A stretch of DNA of 32,032 nt from a virus, in the IMG/VR virus record IMGVR_UViG_3300032229_000578, positions 1 through 32,032 of that record; one strand, given 5' to 3'. The notes beneath the pieces were generated by a model that made no database searches, had not been told where the DNA came from, and saw nothing but the letters and a program-made list of their open reading frames with translations. A program made the position numbers and the translations under genes. The stretch's first letter is position 1. Each line of letters starts with the position of its first letter. This document shows positions 1 through 32,032 of the stretch, one piece after another.

Positions 1-83
1 AACGTAGGGTTAAATAAGATACAATTTCGTGTTACATTTATGTATGTGCGGGAAGTAGAATGCCTGTCTGATGTGATTTATAT
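1..83. other. window edge, no gene recognised
   Basis: These bases precede the first tRNA. I see no convincing reading frame, tRNA or terminator. It may be the end of a feature that starts outside the window. Confidence 0.3.
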
Positions 84-163
84 GCCGAAGTGGTGGAATG
101 GTAGACACGGATGTCTTAGAAGCATCTGCATTAAGCGTGGGGGTTCGAGTCCCTCCTTCGGTA
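84..163 (+). tRNA. tRNA-Leu(UAG)
   Basis: Class II tRNA. The acceptor GCCGAAG pairs with CTTCGGT (one G-U), the D-arm is of Leu type, and the anticodon arm GATGT-CTTAGAA-GCATC gives anticodon TAG, reading CUA. A short variable arm and a T-arm with TTCGAGT follow, and the discriminator is A163. CCA is not encoded. It opens the RNA array. Confidence 0.93.
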
Positions 164-227
164 CAAAATTTAAAAAAATATTTGACAAAACTTAAACTTT
201 TATTATATTAGATATAATTATATAACA

Positions 228-329
228 ATGAGAACAACAATGGTCCATATATCGTCGTTTAAGCAACAAGAGATTTGTAGCTGGTATCGCTATGTAGAAA
301 ATTGTAGTTCGGAAAATATGGTAAAATAA
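228..329 (+). CDS. possible 33-residue peptide, unknown
   Basis: An ATG frame of 33 codons starts MRTTMVHISS and ends at TAA 327-329. It lies between a TTGACA/TATATT-like promoter (182-187 and 204-209) and a strong terminator at 355-392, so this stretch is a self-contained transcription unit. The peptide has three Cys residues scattered without a motif and no membrane segment. The product might equally be a small ncRNA, because the 3' part folds into GTTA-GAAA-TAAC at 333-344. I do not recognise a family. Coding status is weakly supported. Confidence 0.25.
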   Translation: MRTTMVHISSFKQQEICSWYRYVENCSSENMVK

Positions 330-354
330 CAAGTTAGAAATAACTAATAAGGTT

Positions 355-392
355 AAACCCCGAACTTCAAAAAAAGTTTGGGGTTTTTTTTT
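355..392 (+). terminator. rho-independent terminator
   Basis: AAACCCCGAAC pairs with GTTTGGGGTTT (11 bp with one G-T), followed by an unbroken T run. It ends the short unit after the first tRNA and separates it from the promoter at 424. Confidence 0.8.
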
Positions 393-423
393 ACCCGATA
401 GTGCAAGATTAGAAAAAAGTTTT

Positions 424-431
424 TATCTTTG
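424..431 (+). promoter_or_regulatory. -7 element of a Bacteroidota-type promoter
   Basis: TATCTTTG matches the Bacteroidota -7 consensus TAnnTTTG exactly. No good TTTG lies 19-20 bp upstream. It is 22 bp before a boxA-like motif and 49 bp before tRNA-Val, so it probably drives the first array transcript. Confidence 0.5.
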
Positions 432-452
432 TACCATCAAACAAAAAGAGAA

Positions 453-465
453 AGTTCTTTGACAT
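453..465 (+). promoter_or_regulatory. boxA-like antitermination motif
   Basis: AGTTCTTTGACAT lies in the leader just before tRNA-Val. It resembles the motif found in front of 16S rRNA in Bacteroidota and the E. coli boxA (TGCTCTTTAACA) bound by NusB/S10. The same core GTTCTTTGA recurs at 1794-1802 and, on the other strand, at 11791-11799 before the tmRNA. Confidence 0.5.
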
Positions 466-479
466 GTTGGAAACCAAAT

Positions 480-551
480 AGTCCCTTAGCTCAGTGGTAG
501 AGCTCTTGCCTTACATGCAAGCGGTCGTAGGTTCGAATCCTACAGGGACTA
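480..551 (+). tRNA. tRNA-Val(UAC)
   Basis: Acceptor AGTCCCT/AGGGACT, D-arm GCTCAGTGGTAGAGC, anticodon arm CTTGC-CTTACAT-GCAAG with anticodon TAC, normal T-arm, discriminator A. CCA is not encoded. Confidence 0.95.
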
Positions 552-558
552 CATAAAT

Positions 559-630
559 GGTCGGTTCATCTAGGGGTCAGGATTCAAGGTTTTCATCCTT
601 GCCACACGGGTTCGAATCCCGTACCGACTA
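559..630 (+). tRNA. tRNA-Glu(UUC)
   Basis: Acceptor GGTCGGT/ACCGACT (one G-T), anticodon arm CAAGG-TTTTCAT-CCTTG with anticodon TTC, T-arm ACGGG-TTCGAAT-CCCGT, discriminator A630. It starts eight bases after tRNA-Val. Confidence 0.94.
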
Positions 631-689
631 CTCTAATTAAGCTAGTTTATGAACAGCCTTTGAGGTGGGATGCTCTCATTAGAAATGGA

Positions 690-780
690 AGTCAGGTGGC
701 AATTGGGTGTCACAGCTGCTTCGGGGGCTGTATCACGCTCCCTGTAATGGGGAGTTCAGGTTCGAATCCTGTCCTGACTA
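690..780 (+). tRNA. tRNA-like element A, anticodon unclear
   Basis: The acceptor AGTCAGG/CCTGACT is perfect, the D-arm is TGGCA..TGTCA, and the T-arm is canonical with TTCGAAT. Between them lie two hairpins, ACAGC-(10 nt)-GCTGT and CTCCC-TGTAATG-GGGAG. The first is where the anticodon arm should be but its loop is 8-10 nt, not 7; the second could be a long variable arm. No reliable anticodon can be read. It may be a class II tRNA with an enlarged loop or a member of the tRNA-like family described in the findings. Confidence 0.5.
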
Positions 781-784
781 CAAA

Positions 785-848
785 ATGGTTACTGTTAGGA
801 ACAGAAATGGGTCTCACAATAGAGATATAAATCAGTAACAGTAACCAT
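785..848 (+). repeat. 13-bp inverted repeat between tRNA-like elements
   Basis: ATGGTTACTGTTA (785-797) is perfectly complementary to TAACAGTAACCAT (836-848), closing a 38-nt loop. It fills the spacer between elements A and B. There is no T run after it, so it is not a simple terminator. It may be a processed small RNA or a folding spacer. Confidence 0.6.
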
Positions 849-855
849 TAATAAT

Positions 856-926
856 AGTCAGGTGGCGTATTAGGAAACGCTCCATGTGTAGGTGGTAGAT
901 AATAGGTTCGAATCCTATCCTGACTG
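856..926 (+). tRNA. tRNA-like element B, degenerate anticodon arm
   Basis: 71 nt, close to normal tRNA length. The acceptor AGTCAGG/CCTGACT, D-arm GCGTATTAGGAAACGC and T-arm ATAGG-TTCGAAT-CCTAT pair well. The middle can form only CCA-(8 nt)-TGG, so a normal 5-bp anticodon stem with 7-nt loop is absent. It looks like a tRNA whose upper half is preserved and decoding half is not. Confidence 0.5.
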
Positions 927-1095
927 CAAAAGAAGCCCTCTGCCAAGCGCTTGGTAAGGAACGAAGATAGAGATTACAGATATGGGTTGAAATAAAAAAT
1001 ACCTTCGGGTACATTCATATTGACGTGGAGGCTCTCCGAATCGTGTGTCGGCAAAGTTTGTGTGTTCTTGGGATAATTAAAAAACACACATTTTT
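927..1095 (+). other. structured spacer
   Basis: No gene is seen. The stretch contains CCAAGCGCTTGG, a stable UUCG tetraloop hairpin TACC-TTCG-GGTA (1000-1011) and an 8-bp stem TGTGTGTT/AACACACA (1059-1066 with 1083-1090) just before element C. Confidence 0.5.
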
Positions 1096-1222
1096 AGTCA
1101 GGTTGCGTATTGGAATACGTAGGTTGGTAACAAGTGTCGGTAATCAAGACGGGTATATAAGCAATAGAAGCCCTGAGAGAAAAACACACCTCATCGTACA
1201 GGTTCGAATCCTGTCCTGACTA
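1096..1222 (+). ncRNA. tRNA-like element C with long middle insert
   Basis: 127 nt. The 5' end has acceptor AGTCAGG and a D-arm-like CGTATTGGAATACG; the 3' end has T-arm ACAGG-TTCGAAT-CCTGT, CCTGACT and discriminator A. About 78 nt separate the D-arm from the T-stem, against about 23 in a normal class I tRNA. I cannot fold this into an anticodon arm plus variable arm. It is too short for a self-splicing group I intron, and no group I core motifs are visible. Confidence 0.55.
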
Positions 1223-1384
1223 CGAAAGTTAGATACAAGTCTTTGGTAGTTCTTAGATGAGTATACTATACGTTGGTGGTTTAATAACATTCCACACGGT
1301 GATTAAAAAAAAATGTTATTACAGGTTTAATAAAGGAGTAAGGGAAAGAGTAACTAACGAGTACCTTACAACCTACTGTAAAAT
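1223..1384 (+). other. structured spacer
   Basis: No gene is seen. AATAACATT (1283-1291) pairs with AATGTTATT (1312-1320), and GTAAGG pairs with CCTTAC further on. It lies between elements C and D. Confidence 0.4.
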
Positions 1385-1459
1385 AGTCAGGTAGTTACAA
1401 GTGGGAGAACTGTTGGCGTAAAACCCGATGAGATACAGGTTCGAGTCCTGTCCTGACTT
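1385..1459 (+). tRNA. tRNA-like element D, 8-nt anticodon loop
   Basis: 75 nt. Acceptor AGTCAGG/CCTGACT, D-arm GTT..AAC with a GTGGGAG loop, T-arm ACAGG-TTCGAGT-CCTGT. The middle folds as GTTGG-CGTAAAAC-CCGAT, a 5-bp stem (with G-T pairs) and an 8-nt loop. Eight-nt anticodon loops are known in frameshift-suppressor tRNAs, but the usual T33 is not in place, so decoding is doubtful. The discriminator is T1459. Confidence 0.5.
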
Positions 1460-1493
1460 CTAAAATTGTGAGTGGAATATATAGAACTCTCGT

Positions 1494-1524
1494 TATGTGA
1501 TGTAAGGTTCTTATCGGTCACATA
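1494..1524 (+). repeat. inverted repeat in spacer between D and E
   Basis: TATGTGA (1494-1500) pairs with TCACATA (1518-1524), forming a 7-bp hairpin with a 17-nt loop. The rest of the spacer 1460-1575 shows nothing else I can name. Confidence 0.4.
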
Positions 1525-1575
1525 TACTAAAGGTAAGTACGGTACAATCCCGACCAAGGAAATAATAGGGGTGTT

Positions 1576-1719
1576 AGTCAGGTGACGAAATTGGTAAACG
1601 TGCTGTAAGTACCTCAAAAGAAACGTATAGAATGAGGGAACTCGGTGGACAAACTACAAACGTGAGTAGTTGGAGATTATTTCTTTAAATCCTTACAGGT
1701 TCGAATCCTGTCCTGACTA
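1576..1719 (+). ncRNA. tRNA-like element E with long middle insert
   Basis: 144 nt. The 5' part (AGTCAGG, then a D-arm like that of tRNA-Leu) and the 3' part (T-arm, CCTGACT, A1719) are intact. The middle has two clear hairpins, CCTCA..TGAGG and AACTAC-AAACGTGA-GTAGTT, the second inside CTC..GAG. None presents a 7-nt anticodon loop. This is the clearest case of a structured domain held between tRNA halves. Confidence 0.55.
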
Positions 1720-1741
1720 CAAAAAAATATTTTACAAAGTG

Positions 1742-1773
1742 TTTGGTAGAATGAAATAATCTACATATCTTTG
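1742..1773 (+). promoter_or_regulatory. Bacteroidota-type promoter
   Basis: TTTG (1742-1745), a 20-bp spacer, then TATCTTTG (1766-1773), an exact match to the -33 TTTG / -7 TAnnTTTG consensus. It is followed by a boxA-like motif (1794-1802) and the element chain 1816-2559. It would restart transcription in the middle of the array. Confidence 0.75.
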
Positions 1774-1791
1774 TGGAACAAATAAGGAAAT

Positions 1792-1804
1792 AAGTTCTTT
1801 GAAA
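1792..1804 (+). promoter_or_regulatory. boxA-like antitermination motif
   Basis: AAGTTCTTTGAAA lies 18 bp after the -7 element and 12 bp before the first stem of the next structured RNA. It shares the nine-base core GTTCTTTGA with the motif at 454-462. Confidence 0.5.
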
Positions 1805-1815
1805 TTATAAAGATA

Positions 1816-1954
1816 TTGATAGTGGTTTTCCCCACCCAACGGATGTCGACAATCCAGGATGGAATCGGAATTCATCACCCTTTCTGCCGAGGCCTCGTAA
1901 AACTACGATTAAGCAGTTAAGATTGGAGCGAGATGGGTACTCCTTCACTATCAA
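1816..1954 (+). ncRNA. structured RNA T1 (TTGATAG family)
   Basis: TTGATAGTG (1816-1824) pairs perfectly with CACTATCAA (1946-1954) and closes a 120-nt interior. A second copy of the same closing stem with a different interior is at 2334-2406. Both are followed at once by CAACATT and an element starting GTGTTGT, so T and E elements form a composite unit. Function unknown. Confidence 0.5.
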
Positions 1955-1961
1955 CAACATT

Positions 1962-2064
1962 GTGTTGTTCCCTTGAGAAAGGAATGGTAACATGACCCAG
2001 TAATAAAACACTCAATGAATGGGTATCAGACGTGAGGCGGCACAGAGGAGTTCTCAACCTCAAA
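1962..2064 (+). ncRNA. structured RNA E1 (GTGTTGT family)
   Basis: Begins GTGTTGTTCCCTTGAGAAAG, where CCTT-GAGA-AAGG is a GNRA-capped hairpin. GTGTTGT pairs with GCGGCAC (2037-2043) through G-T pairs, and a hairpin GAGG-AGTTCTCAA-CCTC follows. The interior contains ACCCA..TGGGT. Three further copies (2226, 2414, 3640) share the 5' block exactly but have different interiors. Confidence 0.6.
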
Positions 2065-2067
2065 AAT

Positions 2068-2221
2068 AGTCAGATGGCGGAATGGTAGACGCTAAAGAAT
2101 GTATGGGATAAGTTGAATCTACGGTAGCGGACATATTAACAAATGGTGGAAATAAAGTCTATCCACACGTAAACCCAGCAGAAAAAGATTCACATTACAG
2201 GTTCAATTCCTGTTCTGACTT
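2068..2221 (+). ncRNA. tRNA-like element F with long middle insert
   Basis: 154 nt, the longest of the family. The acceptor is AGTCAGA/TCTGACT, a compensated change from AGTCAGG/CCTGACT, which argues that the pairing is under selection. The D-arm GCGGAATGGTAGACGC is of Leu type and the T-arm reads TTCAATT. The middle can nest TGAATC with GATTCA and a GTGGA..TCCAC hairpin. No anticodon arm is evident. Confidence 0.55.
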
Positions 2222-2225
2222 CAAA

Positions 2226-2329
2226 GTGTTGTTCCCTTGAGAAAGGAATGAAATAGTCGGGTGGGTATATAAACTTTACAATGGGGTATATAAACATTTG
2301 CACAACACAGAGGAGTTCTCAACCTCAAA
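2226..2329 (+). ncRNA. structured RNA E2 (GTGTTGT family)
   Basis: Same 5' block as E1 with perfect GTGTTGT/ACAACAC closure (2226-2232 with 2302-2308), then hairpin GAGG-AGTTCTCAA-CCTC. The interior is only about 50 nt and has the repeat GGGTATATAAAC twice. It starts four bases after element F. Confidence 0.6.
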
Positions 2330-2333
2330 AATA

Positions 2334-2406
2334 TTGATAGATGGGTCTAATCAGGCGAAAATGATTAGAATAAAAATGTAGTGACGCTCGTTCCCTAATC
2401 TATCAA
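2334..2406 (+). ncRNA. structured RNA T2 (TTGATAG family)
   Basis: TTGATAGAT pairs with ATCTATCAA at its ends; inside, CTAATCA-GGCGAAAA-TGATTAG is a 7-bp hairpin. The ninth pair differs from T1 (AT/AT against TG/CA) with pairing kept. It is followed by CAACATT and element E3. Confidence 0.5.
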
Positions 2407-2413
2407 CAACATT

Positions 2414-2559
2414 GTGTTGTTCCCTTGAGAAAGGAATAGAAACGCAGGGCAAAGTATCCGAAAGGAGAAGAGTTTAGGTGAAATACCTAAAGGGCAGTAC
2501 TACGAAGCCATAACCTTACCCTGGTAATAAGTACCAACACAGAGGAACTCAACCTCAAA
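2414..2559 (+). ncRNA. structured RNA E3 (GTGTTGT family)
   Basis: Same 5' block as E1; GTGTTG pairs with CAACAC (2535-2540). The 3' hairpin is GAGG-AACTCAA-CCTC, two nt shorter than in E1. The interior, about 95 nt, includes TTTAGGT-GAAAT-ACCTAAA and TCC-GAAA-GGA. tRNA-Phe starts four bases after its end. Confidence 0.6.
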
Positions 2560-2562
2560 TTT

Positions 2563-2635
2563 GGTGTGATAGCTCAGTAGGTAGAGCAGTAGACTGAAAA
2601 TCTACGTGTCGCAGGTTCGATTCCTGCTCATACCA
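2563..2635 (+). tRNA. tRNA-Phe(GAA)
   Basis: Acceptor GGTGTGA/TCATACC (one G-T), D-arm GCTCAGTAGGTAGAGC, anticodon arm GTAGA-CTGAAAA-TCTAC with anticodon GAA, T-arm GCAGG-TTCGATT-CCTGC, discriminator A. Confidence 0.95.
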
Positions 2636-2640
2636 CATAT

Positions 2641-2758
2641 GGTGTTAAAGGGTTGAACGACGGTAATATGGTCTCACACACTGAATACTAGTTAGGTGAG
2701 AAAAGTGAGAGGATATATCAAGTAGTTCAACGAGATGGGTTCGATTCCCTCAACACCA
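2641..2758 (+). ncRNA. tRNA-like element X, tmRNA-like layout
   Basis: 118 nt. Acceptor GGTGTTA/CAACACC (one mismatch) and a short T-arm GGG-TTCGATT-CCC. Unlike the AGTCAGG family it has no normal D-arm; instead GTTGAAC (2652-2658) pairs with GTTCAAC (2725-2731) just inside the T-arm, a layout like acceptor, helix P2 and T-arm in tmRNA. The interior has TCTCAC..GTGAGA. No tag-like frame ending AA-stop is evident. Confidence 0.45.
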
Positions 2759-2782
2759 CGGAGTCCTGAAATAACAGGAAAC

Positions 2783-2828
2783 CCCCACTCCCGTATGGCA
2801 GCCAGTCCATTAACCTGGTCAAGTGGGG
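2783..2828 (+). repeat. inverted repeat before element H
   Basis: CCCCACT (2783-2789) pairs with AGTGGGG (2822-2828), preceded by a small hairpin CCTG-AAATAA-CAGG. It fills the spacer between elements X and H. Confidence 0.4.
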
Positions 2829-2833
2829 ATGAT

Positions 2834-2966
2834 AGTCAAGTGGACGTAATGCGGGATGGTACCCAAGTCCGAAAAACACCACGGTCCATAACCATTTGGA
2901 CGCGAGAAGTTATAAGGTTGTCTAATCCGTCTTGAACGGTATTCGGTTCGAGTCCGACCTTGACTA
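2834..2966 (+). ncRNA. tRNA-like element H with long middle insert
   Basis: 133 nt. The acceptor AGTCAAG/CTTGACT is a second compensated variant of the family stem. The T-arm is TCGG-TTCGAGT-CCGA and the discriminator A2966. GGAC..GTCC occurs where the D-arm should be. The long middle has no recognisable anticodon arm. Confidence 0.5.
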
Positions 2967-3068
2967 CAAAAAATAAAATGGACTATGCAGGTGCGTATCC
3001 TGAAAAGACGGGGAGAACGATGTACACAACCAACCGTAATCCAATAACATAGATAGTTTTGTTTTTAT

Positions 3069-3166
3069 AGTCAGGGGGCGTGTTGGATAACGCACCAAGT
3101 CCGAGACACCCTTGGTGGAGTAGGCATCCAAATGGGGGATAACAGGTTCGATTCCTGTCCTGACTA
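3069..3166 (+). tRNA. tRNA-like element I, 11-nt loop
   Basis: 98 nt. Acceptor AGTCAGG/CCTGACT, D-arm GCGTGTTGGATAACGC, T-arm ACAGG-TTCGATT-CCTGT. The anticodon-position hairpin CCAAG-TCCGAGACACC-CTTGG has an 11-nt loop, and a hairpin ATCC..GGAT could be a variable arm. It is the most tRNA-like of the enlarged members, but no anticodon can be assigned. Confidence 0.5.
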
Positions 3167-3193
3167 CAAAAAATAAAAAAAACAACAAGAACA

Positions 3194-3355
3194 ATGAGTT
3201 TATACATAAGTAAATTTGAATCAAAGTTAGATAAAGCATTATCTAAAGAAACAAGAGAGAGTCTAACAGAGTGGATTGGATTTAAAAGAAAGAAAACTTT
3301 AAACAAAAAGAACAATGAAACAAACAGCAGTAAGATTTTTAAAAGAACAAATTGA
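3194..3355 (+). CDS. small protein, unknown
   Basis: A 53-residue frame starts MSLYISKFES and is rich in Lys and Glu, with no membrane segment or recognised motif. Support comes from its leader: AAGAACAATG here matches AAGAACAATG at the next gene (3308-3317), so the two share a translation-start context. Its last 41 bases overlap that gene in another frame, which is unusual. It is embedded in the RNA array. The alternative is that only the downstream gene is translated and this is its 5' leader. Confidence 0.45.
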   Translation: MSLYISKFESKLDKALSKETRESLTEWIGFKRKKTLNKKNNETNSSKIFKRTN

Positions 3356-3575
3356 AAATAACATTACCCTAAAAAACTCACACGATGTTATTGTAATTCT
3401 ACTGACTAAGTCAACATTGAATGATTATTTTGATAAAGCTAAAGAGATGGAAGAGCAACAGAAAAAAGCTGCACAAGTTGAAATTCTAAGTTTACTTCAA
3501 GCAGAACTTGATGGAAATAAAACCGAAGAAAACAATTTGTGGTATAAAGTTAATAAGTTAAAACAAACCATTTAA
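3315..3575 (+). CDS. small phage protein, unknown function
   Basis: 86 residues, beginning MKQTAVRFLK. A predicted helical segment containing KAKEMEEQQKKAAQVEI resembles small conserved proteins common in phages of Bacteroidota, which have an AV-W/F-L..Q start and a KAKEMEKQQ core; no function is known to me. It is soluble and probably helical. It is the only well-supported protein gene inside the RNA array, following the small frame at 3194 and preceding the tRNA-like fragment at 3596. No Shine-Dalgarno is present, as expected for a Bacteroidota host; an A-rich leader precedes the ATG. Confidence 0.8.
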   Translation: MKQTAVRFLKEQIENNITLKNSHDVIVILLTKSTLNDYFDKAKEMEEQQKKAAQVEILSLLQAELDGNKTEENNLWYKVNKLKQTI

Positions 3576-3595
3576 ACAAGAATCATAAAACAAAT

Positions 3596-3639
3596 AGTCA
3601 GGTGGCGGAATGGTAGACGATAAATTAAGAGGTAAAATT
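3596..3639 (+). pseudogene. 5' half of a Leu-type tRNA-like element (J)
   Basis: AGTCAGGTGGCGGAATGGTA and the following GACG match the first 25 bases of element K. No T-arm or 3' acceptor strand follows; the E4 element starts directly at 3640. It is either a disrupted copy or a 5' fragment kept together with E4. Confidence 0.5.
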
Positions 3640-3766
3640 GTGTTGTTCCCTTGAGAAAGGAAGACTGAACAAACGCTAAGTATGAAACTGATTACACTAA
3701 AAGTAATGGCCTAGCAATAGGTGGGTAAAACAGTCCAGACAACACTGAGGGGTTCTCTCTCTCAAA
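3640..3766 (+). ncRNA. structured RNA E4 (GTGTTGT family)
   Basis: Identical 5' block to E1-E3; GTGTTGT pairs perfectly with ACAACAC (3739-3745). The 3' hairpin is changed to TGAG..CTCA with loop sequence GTTCTC kept. The interior of about 90 nt is unrelated to the other copies. It sits between a 5' tRNA half (J) and a complete element (K). Confidence 0.6.
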
Positions 3767-3767
3767 C

Positions 3768-3869
3768 AGTCAGGTGGCGGAATGGTAGACGCAGGTGGTA
3801 AGTAAGTTAGGCCCTAAAGGATAACGAAGTCCACAACTTACCGAACAGGTTCGATTCCTGTCTTGACTA
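3768..3869 (+). tRNA. tRNA-like element K, enlarged
   Basis: 102 nt. Acceptor AGTCAGG/CTTGACT (one G-T), Leu-type D-arm GCGGAATGGTAGACGC, T-arm ACAGG-TTCGATT-CCTGT. A 7-bp stem GGTAAGT/ACTTACC closes the middle, which contains GTTA..TAAC. If it is a tRNA-Leu derivative, the anticodon arm is extended by about 20 nt and the anticodon is not readable. Confidence 0.5.
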
Positions 3870-4029
3870 CACGTTTCGGTTCATCACCGAATAGTATGTC
3901 CAATACGATGAGAAACAGGGTGATACCTTGTATGGAACTTCTGATAGGGAAACGCTCTATCTGGTTTGACTAACCACGGGGAATATCAAAGAGATGTAAA
4001 GAACAACGTACTCTCATAGTCATTTTCTT
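3870..4029 (+). other. structured spacer
   Basis: No gene is seen. Small hairpins such as CGGT-TCAT-CACCG and GATAG..CTATC are present. It separates elements K and L. Confidence 0.35.
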
Positions 4030-4122
4030 AGTCAGGTTTGGTACAAGGTCGGTTCGAGTCCGATGGAAGGTCATGGATGTCGGGTAGCTCCCTGTAGAGA
4101 GGTTCGATTCCTCTCCTGACTA
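4030..4122 (+). ncRNA. tRNA-like element L with two T-arm-like hairpins
   Basis: 93 nt. Acceptor AGTCAGG/CCTGACT and 3' T-arm AGAGG-TTCGATT-CCTCT are intact, but the D-arm is missing. In its place is GTCGG-TTCGAGT-CCGAT, itself a perfect T-arm. Possible origins are recombination between two tRNA-like copies or a designed two-T-arm RNA. No anticodon arm is evident. Confidence 0.5.
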
Positions 4123-4171
4123 CAAACCTCAGGATTAATTACCCTGAGACTGACAGGTTCGAAACTGTCGA
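4123..4171 (+). other. orphan T-arm-like hairpin
   Basis: CTCAGG..CCTGAG is followed by GACAG-GTTCGAAA-CTGTC, a T-arm-like hairpin with no acceptor stem. It may be a remnant of another element. Confidence 0.3.
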
Positions 4172-4267
4172 TTGATTATGGTGTAATGGCGCACAGCAGA
4201 ACGGAGTACTTTTAGGAATTTTAGGAAAGGGGACGCAGGATTAAGGTTCGAATCCTTTTTAGTCAAC
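4172..4267 (+). tRNA. tRNA-like element M, Gln/Glu-type D-arm
   Basis: Acceptor TTGATTA/TAGTCAA (one T-G), D-arm GTGTAATGGCGCAC like that of the tRNA-Gln at 5665, and T-arm AAGG-TTCGAAT-CCTT. The middle is about 45 nt and has no clean 5-bp, 7-nt-loop anticodon arm. It could be a degenerate tRNA-Gln or another insert-bearing tRNA-like RNA. Confidence 0.4.
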
Positions 4268-4271
4268 AATT

Positions 4272-4428
4272 GGTAGTAAAAGGCGTAGGTTGATAAGCGT
4301 GGAGAGACGTGACGCAAGGGTACACACTAAGGACAGGTAGACATTCTTAATTGTATTGTCGTAATTCCCAACTCTCTAATGGTGTGTGAAGTCGTGAGAC
4401 GGGATTCCTGATAAAGTCAACTACTACC
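4272..4428 (+). ncRNA. closed structured domain between M and tRNA-His
   Basis: GGTAGTA (4272-4278) pairs with TACTACC (4422-4428), continuing inward with GTTGA/TCAAC; CACAC and GTGTG pair deeper inside. The stem encloses about 140 nt with no reading frame of note. It may be an independent RNA. Confidence 0.4.
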
Positions 4429-4436
4429 TTTTAAAT

Positions 4437-4510
4437 GGTGACTATAGCTCAGTTGGTAGAGCAAAGGTTTGTGGTACCTTGTGCCATGGGTTCGATTCCC
4501 ATTAGTTACC
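4437..4510 (+). tRNA. tRNA-His(GUG)
   Basis: Anticodon arm AAGGT-TTGTGGT-ACCTT with anticodon GTG. The extra G at position -1 (4437) is encoded and faces C73 (4510), the His identity pair. Acceptor GTGACTA/TAGTTAC. CCA is not encoded. Confidence 0.95.
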
Positions 4511-4517
4511 CAAATAC

Positions 4518-4607
4518 GGAGAGATGGCAGAGTGGTTGATTGCGTCAGTCTTGAAAACTGAATTACGGGAAACTGTAACGGGGGTTCGAACCCCTCTCTC
4601 TCCGCCA
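4518..4607 (+). tRNA. tRNA-Ser(UGA)
   Basis: Class II tRNA. Acceptor GGAGAGA/TCTCTCC, anticodon arm CAGT-CTTGAAA-ACTG with anticodon TGA, variable arm TACGGG-AAA-CTGTA, discriminator G. It is the only array tRNA with CCA encoded (4605-4607). Confidence 0.94.
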
Positions 4608-5130
4608 AGTAAAGAGAACCGTGAGTCCGCGGATGGAAACAACTACAGGACGAGCATACGTCATACTTTACTTAAGACCCCACGAATAACGGAAATATCC
4701 GACCGTTAGGGTGTGTGAACCTGACTTGAAGGCTTCAAGGCTATGGGGGAGGCTACACAGATTACAAGGATTCCCCATTATGGATTAAGGGGGTGAGGGG
4801 CTTTAATTAGTCGTAATACAATCCACAAGTTGTAGAAACACTGGACAATTCTACAATATACACTCTGACTTCTGAGTGAGACCCACCACGTAACTTTGGG
4901 GGTACAGTGAAGTCGTCCTGAGGATAGCACTGAACGCTTAACAGTAAAAACTATGACACTCATGATTAGTAGAATAGGTTAAGAGGTAGTGTGAAAGTAG
5001 AGACCCACCGTGAATGGTTACTACGGTCCAACGAATCTTGGGCATATCGGTGTGGGATATATATAGATACCAATATAGAAAATTTAAAGGTTCTCCTGAT
5101 TAGGTACAGGGACGATTCAGAACCTTTTTT
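4608..5130 (+). ncRNA. candidate large structured RNA
   Basis: About 520 nt without a believable reading frame, between tRNA-Ser and tRNA-Ile. Helices seen: AAGTAAAG/CTTTACTT (4607-4614 with 4666-4673), CTTGAA-GGC-TTCAAG, GGGGA..TCCCC, TTGTAGAA-(11 nt)-TTCTACAA and GACTTC/GAAGTC. The element GAGACCCACC occurs twice. It ends in a hairpin with T run (5086-5130). Position beside phage tRNAs, size and fold density resemble the GOLLD and ROOL RNA classes, but I cannot confirm membership. Confidence 0.45.
5086..5130 (+). terminator. terminator-like hairpin
   Basis: AAAGGTTCT (5086-5094) pairs with AGAACCTTT (5119-5127) and is followed by T; an inner CCTG/CAGG extends the stem. It could end the structured RNA before the second tRNA block, though tRNA-Ile begins four bases later and read-through or processing is also possible. 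Confidence 0.5.
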
Positions 5131-5133
5131 CAT

Positions 5134-5207
5134 TGTCATGTAGCTCAGTTGGTTAGAGCGTCTGCCTGATACGCAGAAGGCCGTTGGTTCGAGTCCAACC
5201 CTGACAA
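5134..5207 (+). tRNA. tRNA-Ile(GAU)
   Basis: Anticodon arm TCTGC-CTGATAC-GCAGA, anticodon GAT. Acceptor TGTCATG/CCTGACA with one mismatch; normal D- and T-arms; discriminator A. Confidence 0.94.
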
Positions 5208-5213
5208 CTTAAT

Positions 5214-5288
5214 GTCTTCGTAGCTCAGTTGGTTTAGAGCAGTACACTTTTAATGTACGGGTCACAGGTTCGAATCCTGTCGGGGACA
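5214..5288 (+). tRNA. tRNA-Lys(UUU)
   Basis: Acceptor GTCTTCG/CGGGGAC with two T-G pairs, anticodon arm GTACA-CTTTTAA-TGTAC, anticodon TTT, T-arm ACAGG-TTCGAAT-CCTGT, discriminator A. Confidence 0.95.
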
Positions 5289-5294
5289 CTACAA

Positions 5295-5366
5295 GGTCGG
5301 TTGGTCGAGTGGTTTAGGCGGTAGTCTGCAAAACTATTTACACAGGTTCGATTCCTGTACCGACCT
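5295..5366 (+). tRNA. tRNA-Cys(GCA)
   Basis: Acceptor GGTCGGT/ACCGACC, anticodon arm TAGT-CTGCAAA-ACTA, anticodon GCA. The discriminator is T5366, the expected U73 of tRNA-Cys. Confidence 0.94.
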
Positions 5367-5372
5367 CTACAC

Positions 5373-5445
5373 ACGTCTGTAGCTCAGTTGGTAGAGCACT
5401 GGTCTCCAAAACCAGGTGTCGGTGGTTCGAGCCCATCCAGTCGTG
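5373..5445 (+). tRNA. tRNA-Trp(CCA)
   Basis: Anticodon arm CTGGT-CTCCAAA-ACCAG, anticodon CCA. Acceptor ACGTCTG/CAGTCGT with one mismatch; discriminator G5445 as expected for Trp. Confidence 0.94.
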
Positions 5446-5576
5446 CTAAGGTTGATTAGGGAAGTACACAACGTTAACGTGTCAGTAGTTCGTAGTTGTG
5501 AGGGAGTTTTAACTGTCAGAGTAATGCTAATCGTAAAAGGAGATGTCCACAGAACCATCTTCTCCTTTCCTAAATT
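5446..5576 (+). other. spacer with strong hairpin
   Basis: No gene is seen. AAGGAGATG and CATCTTCTCCTT pair around a 10-nt loop shortly before tRNA-Tyr. The spacer is far longer than the 4-8 bp gaps around it. Confidence 0.4.
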
Positions 5577-5657
5577 GGGAACTGAAAGTCGTTCGGATAC
5601 GGCAGCAAGACTGTAAATCTTGTCCTTTGGGGAGTGGTTCGAGTCCACCAGGTCCCA
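5577..5657 (+). tRNA. tRNA-Tyr(GUA)
   Basis: Anticodon arm CAAGA-CTGTAAA-TCTTG, anticodon GTA, with a long variable region as usual for bacterial Tyr. Acceptor GGGAACT/AGGTCCC with one mismatch; discriminator A. Confidence 0.94.
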
Positions 5658-5664
5658 CTTAAAT

Positions 5665-5737
5665 TGTCCTGTGGTGTAATAGGCAACACGTCTGGTTTTG
5701 GTCCAGAAGAGTATAGGTTCGAGACCTGTCGGGACAA
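5665..5737 (+). tRNA. tRNA-Gln(UUG)
   Basis: Acceptor TGTCCTG/CGGGACA, D-stem GTGT/ACAC, anticodon arm TCTGG-TTTTGGT-CCAGA with anticodon TTG, discriminator A. Confidence 0.94.
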
Positions 5738-5742
5738 CAATT

Positions 5743-5814
5743 AGTTTTGTGGTGTAATGGATAGCACATGAAACTACGGATTTCAGAGTGAGGGTTCGAG
5801 TCCTTCCAAAACTA
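5743..5814 (+). tRNA. tRNA-Arg(ACG)
   Basis: Acceptor AGTTTTG/CAAAACT, anticodon arm TGAAA-CTACGGA-TTTCA with anticodon ACG, which would need A34-to-inosine editing by host TadA to read all CGN codons. Discriminator A. Confidence 0.94.
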
Positions 5815-5818
5815 CAAT

Positions 5819-5890
5819 GGCGATGTAGCTCAGTGGTAGAGCACTTCTTTCATACGGAAGGGGTCGGTGGTTCGATACCACCCGTCGCCA
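5819..5890 (+). tRNA. tRNA-Met(CAU), elongator type
   Basis: Anticodon arm CTTCT-TTCATAC-GGAAG with anticodon CAT. A fully paired first base pair (G-C) argues against an initiator. Because a tRNA-Ile(UAU) follows, a lysidine-modified Ile role is less likely but not excluded. Confidence 0.9.
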
Positions 5891-5896
5891 CTACAT

Positions 5897-5970
5897 TGGA
5901 ATGTAGCTCAGTTGGTAAGAGCAGTTGTCTTATACACAACAGGTCATGGGTTCAACTCCCATCATTCCGA
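5897..5970 (+). tRNA. tRNA-Ile(UAU)
   Basis: Anticodon arm GTTGT-CTTATAC-ACAAC, anticodon TAT, reading AUA. Most bacteria read AUA with a lysidine-modified CAU tRNA, so a TAT anticodon is uncommon. Acceptor TGGAATG/CATTCCG, discriminator A. Confidence 0.93.
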
Positions 5971-5975
5971 CAATA

Positions 5976-6063
5976 GGAAGGTTACCCAAGTTGGTGAAGG
6001 GGTCAGTTTGCTAAACTGATAGGTCGAGTAATCGGCGCGAGGGTTCGAGCCCCTCACCTTCCG
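5976..6063 (+). tRNA. tRNA-Ser(GCU)
   Basis: Class II tRNA closing the array. Acceptor GGAAGGT/ACCTTCC, anticodon arm TCAGT-TTGCTAA-ACTGA with anticodon GCT, long variable arm, discriminator G6063. Confidence 0.94.
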
Positions 6064-6094
6064 CAAAAAATATTATTAAATTTCCGACATGTAT

Positions 6095-6123
6095 TTGACA
6101 CATTTGGTAAAATTGACTATAAT
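6095..6123 (+). promoter_or_regulatory. sigma70-like promoter of the lipoprotein gene
   Basis: TTGACA (6095-6100), a 17-bp spacer, TATAAT (6118-6123): both hexamers match the general bacterial consensus exactly, unlike the TTTG/TAnnTTTG promoters elsewhere in the window. The ATG follows 18 bp after the -10. Confidence 0.65.
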
Positions 6124-6141
6124 TATAATACTGAAAAGCAT

Positions 6142-6309
6142 ATGAAAAAATCAATTTTAATTTTAACCGCAATCGTAGCATTAGCCTCTTGTGGAAACGA
6201 AACAAAGGAAACTAAATCAGACTCAACAGTAGTTGTAGATTCAACTATGTGTGATTCATCATCATCAGATTCAACTGTTATGGTTGATTCAATGAGTGTT
6301 GAAAAATAA
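6142..6309 (+). CDS. small lipoprotein
   Basis: 55 residues. A Lys-Lys start and hydrophobic segment (ILILTAIVALAS) end in the lipobox LASCG, so signal peptidase II should cleave before Cys17 and the mature part would be lipidated. The mature part of about 39 residues is Ser/Thr/Asp-rich with the repeated theme SDSTVVVDS/SDSTVMVDS and two MVDS/VVDS units. It has its own promoter directly upstream and a terminator after the stop, so it is a one-gene unit just after the tRNA array. Small phage lipoproteins can serve in superinfection exclusion; that role here is a guess. A host-derived lipoprotein gene is the alternative. Confidence 0.8.
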   Translation: MKKSILILTAIVALASCGNETKETKSDSTVVVDSTMCDSSSSDSTVMVDSMSVEK

Positions 6310-6327
6310 TTGATTATTAGTCCCAAT

Positions 6328-6358
6328 AAAAAACCCACTTTTCAGTGGGTTTTTTTTG
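6328..6358. terminator. bidirectional terminator
   Basis: AACCCACT (6332-6339) pairs with AGTGGGTT (6344-6351), flanked by A run on the left and T run on the right. It serves the lipoprotein gene on + and the peptidase gene on - , whose stop codon is at 6359. Confidence 0.85.
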
Positions 6359-7486
6359 TTATAATAGACCTTTAATTCTTTTAATATTTTCTTCGATTTT
6401 TTTATCAGATTCTTTATCAGTTTTTTTATCGAATGATTTTTTGACGTTTCGATATCCTTTAATTAACATTTGAGCATAAGCTCCTTTATTTGATAAATCA
6501 CTATTGTCGGTTTCTTTATTTTTCTCTTTTTCTTTTTCAACTTCAGTTTTTTCTGTATCAAAAACAATTGTTTCTTTTCTTTTACTATGTGTGTATAAAG
6601 TTACGCTAACATTTGAATTGGTAGTTCCTAACACAGTACCGACTCCAACTCTATCTTTTACTTTTTCCGATGGAGAGGTTATTCCGCAGTATTCTAAAAA
6701 TCCGTCTTCAAATTCTATAATGATTTGATTAACACATGAACTGTTTGAGATTACATCAACCACATTACCTGAAACAGGACTTTTAATTTTTGTGTTTGAA
6801 TTTCTTGGTATTATTACTCTACCGTTTTTAATTTTTGCATTACTACCAAAAGAACCTGATTTAAAAGATTCTTGAATTCCAGCCGCTTTGAGTAGTTCAC
6901 CTCCAACACTTTTAACAAAATCTCTTGAACTTGAACCTTTAACGTCACTTGTAGTTCCACTAGTTTCGGTGTCTGTTGTGTTAGTTGTATTAGTTGTACC
7001 TGTACTTATCGATGGTTGTTGTATTTTATCACCAGGGTAACCAACGTGAACATGGTTATCATGGTCTTTAACTCCAAATGTTAACACCGATTTATTATTA
7101 CCACTTTCTCGGTTTTTTACATAACCCATTGAAATTAATGCGTTAACTAATTTGTCGGCATCTCCCCTATTAGATGCACTAACGGCTTTGTTGTTAATCA
7201 TTGCAATATCAACAGCATTTCCTGATTCATGTCTTGTACCTTTGTCATGTCCTGATACTGCGGTTGTAACATCAACCATTAACCCCGCAGATTGAGCGGC
7301 TTTTTGAATATCTTGTAATAATGTTGTATTAATGTTATCGGTTGACGGTGTACTATTACCGACAACTCTATCTTTAAAATTGATGTTTGGGTAAATGTCA
7401 ACCACCTCAAATACCAATCTTTTATTCTCGTTTATAGTATCATAACTTGATAATATATCTTCGATTAATTTTTTTTGTCTACTCAT
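6359..7486 (-). CDS. cell-wall peptidase, M15-like plus degenerate M23-like domain
   Basis: 375 residues. An M15 (VanY/L-Ala-D-Glu peptidase type) domain is shown by TRHESGNAVDIA near residues 84-95 (the H-x(6)-D zinc motif) and NHVHVG near 145-150 (third zinc His and catalytic neighbour). A second region near 225-310 (SPVSGNVVDV .. VGVGTVLGTT) looks like a LytM/M23 beta-fold but lacks the zinc histidines, so it may only bind. The C-terminus is Lys/Glu-rich. No signal peptide is seen. It would cut peptidoglycan cross-links, either as endolysin or virion-associated enzyme. It has RTATTTATA three bases before the ATG, the same late-type motif as the virion genes, and stands alone between two terminators. 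Confidence 0.78.
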   Translation of the reverse strand: MSRQKKLIEDILSSYDTINENKRLVFEVVDIYPNINFKDRVVGNSTPSTDNINTTLLQDIQKAAQSAGLMVDVTTAVSGHDKGTRHESGNAVDIAMINNKAVSASNRGDADKLVNALISMGYVKNRESGNNKSVLTFGVKDHDNHVHVGYPGDKIQQPSISTGTTNTTNTTDTETSGTTSDVKGSSSRDFVKSVGGELLKAAGIQESFKSGSFGSNAKIKNGRVIIPRNSNTKIKSPVSGNVVDVISNSSCVNQIIIEFEDGFLEYCGITSPSEKVKDRVGVGTVLGTTNSNVSVTLYTHSKRKETIVFDTEKTEVEKEKEKNKETDNSDLSNKGAYAQMLIKGYRNVKKSFDKKTDKESDKKIEENIKRIKGLL

Positions 7487-7489
7487 AAC

Positions 7490-7498
7490 TATAAATAC
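7490..7498 (-). promoter_or_regulatory. late-type promoter motif GTATTTATA
   Basis: GTATTTATA on the - strand ends three bases before the ATG of the peptidase gene. It matches the motif before many virion genes. Such closeness implies a very short or absent 5' leader if transcription starts just downstream. Confidence 0.55.
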
Positions 7499-7504
7499 AT
7501 ATTA

Positions 7505-7535
7505 AAAGAAAAAAACCGACTAATTGTCGGTCCTT
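7505..7535 (-). terminator. terminator of the HAD-RmlC-PspC operon
   Basis: On the - strand CCGAC-AATTA-GTCGG (7516-7530) is followed by a T run. The stop codon of the last small gene lies in the loop. Confidence 0.75.
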
Positions 7536-7666
7536 TTCGTGTAGGTTAACCTTTTGATTTTTGGTTCAATAGGTTCATCATTTTTAATATCTACCTTGGG
7601 TTTCGATTTAAATAATGATTTAAAAAAATTAATAATCTTATTTAATATTATTTTAATTGTTTTCAT
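7520..7666 (-). CDS. short peptide with N-terminal amphipathic helix, unknown
   Basis: 48 residues starting MKTIKIILNKIIKFFKSLFK: a cationic amphipathic helix, then a polar KPKVDIKNDEPIEPK tail. The ATG overlaps the end of the PspC gene by 14 bases, so translation is probably coupled, and its stop sits inside the operon terminator. The helix could lie on the inner membrane next to the PspC protein; toxicity or membrane sensing are possible but not shown. I recognise no family. Confidence 0.55.
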   Translation of the reverse strand: MKTIKIILNKIINFFKSLFKSKPKVDIKNDEPIEPKIKRLTYTKRTDN

Positions 7667-7844
7667 AGTCTTCCAATGGAATTATCATCCACATTAATAA
7701 GTATGTGGTAATAATTGGAAATGGTGTGGAAATCGAAACTAAAAAAACAATTCTTACTATTGACTCATCAATGTTGAAATATTCAGATAGTCCTTTACAT
7801 ACTCCACCTATAATACTATTTGTTGACCTATATAATCTTTTCAT
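7653..7844 (-). CDS. PspC-domain membrane protein
   Basis: 63 residues and essentially one PspC domain: KRLYRS near the start, then GGVCKGLSEYFNID (residues 14-27) and SIVRIVFLVS, followed by a hydrophobic helix FPIITTYLLMWMIIP. This is the whole of the common small bacterial PspC form. PspC proteins sit in the inner membrane and in E. coli signal phage-shock stress to PspA. It is fourth in the - strand operon, overlapping the RmlC-like gene by four bases (ATGA). Carriage by a phage suggests action on membrane stress or superinfection, which is inference. Confidence 0.85.
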   Translation of the reverse strand: MKRLYRSTNSIIGGVCKGLSEYFNIDESIVRIVFLVSISTPFPIITTYLLMWMIIPLEDYENN

Positions 7845-8302
7845 TTTCCTATTTTATCTTTTTCTGATATTGTTAATTCATGGTTACCAACATAACTCTT
7901 AATTACTTCTGATACTTTTGGGTTATCAGACCAAACAATACTGTGTTCACTTTGGGGGTTGTATTCACCCTCAACCATATAAACTACAATAGTATTTGGT
8001 TCTAATGTTAAAAACCCATTAGCCTTTGTGTTTGGGATAAAAACCGCTCCTGTGTCATTCACTTCACAAAAATCTACTTCCCCTGTTTCCAAATCAACCA
8101 TAACATCAACAATGGAACCTTTAACCACTTTAACGTATTTTTTCTGAGGTGGATTTGTTTGATAATGTAATCCCCTAAATGTGTAGATGTTATCGTTCAC
8201 ACTAATTGAACACTGGTCCCATTTTTCATTAAGAACATTCAATGGTATTGGAGTATAAGAACCCCTACCATCATTGTATGTTAAATGACTTACTTCTATC
8301 AT
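7841..8302 (-). CDS. RmlC-like dTDP-sugar 3,5-epimerase
   Basis: 153 residues, shorter than typical RmlC (about 180). Cupin fold motifs: FRGLHYQ near residue 44-50, with the His that acts as base in RmlC, then QKKYVKVVKGSIVDVMVDL, ANGFLTLEP and VVYMVEGEYNP. It should epimerise a dTDP-4-keto-6-deoxyhexose at C3 and C5, in the cytoplasm. No other rhamnose-pathway gene is in the window, so the phage may redirect a host precursor. It overlaps its neighbours by four bases on both sides. A related role as sugar isomerase or a sugar-binding cupin cannot be excluded. Confidence 0.8.
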   Translation of the reverse strand: MIEVSHLTYNDGRGSYTPIPLNVLNEKWDQCSISVNDNIYTFRGLHYQTNPPQKKYVKVVKGSIVDVMVDLETGEVDFCEVNDTGAVFIPNTKANGFLTLEPNTIVVYMVEGEYNPQSEHSIVWSDNPKVSEVIKSYVGNHELTISEKDKIGK

Positions 8303-8871
8303 GTTAAAAATTTAAGTACTTTATCTTTTACTCCTGATTGTTTAATTCCTTCATTACCTAATGGAGTTAATACAAAATTATCCATACCCCAATTTTTCCA
8401 ATCTTCACCATTTTTACCCATATCTAAGTCGTCGATAGATACCCAATGAGTGACTTCAGGATGGTCATGTAAAAATTGTGTAATCTCAATAACACGAGTC
8501 ATTTCCAAATCCCAACGAGGAGACCAAATCCAAACTTGATTATTGTACCAAGTACACTGACCTAAATTGGTGGTTACTGCAATAGGTTTTTTTATGATAC
8601 CTTGTTGTTCGTAGTATTCACCAAGTTCTTCAAGTGTTGCATGTAGTTTCCAATCAGAAGATACTACGATTTCAGCACCAGTTTCTTCTAAAATTTCGTT
8701 AAGTACTTTAACCGTCTTCTTATTAAAGTTGTCGAATCGGTACTCTAATGGGATTTCATGGTTAGCCATAGATAATTTACGACCTCCCCATTCCTTTTGT
8801 TTCTTGTAACGACCGCCCCACTCTGAGGACAAACAGATTACTCCGTCGTGGTCTAAAAATATTATTTTCAT
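8299..8871 (-). CDS. HAD-family phosphatase
   Basis: 190 residues. Motif I FLDHDGVI (residues 4-11) provides the two catalytic Asp residues; motif II is VVSSDW (Ser), and SIDDLD near residue 145 fits motif IV. This set matches HAD proteins related to polynucleotide phosphatases and RNA-repair-associated HADs. The reaction would be phosphate removal from a nucleotide, sugar or nucleic-acid end; the substrate cannot be told. It follows a second HAD gene with TAATG (one-base overlap), and the RmlC-like gene follows with ATGA. Confidence 0.75.
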   Translation of the reverse strand: MKIIFLDHDGVICLSSEWGGRYKKQKEWGGRKLSMANHEIPLEYRFDNFNKKTVKVLNEILEETGAEIVVSSDWKLHATLEELGEYYEQQGIIKKPIAVTTNLGQCTWYNNQVWIWSPRWDLEMTRVIEITQFLHDHPEVTHWVSIDDLDMGKNGEDWKNWGMDNFVLTPLGNEGIKQSGVKDKVLKFLT

Positions 8872-9506
8872 TATCTTATTGTCTGTGTTAATCTTTCGTA
8901 ATTACTTTTGTTTTCAAATTGTCTGTCAATTCTATATAAGTGATTTGGGTTTAATCCAAACCACGGGTCTGTGTGATGAAACTTCATAAATTGTTCTGGT
9001 AACATATCAGAATCATCATCTAAGATTGCATAGTCCTCAACCTCAGGGTGTTTGTCTAACCAATCTTTAATTTCGTCACCCCTTAGAGTTCTTCGGTCTC
9101 CTGTAATTCCAACGTAAGTACCTTCTTTAAACCCAAGTTTAACTAGAGCGTCTTCCCATTTTTCAGGTGTAGAGACATAACCTTTAACTCCAAAATTATG
9201 TTTCCATGTTGATGAAATACAAATTTTAGTATCTGTTTCATTACACCATTCAGATAACCATTCCCATTTTTGAGGACAAGTCTCTTCTTGTAATCTTTTG
9301 AATTGGTAATCAAATGTATAGTGTGAATCAGGTGTTTTATAGTCAGCCAAAGAAACTCCCTTTGGTTGAATACCGAATAACTTTCTTACTATTCGTTTTA
9401 ATGCATACCACCAAGTGATGGGTTTTCTCCATCGTTTCTTATATCTATCCTTATAAAAAACTGTGGAGTTCATAACCCCATCAATATCTAAAAAAATCAC
9501 TTTCAT
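8871..9506 (-). CDS. HAD-family phosphatase
   Basis: 211 residues. Motif I FLDIDGVM (residues 5-12), CISSTWKH (motif II Ser/Thr) near 96-103, RTLRGDEIKDWL, then AILDDDSDM near 162-170 as motif IV. The RG-EI-WL segment before the DDD is typical of HAD domains seen with RNA-repair proteins. The downstream paralogue at 8299-8871 shares its order of motifs, so the pair may have arisen by duplication. It is the promoter-proximal gene of the operon. The promoter lies at 9511-9542 with only four bases between the -7 element and the ATG. Confidence 0.78.
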   Translation of the reverse strand: MKVIFLDIDGVMNSTVFYKDRYKKRWRKPITWWYALKRIVRKLFGIQPKGVSLADYKTPDSHYTFDYQFKRLQEETCPQKWEWLSEWCNETDTKICISSTWKHNFGVKGYVSTPEKWEDALVKLGFKEGTYVGITGDRRTLRGDEIKDWLDKHPEVEDYAILDDDSDMLPEQFMKFHHTDPWFGLNPNHLYRIDRQFENKSNYERLTQTIR

Positions 9507-9510
9507 TATG

Positions 9511-9542
9511 CAAAGATAGTATATTTATATACAAAATACAAA
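9511..9542 (-). promoter_or_regulatory. Bacteroidota-type promoter of the HAD operon
   Basis: Read on the - strand: TTTG (9542-9539), 20-bp spacer, TATCTTTG (9518-9511), then CATA and the ATG. It is an exact consensus match. The start codon would lie at about the transcription start, giving a nearly leaderless mRNA. Confidence 0.8.
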
Positions 9543-9581
9543 GCTTTTACCGCATAAAAGTTTAATACACCTATATGGACG

Positions 9582-9806
9582 ATGATAGTGAAAAACAAAA
9601 CTTGGAGAAGAACGTTTCAAGACAATCTCTCCCAAATCTTTTTAATGTTGGCGTTATTCTTCAATCCTTTTGGATTCGATGCCGTTCAGTATTCTCTAAT
9701 GTTGTGGACAGGGAGTTTATGGAAAGCCAACTTTATCTTGTATTGTGTTGCGGCAGTATTTTTTGGGGGTTACTTATACTTGAGACGATTATCTAAAAAA
9801 CCTTAA
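9582..9806 (+). CDS. small two-helix membrane protein
   Basis: 74 residues starting MIVKNKTWRRTF. Two hydrophobic segments, IFLMLALFFNPFG (about 19-31) and FILYCVAAVFFGGYLYL (about 51-67), are joined by a loop, and the C-terminus ends RRLSKKP, suggesting positively charged ends inside. No enzyme motif is visible. Similar short proteins with two membrane helices occur in phages of Bacteroidota; the function is unknown to me. It is convergent with the - strand gene that ends at 9803, overlapping it by four bases. A longer frame-shifted reading from 9575 looks non-coding. Confidence 0.7.
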   Translation: MIVKNKTWRRTFQDNLSQIFLMLALFFNPFGFDAVQYSLMLWTGSLWKANFILYCVAAVFFGGYLYLRRLSKKP

Positions 9807-11332
9807 AGAGATGCAAGTTCTCCTTCTTTAAACTTGTCAAAGTTAGGACCTTTTTTCAAATAGAATTGATTACCTTTTTTATCGTAATCTAATATCCCTG
9901 ATAATTTTGCGGAATTAAAGAAACCACTATGTTGACCTCTCCATGATGATGGTTGTCGCCAATCGTCTTGACCGACTCTTGCAAAATATGTTTTTCCGTT
10001 TTCTTCTTTCTTTTGTAGAATTCCAACATCAGCTAAGAAATCCAATTTGGTACCTTCTTTTCCTGAATCTAAAAAGTCTACAAGTTGTTTAATCAAACCT
10101 GAATCTTGTCTTTTGAATGTGTAACCATAGCTGGCTCTATTTGGAGACCAAACTGTTTTTCCACCATGTATTTTAGACATGAATTCAGGGGTATTAAATA
10201 AAACACGAGTCACCCATTTACTAATATCTTCACAAAATCTGTAAAACACATCTTGACTTGTATTTTCACGATTTGTAATCCAATCGTAATTATAGTCAAA
10301 TTGTCTAAACCCAACTTCTAAATCAATTCCATACTCATCATAATAAGGTAAATCATTTGCTGAAAACGCAACATCAAAATAAACCATTTTACTATCCCCA
10401 CGTTCAGATTTAAAACCATATGAAATTAAAACACTATAATTATCAATATCTTTTGTATCTACTGATATGTTTAAACGAATCATTGCTTGAGATTCTTTGG
10501 GACTGGTAATTTCAGCATTATCATATTCTAATCCAATTTTTTTAGTGGTTCTAAGGTGTTTACTGATATCAAAAAATGCATAATTTTCCCAATTAAACAT
10601 TTTTTCAAAAACTTTTAATTGGTTTTTTTCAAATTCGTTTTCCCAATCTGCTCTAATAGTTTGAATAACTTTTGGGGCTCCAAGATTAAAAACTTCTTTT
10701 TCTCTTTCGGTCATTGCCTCATCAGTTGCGTCATACCATGTTTCTTTACCAGGTTTTTTGTGGACTGCGATTTTATAGAATTTGTTAGTTCTATCAAATT
10801 TTTTCAAAATCACATAATATAAAGCTTGGTCGTCACCTGAAGTATATTGTTTAAAATAAGATGGTTGATTTGCCATGGTTGTACACCATCTGGTTCCTGA
10901 ACCATACTTACACGATGCTTCATATGTTAAAGGTTTAACGATTAAAATATTGGAATCCTCATATAATTTTTTGGCGCCTTCGGTATCCACCTTTTTATTG
11001 TGAGATTTTGATTTTTGTTTGTGTGATTGTATAGCATTTCTTAAACCAGTGAAACTGTACTTATTAATATCTTTTTCTTCTAATGATTGTTGGAATCTAT
11101 CAAACTCTTTAATTAATTCAATATCGTCTATAATTTCTTCAATAGATGAGTTTGGATGTAAATTTCTTAATAAGAAATCTCCGTATTTGAAATTGGTTTG
11201 AGCCAAAAAAGGATGACCTAAAGCATAATCCAACACCTCAATATGTTCTGGGTCTGCAGAAAATTTTTTTCCATATTTTTTACGTAAATCTTCTTTACGA
11301 CCTTCAATAATAAGGATTGGGGCTAATCTCAT
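9803..11332 (-). CDS. phage protein with SxxYGxxTxWCTT domain (paralogue 1)
   Basis: 509 residues from MRLAPILIIEGRKEDL. Near residues 135-200 it has a block, IVKPLTYEASCKYGSGTRWC and after it TT..YFKQY..LYYVI..IAVH..WYDATD, that recurs in the gene at 11906. Both also begin with an IIEGKKED-type motif. I know of this motif in large phages but no assigned function. The C-terminal part is unrelated between the two. The start is set at 11332 because the reading frame further upstream runs through the tmRNA gene. ATATTTATG, a late-type motif, overlaps the ATG at 11338. Confidence 0.8.
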   Translation of the reverse strand: MRLAPILIIEGRKEDLRKKYGKKFSADPEHIEVLDYALGHPFLAQTNFKYGDFLLRNLHPNSSIEEIIDDIELIKEFDRFQQSLEEKDINKYSFTGLRNAIQSHKQKSKSHNKKVDTEGAKKLYEDSNILIVKPLTYEASCKYGSGTRWCTTMANQPSYFKQYTSGDDQALYYVILKKFDRTNKFYKIAVHKKPGKETWYDATDEAMTEREKEVFNLGAPKVIQTIRADWENEFEKNQLKVFEKMFNWENYAFFDISKHLRTTKKIGLEYDNAEITSPKESQAMIRLNISVDTKDIDNYSVLISYGFKSERGDSKMVYFDVAFSANDLPYYDEYGIDLEVGFRQFDYNYDWITNRENTSQDVFYRFCEDISKWVTRVLFNTPEFMSKIHGGKTVWSPNRASYGYTFKRQDSGLIKQLVDFLDSGKEGTKLDFLADVGILQKKEENGKTYFARVGQDDWRQPSSWRGQHSGFFNSAKLSGILDYDKKGNQFYLKKGPNFDKFKEGELASL

Positions 11333-11335
11333 AAC

Positions 11336-11344
11336 CATAAATAT
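11336..11344 (-). promoter_or_regulatory. late-type promoter motif ATATTTATG
   Basis: ATATTTATG on the - strand directly precedes the start of the paralogue 1 gene, as at 7490 and 14929. Confidence 0.45.
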
Positions 11345-11352
11345 ATGGTAAT

Positions 11353-11382
11353 AAAAAAACCTCACCATATGATGAGGTTTTA
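11353..11382 (-). terminator. terminator downstream of tmRNA
   Basis: CCTCA (11360-11364) and TGAGG (11373-11377) pair around CCATATGA, with seven T on the - strand after the stem. It is four bases from the CCA end of the tmRNA. Confidence 0.7.
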
Positions 11383-11384
11383 AT

Positions 11385-11784
11385 TGGTGGAGGTAGAGGG
11401 ATTCGAACCCTCGTCTTGCCCATCTCGACAATAAATGACTACACGCTTAGGACAACATTTAAGCTAATGTTCCGAAATTTCACAATTCCCTTATTTTTAA
11501 AGTGGTTCGGTTTACTGAGAACTAATCCTCCACTTGTTTCTTTTAAGATAGAAACCACACCCCTTACAAAGACTTCTGTTCCTGGGTTTATGTCTTCCCG
11601 ACCCGATGGTTCTTCCTAATCTGATTAGGCTGCAACCGTAGCATCTTCACGGACTAATCCGATAGCTGCCATTTTGTTTAAAACGTTGCCGTTTAATTGT
11701 TGACTCCATAGATTAAAGTGATAGGAACCCTCTCACTGCGTGCCACGTATCCCCAACTATGTCAATCGATACCAGTGTACCCCC
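11385..11784 (-). ncRNA. ssrA: tmRNA (SsrA)
   Basis: 400 nt with encoded CCA (11387-11385). The acceptor GGGGGTA (5' end at 11784) pairs with TACCTCC and has a G-U at the third pair, the alanine identity element. The 5' end GGGGGTACACTGGTATCGAT resembles the conserved tmRNA start, and the 3' T-arm is AGGG-TTCGAAT-CCCT. The tag frame ends LVREDATVAA before TAA at 11627-11625, and that stop lies in the hairpin CCTAATC/GATTAGG typical of tmRNA. Read from GGC at 11690 the tag is 21 residues, long for a bacterial tag. It rescues stalled ribosomes and marks products for Clp-type proteases; no smpB is in the window, so host SmpB would be used. Confidence 0.93.
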
Positions 11785-11786
11785 AT

Positions 11787-11801
11787 ATTTTCAAAGAACA
11801 A
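11787..11801 (-). promoter_or_regulatory. boxA-like motif in tmRNA leader
   Basis: TTGTTCTTTGAAAAT on the - strand ends two bases before the mature tmRNA 5' end. The core GTTCTTTGA equals that before tRNA-Val and before element T1. Confidence 0.5.
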
Positions 11802-11888
11802 TAAAATCACTTTCACCCCCTGTATAACTTTCGTTGGATGCTTAAGGTCAGCCTTAACTATTAAGGGAGCCACCCGTGATTTGTTCTA

Positions 11889-11919
11889 CAAAGGTAAGTA
11901 TAAATATGAATATTCCAAA
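11889..11919 (-). promoter_or_regulatory. Bacteroidota-type promoter of tmRNA
   Basis: On the - strand: TTTG (11919-11916), 19-bp spacer, TACCTTTG (11896-11889). It gives a leader of about 100 nt with hairpin TTAAGG-CTGA-CCTTAA. It overlaps the start of the divergent gene at 11906. Confidence 0.75.
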
Positions 11920-13774
11920 GAGAATTGATATTTATAGTAAAAAAAAATATCCTGTGATAATAATTGAAGGTAAAAAGGAAGATGTTGCAAAACGACTTAA
12001 ACAAAGGTTTGAGTATGATGGTCCATTCATTGACAGGATATTAAACACGGACCCAACAAACTACAAATACGTTGAGTATATTGCGAAGAAACTCGAAAAA
12101 ATTATACCTGAATTGGCAGGTGCAAAGGGTGGATTGAATGTCCAACAGGGTGAAGCTCTACAAGATTTATTTGGAACAATCATTCCTTGGTTCCACGCCA
12201 ATGTTAATAGAATAACTGAAGACGATATTTGGAATGCAGAAACTGCATTTAGGGGTGACATGAATAATGAATATGTTGTACCAAACATTGAAGGGATTGC
12301 TCGTTCACCAAAAGATATTAATCAATACGAAAACCCTCAATTCATTAAGAAATTAATGTCTACAATTGATAGTAGAAAAACTCAAAGACAAATTGAAAGG
12401 GAGATTAAGACCCAAGCCGATAAAATTTATGAAGATGATGAGGTATTGGTAGTTAGACCAAAATCACATTCAGCATCTTGTTATTATGGTGCCAACACAA
12501 AATGGTGTACAACTCAAAAAGGACATACAGGATATTTTGACAAATATTATAGAGAGGGTAAGTTGTATTATTTCTTAAATAAAAAGACCAATAATAAAAT
12601 TGCGTTGTTTCGAAATGAGGATGAAAGACAAACTGAAGTATTCGATGCTCAAGATGCAAGAAGAGATTTGGAATACCTTAGAGAAAACTTCCCAAACCAA
12701 ACAGACCTTATTGACGATTTAACTGGTGTTGGTGAATTTGTTAAAAAGTTGAGGGAATACTCAAGAGGAGTAATTAATTCTAAAGAACTTGAAAAGTCTG
12801 ACCCAGCAATTCTTGAAGTTATACCCAAAGACCCATTAGGTCAAAGTCAAATTATTATTGATTTTAAGAATGATGATAATTTTTTCAAACTTTTTGATGT
12901 AAGTGAGGATGATATTTGGTTCATGAATGCAATAAATTCATATTATAGTGATTATGAATTTATTGATTCTTATACTGTTGAACAAGATTGGAAAGAAGGA
13001 TATATTGTTTTTGGTGATTTGAATGATGAGAATAAGGAAAAATTACAACAAATCGCAGAACTAATACTGCCATCAAAAGAGTTTAATTTACAAGATGATG
13101 AATACAGACAAGAATTAGCAGAAACATTATTGGATTTATTTGAGAGAGAAACCGATAATATTCTTAGTGATTATTTTGTAGAAAAAAATAGAGAGATGAC
13201 TATTACTGCCAGAAACTCTATTAATGAAGAAATTAATAAAGTTTTAGAATCTTCAGGTTTTAGAGTTAAAAGGGGGTATGATGAGTTTGTAACAACTGCA
13301 GCAAATTTAATAATGTGGTCTGTAAAATTTGGTATTAATAAAACCGATATTATTTCATTATTCAAACAAATTGTTGAAAACAATGGTGGTAGTATGGGTG
13401 GATGGGCTGAAGACCAATATGAATATCAGGACTATGAAAATTTTGATAGTGAATCATTTAACAGAGAAGTTGATATACAATTAGATAACATCTTAGAAAA
13501 AATTGAAGATAGTGGGACTCAAATTAATGAGTTTGTAAGTTTAAGAAACCGTATTTTAAGTAAATTTAAATTAAATAAGTGGTACGAATTACCAAAAAAT
13601 AAAAGAGATACATTTAAAATAACGGGGTTCGATAGTGATGACATGAAAATAGAAGTCCAATTCATCAGGTTTATTGATTCAAAAGGTGGGGGATTAAATA
13701 CTAAAAAAATGAGTGAGGAAAATTTTTATCATTTTTTATACCAACCAGAGTTATTTAAATTTGATGAAGTCTAA
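11906..13774 (+). CDS. phage protein with SxxYGxxTxWCTT domain (paralogue 2)
   Basis: 622 residues from MNIPKRIDIYSKKK; an upstream ATG at 11876 would run into the tmRNA promoter. It shares with the gene at 9803-11332 the YPVIIIEGKKED segment (residues about 15-26) and the block VVRPKSHSASCYYGANTKWC (about 181-200) with TT..YFDKY..LYYFL..IALF..EVFDAQD after it. The long remainder is acidic and probably helical. A GATATTTATA motif lies inside the first codons (11927-11936); if it is a promoter, translation would begin later, perhaps at the GTG at 11954 just before IIIEGKKED. Function unknown. The two paralogues flank the tmRNA on both sides. Confidence 0.8.
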   Translation: MNIPKRIDIYSKKKYPVIIIEGKKEDVAKRLKQRFEYDGPFIDRILNTDPTNYKYVEYIAKKLEKIIPELAGAKGGLNVQQGEALQDLFGTIIPWFHANVNRITEDDIWNAETAFRGDMNNEYVVPNIEGIARSPKDINQYENPQFIKKLMSTIDSRKTQRQIEREIKTQADKIYEDDEVLVVRPKSHSASCYYGANTKWCTTQKGHTGYFDKYYREGKLYYFLNKKTNNKIALFRNEDERQTEVFDAQDARRDLEYLRENFPNQTDLIDDLTGVGEFVKKLREYSRGVINSKELEKSDPAILEVIPKDPLGQSQIIIDFKNDDNFFKLFDVSEDDIWFMNAINSYYSDYEFIDSYTVEQDWKEGYIVFGDLNDENKEKLQQIAELILPSKEFNLQDDEYRQELAETLLDLFERETDNILSDYFVEKNREMTITARNSINEEINKVLESSGFRVKRGYDEFVTTAANLIMWSVKFGINKTDIISLFKQIVENNGGSMGGWAEDQYEYQDYENFDSESFNREVDIQLDNILEKIEDSGTQINEFVSLRNRILSKFKLNKWYELPKNKRDTFKITGFDSDDMKIEVQFIRFIDSKGGGLNTKKMSEENFYHFLYQPELFKFDEV

Positions 13775-13791
13775 ATAAAGTTCTATATTTG
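13760..13791 (+). promoter_or_regulatory. Bacteroidota-type promoter of the peptidase gene
   Basis: TTTG (13760-13763), 20-bp spacer, TATATTTG (13784-13791), exact consensus. The ATG is five bases further, so the transcript would have almost no leader. Confidence 0.8.
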
Positions 13792-13795
13792 TTCC

Positions 13796-14635
13796 ATGGA
13801 GCAAAATTTAGAATTACTTAAAGCCGTTTTGAGCGTACCGAGTGCAACTTATCACGAGGACAGAATGGTTGAGTTTTTGGTTAACTGGTTAACTGAAAAT
13901 AATATTGAACACTACGTAGACCAATATAATAACGTCTACGCAACAAAACAAGAATCCAAAGAACTTCCTGAAGGTTTTTATTTCCCATGTGTAATTTCAC
14001 ATACGGATACGGTACACGGACTTAACGATATTAATGTTCGTGAGGAAATGTTACCTAACGCCCAAAAAGAAATCAAATTATCTTACAAGGGGTACGATAA
14101 CGATGGTGAACCGACAGGTATTGGTGGTGATGACAAATGTGGTGTATTTGCATGTCTTACACTATTGAAGGAATTACCTTATGTTAAGGCGGCATTCTTT
14201 GTAGCTGAAGAAACAGGTTGTCATGGTTCAATGAAAGCTGACCCATCATTCTTTGAAAATGTTGGTTATGGTATTCAGTTCGACGCACCTGAGAATTGGA
14301 TGATTACAGAAAAATGTTTTGGTCAGGTACTGTTTGATAGAGAAACCGAGTTCTTTGATGCATGTGACGAAATATTAACTGAAGGTATGGGTAATAGAAT
14401 GAGATACATGGTTCACCCTTACACTGACGTATATGCGTTAAGAGGTAAGTTTGACTTCTCTTGTATTAATTTTTCAATTGGATACTACCAATACCACACA
14501 AAGCATGAATATGTCGTTGTTGAGGACGTAATGAACGGTATCGAAATGGGTAAGAAAATGATTGATAAACTTGGTCATAAATTACACTACAAACAAATGG
14601 TTGAAAATGGTTGGAAATCCAAATGGGTTTTTTAA
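13796..14635 (+). CDS. M20-type metallopeptidase, peptidase T-like
   Basis: 279 residues. The order of metal and catalytic motifs fits the M20/peptidase T group: SHTDTVHG near 68-75 (first His, catalytic Asp), GIGGDDKCGV near 109-118 (bridging Asp), AEETGCHGS near 138-146 (catalytic Glu and metal Glu), FDAPE near 161 (Asp) and HTKHEYV near 239 (last His). The lid domain of M20 enzymes is short. It should remove N-terminal residues from small peptides using two zinc ions in the cytoplasm. A role in recycling peptides made by Clp proteases would fit the neighbouring genes but is inference. It has its own promoter and terminator. Confidence 0.82.
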   Translation: MEQNLELLKAVLSVPSATYHEDRMVEFLVNWLTENNIEHYVDQYNNVYATKQESKELPEGFYFPCVISHTDTVHGLNDINVREEMLPNAQKEIKLSYKGYDNDGEPTGIGGDDKCGVFACLTLLKELPYVKAAFFVAEETGCHGSMKADPSFFENVGYGIQFDAPENWMITEKCFGQVLFDRETEFFDACDEILTEGMGNRMRYMVHPYTDVYALRGKFDFSCINFSIGYYQYHTKHEYVVVEDVMNGIEMGKKMIDKLGHKLHYKQMVENGWKSKWVF

Positions 14636-14640
14636 TTAGG

Positions 14641-14671
14641 AATCGGGTGAGAAATCATCCGATTTTTTTTT
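14641..14671 (+). terminator. rho-independent terminator
   Basis: AATCGGGTGA-GAAA-TCATCCGATT is a 10-bp stem (one G-T) with a GAAA loop and an eight-T tail, six bases after the peptidase stop. Confidence 0.88.
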
Positions 14672-14924
14672 ACTTCTTTTTTATCTTAACACAATTAGGG
14701 TATCTTTTACCGAACATAGTTTTCATACCTTTTTGGGTATAACCCTTCCAACATCTTTCAGTTAATTCACCCTCTTTTATTGGTTCGTTATCGTGACCAC
14801 ATTTATGACAGATATATAAGTCATCACCACCATCGGCAATATCCCATGACCAATCACATTTATCACAAATAATTTTCTTATCCGTGACGGTTTCTCTGAT
14901 AACTCTTCTGATTAAATCTCTCAT
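14670..14924 (-). CDS. small zinc-ribbon protein
   Basis: 84 residues from MRDLIRRVIRETV. Two CxxC pairs, CDKCDW (about 20-25) and CHKCGHD (about 39-45), form a zinc ribbon, with WDIADGGDD between them. The C-terminal half contains CWKGYTQKGMKTMFGKRYPN followed by C, a segment I associate with the ends of various proteins in large T4-like phages. It may bind nucleic acid or protein; no function is established. The start at 14924 is chosen over a longer reading because the late-type motif GTATTTATA ends five bases before it. Confidence 0.72.
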   Translation of the reverse strand: MRDLIRRVIRETVTDKKIICDKCDWSWDIADGGDDLYICHKCGHDNEPIKEGELTERCWKGYTQKGMKTMFGKRYPNCVKIKKK

Positions 14925-14928
14925 CAAA

Positions 14929-14937
14929 TATAAATAC
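14929..14937 (-). promoter_or_regulatory. late-type promoter motif GTATTTATA
   Basis: GTATTTATA on the - strand just before the zinc-ribbon gene; the following bases also complete TATATTTG, so the site contains a host-like -7 element without a matching -33. Confidence 0.5.
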
Positions 14938-14940
14938 ATA

Positions 14941-14971
14941 AAAAAAGGGGATTTTCATCCCCTTTTTTTTA
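14941..14971. terminator. bidirectional terminator
   Basis: GGGGAT-TTTC-ATCCCC (14947-14962) with A run on one side and T run on the other. It ends the Clp gene on the - strand. Confidence 0.85.
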
Positions 14972-14972
14972 A

Positions 14973-16988
14973 TTATCGTCCTTTCTTTTGGAGGACAACA
15001 TTTTCATCCACGACTTTGATGAGATAGGACTTACCTTCAATCACCTTACCCGTTAGAACTTCTTCAGACAATAGGTCTTCAACCTTATCCTGAATTGCTC
15101 TTTTCAATGGACGAGCTCCGTACAGTTCATCGTAACCAATCTTCGCCAAGTACTCGACCAAAGATTCGTCGTAAGTGATTTTGTAGTTCATGTCCGTAAG
15201 ACGAGTCATCAACTTCTTCAACTCAATGTCTGTAATCTTCTTGATGTCTTCTTGACCCAAAGAGTTGAATACAATTGTATCATCGATACGATTGATGAAT
15301 TCAGGTGAGAAGAAGTTTTTCATTTCCTTCATCAACATCTGTTTCTTAGCTTCTTCATTACTGTATGAATTACTTGAGAAACCGATACCTGTTCCAAAAT
15401 CTTGAAGTTTCTTAACACCCAAGTTTGATGTTAGGATAATCAAGGTATTCTTGAAGTTAATCTTACGACCCAAACTATCGGTTACGTGACCATCGTCCAA
15501 GATTTGAAGTAGGATAGTAAACACATCTCTGTGAGCCTTTTCTACCTCGTCAAATAGGATTACCGAGTATGGTTTGTTTTTGACTTTCTCAGTCAACAAT
15601 CCACCTTCTTCATAACCTACGTATCCTGGAGGAGCCCCCACCAATTTGGAAACCGTGTGTTTTTCTTGGTATTCGGACATATCGACACGAATGAGAGCAT
15701 CTTCGGAACCGAACATTTCTTTTGCCAGTTGTTTTGCCAAATACGTCTTACCAACACCTGTTGACCCCAAGAACACGAATGAACCGATTGGACGATTAGG
15801 GTCTTTGATACCCAAACGATTTCTTTTGATTGACTTCGCAATCTTGACAACCGCATTGTTCTGACCGATAACCTTGTCAATCAAAGTCTTGTCCAAATCC
15901 AATAGAGCCTTGGTGTCGTCCACACTCATTTTGCTTACAGGGATTTTAGTCATGTTTGACACTACATCATAAACGTGTTCCAACAAAATGATTTGTTTCT
16001 CTTTTTCCAATTGCTCCTCGAACTTTTGTTTCTCTTGTTCGAGTTTGGACAATAACTTACGTTCTTTGTCTCGGAGTTCCGCAGCTTGCTCGTAGTTTTG
16101 TTTCTTAACTACCTCCATCTTTTGAAGTTTGATGTCCGCCGCCTTTTTCTTCAATTCCTCAATTGCTTCAGGAATCTTTAGGTCTGTTTGCATTCTTGCT
16201 CCGACCTCATCCAAGATATCAAACGCTTTGTCAGGGAACTCACGGTCAGTGATGTAACGGTCTGCCAACTTAACACAGGTTTCAATAACCTCATCACTGT
16301 AGTTCACCTTGTGGAATGATTCGTATTTGTCACGAACATTCTTAAGGATTTGGATTGTCTCATCAACTGATGATGGTTCAACGACTACCTTTTGGAAACG
16401 ACGTTCCAACGCCCCATCTTTTTCAATGTTTTTACGGAACTCATCTAATGTAGTTGCTCCGATACATTGAACTTCCCCACGTGCCAATGCGGGTTTGAAG
16501 ATGTTTGAACCATCCATCGAACCTGAAGAGTTTCCTGAACCTACCAAGGTGTGAATCTCGTCGATGAATACGATGATGTTTGGGTTCGCCTGAAGTTCTT
16601 CGATAATCACTTTCATACGTTCCTCAAACTGACCACGGTATTTGGTACCAGCAACTACTGAAGTTAGGTCAAGATTGACAATACGTTTGTCCACCAAATT
16701 ACGAGGACAATCTCCATTTACAATCTTAATTGCCAAACCTTCAACTAGTGCAGTTTTACCACAACCAGGTTCACCGAGAATAATTGGGTTATTTTTCTTT
16801 CTACGAGAAAGGATTTGAGCAATCCTCAAAATCTCTCGGTCACGACCAATAACGGGGTCAAGTTTACCTGCTTCAGCTAGTTTAATTAAATCCCTACTGA
16901 AATTGTCCAACACAGGTGTGTTAGATTCTCCTGATGATTTGCTTTTTTTGTTCATCGTTTTGTCGTCGTCGTCCATTAAATCGTTCAT
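14973..16988 (-). CDS. clpC: ClpC-like AAA+ unfoldase without N-domain
   Basis: 671 residues. It starts with a short acidic, polar tail in place of the Clp N-domain (about 140 residues in host ClpC/ClpA). AAA domain 1: DPVIGRDREI, Walker A GEPGCGKT (72-79), Walker B VFIDEIH. The middle domain carries a UVR-like segment (YEQAAELRDKERKL). AAA domain 2: Walker A GSTGVGKT, Walker B VILFDEVEKAH, GAPPGYVGYEEGG pore loop. GIGF lies where the ClpP-docking IGF loop is expected. It would unfold proteins for a ClpP-type protease, presumably host ClpP as none is encoded here. Loss of the N-domain implies altered adaptor or substrate choice. The Clp name is by family; ClpA-type is the alternative. Confidence 0.9.
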   Translation of the reverse strand: MNDLMDDDDKTMNKKSKSSGESNTPVLDNFSRDLIKLAEAGKLDPVIGRDREILRIAQILSRRKKNNPIILGEPGCGKTALVEGLAIKIVNGDCPRNLVDKRIVNLDLTSVVAGTKYRGQFEERMKVIIEELQANPNIIVFIDEIHTLVGSGNSSGSMDGSNIFKPALARGEVQCIGATTLDEFRKNIEKDGALERRFQKVVVEPSSVDETIQILKNVRDKYESFHKVNYSDEVIETCVKLADRYITDREFPDKAFDILDEVGARMQTDLKIPEAIEELKKKAADIKLQKMEVVKKQNYEQAAELRDKERKLLSKLEQEKQKFEEQLEKEKQIILLEHVYDVVSNMTKIPVSKMSVDDTKALLDLDKTLIDKVIGQNNAVVKIAKSIKRNRLGIKDPNRPIGSFVFLGSTGVGKTYLAKQLAKEMFGSEDALIRVDMSEYQEKHTVSKLVGAPPGYVGYEEGGLLTEKVKNKPYSVILFDEVEKAHRDVFTILLQILDDGHVTDSLGRKINFKNTLIILTSNLGVKKLQDFGTGIGFSSNSYSNEEAKKQMLMKEMKNFFSPEFINRIDDTIVFNSLGQEDIKKITDIELKKLMTRLTDMNYKITYDESLVEYLAKIGYDELYGARPLKRAIQDKVEDLLSEEVLTGKVIEGKSYLIKVVDENVVLQKKGR

Positions 16989-17005
16989 GTTTTTAAATTG
17001 TTTTA

Positions 17006-17037
17006 CAAATTAACGTCAAATTTCATACATATCCAAA
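17006..17037 (-). promoter_or_regulatory. probable promoter of the Clp gene
   Basis: On the - strand: TTTG (17037-17034), 20-bp spacer, TTAATTTG (17013-17006), one mismatch to TAnnTTTG. The ATG is 17 bases further. The palindromes at 17043-17085 lie directly upstream of the -33 element. Confidence 0.55.
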
Positions 17038-17042
17038 CATTT

Positions 17043-17085
17043 TGACAAATTGTCATGAAAATAATTATTACCTGACATTTTGTCA
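17043..17085. promoter_or_regulatory. pair of palindromic operator-like sites
   Basis: TGACA-AAT-TGTCA (17043-17055) and TGACA-TTT-TGTCA (17073-17085) have centres exactly 30 bp apart, about three helical turns. Both are followed by TG. They sit between the divergent Clp and UVR-protein genes and fit a dimeric regulator bound at two aligned sites. Their place upstream of the Clp -33 element would suit an activator; for the other gene they lie about 25 bp before the late motif. Confidence 0.65.
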
Positions 17086-17109
17086 TGGACTTACCATTTT
17101 TTCTGTTCT

Positions 17110-17118
17110 ATATTTATA
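17110..17118 (+). promoter_or_regulatory. late-type promoter motif ATATTTATA
   Basis: ATATTTATA, 59 bases before the ATG of the UVR-protein gene, giving it a longer leader than other late-type units. Confidence 0.55.
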
Positions 17119-17177
17119 ATGGTATGAAACTTGACTACAACAAAGATAATTAATAAATTTAAATAAAACAAAAAAAT

Positions 17178-17585
17178 ATGTTCGGAAACAGAAGAAACAA
17201 TTTTAACTTTGACGACCTAATGGCTCGTTATGAAAAAATGATGAAGGAGTTCAATAACCTTGATTGGAAAACCTCTAGTTTTGAATCTCCTGATGGGAAT
17301 TACAAGTACACTAGTTATGTAAAGGTATTTGATTTGTCAAATATGTTTGATGACGATAAATCAAAAGAAATGAGTAAGGAAGAATACCTTAACATTAAAC
17401 TTGAAAGGGCTATCGAAATGGAAGATTTTGAAGAAGCAATTAAGTTAAGAGAACAAATTAAAAACTTGGCAACTAATCAAGAAGAAATTAAAAAACTTGA
17501 ACTAGAGTTAAAGGAATCAATCAAAGAACAAAACTTTGAAAGGTCCATCGAGATTAGAGACCAATTAAGAAAATTAAAGTCTTAA
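17178..17585 (+). CDS. UVR-motif protein, McsA-like Clp adaptor candidate
   Basis: 135 residues. Two UVR motifs are in the C-terminal half: LERAIEMEDFEEAIKLREQI (about 77-96) and LKESIKEQNFERSIEIRDQL (about 112-131). UVR motifs occur in UvrB/UvrC, in ClpC/ClpE middle domains and in the ClpC adaptor McsA. The N-terminal half has no zinc Cys pairs, unlike McsA. It is divergent from the ClpC-like gene with two shared palindromes, so a partner role for that unfoldase is likely, though a link to UvrA-type repair cannot be excluded. The start is the only suitable ATG after an A-rich leader. Confidence 0.72.
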   Translation: MFGNRRNNFNFDDLMARYEKMMKEFNNLDWKTSSFESPDGNYKYTSYVKVFDLSNMFDDDKSKEMSKEEYLNIKLERAIEMEDFEEAIKLREQIKNLATNQEEIKKLELELKESIKEQNFERSIEIRDQLRKLKS

Positions 17586-17590
17586 CATAA

Positions 17591-17620
17591 AAACCCTCAC
17601 TAAACGGTGGGGGTTTTATA
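17591..17620 (+). terminator. rho-independent terminator
   Basis: AAACCCTCAC pairs with GTGGGGGTTT (one T-G) around TAAACG, followed by T. It overlaps the late-type motif at 17618-17626, so end of one unit and start of the next are fused. Confidence 0.75.
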
Positions 17621-17626
17621 TTTATA
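17618..17626 (+). promoter_or_regulatory. late-type promoter motif ATATTTATA
   Basis: ATATTTATA ends four bases before the ATG at 17631 and immediately follows a terminator. Confidence 0.6.
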
Positions 17627-17630
17627 CCAT

Positions 17631-17963
17631 ATGAAACCATTTGAAAAATTCTTTAATGAAACTTTAACCTTAAAAGAGTTATTGGAAACATATCTTGAAT
17701 TGAGAAAACATTTTCAAGAAATGGGATTTAGTGAAAAAGATTTGGAGAAGGTTCCCACGATGACGGTCGTAATGTTTAAGTTACAAGACAAGTTTCATTA
17801 TTTAAAACACCGTTTACTTTATGATGCAAATGCTTATGGTTTTGATGTGAGTGATGAGGAACTTAGCAATTACCTTCACCCACTATTACAAAACATAAAC
17901 GAACTAACACCTTTAAGTAAAGATGGCTATCATACGAGAATCAATAGATGGGACGAAGATTAA
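17631..17963 (+). CDS. small acidic protein, unknown
   Basis: 110 residues starting MKPFEKFFNE. A leucine-rich helical first half (LTLKELLETYLELRKHFQEM) and a Tyr/His-rich middle (FHYLKHRLLYDANAYG) can be seen; no known motif. A start further upstream would read through the promoter motif and is rejected. Its last 41 bases overlap the KTSC gene in another frame, so the two are probably translated together. I do not recognise the family. Confidence 0.65.
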   Translation: MKPFEKFFNETLTLKELLETYLELRKHFQEMGFSEKDLEKVPTMTVVMFKLQDKFHYLKHRLLYDANAYGFDVSDEELSNYLHPLLQNINELTPLSKDGYHTRINRWDED

Positions 17964-18165
17964 AAACGAAATTAAATCTTCAAATATTAAATCAAGTGAA
18001 TACGACACAGAATCAAAAGAGTTGGTCGTAGAATTCAATAACGGAGCAAAATACAAGTACGATAACGTACCTCACCAAGTATATACAAAGTTCAGATTAG
18101 CAGAATCCCAAGGTAAATTTTTTACCACTGACATTGCAAAACAATATTCATATAAAAAAGTTTAA
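17923..18165 (+). CDS. KTSC-domain protein
   Basis: 80 residues. From about residue 20 to the end it is one KTSC domain: SSNIKSSEYD, ELVVEFNNGAKYKYDNVP, VYTKFRLAESQGKFF, then the final Y. The domain is named for conserved K, T, S, C positions and is common in phages and in some lysyl-tRNA-synthetase-like proteins; its role is not known, RNA binding having been suggested. The first 18 residues (AIIRESIDGTKIKNEIK) are an added helix. It overlaps the preceding gene. Confidence 0.82.
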   Translation: MAIIRESIDGTKIKNEIKSSNIKSSEYDTESKELVVEFNNGAKYKYDNVPHQVYTKFRLAESQGKFFTTDIAKQYSYKKV

Positions 18166-18174
18166 TTAACGGAC

Positions 18175-18182
18175 TATTTATT
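18175..18182 (+). promoter_or_regulatory. late-type promoter motif TATTTATT
   Basis: TATTTATT followed by AAGG and the ATG of the nucleotidyltransferase gene. Confidence 0.45.
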
Positions 18183-18186
18183 AAGG

Positions 18187-18930
18187 ATGAGTAATTTTCA
18201 AAAAATCCTTAATAGTTTTTCGGTTAAAGATACTTTAAATCCGAAAATTTGGGAAAATCCAAAAAATCCTGACAAATCGGTAATGATACCAAAAGTCAGA
18301 AAAGCACTTATGCTCATTGCAGAAAAGTTTATTGATTATTTGGGTGATGAGGTTTTTGTAGAGGATATTCACCTTACAGGTTCATTGGCAAATTACAACT
18401 GGTCCGAGTTTTCAGATTTTGATTTACATGTAATTGTTGATTTCCAACAATATGAAAACCAATCGGAACTATATAAGGAACTATTCAATCTAAAAAAACA
18501 AGTATTCAATGATAAACATGATATTCGAATATTCGGATATGATGTTGAACTTTATGCTCAAGACGCTGAAGAATCTCATTATAGTTCAGGAGTATATTCT
18601 ATTATGAATAATGAATGGATATCAACACCAAAAAAATTCAAAAATAATGTCGACAAAGAAGTCTTAACAAAAAAGATTGAGTGTTGGACGGAAAAGATTG
18701 ATACTGCAATTGATGAAGGTAAAGATTTAGAAAAAATCAAAGAAAAATTAAAGGAATATAGGAAATCGGGATTGGAAAAAGATGGTGAATTGTCTTATGA
18801 AAATCTTGTTTTTAAATTCTTAAGAAGGTCGGGTCATATTGAAAAGTTATTCGACACGGCAAACAAAGAATTGGATAAAGAACTATCGGTGGAAAGAACA
18901 ATTCAAGAATATTCAAATAATTCACATTAA
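18187..18930 (+). CDS. nucleotidyltransferase-fold protein
   Basis: 247 residues. LTGSLANYNWSEFSDFDLHV near residues 63-82 is the NTase signature: GS followed after ten residues by SDFDLH, giving two metal-binding Asp. DVELY near residue 121 supplies the third acid. The C-terminal half is a charged helical region. Enzymes of this fold transfer a nucleotide to a protein, RNA or small molecule; the fold includes MNT-type toxin-neutralising enzymes. Similar genes lie near capsid genes in other large phages. The target is unknown. It begins a late-type unit. Confidence 0.75.
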   Translation: MSNFQKILNSFSVKDTLNPKIWENPKNPDKSVMIPKVRKALMLIAEKFIDYLGDEVFVEDIHLTGSLANYNWSEFSDFDLHVIVDFQQYENQSELYKELFNLKKQVFNDKHDIRIFGYDVELYAQDAEESHYSSGVYSIMNNEWISTPKKFKNNVDKEVLTKKIECWTEKIDTAIDEGKDLEKIKEKLKEYRKSGLEKDGELSYENLVFKFLRRSGHIEKLFDTANKELDKELSVERTIQEYSNNSH

Positions 18931-18934
18931 TCAT

Positions 18935-18943
18935 ATATTTATT
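18935..18943 (+). promoter_or_regulatory. late-type promoter motif ATATTTATT
   Basis: ATATTTATT, 13 bases before the ATG at 18957. Confidence 0.5.
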
Positions 18944-18956
18944 AAGAAAAAAATAA

Positions 18957-20408
18957 ATGGCATTATATTTCTACCTAAATGAAGTTGGCTCGAACTTAGT
19001 TTTTTCAGCAACAGGTACTGCTAATATCGCGGGATTGGGTTCACCAACCGCATATACTTTTGGAGACTCTATTAACGCGGGTCTTGCCGCAATAATTGTT
19101 ACTAATGGAAATAACGGTGAGCAATACTCAGGTATTAATGGTCCTACCAATCTTGGTCCTGGAGGTGGGGTAGTAGCTCCATCATCGGTAAGCGGTGACT
19201 TAATTGGGGTTGAGGGATTCTCCTCAAAACTTATTTTACCAACGGGATACGTATCGGGTACTCAATTAGATACGAGCGCGACATATACCGCGGCAACTTT
19301 TTTTACTCTTGGGTTTACTCCTGGTACTTACACATATACTTGGGGTTCAGGTGGTAACGCTGATTCATTGACAGTCCAAATAGGACCTGCTTCAGTAACT
19401 CCAACACCAACAAGTACTATCGCGGTAACTCCAACAAATACGCCAACAATTACTCAAACACCTACTAATACATTAACAAATACACCAACTCAAAGTCCTG
19501 CGGGTGTTACTGCAACACCAACGGTTACGGCAACAAATACGCCAACACCTTCAGTTACAACAACAAAAACAGCAACTCCAAGTGTTACACCAACAAATAC
19601 ATTAACACCGACAAAAACAACAACACCAACGGTTACGGCAACAAATACACCAACACCAAGTAATACTCCTGGTGTTTGTAAAACATATCAATTATATGGT
19701 GGTACAGGAAATACTACTTTTGTCGGTAAAGATTGTGATGGATTTACGTTTAGTTTCCAAGTACAAGCATATCAAACATTTGTTCAGTGTGCTACTGAAG
19801 TATACATAGTAGATGGTAACGGTAGTTACTTATCTATTGGAAGTTGTCCATTACCAACACCAACACCAAGTATTACTGCAAGTGTTACACCTTCAGTTAC
19901 CGCAACACCAACACTTACCCCAACTACAACTACTACCTTAACATTAACACCAACTAAAACTGCAACAAATACTCCAACACCAACATTAACTCAAACACAA
20001 ACTCAAACAGGTACTGCCGCGGTTACTCCGTCACCTACAACAACAAAAACTCCAACATTAACACCAACTAATACGGCAACACCAAGTGTTACTCCTACTA
20101 ATACAATGACACCTACAAAAACAGGTACACCACCTGTAACTCCTACAAAAACACCTACACCTACAGTGACCAGTACTCCAACAGGTACACCACCTGTAAC
20201 CCCTACACCAACACCAACATTCTTCTTTACAGGATTTAGTGCTGACCAACAATATGCATACACTATTGACATTTTAGGTGGATTTAGTGGTGGAACGGCA
20301 CCTGATGGAGCAATTGCTCCACACCCTGTATTCTTAGATGAGAACGGTGTACCAGTACAACAATTAAACGGAATTACTCTTGGAGGTTTCCAAGGATTAA
20401 ATAACTAA
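18957..20408 (+). CDS. Thr/Pro-rich modular surface protein
   Basis: 483 residues. An N-terminal domain of about 148 residues, Gly/Thr-rich and probably beta (ending GTYTYTWGSGGNADSLTV), is followed by a Thr/Pro tract (about 148-237), a small Cys-containing domain (about 238-300, with C..YQLYGG, KDCDG, VQC, GSCP), a second Thr/Pro tract (about 300-422) and a short Gly-rich end. The tracts are built on TPT/TPTNT/TPS units, so they should be extended linkers and possible O-glycosylation sites. There is no signal peptide. Placement just before head genes suggests a head fibre or decoration protein; a tail fibre part is the alternative. The repeats are prone to slippage. Confidence 0.7.
   Translation: MALYFYLNEVGSNLVFSATGTANIAGLGSPTAYTFGDSINAGLAAIIVTNGNNGEQYSGINGPTNLGPGGGVVAPSSVSGDLIGVEGFSSKLILPTGYVSGTQLDTSATYTAATFFTLGFTPGTYTYTWGSGGNADSLTVQIGPASVTPTPTSTIAVTPTNTPTITQTPTNTLTNTPTQSPAGVTATPTVTATNTPTPSVTTTKTATPSVTPTNTLTPTKTTTPTVTATNTPTPSNTPGVCKTYQLYGGTGNTTFVGKDCDGFTFSFQVQAYQTFVQCATEVYIVDGNGSYLSIGSCPLPTPTPSITASVTPSVTATPTLTPTTTTTLTLTPTKTATNTPTPTLTQTQTQTGTAAVTPSPTTTKTPTLTPTNTATPSVTPTNTMTPTKTGTPPVTPTKTPTPTVTSTPTGTPPVTPTPTPTFFFTGFSADQQYAYTIDILGGFSGGTAPDGAIAPHPVFLDENGVPVQQLNGITLGGFQGLNN
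19393..19671 (+). repeat. Thr/Pro-coding repeat tract 1
   Basis: Degenerate repetition of ACNCCNACN codons inside the surface protein. Units such as ACAAATACNCCAACA recur, with the hexamer ACACCA throughout. Confidence 0.75.
19853..20219 (+). repeat. Thr/Pro-coding repeat tract 2
   Basis: A second, longer tract of the same unit, with GGTACACCACCTGTAACNCC twice near its end (20124 and 20183). It differs from tract 1 in spacing, so the two could change length independently. Confidence 0.75.
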
Positions 20409-20429
20409 AAAAAATAAATAACCACAAAT

Positions 20430-21728
20430 ATGGCAGACTTAAAACCAATTGGAAGTGAAAAACTTACTGGCCAAGACAAGTTAAATAGAATTATGGAGAT
20501 AGCAAGATTTAAAGAAGTTGCTCCTAAAACTATAAACGAAAACGCTTCTACAGAGTATTCAATTTCTCTTGCAGATGGTAATAACTATCAAATCGTAAGA
20601 GAGAGACAAGGATATATAATCAAAAAGACGATTTCTGAATCAGAAACTGATTATATTGAACCAATGAAAAATAGAAAATACTATTCTTCGTATTCTCAAG
20701 CGTTAAAAAGATTAAACCTTGTTGCAGGTGAGTTGAATAGACTTAATGAAAATGAGGAAGGAGTATCTTTATATGGTGAACAAAAAAAATTCACTTTAAA
20801 AACTCCTAAACCAGCACCTGCTCCGATGGATGCGGCACCTGCATCACCTCCAGCAGAACCACCAGCAGTTCCGTCACCTGAATTACCACCATCACCAATG
20901 GGTGATGAAGAAATGCCTGTAGATGATATGGGTGGTGAAGAAATGCCTGTAGATGATATGGGTGGTGAAGAAATGGATGTTGATGTCGATGTTGACGCAG
21001 AAGAAGGTGGAGAAGGTATGGACGAAAAAATCACTTTCAAGACAATTCAAAAATTAACAGGTAAATTAACTCAAAAGATTAGAACCTTAGATAACGAAGA
21101 TGGAATGACATCTGAAGATGTGAAATACGTTATCAACATGGTTTTATCTGCACTTGATTTATCTTCATTATCTGAAGAAGATAAAGAAGATATTATGGGT
21201 AAATTTGAAGAAGATGAAACTGAAGATTATGGTCAAGAAGATGACATGGATGGTGAAGATATGACTGACGATACTGAAGTTGAAGATATCCAAGCAGATA
21301 TGGACGTACCTGTTGAAGGTTATGAATTAGGTGAAGATTATGAAGATAGTCGTTATAGTGAAGATTATGATGAGGACTATGATACAAGTAAAAAAACTTA
21401 TTCAGACCATGGAGCAATTTTTGATAGTATCTTTGGTGAGTCTAAAGTAGACAAAGTAATTTCAAAATATTTTGAAGTCTCTAAAAAAGAAATTAGAGAA
21501 CAAAAAGAGAAACAAGTACAAAAACAATTACAAAAAAGAACGGTAGTTAAAACAATTATGGAATCGGTTACAAAAATGACTGAGACTATTGAACAAGAAT
21601 TAGCTGCTGAAAAATTTGTAAAAGAAAATGTGAACTCTAAGTTTATTGGAATTACCAATAAAAAGAATTTAGTGTTTGAAACTAAATCAGGTCAAGTTAA
21701 AATTACACCAAACGGAGAAATACTATGA
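20430..21728 (+). CDS. acidic structural protein, unknown role
   Basis: 432 residues. The N-terminal part (about 1-120) is mixed and contains SISLADGNNYQIVRERQGYI. Next come a Pro/Ala linker, then an acidic region with the 10-residue repeat MGGEEMPVDD and runs of DVDVD, a helical segment (about 205-255), a second acidic region, and a charged coiled coil (KKEIREQKEKQVQKQLQKR, about 352-370). The overall design is like prohead core or head-assembly proteins of T4-like phages. It starts the long run of co-oriented head genes and overlaps the next start by four bases (ATGA). I cannot name the family. Confidence 0.65.
   Translation: MADLKPIGSEKLTGQDKLNRIMEIARFKEVAPKTINENASTEYSISLADGNNYQIVRERQGYIIKKTISESETDYIEPMKNRKYYSSYSQALKRLNLVAGELNRLNENEEGVSLYGEQKKFTLKTPKPAPAPMDAAPASPPAEPPAVPSPELPPSPMGDEEMPVDDMGGEEMPVDDMGGEEMDVDVDVDAEEGGEGMDEKITFKTIQKLTGKLTQKIRTLDNEDGMTSEDVKYVINMVLSALDLSSLSEEDKEDIMGKFEEDETEDYGQEDDMDGEDMTDDTEVEDIQADMDVPVEGYELGEDYEDSRYSEDYDEDYDTSKKTYSDHGAIFDSIFGESKVDKVISKYFEVSKKEIREQKEKQVQKQLQKRTVVKTIMESVTKMTETIEQELAAEKFVKENVNSKFIGITNKKNLVFETKSGQVKITPNGEIL
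20898..20978 (+). repeat. 30-bp in-frame tandem repeat
   Basis: ATGGGTGRTGAAGAAATGCC with ten further bases, present in two full copies and one partial copy (starts 20898, 20928, 20958). It encodes MGGEEMPVDD. Confidence 0.85.
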
Positions 21729-22120
21729 GTTATTTAACTTATGTGAATGGACTTGGTCCAAACTATAAGGGAGATAATTTATATGAGTTCATTTTTTCAG
21801 ATAGTTTGGATGTTTGGGGAGAATCTTGGGAAAGTAAACCTTCCAATGGATACCCGACACCACCTGAATTAAAATATATTAAGAAAGTAGGAGTTCTGAG
21901 AAATACTGATTTAAAATTGGAATTGATTCAGAACTCCGATTTTTTTTGTATGATAGATGCAATGGACGATGTTGTTGCATTAGCCTGGGAAGACGAAGAG
22001 TCAGAAGGACAAAAAAGATTGGTCTTTAGATTTGGGACTCCCGAAAAAGAAATAAAAGATAAACTCTACGAAAGAGATTTAGTTTTAGAATTTGAACAAA
22101 AAGTAGTATATGAAAACTAA
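21725..22120 (+). CDS. conserved-looking structural block protein, unknown
   Basis: 131 residues starting MSYLTYVNGLGPNYKGDNLY. Mixed alpha/beta composition with aromatic residues (FIFSDSLDVWGESW) and no known motif. The position, with ATGA overlap upstream and an 11-base overlap with the next gene, ties it to head assembly. It could be a neck or head-completion protein. Confidence 0.65.
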   Translation: MSYLTYVNGLGPNYKGDNLYEFIFSDSLDVWGESWESKPSNGYPTPPELKYIKKVGVLRNTDLKLELIQNSDFFCMIDAMDDVVALAWEDEESEGQKRLVFRFGTPEKEIKDKLYERDLVLEFEQKVVYEN

Positions 22121-22820
22121 CGTAAAAGCACTTCAACTAGTTGAAAAAGGTTTGTCATCTAAGACAATAAGCAACCTTACAGAATCACAAATCGATATTC
22201 TTCATAAAAAAATGATTGGGGAACAGCCAGTAACTAATACAAAAATTGCAAACGCAATTAAAGGTCTTGATATATTGAAACTAAAGGCGGATGAGGTAGG
22301 TGCAAAAATGAAAAATATTGGTTTGGAAGAAAAAGAAATTGATGAGGATGACACTTTAAATGTAGTCAATGACCCTGACGCGACTGAAGATGGTATGGGA
22401 ATTTTTGAAGAAGATAAGGATAGACCAAATGCTTGGGCTATTTGTCATACTCAAGTTGGACCTAAAAAATCAAGAAAATGGGAAAGATGTGTTAAAGAAG
22501 TAAAAAAACAGTTGAAGGAAGGAAAAAATCCTGTATCTTTGTTTTTAGAATCTCAAATACAAAAAATCGTGGAAAAACACATGCCTCCAAAAATTACAAA
22601 AGGTGATTTAGTTAAGTACATTTCTGAACAAGGAACTGCACCCGCACCAACTACAAAACCATCACCAACTACAAAACCTGGTACAAAACCAGGTAAAAGA
22701 CCAAACCCATTCAAAAATCCAAATCCAGGAGAAAACCCAGCACCAAAGGCGAAAAGGGTTTCACCTGAAGATGCGAAAGAAAAAGTGATTGATGTAATAA
22801 TGCAACTATTAGAAAAATAA
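22110..22820 (+). CDS. structural block protein, unknown
   Basis: 236 residues. A helical N-terminus (ALQLVEKGLSSKTISNLTES) and a Cys-containing segment, NAWAICHTQVGPKKSRKWER followed by CVKEVKK (about 109-135), resemble a short motif seen in other large phage virion proteins; then comes a Thr/Pro/Lys linker (about 178-210) and a C-terminal helix. The function is unknown to me. It starts inside the end of the previous gene and is followed after three bases by the next. Confidence 0.62.
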   Translation: MKTNVKALQLVEKGLSSKTISNLTESQIDILHKKMIGEQPVTNTKIANAIKGLDILKLKADEVGAKMKNIGLEEKEIDEDDTLNVVNDPDATEDGMGIFEEDKDRPNAWAICHTQVGPKKSRKWERCVKEVKKQLKEGKNPVSLFLESQIQKIVEKHMPPKITKGDLVKYISEQGTAPAPTTKPSPTTKPGTKPGKRPNPFKNPNPGENPAPKAKRVSPEDAKEKVIDVIMQLLEK

Positions 22821-22823
22821 TTT

Positions 22824-24110
22824 ATGGCAAAGAAAATAAAAGAACAGATTGATTACGGGAATACACCTGAAAGAATGGACCCGAATTTAGAAAGAAAATT
22901 GGCTAGTCCTGATAGTCTTTATGCGACAAACCCTGCAATGAAAAAAGGTGCAGCGGACGTACAAAGATTGGTTAGTAAAAGATTCCAAAAAGTTGCCGAT
23001 AAATTACGTCAAGTTACAGGTATTGAAGATTTAAGCTCAAGACAAGTTCAAGGTATGGTTTACCAAGAAATGATGAGAAAACTTCCAAATATCATGAGAA
23101 TTGAAGGAGCCCATAGAGATGAGTTAATTGCGTTGGCAATTGAAGCGTCTTTAGATGATGCTGAAGTTCCTGAAGGAAGATATCAAATTGAGGCTAGTTT
23201 AGGTATGCCAGATACAGGTAATTTTAGAATGGAGCCTGAAGATGATGAAGACGAAGACGAAGAAGAGGATGAAGAGGAAAAATTAAAATTCCCATCTTTT
23301 GACCTTGACGAGCTAACTGACGAAGAAATTCTAGAGTTAGAAAAACACAAAAGAAATATAATTAACGCTATTATCCAAGGAGCCGCGAAAAAAGGACATT
23401 ACCTTTTCCAAAAACCTGATGTTAAAGCAAGATTAGACGCTATCGACCCATCTTTATATAGAGATTACTTAGGTATCATGGCAATCAATGATTTCATGTA
23501 TTTTAGTATGGAACAGATGATTGAACAAATGAGTCAAACAGGTCAAGGTGTCGCAGGTAAAGTTGAATTAGATGATGCTGATGAAGATGAAGGAGGAGAA
23601 GGTGGTGAAGAACAACCTGACACTAAAATCATTGCAACAGGATTAATTTTCCCAATTCTTTGTCATGAAATTATCAAAGGATTAGAAGAGGCTAAAGGTA
23701 GAGCTGGTTTACCATCAGACCCTGGTATGAGAGAAAAAGTATTAGGTCAAACTGATACATTATCAAACGAACCAATGCAATTACGTATCGGACCTGAAAT
23801 TGTTGAAAAGATACGTTTTGCGTTACCTGATGACATTTTTGACCCTGAATATAAAGGATTGATAAATTTTTTCCATGTCTTATTATATCAGATAGAGGCA
23901 AAAGAATTCTTAGAAATTATAGGAAACGCAATCTCTGAAGATTCATCTAAATTATCTAAAGCTAAAAAACGATTTGAAGAACTCGTTAGAGAAGCTAAAC
24001 AAATGAAGGAAGAATTTGAAAATTATAAAGAAGAGGAAGATATTGACTCTGATGATGATGAAGGTTTAGATGATTTCTTAAGTGGTTTAGGCATAAGCAG
24101 ACCTAAGTAA
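22824..24110 (+). CDS. structural block protein, unknown
   Basis: 428 residues, largely helical. An acidic stretch rich in D/E (about 138-155), another DEDEGGEGGEE (about 252-262) and a C-terminal coiled coil ending EEEDIDSDDDEG can be seen. Motifs such as PCHEII are absent, and no enzyme signature is seen. It lies directly before terminase, where T4-like phages may carry head-tail connector or neck proteins, but similarity to gp13/gp14 or gp16 cannot be judged by eye. Confidence 0.62.
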   Translation: MAKKIKEQIDYGNTPERMDPNLERKLASPDSLYATNPAMKKGAADVQRLVSKRFQKVADKLRQVTGIEDLSSRQVQGMVYQEMMRKLPNIMRIEGAHRDELIALAIEASLDDAEVPEGRYQIEASLGMPDTGNFRMEPEDDEDEDEEEDEEEKLKFPSFDLDELTDEEILELEKHKRNIINAIIQGAAKKGHYLFQKPDVKARLDAIDPSLYRDYLGIMAINDFMYFSMEQMIEQMSQTGQGVAGKVELDDADEDEGGEGGEEQPDTKIIATGLIFPILCHEIIKGLEEAKGRAGLPSDPGMREKVLGQTDTLSNEPMQLRIGPEIVEKIRFALPDDIFDPEYKGLINFFHVLLYQIEAKEFLEIIGNAISEDSSKLSKAKKRFEELVREAKQMKEEFENYKEEEDIDSDDDEGLDDFLSGLGISRPK

Positions 24111-24115
24111 CATGT

Positions 24116-25879
24116 GTGAATAAAGAACAACTGATTATAGAGTTAACGAAGTGTATGAGGAATACTCCTTATGCACTTCGAACTTATTTACAGACATACG
24201 ATAATACCGTATCAAAATACGTCCCATTAGATTTATTTCCCGACCAAGTTAGTTTAATCGAGGACTACGACAAATACAATGAAAACATTGCATTAAAATA
24301 TCGTCAGGCAGGTGTATCGACAGTAACCGCCGCTTGGATATCAAAAAGATTAGTATTTGCTCAAAAAAACAAACCTGAAAAAATCCTTATCATTGCCAAC
24401 AAGTTAGATACATCTATGGAGATGGCTAACAAAGTAAGAGGATTTACAGAACAATGGCCTTCATGGGTCGGAGTAACATTCTCCAAAGAAAAAAATTCAC
24501 AAAGACACTTTAAACTTAGTAACAACTGTGAAGTTAAAGCCGTGGCAACCTCACGAGATGCTTTGAGGGGTTATACACCTACCATTCTCGTATTTGATGA
24601 GGCGGCGTTTATCGAGGCTGATGCTGATTTTTGGTCTGCCTGTATGGCATCGTTATCTACAGGGGGTAAAGTAATTGTTGTATCGACACCAAACGGATAC
24701 GACCCAATTTACTACGAAATATACGACCAGTCATTAAGAAACATGAACGATTTCAAAATATCTGAAATGTTTTGGTATCGTGACCCAAGATATACAAAAG
24801 ACTTGTATATGGTTAAAACTAATGACTTGGTACACTTCTTATTAAATCGTGAAGAATATTCTGAAAAAGATATCATCGATTTATCGATGGAAAATCCATA
24901 TGAAAGAGACCACACAATTGTAACCAATTATATTGAACAAGGATACAAACCATGTTCAGCTTGGTTTGAGAGTATGGTTAAGAAATTAAAGTTCGATAGA
25001 CGAAAAGTAGCTCAGGAGTTGGAATGTGACTTCTTAGGTTCGGGTGATAACGTATTCGAATCTGAATTGATGCAAGAAATCTCCAAGAATACTTTACGTG
25101 ACCCCCAAGCCAAACTGATGGGTGGTTCACTATGGATATTTAAAGAACCTGTAAACGGACATAAGTACGTAATGGGTGTTGATGTATCAAGAGGTGACTC
25201 TGAGGACTTCTCGTGTATCCAAATCATCGATTTTGATGAAAGGGAACAAGTATTAGAATATGTTGCCAAAGTTCCACCAGATGTATTAGCAGAAATTGCC
25301 TATAAGTGGGGAACAATGTACAATGCTTATTGTGTTATTGATATCACGGGTGGTATGGGTATATCTACCGCAAGAAAACTACAAGAATTAAGTTATCAAG
25401 GTGGTTTATATGTGGATAATGTTGATACCACAAACAAATGGAAGTGGGACCCAAAGATTAACGATAAAATACCTGGTATTAACTTTAACTCAAAAAGGGT
25501 TCAGATTATATCTGCGTTTGAAGAAAACGTAAGACACGGATTCAAAGTATATTCAAATAGATTATACAATGAAATGAATACGTTTGTTTATATTAACGGA
25601 AGACCTGACCACCAAAAAGGTCATCATGATGATTGTATCATGGGGGTATCAATGGCATTGTATGTTGCGGAGAAATCATTCCAATCATTAGAGAAGGTTA
25701 CAAATCACACAAAGGCAATGATTAACTCATGGGCAACCACAGTTAATGAAAATAAAAACTCATCAGAATTCTTTAATCCTATGGTTCCTCAAATGGGTAG
25801 AGGTAATGGATTGGGTAATCATGGTGAAGCAACTAAAGCCGATTACGTGAAGTATGGATGGTTATTTGGAGTTAAATAA
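24116..25879 (+). CDS. terminase large subunit, T4 gp17-like
   Basis: 587 residues. ATPase: ALKYRQAGVST (about 60-70) is the Walker A variant with the adenine-side Gln, ILVFDEAAFI (about 158-167) is Walker B with the catalytic Glu, and STPNG (about 192-196) is motif III. Nuclease: MGVDVSRGDSED (about 352-363), CVIDITGGMG (about 407-416) and HHDDCIMG (about 502-509) place the acidic RNase H-like residues. It pumps DNA into the prohead and cuts at the end. Start is GTG at 24116, five bases after the previous stop; no ATG is available in frame. The length is close to T4 gp17 (610). No small subunit is seen. Confidence 0.95.
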   Translation: MNKEQLIIELTKCMRNTPYALRTYLQTYDNTVSKYVPLDLFPDQVSLIEDYDKYNENIALKYRQAGVSTVTAAWISKRLVFAQKNKPEKILIIANKLDTSMEMANKVRGFTEQWPSWVGVTFSKEKNSQRHFKLSNNCEVKAVATSRDALRGYTPTILVFDEAAFIEADADFWSACMASLSTGGKVIVVSTPNGYDPIYYEIYDQSLRNMNDFKISEMFWYRDPRYTKDLYMVKTNDLVHFLLNREEYSEKDIIDLSMENPYERDHTIVTNYIEQGYKPCSAWFESMVKKLKFDRRKVAQELECDFLGSGDNVFESELMQEISKNTLRDPQAKLMGGSLWIFKEPVNGHKYVMGVDVSRGDSEDFSCIQIIDFDEREQVLEYVAKVPPDVLAEIAYKWGTMYNAYCVIDITGGMGISTARKLQELSYQGGLYVDNVDTTNKWKWDPKINDKIPGINFNSKRVQIISAFEENVRHGFKVYSNRLYNEMNTFVYINGRPDHQKGHHDDCIMGVSMALYVAEKSFQSLEKVTNHTKAMINSWATTVNENKNSSEFFNPMVPQMGRGNGLGNHGEATKADYVKYGWLFGVK

Positions 25880-25888
25880 GTATTTATA
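25880..25888 (+). promoter_or_regulatory. late-type promoter motif GTATTTATA
   Basis: GTATTTATA starts at the terminase stop codon and precedes the portal gene ATG by 27 bases. Confidence 0.55.
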
Positions 25889-25915
25889 TTATCAAAGTAA
25901 TTAGTAAAATTAGAT

Positions 25916-27766
25916 ATGAGTGAACAAAATCTAACGGTCTGGCAGAGGCTGTCCCAAACATTTGGTCCTAATTCATTATTGAAACAGGATTATCCAACTT
26001 TTAAGTTTGATAAAAAAGAACTTCTGCGTACAACAAATCGTGATGATTATGAACGTGAGAAACTTCAAGCACAACAAACTTATTATTTAACTAATCAATG
26101 GGCTAAAGTTGAAAACAACTTATATTCCCAAGCGATTTATTATGAACCATCACGTTTATCCGCACAATATGATTATGAGTCAATGGAATATACTCCTGAG
26201 ATTTCAGCAGCATTAGACATTTATTCTGAAGAATCTACAACAACAAACGAAGATGGGTTTATCCTTCAGATTTATTCAGAGTCAAAACGTATTAAGTCTG
26301 TATTAGCAGATTTATTTAATAACTCCCTTGATATTAACACCAACTTACCAATGTGGACAAGAAACACGTGTAAGTATGGTGATAACTTTGTTTACCTCAA
26401 ATTAGACCCTGAAAAAGGTATTATCGGTTGTCAACAATTACCGACAATTGAGATTGAACGTCATGAGGTTGGGGTTACTGCCAAGATTACTGTAGACATC
26501 ACACAAGAAAAAGACGAGAACAAAAAGGCTCTTCACTTTACTTGGAAGAACAGAAATATGGAATTCCAATCATGGGAGATTGCTCACTTTAGATTATTGG
26601 GTGATGACAGGAAACTTCCTTATGGTACATCTATGTTGGAAAAAGCAAGACGTATTTGGAAACAGTTATTGTTATCTGAAGATGCGATGTTAATCTATCG
26701 TACATCAAGAGCACCTGAAAGAAGAATGTTTAAGGTATTCGTGGGTAACATGAATGATGATGACGTTGAGGCATACGTAAACCGTGTTGCCAACAAGTTT
26801 AAAAGAGAACAAGTTGTGGATTCTAAAACAGGTAACGTAGACATGAGATTCAACCAAATGGCGGTTGACCAAGATTACTTTATCCCTGTTCGTGACCCTG
26901 CGGCACCAGACCCAATTACAACATTACCTGGAGCAACAAACTTATCAGAGATTGCCGATATTGAATATATCCAAAAGAAACTATTAACAGCACTTCGTGT
27001 TCCAAAAGCGTTTTTAGGATTTGAAGAAGTTGTTGGTGACGGTAAAAACTTATCATTACAAGATATCCGTTTTGCTCGTACAATCAACAGAATTCAAAAA
27101 TCTATGATTGCCGAGTTGAACAAGATTGCAATTATCCACTTATTCTTGTTAGGATTTGAAGATGAATTGCAAAACTTCACATTAGGTCTTACAAACCCAT
27201 CAACACAAGCCGATTTATTAAAAATCGACGTATGGAAAGAAAAAGTATTATTGTACAAAGATTTGGTTGCTGACCCAGGAAACGGTATTCAACCTACATC
27301 ATCAACATGGGCTAAAAAACATATCTTTGGTTGGTCCGATGAAGAAATCAGATTGGATTTACAACAACAAAGAATTGAAAGAGCTGTTGGAGAAGAGCTT
27401 AAAGCAACTCCTACTGTTATTACCAAAACAGGTTTATTCGATAATATTGATAAATTATACGGTAGTTCGACAGGTGGTACGGCAACTGCAACTGCAACTA
27501 CAGGGGGTGAAGATACGGGAGCAACACCATCATTTGGTGGGGGAGGTTTTGAAACTGCTGCACCTGATTTAGGTGCTGAGGCACCACCAGCGGAAGCTCC
27601 ACCAGCAGGAGGTGAGGCTGAAGTCACACCTGAATCACAAAAAGAAAAAATGAATATTCTTTTGGAAAGCGGATTCGCGGAACAAAGTAGATTTTTTAAT
27701 TTAGAACAAGGTCAAGATTCTTTAGGAGAAATTTCAAAAGAATTAGATAAGTTATTAAACTCGTAA
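25916..27766 (+). CDS. portal vertex protein, T4 gp20-like
   Basis: 616 residues. The N-terminal part (PEISAALDIYSEEST, near 95-109), DRKLPYGTSMLEKARRIWKQ (about 236-255), RAPERRMFKVFVGN and LPGATNLSEIADIEYIQKKL (about 341-360) are typical of gp20-type portals. The last 120 residues are Gly/Pro/Ala-rich with AEAPPAEAPPAGGEA and are probably disordered. It forms the 12-subunit ring through which DNA passes and to which the terminase docks. Gene order terminase-portal follows the T4 head cluster. Confidence 0.93.
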   Translation: MSEQNLTVWQRLSQTFGPNSLLKQDYPTFKFDKKELLRTTNRDDYEREKLQAQQTYYLTNQWAKVENNLYSQAIYYEPSRLSAQYDYESMEYTPEISAALDIYSEESTTTNEDGFILQIYSESKRIKSVLADLFNNSLDINTNLPMWTRNTCKYGDNFVYLKLDPEKGIIGCQQLPTIEIERHEVGVTAKITVDITQEKDENKKALHFTWKNRNMEFQSWEIAHFRLLGDDRKLPYGTSMLEKARRIWKQLLLSEDAMLIYRTSRAPERRMFKVFVGNMNDDDVEAYVNRVANKFKREQVVDSKTGNVDMRFNQMAVDQDYFIPVRDPAAPDPITTLPGATNLSEIADIEYIQKKLLTALRVPKAFLGFEEVVGDGKNLSLQDIRFARTINRIQKSMIAELNKIAIIHLFLLGFEDELQNFTLGLTNPSTQADLLKIDVWKEKVLLYKDLVADPGNGIQPTSSTWAKKHIFGWSDEEIRLDLQQQRIERAVGEELKATPTVITKTGLFDNIDKLYGSSTGGTATATATTGGEDTGATPSFGGGGFETAAPDLGAEAPPAEAPPAGGEAEVTPESQKEKMNILLESGFAEQSRFFNLEQGQDSLGEISKELDKLLNS

Positions 27767-27774
27767 TATTTATA
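27766..27774 (+). promoter_or_regulatory. late-type promoter motif ATATTTATA
   Basis: ATATTTATA overlaps the portal stop codon region; the next ATG is 16 bases later. Confidence 0.55.
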
Positions 27775-27789
27775 TTAAAAATATACAAA

Positions 27790-28491
27790 ATGACTTTCGG
27801 GCAAATCAAATCCATAATTGAAAACAATCTATTAGAGTCCTACAGAAATGAACAGGAGTTTAAAAAATCGTTAAAAGAATTCAAACACAATGTTTTGAGT
27901 AATAAAAACATGTCAAAACTTTATTCTTTATACGACCAATTAACTACACCACAAGGACTAACTGAAAACGACGCCAAAGATTTTCTTGATGAAGGTATTC
28001 ATTTAATTCAAAAATTAATACCAACAATTAAAACTCCAAAAACTGTAAATGAAAACGTTGAGAATAAATATTCTGACGTTGATGCCCTTGTTTACACAAA
28101 TAAGTTGGATTTAATGGAAAGATTAAAATCAAAGAAAAGTCTAATCCAAACTTTAACATCAAATAAAAAAGAAACCGTAAAGGAAACTATCAATATTCCT
28201 TTAAAATCCATGGTTTCAATTGCGAATCAAACTTTGAATAGTTATCTTGAAAATCTTGATGAGGATGCAAAAAAAGAGTTTATTCAATTAATGTCTGAAG
28301 ATACTTCATCACTTAAAACCAAATTTGAAGATTTACGTGAAAGTGCAATCAAAAAACTCACAACACTTTTAGAAAGTGAGCGAGAATTTGAAATAAAAAC
28401 AAAATTGTCTGAAACAATTGACCGATTAAAGGTTGAAAAGTTTGACCAATTAAATTTCCTTAAGTTAAAGAATTTAGAAGAATCAATCTAA
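27790..28491 (+). CDS. helical protein between portal and protease, possible prohead core protein
   Basis: 233 residues, almost entirely charged helix, starting MTFGQIKSIIENNLLESYRN. The stretches ETVKETINIPLKSMVSIANQ and SLKTKFEDLRESAIKKLTTL look like coiled coil. T4 places the small core proteins gp67 and gp68 here; size and helical character fit a core or scaffold role but sequence does not prove it. Its 3' end overlaps the convergent bS21 gene by nine bases. Confidence 0.6.
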   Translation: MTFGQIKSIIENNLLESYRNEQEFKKSLKEFKHNVLSNKNMSKLYSLYDQLTTPQGLTENDAKDFLDEGIHLIQKLIPTIKTPKTVNENVENKYSDVDALVYTNKLDLMERLKSKKSLIQTLTSNKKETVKETINIPLKSMVSIANQTLNSYLENLDEDAKKEFIQLMSEDTSSLKTKFEDLRESAIKKLTTLLESEREFEIKTKLSETIDRLKVEKFDQLNFLKLKNLEESI

Positions 28492-28671
28492 TTTAGATTT
28501 CATCTTCTGAATGTAGGTGGCTTTTAATTTTTGTTGCCTTTCTACCACAGACTTTTTTACAAATTCTTTTTTACCAAACAAGATTTGGTTTTGTTTGGTT
28601 TTAATTACTTTGGACTTTAATGTTTTCAAAGCTTTTTCAATACCTTCTTTTTTTACATCTACTTTTAACAT
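28483..28671 (-). CDS. rpsU: ribosomal protein bS21
   Basis: 62 residues from MLKVDVKKEGIEKALKTLKS. The layout matches bS21: short beta start, helix, a Lys/Arg-rich middle with LFGKKEFVKKSVVERQQKLK, then the C-terminal helix ATYIQKMKSKLD, at the usual Bacteroidota length. bS21 binds the 30S platform next to the anti-Shine-Dalgarno and influences initiation. Phage-encoded bS21 has been reported from large phages. It is the only gene on the - strand within the head block, with its own GATATTTG element before the ATG. A frame extending upstream to 28812 is rejected because it lacks bS21 similarity. Confidence 0.85.
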   Translation of the reverse strand: MLKVDVKKEGIEKALKTLKSKVIKTKQNQILFGKKEFVKKSVVERQQKLKATYIQKMKSKLD

Positions 28672-28769
28672 ATAATACAAATATCTTAATATTTCTGAAA
28701 GTTTTTGACAATGGACATAAATTTTGTTATTTTTTAACAAACAAATAAACATTGACAATATGAAACTTA
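28672..28769. promoter_or_regulatory. divergent intergenic region bS21 / 28770 gene
   Basis: On the - strand GATATTTG, one base off TAnnTTTG, lies eight bases before the bS21 ATG. On the + strand TTGACA (28705-28710) with an AT-rich -10-like TATTTT 17 bp later may serve the next gene. No RTATTTATA motif is present, so both genes may not follow the late programme. Confidence 0.4.
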
Positions 28770-29201
28770 ATGAAAAAGGGAAAAAGTGTAAAGTTAAATC
28801 TCTACAATCCAATTAAATCGGTGTATGGTACGGTAGATTCTAAAAATTTGAAATCACTATACATAAACATACAATCATGGGTAACCCCAAAATTTGAACA
28901 CGACAATTGGAACCGAGTTGTCTGTAATCTAAGTAGAGACATTAAACATTCGGTATATAACTCCATAAACACAGAATTATTCAAAGAACAAAGTATCGTT
29001 GATTTAGACCTCAGGACAAGTGGTATTTCACACGGAAAAAAGTCATTCTTAAATTTAGAGGTTAATTTATATACAACCCAAGAAATGGATTTCAAATCCC
29101 CCGAAATAAAAAATTCAGTAAAACAAATTATCAAAAACATATTCAAAGAGAACGTAATACAAAACAAATACTTTGAATTTTCCCCATCAAAAAACGATTA
29201 A
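28770..29201 (+). CDS. unknown protein beside bS21
   Basis: 143 residues starting MKKGKSVKLNLYNPIKSVYG. Alternating hydrophobic stretches (VVCNLSRDIKHSVYNSIN, SFLNLEVNLYTTQEMDF) suggest alpha/beta structure; no catalytic motif, signal peptide or membrane segment. An ATG at 28759 is in another frame and closes quickly. It lies between bS21 and the protease. I do not recognise it. Confidence 0.65.
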   Translation: MKKGKSVKLNLYNPIKSVYGTVDSKNLKSLYINIQSWVTPKFEHDNWNRVVCNLSRDIKHSVYNSINTELFKEQSIVDLDLRTSGISHGKKSFLNLEVNLYTTQEMDFKSPEIKNSVKQIIKNIFKENVIQNKYFEFSPSKND

Positions 29202-29224
29202 TATCAAAAAGATACTTGTAGCGT

Positions 29225-29233
29225 ATATTTATC
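29225..29233 (+). promoter_or_regulatory. late-type promoter motif ATATTTATC
   Basis: ATATTTATC ends 13 bases before the protease ATG. Confidence 0.5.
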
Positions 29234-29246
29234 TTAAAAAGAATTC

Positions 29247-29969
29247 ATGAAACAATTAAGAATATTAGAGGCGAACGAAGTAGGTCATGGGATATTGATT
29301 GAAACAGATGCGGGTTGGGTGTCCCCAAAAGATATTCGTAATGCCGAGATGTTAAGAGAAGCAAAAGAATTAGATTACAGAAATCCTTTTGAGTTTTACG
29401 CGGTATTACAGAAATACGATACTCCAAATAGAAACGGAAGATTTTATCCTGAGAGAATCTTGAAGAGAGAAGCCGAGAACTATAAAAAGGCAATCGCTAA
29501 AGGTTTATCAACTTCAGAACTTAATCACCCTGAGTCATCTTTAATTGACTTAGATAGGGTATCTCATATCATCACAGATATTTGGTGGGATAAAAATATC
29601 TTGATGGGTAAACTTAAATTGTTAACATCACCAGGATTTCATGAAAGAGGTATTGTTTCTACTAAAGGAGACCAAGCGGCTAACTTAATGAGACAAGGTG
29701 TTACTATGGGAGTTTCTTCAAGAGGTGTGGGTTCACTTAAAAAGGTTGGTGAAAGAAATGAAGTACAAGACGATTTTGAATTAATTTGTTTTGACTTGGT
29801 TTCATCTCCATCAACACCAGGAGCTTATTTGTTTAGTAATCCTAACGATAGAGACAAATACGAAGAAAATTTAGAAGAAGAAAAAAAATACAAATCACCT
29901 GAAAATTCGGAATTTCAAGCTAAAGGAGTTGACTTAATGAGAAAATTAACCGATTATTTGGGAAAATAA
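29247..29969 (+). CDS. prohead core protease, T4 gp21-like
   Basis: 240 residues. NRNGRFYPERIL (about 52-63) and LSTSELNHPESSLIDLDRVS (about 87-106, with the catalytic His in ELNHP) are followed by MGVSSRGVG (about 152-160, with the Ser nucleophile) and an acid-containing DDFELICFDLVSSP. This is the order in gp21/U9-type prohead proteases of the herpesvirus-protease fold. It would cleave scaffold and capsid N-termini inside the prohead. The first 40 residues may be the self-cleaved propeptide. Confidence 0.92.
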   Translation: MKQLRILEANEVGHGILIETDAGWVSPKDIRNAEMLREAKELDYRNPFEFYAVLQKYDTPNRNGRFYPERILKREAENYKKAIAKGLSTSELNHPESSLIDLDRVSHIITDIWWDKNILMGKLKLLTSPGFHERGIVSTKGDQAANLMRQGVTMGVSSRGVGSLKKVGERNEVQDDFELICFDLVSSPSTPGAYLFSNPNDRDKYEENLEEEKKYKSPENSEFQAKGVDLMRKLTDYLGK

Positions 29970-29975
29970 TAAATT

Positions 29976-30185
29976 ATGGACGAAAAATATTTTGTAGCAA
30001 AAATTCAGTATGACTTACCTGATGAGAACACAGGTAAAATCAAAAAAATTAGAGAAGAGAAACTTGTTAAAGGGTTTTCAGTAACTGACGTAGAAGCTAA
30101 GGTTACCGAAAAATACCAAGGGTTCTCAAATGATTGGAGAATCACAGCAGTCTCTGAAAGTAAAATTGATGAGGTTATCGAATAA
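29976..30185 (+). CDS. small DUF4494-like protein
   Basis: 69 residues: KYFVAKIQYDLPDENTGKIK, REEKLVKGFSVTDVEAKVTE, then WRITAVSESKIDEVIE. The arrangement of a strand, a K..E..LV turn, a helix with EA/EAK and a final I..V..S strand fits the DUF4494 family, common in Bacteroidota and their phages. The function is unknown. It follows the protease after six bases and ends the unit before a terminator. Confidence 0.7.
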   Translation: MDEKYFVAKIQYDLPDENTGKIKKIREEKLVKGFSVTDVEAKVTEKYQGFSNDWRITAVSESKIDEVIE

Positions 30186-30204
30186 CTTATCTTAAAAAAA
30201 TTAA

Positions 30205-30238
30205 AAGTAAAAGTGGTCTTTGGACCACTTTTTTTTTG
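30205..30238 (+). terminator. rho-independent terminator
   Basis: AAGTGGTC-TTTG-GACCACTT (30211-30230) with a T tail, 25 bases after the stop. It separates the protease unit from the scaffold and capsid unit. Confidence 0.9.
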
Positions 30239-30245
30239 CCCTGAA

Positions 30246-30254
30246 ATATTTATT
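30246..30254 (+). promoter_or_regulatory. late-type promoter motif ATATTTATT
   Basis: First of two such motifs (the second at 30322) between the terminator and the scaffold gene; a doubled site would suit strong expression of scaffold and capsid. Confidence 0.45.
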
Positions 30255-30321
30255 AACATATTACTTAAATGTAATAAAAATAATAAAACTACTGAAAGAT
30301 GATATTTTTCATCTTTTGGTA

Positions 30322-30330
30322 ATATTTATA
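30322..30330 (+). promoter_or_regulatory. late-type promoter motif ATATTTATA
   Basis: ATATTTATA ends 21 bases before the scaffold ATG. Confidence 0.55.
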
Positions 30331-30351
30331 TTGTAAAAATAATAGATTTTC

Positions 30352-31890
30352 ATGAAAGAAAATAAAACTTTAGTTCAAGAGGCTCTCATTCAAATGAAAC
30401 AAGTTGAAGATGTCATAGCCGAAAATGCAAAAGGAATACTTGCTTCAACAATGAAGGAAGAAATCAACCAATTAGTAAAAGAATCTCTTTCCGAGCAAGA
30501 TGAAGAAGATGAGATTGACTTAGATGCAGACGTTAATGCGGATGCTGATAACGATGAAGTTGAAATGGATATGAACATGGGTATGGATTCAGACGTAGAG
30601 GACATGGACTCTGACGATGAAGACATGGATATGGGTTTTGACATGGATATGGATTCAGAAGAAAGTCCAATCGATTTAACTGGTGCTTCTGACGAGGAAA
30701 TCTTGAAAGTATTCAAAGCAATGGGTGAAGATGACGGAATCATTGTAAAAAAAGATGGTGATAGCGTTCATTTAACTGATGATGATGCTGACGTAGAATA
30801 TCTTGTTAAGCTTGGTGAGTCTGAATACGACGACGAATTAATGGAAGACGACGACGAAATGAATTACAACGAAAAGGATGATGTAAATTCAGTAATTGAC
30901 GCTATTTTTTCTGACGGTAATATAGATGAAGGTGATTCATCTGAATTTGACTTAGATGATGAAAGTGTTGTTTACGAAATTACGTTAGACGAAGAGGACG
31001 ACATGGAAGACTTAGACGAAATGGAAGACTTAGACGAAATGGAAGACTTAGACGAAATGGACGATTTAACAAATGAAACTTACAAACCTAAAGGTGTTGG
31101 AATTGGCTCAGGGCCTAAATTCTCTTACAAAGATAAAGCTAAAGGCGGATTCAATGAAAAGAAAAAAGAAGGACCTAAATCAGTTGGTACTGGTAAAGCA
31201 AAATTCGAATACAAAAAAGGTGAAAATATGGAAGGTAAATCCAAAACTGTTAAAGCAGAAACTAAAGAAGGTGATTACGGAATGAATAAGGGTGACAAAT
31301 CTAAAACTCATAAGGGTGACAAAGATTACACTACTAAAAAAGGTGACACTTTGAAAAGAAAAGCTTTTGAAAAAGAAGAAACTAAAGAAGCTGCTAGAAC
31401 ATACGGAATGGGTTCCAAAGAAGGTAGAGGATTAAGAAAAGGTATCACTAATAACAGAAATTACAATTATGGTAATAGTGGTGTTAAAGTTGAATCTACT
31501 CAAGAAGAAGTTAGAATGTTGAGAGAAAAGAATGAAGAATATAGAAAAGCTTTAAATGTGTTTAGAGAAAAACTTAACGAAGTTGCAATCTTTAACTCAA
31601 ACTTAGCTTACGCAACTAGATTGTTCACTGAACACTCAACTACTAAAAAAGAAAAATTAAATATCCTTAGAAGATTTGACGATGTTGAAACTTTAAAAGA
31701 ATCTAAAAATCTTTATAAGTCAATCAAAGATGAATTGAATAAGGTAGAAACAAAATCAATAAACGAATCAGTTGGTGAAAAACTAAACAAAACAGTAACT
31801 ACAGGTTCGTCTACAACATTGATTGAATCAAAAACTTATGAAAATCCACAATTCTTAAGAATGAAAGATTTGATGGGTAAAATTGGTTAA
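30352..31890 (+). CDS. acidic scaffold-like prohead core protein
   Basis: 512 residues. A helical start (KTLVQEALIQMKQVEDVIAE) is followed by about 200 residues dominated by Asp, Glu and Met with an MEDLDE repeat, a Lys/Gly-rich segment (about 245-370) and a C-terminal coiled coil (EVRMLREKNEEYRKALNVFR .. NSNLAYATRLF). The coiled coil and its place between protease and capsid match T4 gp22 scaffold; T4 gp22 is shorter (269) and less acidic. It is expected to form the prohead core and be degraded by the protease. Very uneven charge along the chain is its main oddity. Confidence 0.75.
   Translation: MKENKTLVQEALIQMKQVEDVIAENAKGILASTMKEEINQLVKESLSEQDEEDEIDLDADVNADADNDEVEMDMNMGMDSDVEDMDSDDEDMDMGFDMDMDSEESPIDLTGASDEEILKVFKAMGEDDGIIVKKDGDSVHLTDDDADVEYLVKLGESEYDDELMEDDDEMNYNEKDDVNSVIDAIFSDGNIDEGDSSEFDLDDESVVYEITLDEEDDMEDLDEMEDLDEMEDLDEMDDLTNETYKPKGVGIGSGPKFSYKDKAKGGFNEKKKEGPKSVGTGKAKFEYKKGENMEGKSKTVKAETKEGDYGMNKGDKSKTHKGDKDYTTKKGDTLKRKAFEKEETKEAARTYGMGSKEGRGLRKGITNNRNYNYGNSGVKVESTQEEVRMLREKNEEYRKALNVFREKLNEVAIFNSNLAYATRLFTEHSTTKKEKLNILRRFDDVETLKESKNLYKSIKDELNKVETKSINESVGEKLNKTVTTGSSTTLIESKTYENPQFLRMKDLMGKIG
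31003..31056 (+). repeat. 18-bp tandem repeat, three copies
   Basis: ATGGAAGACTTAGACGAA is repeated exactly three times (31003, 31021, 31039), encoding MEDLDE in the scaffold protein. Perfect identity points to recent expansion. Confidence 0.9.
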
Positions 31891-31933
31891 AAAATAAAAA
31901 TAAAATAAACTTAAAAACAAAACAAATACTAAA

Positions 31934-32032
31934 ATGGGAGCATTATTAGAATCAGGTCTTGTTGGTAACATCGGTCTTAAGCACCTTAAAGTTATCAAAG
32001 AAGATACAATCAACAAATGGGACAAATTAGGA
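31934..32032 (+). CDS. probable major capsid protein, T4 gp23-like (partial)
   Basis: Only the first 33 codons are in the window: MGALLESGLVGNIGLKHLKV, then IKEDTINKWDKLG. The call rests mainly on position after protease and scaffold, and on NKW, which also occurs near the start of T4 gp23. The fold and the cleavage site cannot be checked here. Confidence 0.6.
   Translation, partial: MGALLESGLVGNIGLKHLKVIKEDTINKWDKLG

What the first reader, a model, noticed from the sequence alone, without database searches (positions are those of the whole stretch)
690..4122. Family of tRNA-like RNAs with constant ends and unrelated middles
Elements A, B, C, D, E, F, H, I, K and L (690, 856, 1096, 1385, 1576, 2068, 2834, 3069, 3768, 4030) share acceptor AGTCAGG/CCTGACT or compensated variants, a T-arm and mostly a D-arm, but carry middles of 20 to 110 nt that do not resemble one another. 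The upper half, which RNase P, RNase Z and EF-Tu recognise, is kept; the decoding half is replaced. Ideas: tRNA-like shells that carry and stabilise small RNA cargo; punctuation for RNA processing; decoys for host anticodon nucleases or tRNA-targeting defences; or tRNAs with an unknown type of short intron.
Basis: partly seen in the sequence, partly recalled or inferred. Interest (0 to 1): 0.92.

Follow-up and report, generated by a model that had tools for sequence, protein, structure and literature searches.

The report
Phage tRNA shells carrying swappable RNAs
Viruses of bacteria encode hundreds of small RNAs that keep the upper half of a transfer RNA but replace its code-reading half with unrelated RNA inserts that move between viruses as single cassettes; engineers invented the same design to make stable RNAs, and no natural family like it was found in the databases and papers searched.

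Summary
Across IMG/VR I collected 575 distinct members in 353 loci. They share acceptor AGTCAGG/CCTGACT or paired variants, a T-arm, usually a D-arm, and the tertiary marks of a tRNA elbow. The anticodon arm is gone: 8% of shells versus 91% of real tRNAs, about 4% by chance. Inserts fall into 374 clusters, with no saturation. In the families tested, shell and insert helices both covary. The same insert appears in unrelated genomic places, and related phages swap inserts with junctions inside the shell. Shells keep U(-1) and C74 and lie on the same strand as every neighbouring tRNA or shell (472/472).

Best reading: a natural tRNA chassis, cut out of a long transcript by host RNase P and RNase Z, that stabilises a trans-acting RNA. 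Excision and insert function are inferred, not shown. Closest precedents: T4 RNA C (unknown function), tmRNA, the engineered tRNA scaffold. Introns and anticodon decoys are not supported.

The parts
690..779 (+). Shell A: acceptor AGTCAGG/CCTGACT, short D-arm, anticodon-like and variable-arm-like hairpins, T-arm
   Evidence: 46.1 bits; most tRNA-like member
856..925 (+). Shell B: shortest cargo (about 21 nt)
   Evidence: 57.1 bits; ARAGORN 'tRNA-???'
1096..1221 (+). Shell C: cargo about 77 nt; same cargo in L211
1385..1458 (+). Shell D
   Evidence: 44.4 bits
1576..1718 (+). Shell E: cargo about 93 nt; same cargo in L095 and L142, homology ends at the shell
2068..2220 (+). Shell F: AGTCAGA/TCTGACT (compensated), cargo about 104 nt
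   Evidence: 62.9 bits
2834..2965 (+). Shell H: AGTCAAG/CTTGACT (compensated), no standard D-arm; same cargo in L109, L211, L309
3069..3165 (+). Shell I: same cargo in L109, L027, L162; with L027 and L162 homology ends at the shell
3768..3868 (+). Shell K: AGTCAGG/CTTGACT, cargo about 52 nt; its T-arm is a recombination junction with L109
   Evidence: (72.6 bits)
4030..4121 (+). Shell L: second T-arm-like hairpin in place of the D-arm; same cargo in seven other loci
3596..3638 (+). Element J: 5' half of a shell (acceptor 5' strand and D-arm) running into a two-hairpin element; no T-arm of its own
   Evidence: sequence; (27.2 bits, spurious 3' end)
2640..2759 (+). Element G: shell-like with another acceptor (GGTGTT/AACACC) and a weak T-arm
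   Evidence: read directly
4173..4265 (+). Element M: shell-like with another acceptor (TGATTAT/TTAGTCA)
   Evidence: (23.6 bits at 4174-4264)
1962..2061 (+). Two-hairpin (KL) element 1, immediately upstream of shell F
2226..2326 (+). KL element 2, immediately downstream of shell F
2414..2555 (+). KL element 3, immediately upstream of tRNA-Phe
3640..3763 (+). KL element 4, between half-shell J and shell K
   Evidence: same cargo in L136
425..470 (+). Putative promoter -7 (TATCTTTG) and boxA-like GTTCTTTGACATGTTGG, upstream of the array's tRNA-Val
1742..1802 (+). Second putative -33/-7 promoter and boxA-like GTTCTTTGA inside the array

Best explanation
Each element is a single RNA gene with two modules. 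The constant module is a tRNA acceptor stem, T-arm and usually D-arm that folds as a tRNA elbow. The variable module, in place of the anticodon arm and variable loop, is an independent RNA with its own fold. The array is probably transcribed as one long stable-RNA transcript together with the true tRNAs. Host RNase P would cut at U(-1)/nt 1, RNase Z or exonucleases would trim the 3' end, and CCA would be added, so that the shell excises the insert and protects it. The inserts then act in trans, most likely on host or competitor targets; anti-defence or host take-over is my guess. The identical ends also serve as homology arms by which phages exchange inserts. Shown here: anatomy, covariation of shell and (in the families tested) insert, loss of the decoding half, conserved processing determinants, strand concordance with tRNAs, cassette mobility. 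Inferred: transcription, processing, stability, trans action. Not known: the targets.
For: Tests not biased to pairing: 168/175 and 141/144 versus 6 shuffled. Cargo family A1: 14 pairs changed on both sides, 0/500 shuffles, in both shell and cargo helices. A3: 13 such pairs among three sequences. The acceptor is re-paired as AGTGCAG/CTGCACT in a deposited complete genome, MW202828. Elbow marks as in real tRNAs: T8 274/286, A14 246/286, GG in D-loop 97%, 15-48 Levitt-compatible 77% versus 82%. U(-1) in 238/286 and C74 as in canonical tRNAs. Strand agreement with neighbouring tRNAs and shells 472/472; of 23 isolated shells, 22 lie between genes on the same strand, a few with gaps of 15-20 nt. 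Cassette behaviour: 181/194 same-cargo pairs have both flanks unrelated; insert swap at shell ends between the window and L109. 374 cargo clusters, unsaturated. BoxA-like leader 26-31 nt before tRNA arrays. The engineered tRNA scaffold (acceptor, T and D arms kept, insert in the anticodon arm) is processed precisely and stable in E. coli (PMC3753655).
Against: No transcript, end-mapping or phenotype data exist here. Inserts are only modestly more stable than shuffles (mean z -0.67, 16% below -2), so many may be partly unstructured. Covariation in cargo was shown for only a few families. The shared AGTCAGG letters could mean recognition by a specific protein, which this model does not need. No antisense targets were found in the 32 kb window.
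Confidence: 0.7

Rival explanations
1. Decoys or resistant substitutes for tRNA-targeting defences: the tRNA-like top binds or saturates host nucleases or toxins that recognise tRNA, and the inserts vary to escape recognition.
For: Phage tRNAs are known to counter tRNA-cleaving defences such as Septu and PARIS (PMC13096335). High diversity fits an arms race.
Against: The anticodon arm, target of many such nucleases, is absent in over 90%. Conserved covarying cargo folds shared between unrelated phages are not needed for a decoy of the upper half.
Confidence: 0.12
2. Pure processing punctuation: the shell only places RNase P and RNase Z cuts so that neighbouring RNAs or mRNAs are released; the insert is filler.
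For: Two-hairpin elements sit 4-5 nt from tRNA or shell ends. Isolated shells lie between genes of one operon.
Against: Filler would not keep covarying pairs or move between phages as one cargo. An ordinary tRNA would serve equally well.
Confidence: 0.1
3. Aminoacylated tRNA-like RNAs (tmRNA-like or non-ribosomal aminoacyl donors): the Leu-type D-arm and A73 allow charging without an anticodon.
For: The D-arm matches tRNA-Leu; A73 in 250/286; leucyl-tRNA synthetase of E. coli is known not to need the anticodon (own knowledge).
Against: G or T at position 73 in 35/286. T-stem and acceptor letters change within one cargo family. No tag reading frame was looked for.
Confidence: 0.06
4. tRNA genes with an unknown class of short intron, or decaying tRNA pseudogenes.
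For: Tools label a few as tRNAs; ARAGORN gives 'tRNA-???' for two.
Against: No anticodon arm remains when the insert is removed. No boundary motif. Hundreds of unrelated inserts in one and the same shell. Pseudogenes would not keep the pairing and the elbow marks.
Confidence: 0.02

Closest known systems
Phage T4 RNA C (species 1 RNA, rnaC)
   Same: Small stable RNA in the tRNA cluster of a T4-type phage; T-arm (CCGGG/CCCGG) plus an acceptor-like helix whose third pair covaries (CGATTCG/CGTTTCG to CGGTTCG/CGTTCCG); non-tRNA middle; function unknown (PMC3014915)
   Different: No D-arm; acceptor has a tandem U-U; one RNA, not a family with exchangeable inserts; not found by the shell model in the T4 genome
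tmRNA (RF00023)
   Same: Acceptor and T-arm of a tRNA with the anticodon arm replaced by a large insert
   Different: tmRNA lacks a proper D-stem, has G3-U70 for alanine, a coding tag and pseudoknots (own knowledge); shells have a D-arm and U3-A70, and no tag or pseudoknots were identified. A normal phage tmRNA is present separately at 11385-11784
Engineered tRNA scaffold for recombinant RNA
   Same: Acceptor, T and D arms kept, RNA of choice inserted in place of the anticodon loop to obtain precise processing and stability (PMC3753655)
   Different: Man-made; here it is natural and has diversified into hundreds of inserts
TMERs of murine gammaherpesvirus 68
   Same: Viral tRNA-like element used to process a small-RNA cargo by tRNase Z (PMC4838037)
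   Different: Cargo (pre-miRNA hairpins) lies downstream of the tRNA-like element, not inside it; animal virus
GOLLD and ROOL RNAs
   Same: Large structured phage RNAs near tRNA islands, function unknown (PMC12286853); GOLLD occurs near shells in L037 and L105
   Different: Large nanocage RNAs without a tRNA-like shell

Membership tests
tRNA (RF00005) | Acceptor stem and T-arm | tested here: met
tRNA (RF00005) | Elbow tertiary positions (U8, A14, G18G19, 15-48) | tested here: met
tRNA (RF00005) | Anticodon stem-loop at positions 27-43 | tested here: not met
   14/181 versus 7.1 expected and 433/475 in canonical tRNAs
T4 RNA C | Sequence and structure homology (shell model finds it) | tested here: not met
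   model R1 finds only tRNA-Ser and tRNA-Leu in T4; RNA C lacks a D-arm
tmRNA | Match to the tmRNA family | tested here: not met
   Rfam finds tmRNA only at 11385-11784 in the window, not in shells
tmRNA | G3-U70 alanine identity | tested here: not met
   acceptor AGTCAGG/CCTGACT has U3-A70
tRNA with intron | Constant exon boundaries and an intact tRNA after removal of the insert | tested here: not met
   no boundary motif; no anticodon arm
Any described non-tRNA family in Rfam 15 | A shell matches it at E up to 1 | tested here: not met
   no shell of the window matched a non-tRNA family
Natural tRNA-scaffold (chassis and cargo) RNA | Discrete processed RNA with CCA end in infected cells | not testable with these tools
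   needs RNA from infected cells

The most novel reading that the evidence does not exclude
A large, open class of phage RNA effectors: hundreds of different structured RNAs, each delivered in the same tRNA chassis, exchanged between phages as cassettes through their identical ends, and used against host functions or defences, an RNA counterpart of phage anti-defence protein islands.
Probability: 0.4. Interest if true: 0.96.

Novelty: categorically new. Interest (0 to 1): 0.88.

Why it matters
If the RNAs are made, phages use a natural tRNA scaffold as a general expression device for hundreds of unrelated RNAs. That opens a large unexplored class of viral RNA effectors, gives a framework for asking what T4's orphan RNA C does, and may explain some undetermined tRNA calls in phage genomes. 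The chassis makes the question testable: inserts can be moved into laboratory tRNA-scaffold plasmids and screened one by one.

Tried and rejected
Introns: no boundary motif, no anticodon arm left. Anticodon decoys: rate near chance. Antisense to the phage's own 32 kb: longest matches as in shuffles. Known RNA families: no shell matches one other than tRNA at E up to 1. Host origin: the 5' pattern has only 9 hits in 84,980 GTDB species genomes; on reading them, five records (L119-L121, L124, L126) hold shells, all in metagenome-assembled contigs, and the other four lack the shell. A link between T4 RNA D and the KL element (similar hairpin) failed: the hairpin is not kept in JS10 or KNP5. Cis-regulation of a neighbouring gene: the commonest cargo has different neighbours in almost every locus. 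Common motif in inserts: only weak enrichments; TCTGCAAA came from a few probable tRNA-Cys genes. Distant blastn of the array against phage records found only part of one ordinary tRNA. Literature searches found no description of such a family, but the library lacks most subscription papers.
Full report
WHAT WAS CHECKED. The window is a 32,032-base IMG/VR virus record. It carries large terminase and portal genes matching phage families. The closest cultured terminases include Flavobacterium phage immuto, a T4-like phage, at about 25% identity, and promoter-like sites of the -33 TTTG/-7 TANNTTTG kind are more frequent than in shuffles, so a Bacteroidota host is likely but not shown. Ordinary tRNAs are present. 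Among them lie the ten reported elements, all at the stated starts.

IT IS NOT CHANCE. I wrote a scanner for T-arm, acceptor and D-arm. It found about 500 hits in the fetched loci and 3 in the same loci reversed. Because that scanner selects for pairing, two tests without that selection were made. Anchored on the D-arm motif alone, 168 of 175 unique cases form at least six of seven acceptor pairs, with many compensated variants. Anchored on the 3' end alone, 141 of 144 have a pairing 5' strand within 230 nt, against 6 after shuffling; 119 are exactly AGTCAGG, the median length is 106 nt and only 12 are 78 nt or shorter. A covariance model from 53 shells finds all ten window elements. Real tRNAs also score, up to 48.5 bits, because they share the elbow, so scores alone do not separate A, D, H and L from tRNAs; the replaced or missing anticodon arm does (A is the least clear case).

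HOW WIDESPREAD. A single D-arm pattern hits 100 IMG/VR stretches. Loci collected for another feature, the KL element, also contain them: AGTCAGG in 67 of 141 non-canonical shells there. In all, 575 distinct shells in 353 loci carry inserts in 374 clusters by blastn, 267 of them singletons, and the rarefaction curve is far from flat. Clusters are blastn groups, so distant relatives may be split, and 34 of the 575 have an anticodon-arm-like stem-loop and may include real tRNAs. One 123-kb contig has about a dozen shells. A complete 60,850-base genome in GenBank, MW202828, has exactly one model match.

THE DECODING HALF IS GONE, THE ELBOW IS KEPT. A five-base stem with a seven-base anticodon-type loop at the right place occurs in 433 of 475 canonical tRNAs, in 14 of 181 shells and in 7.1 of 181 shuffled shells; several of the 14 look like real tRNAs. 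The elbow is as in tRNAs: T8 in 274 of 286, A14 in 246, GG in the D-loop in 97%, and a Levitt-compatible pair 15-48 in 77% (82% in canonical).

INSERTS ARE CONSERVED RNAS. In the commonest cargo family (16 sequences, alignment A1), 97.7% of cells pair and 14 of 27 pairs show changes on both sides, with 0 of 500 shuffles reaching this. Seven of the 14 are in the cargo helices and seven in the acceptor and T-stem. The member in MW202828 has a re-paired acceptor, AGTGCAG/CTGCACT. A second family of only three sequences shows 13 such pairs, including a replaced T-stem. The window's E insert has a relative in L095 at lower identity. Averaged over 203 inserts the folding energy is only slightly better than shuffles (z -0.67), so not every insert need be highly structured.

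CASSETTES. Of 194 same-cargo pairs from different loci, 181 have no related sequence on either side; 40 of 43 cargo clusters include such a pair. The homology shared by the window and other phages often ends at the shell: E with L142 and L095, I with L162 and L027, L with L140 and L167. The window and its close relative L109 are mosaics at about 95% identity. Between I and L, L109 carries another insert; the upstream spacer matches the window's B-C spacer up to the start of the shell, and the downstream flank joins near K's T-arm. The simplest reading is recombination through the identical shell ends.

PROCESSING SIGNALS. U at -1 (238 of 286; canonical 346 of 503), C at 74 and A/T-rich leaders match the canonical tRNAs. 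All 472 comparisons with tRNAs or shells within 400 nt agree in strand. Isolated shells sit between co-directional genes (22 of 23; background same-strand rate of adjacent genes 0.88, so this alone is weak), some with gaps of 15-20 nt that leave little room for a promoter. A boxA-like GTTCTTTGACATRTTGG occurs 27 times in the loci, and in 16 of these it lies 26-31 nt before a tRNA or shell. The window has GTTCTTTGA before its array (454), again inside it (1794) and just before its tmRNA (11791, minus strand), with 6 matches against 0.65 expected. By analogy with rRNA leaders this suggests an antiterminated stable-RNA transcript; it is an inference.

MECHANISM. The design equals the engineered tRNA scaffold, in which acceptor, T and D arms are kept and RNA is inserted in place of the anticodon loop, giving precise processing and stability in E. 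coli (PMC3753655). I therefore favour a natural chassis for trans-acting RNA (0.7). What the inserts do is unknown. Their number, turnover and horizontal movement resemble anti-defence genes, which is why I name anti-defence or host take-over as the likeliest role, at lower confidence (about 0.4).

COMPARISON. T4 RNA C, a stable RNA of unknown role (PMC3014915), has a T-arm and an acceptor-like helix with one covarying pair, but no D-arm, and the shell model does not find it. tmRNA, TMERs and GOLLD/ROOL differ as listed. No paper found describes the family; the library is incomplete, so absence of a paper is weak evidence. I call it categorically new because I know of no natural RNA family that pairs one constant tRNA-like shell with hundreds of unrelated inserts; a stricter reader may prefer 'new variant' of tRNA-like phage RNAs.

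LIMITS. All evidence is from DNA. Loci come mostly from metagenomes, and hosts are unproven. Covariation counts on scanner-selected sequences are biased towards pairing; searches are the fair tests.

Noticed in passing
window 1962-2061, 2226-2326, 2414-2555, 3640-3763; L128-L244: A second, unrelated RNA family with constant ends and variable middles: helix GTGTTG/CAACAC, a 5' hairpin TTCC-CTTGAGAAA-GGAA and a 3' hairpin GAGGA-CTTCTCA-TCCTC whose loops are complementary (TGAGAA/TTCTCA). No Rfam match.
   Followed up: partly
window about 1806-1956 and 2332-2408: Two stretches bounded by TTGATAG...CTATCAA look like a third constant-end family; a 17-mer from the first (TTAAGATTGGAGCGAGA) recurs in 14 loci.
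   Followed up: no
L037:3644-4051 and L105:1259-1665: GOLLD RNA lies on the same loci as shells in two phages.
   Followed up: no
L253:7033-7110 and 7400-7477 (Tenacibaculum phage pT24): Two 78-nt genes annotated tRNA-Undet have a long hairpin in place of the anticodon loop; a cultured phage with a simple relative of the design.
   Followed up: partly
L245:1409-1547 (T4 rnaC), L246, L247: T4 RNA C has a tRNA-like T-arm and an acceptor-like helix with a covarying third pair; in phage PG7 the homologue overlaps a gene annotated tRNA-Met.
   Followed up: partly
window 11385-11784 (-): Phage-encoded tmRNA with a boxA-like motif just upstream.
   Followed up: no
window 8299-9506 (-): Two adjacent genes with the HAD_SAK_2 domain (HAD domain of RNA-repair proteins) near the tRNA array.
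   Followed up: no
window 454 and other loci: GTTCTTTGACATRTTGG, like an rRNA-leader boxA, stands 26-31 nt before tRNAs or shells in 16 of 27 occurrences.
   Followed up: partly
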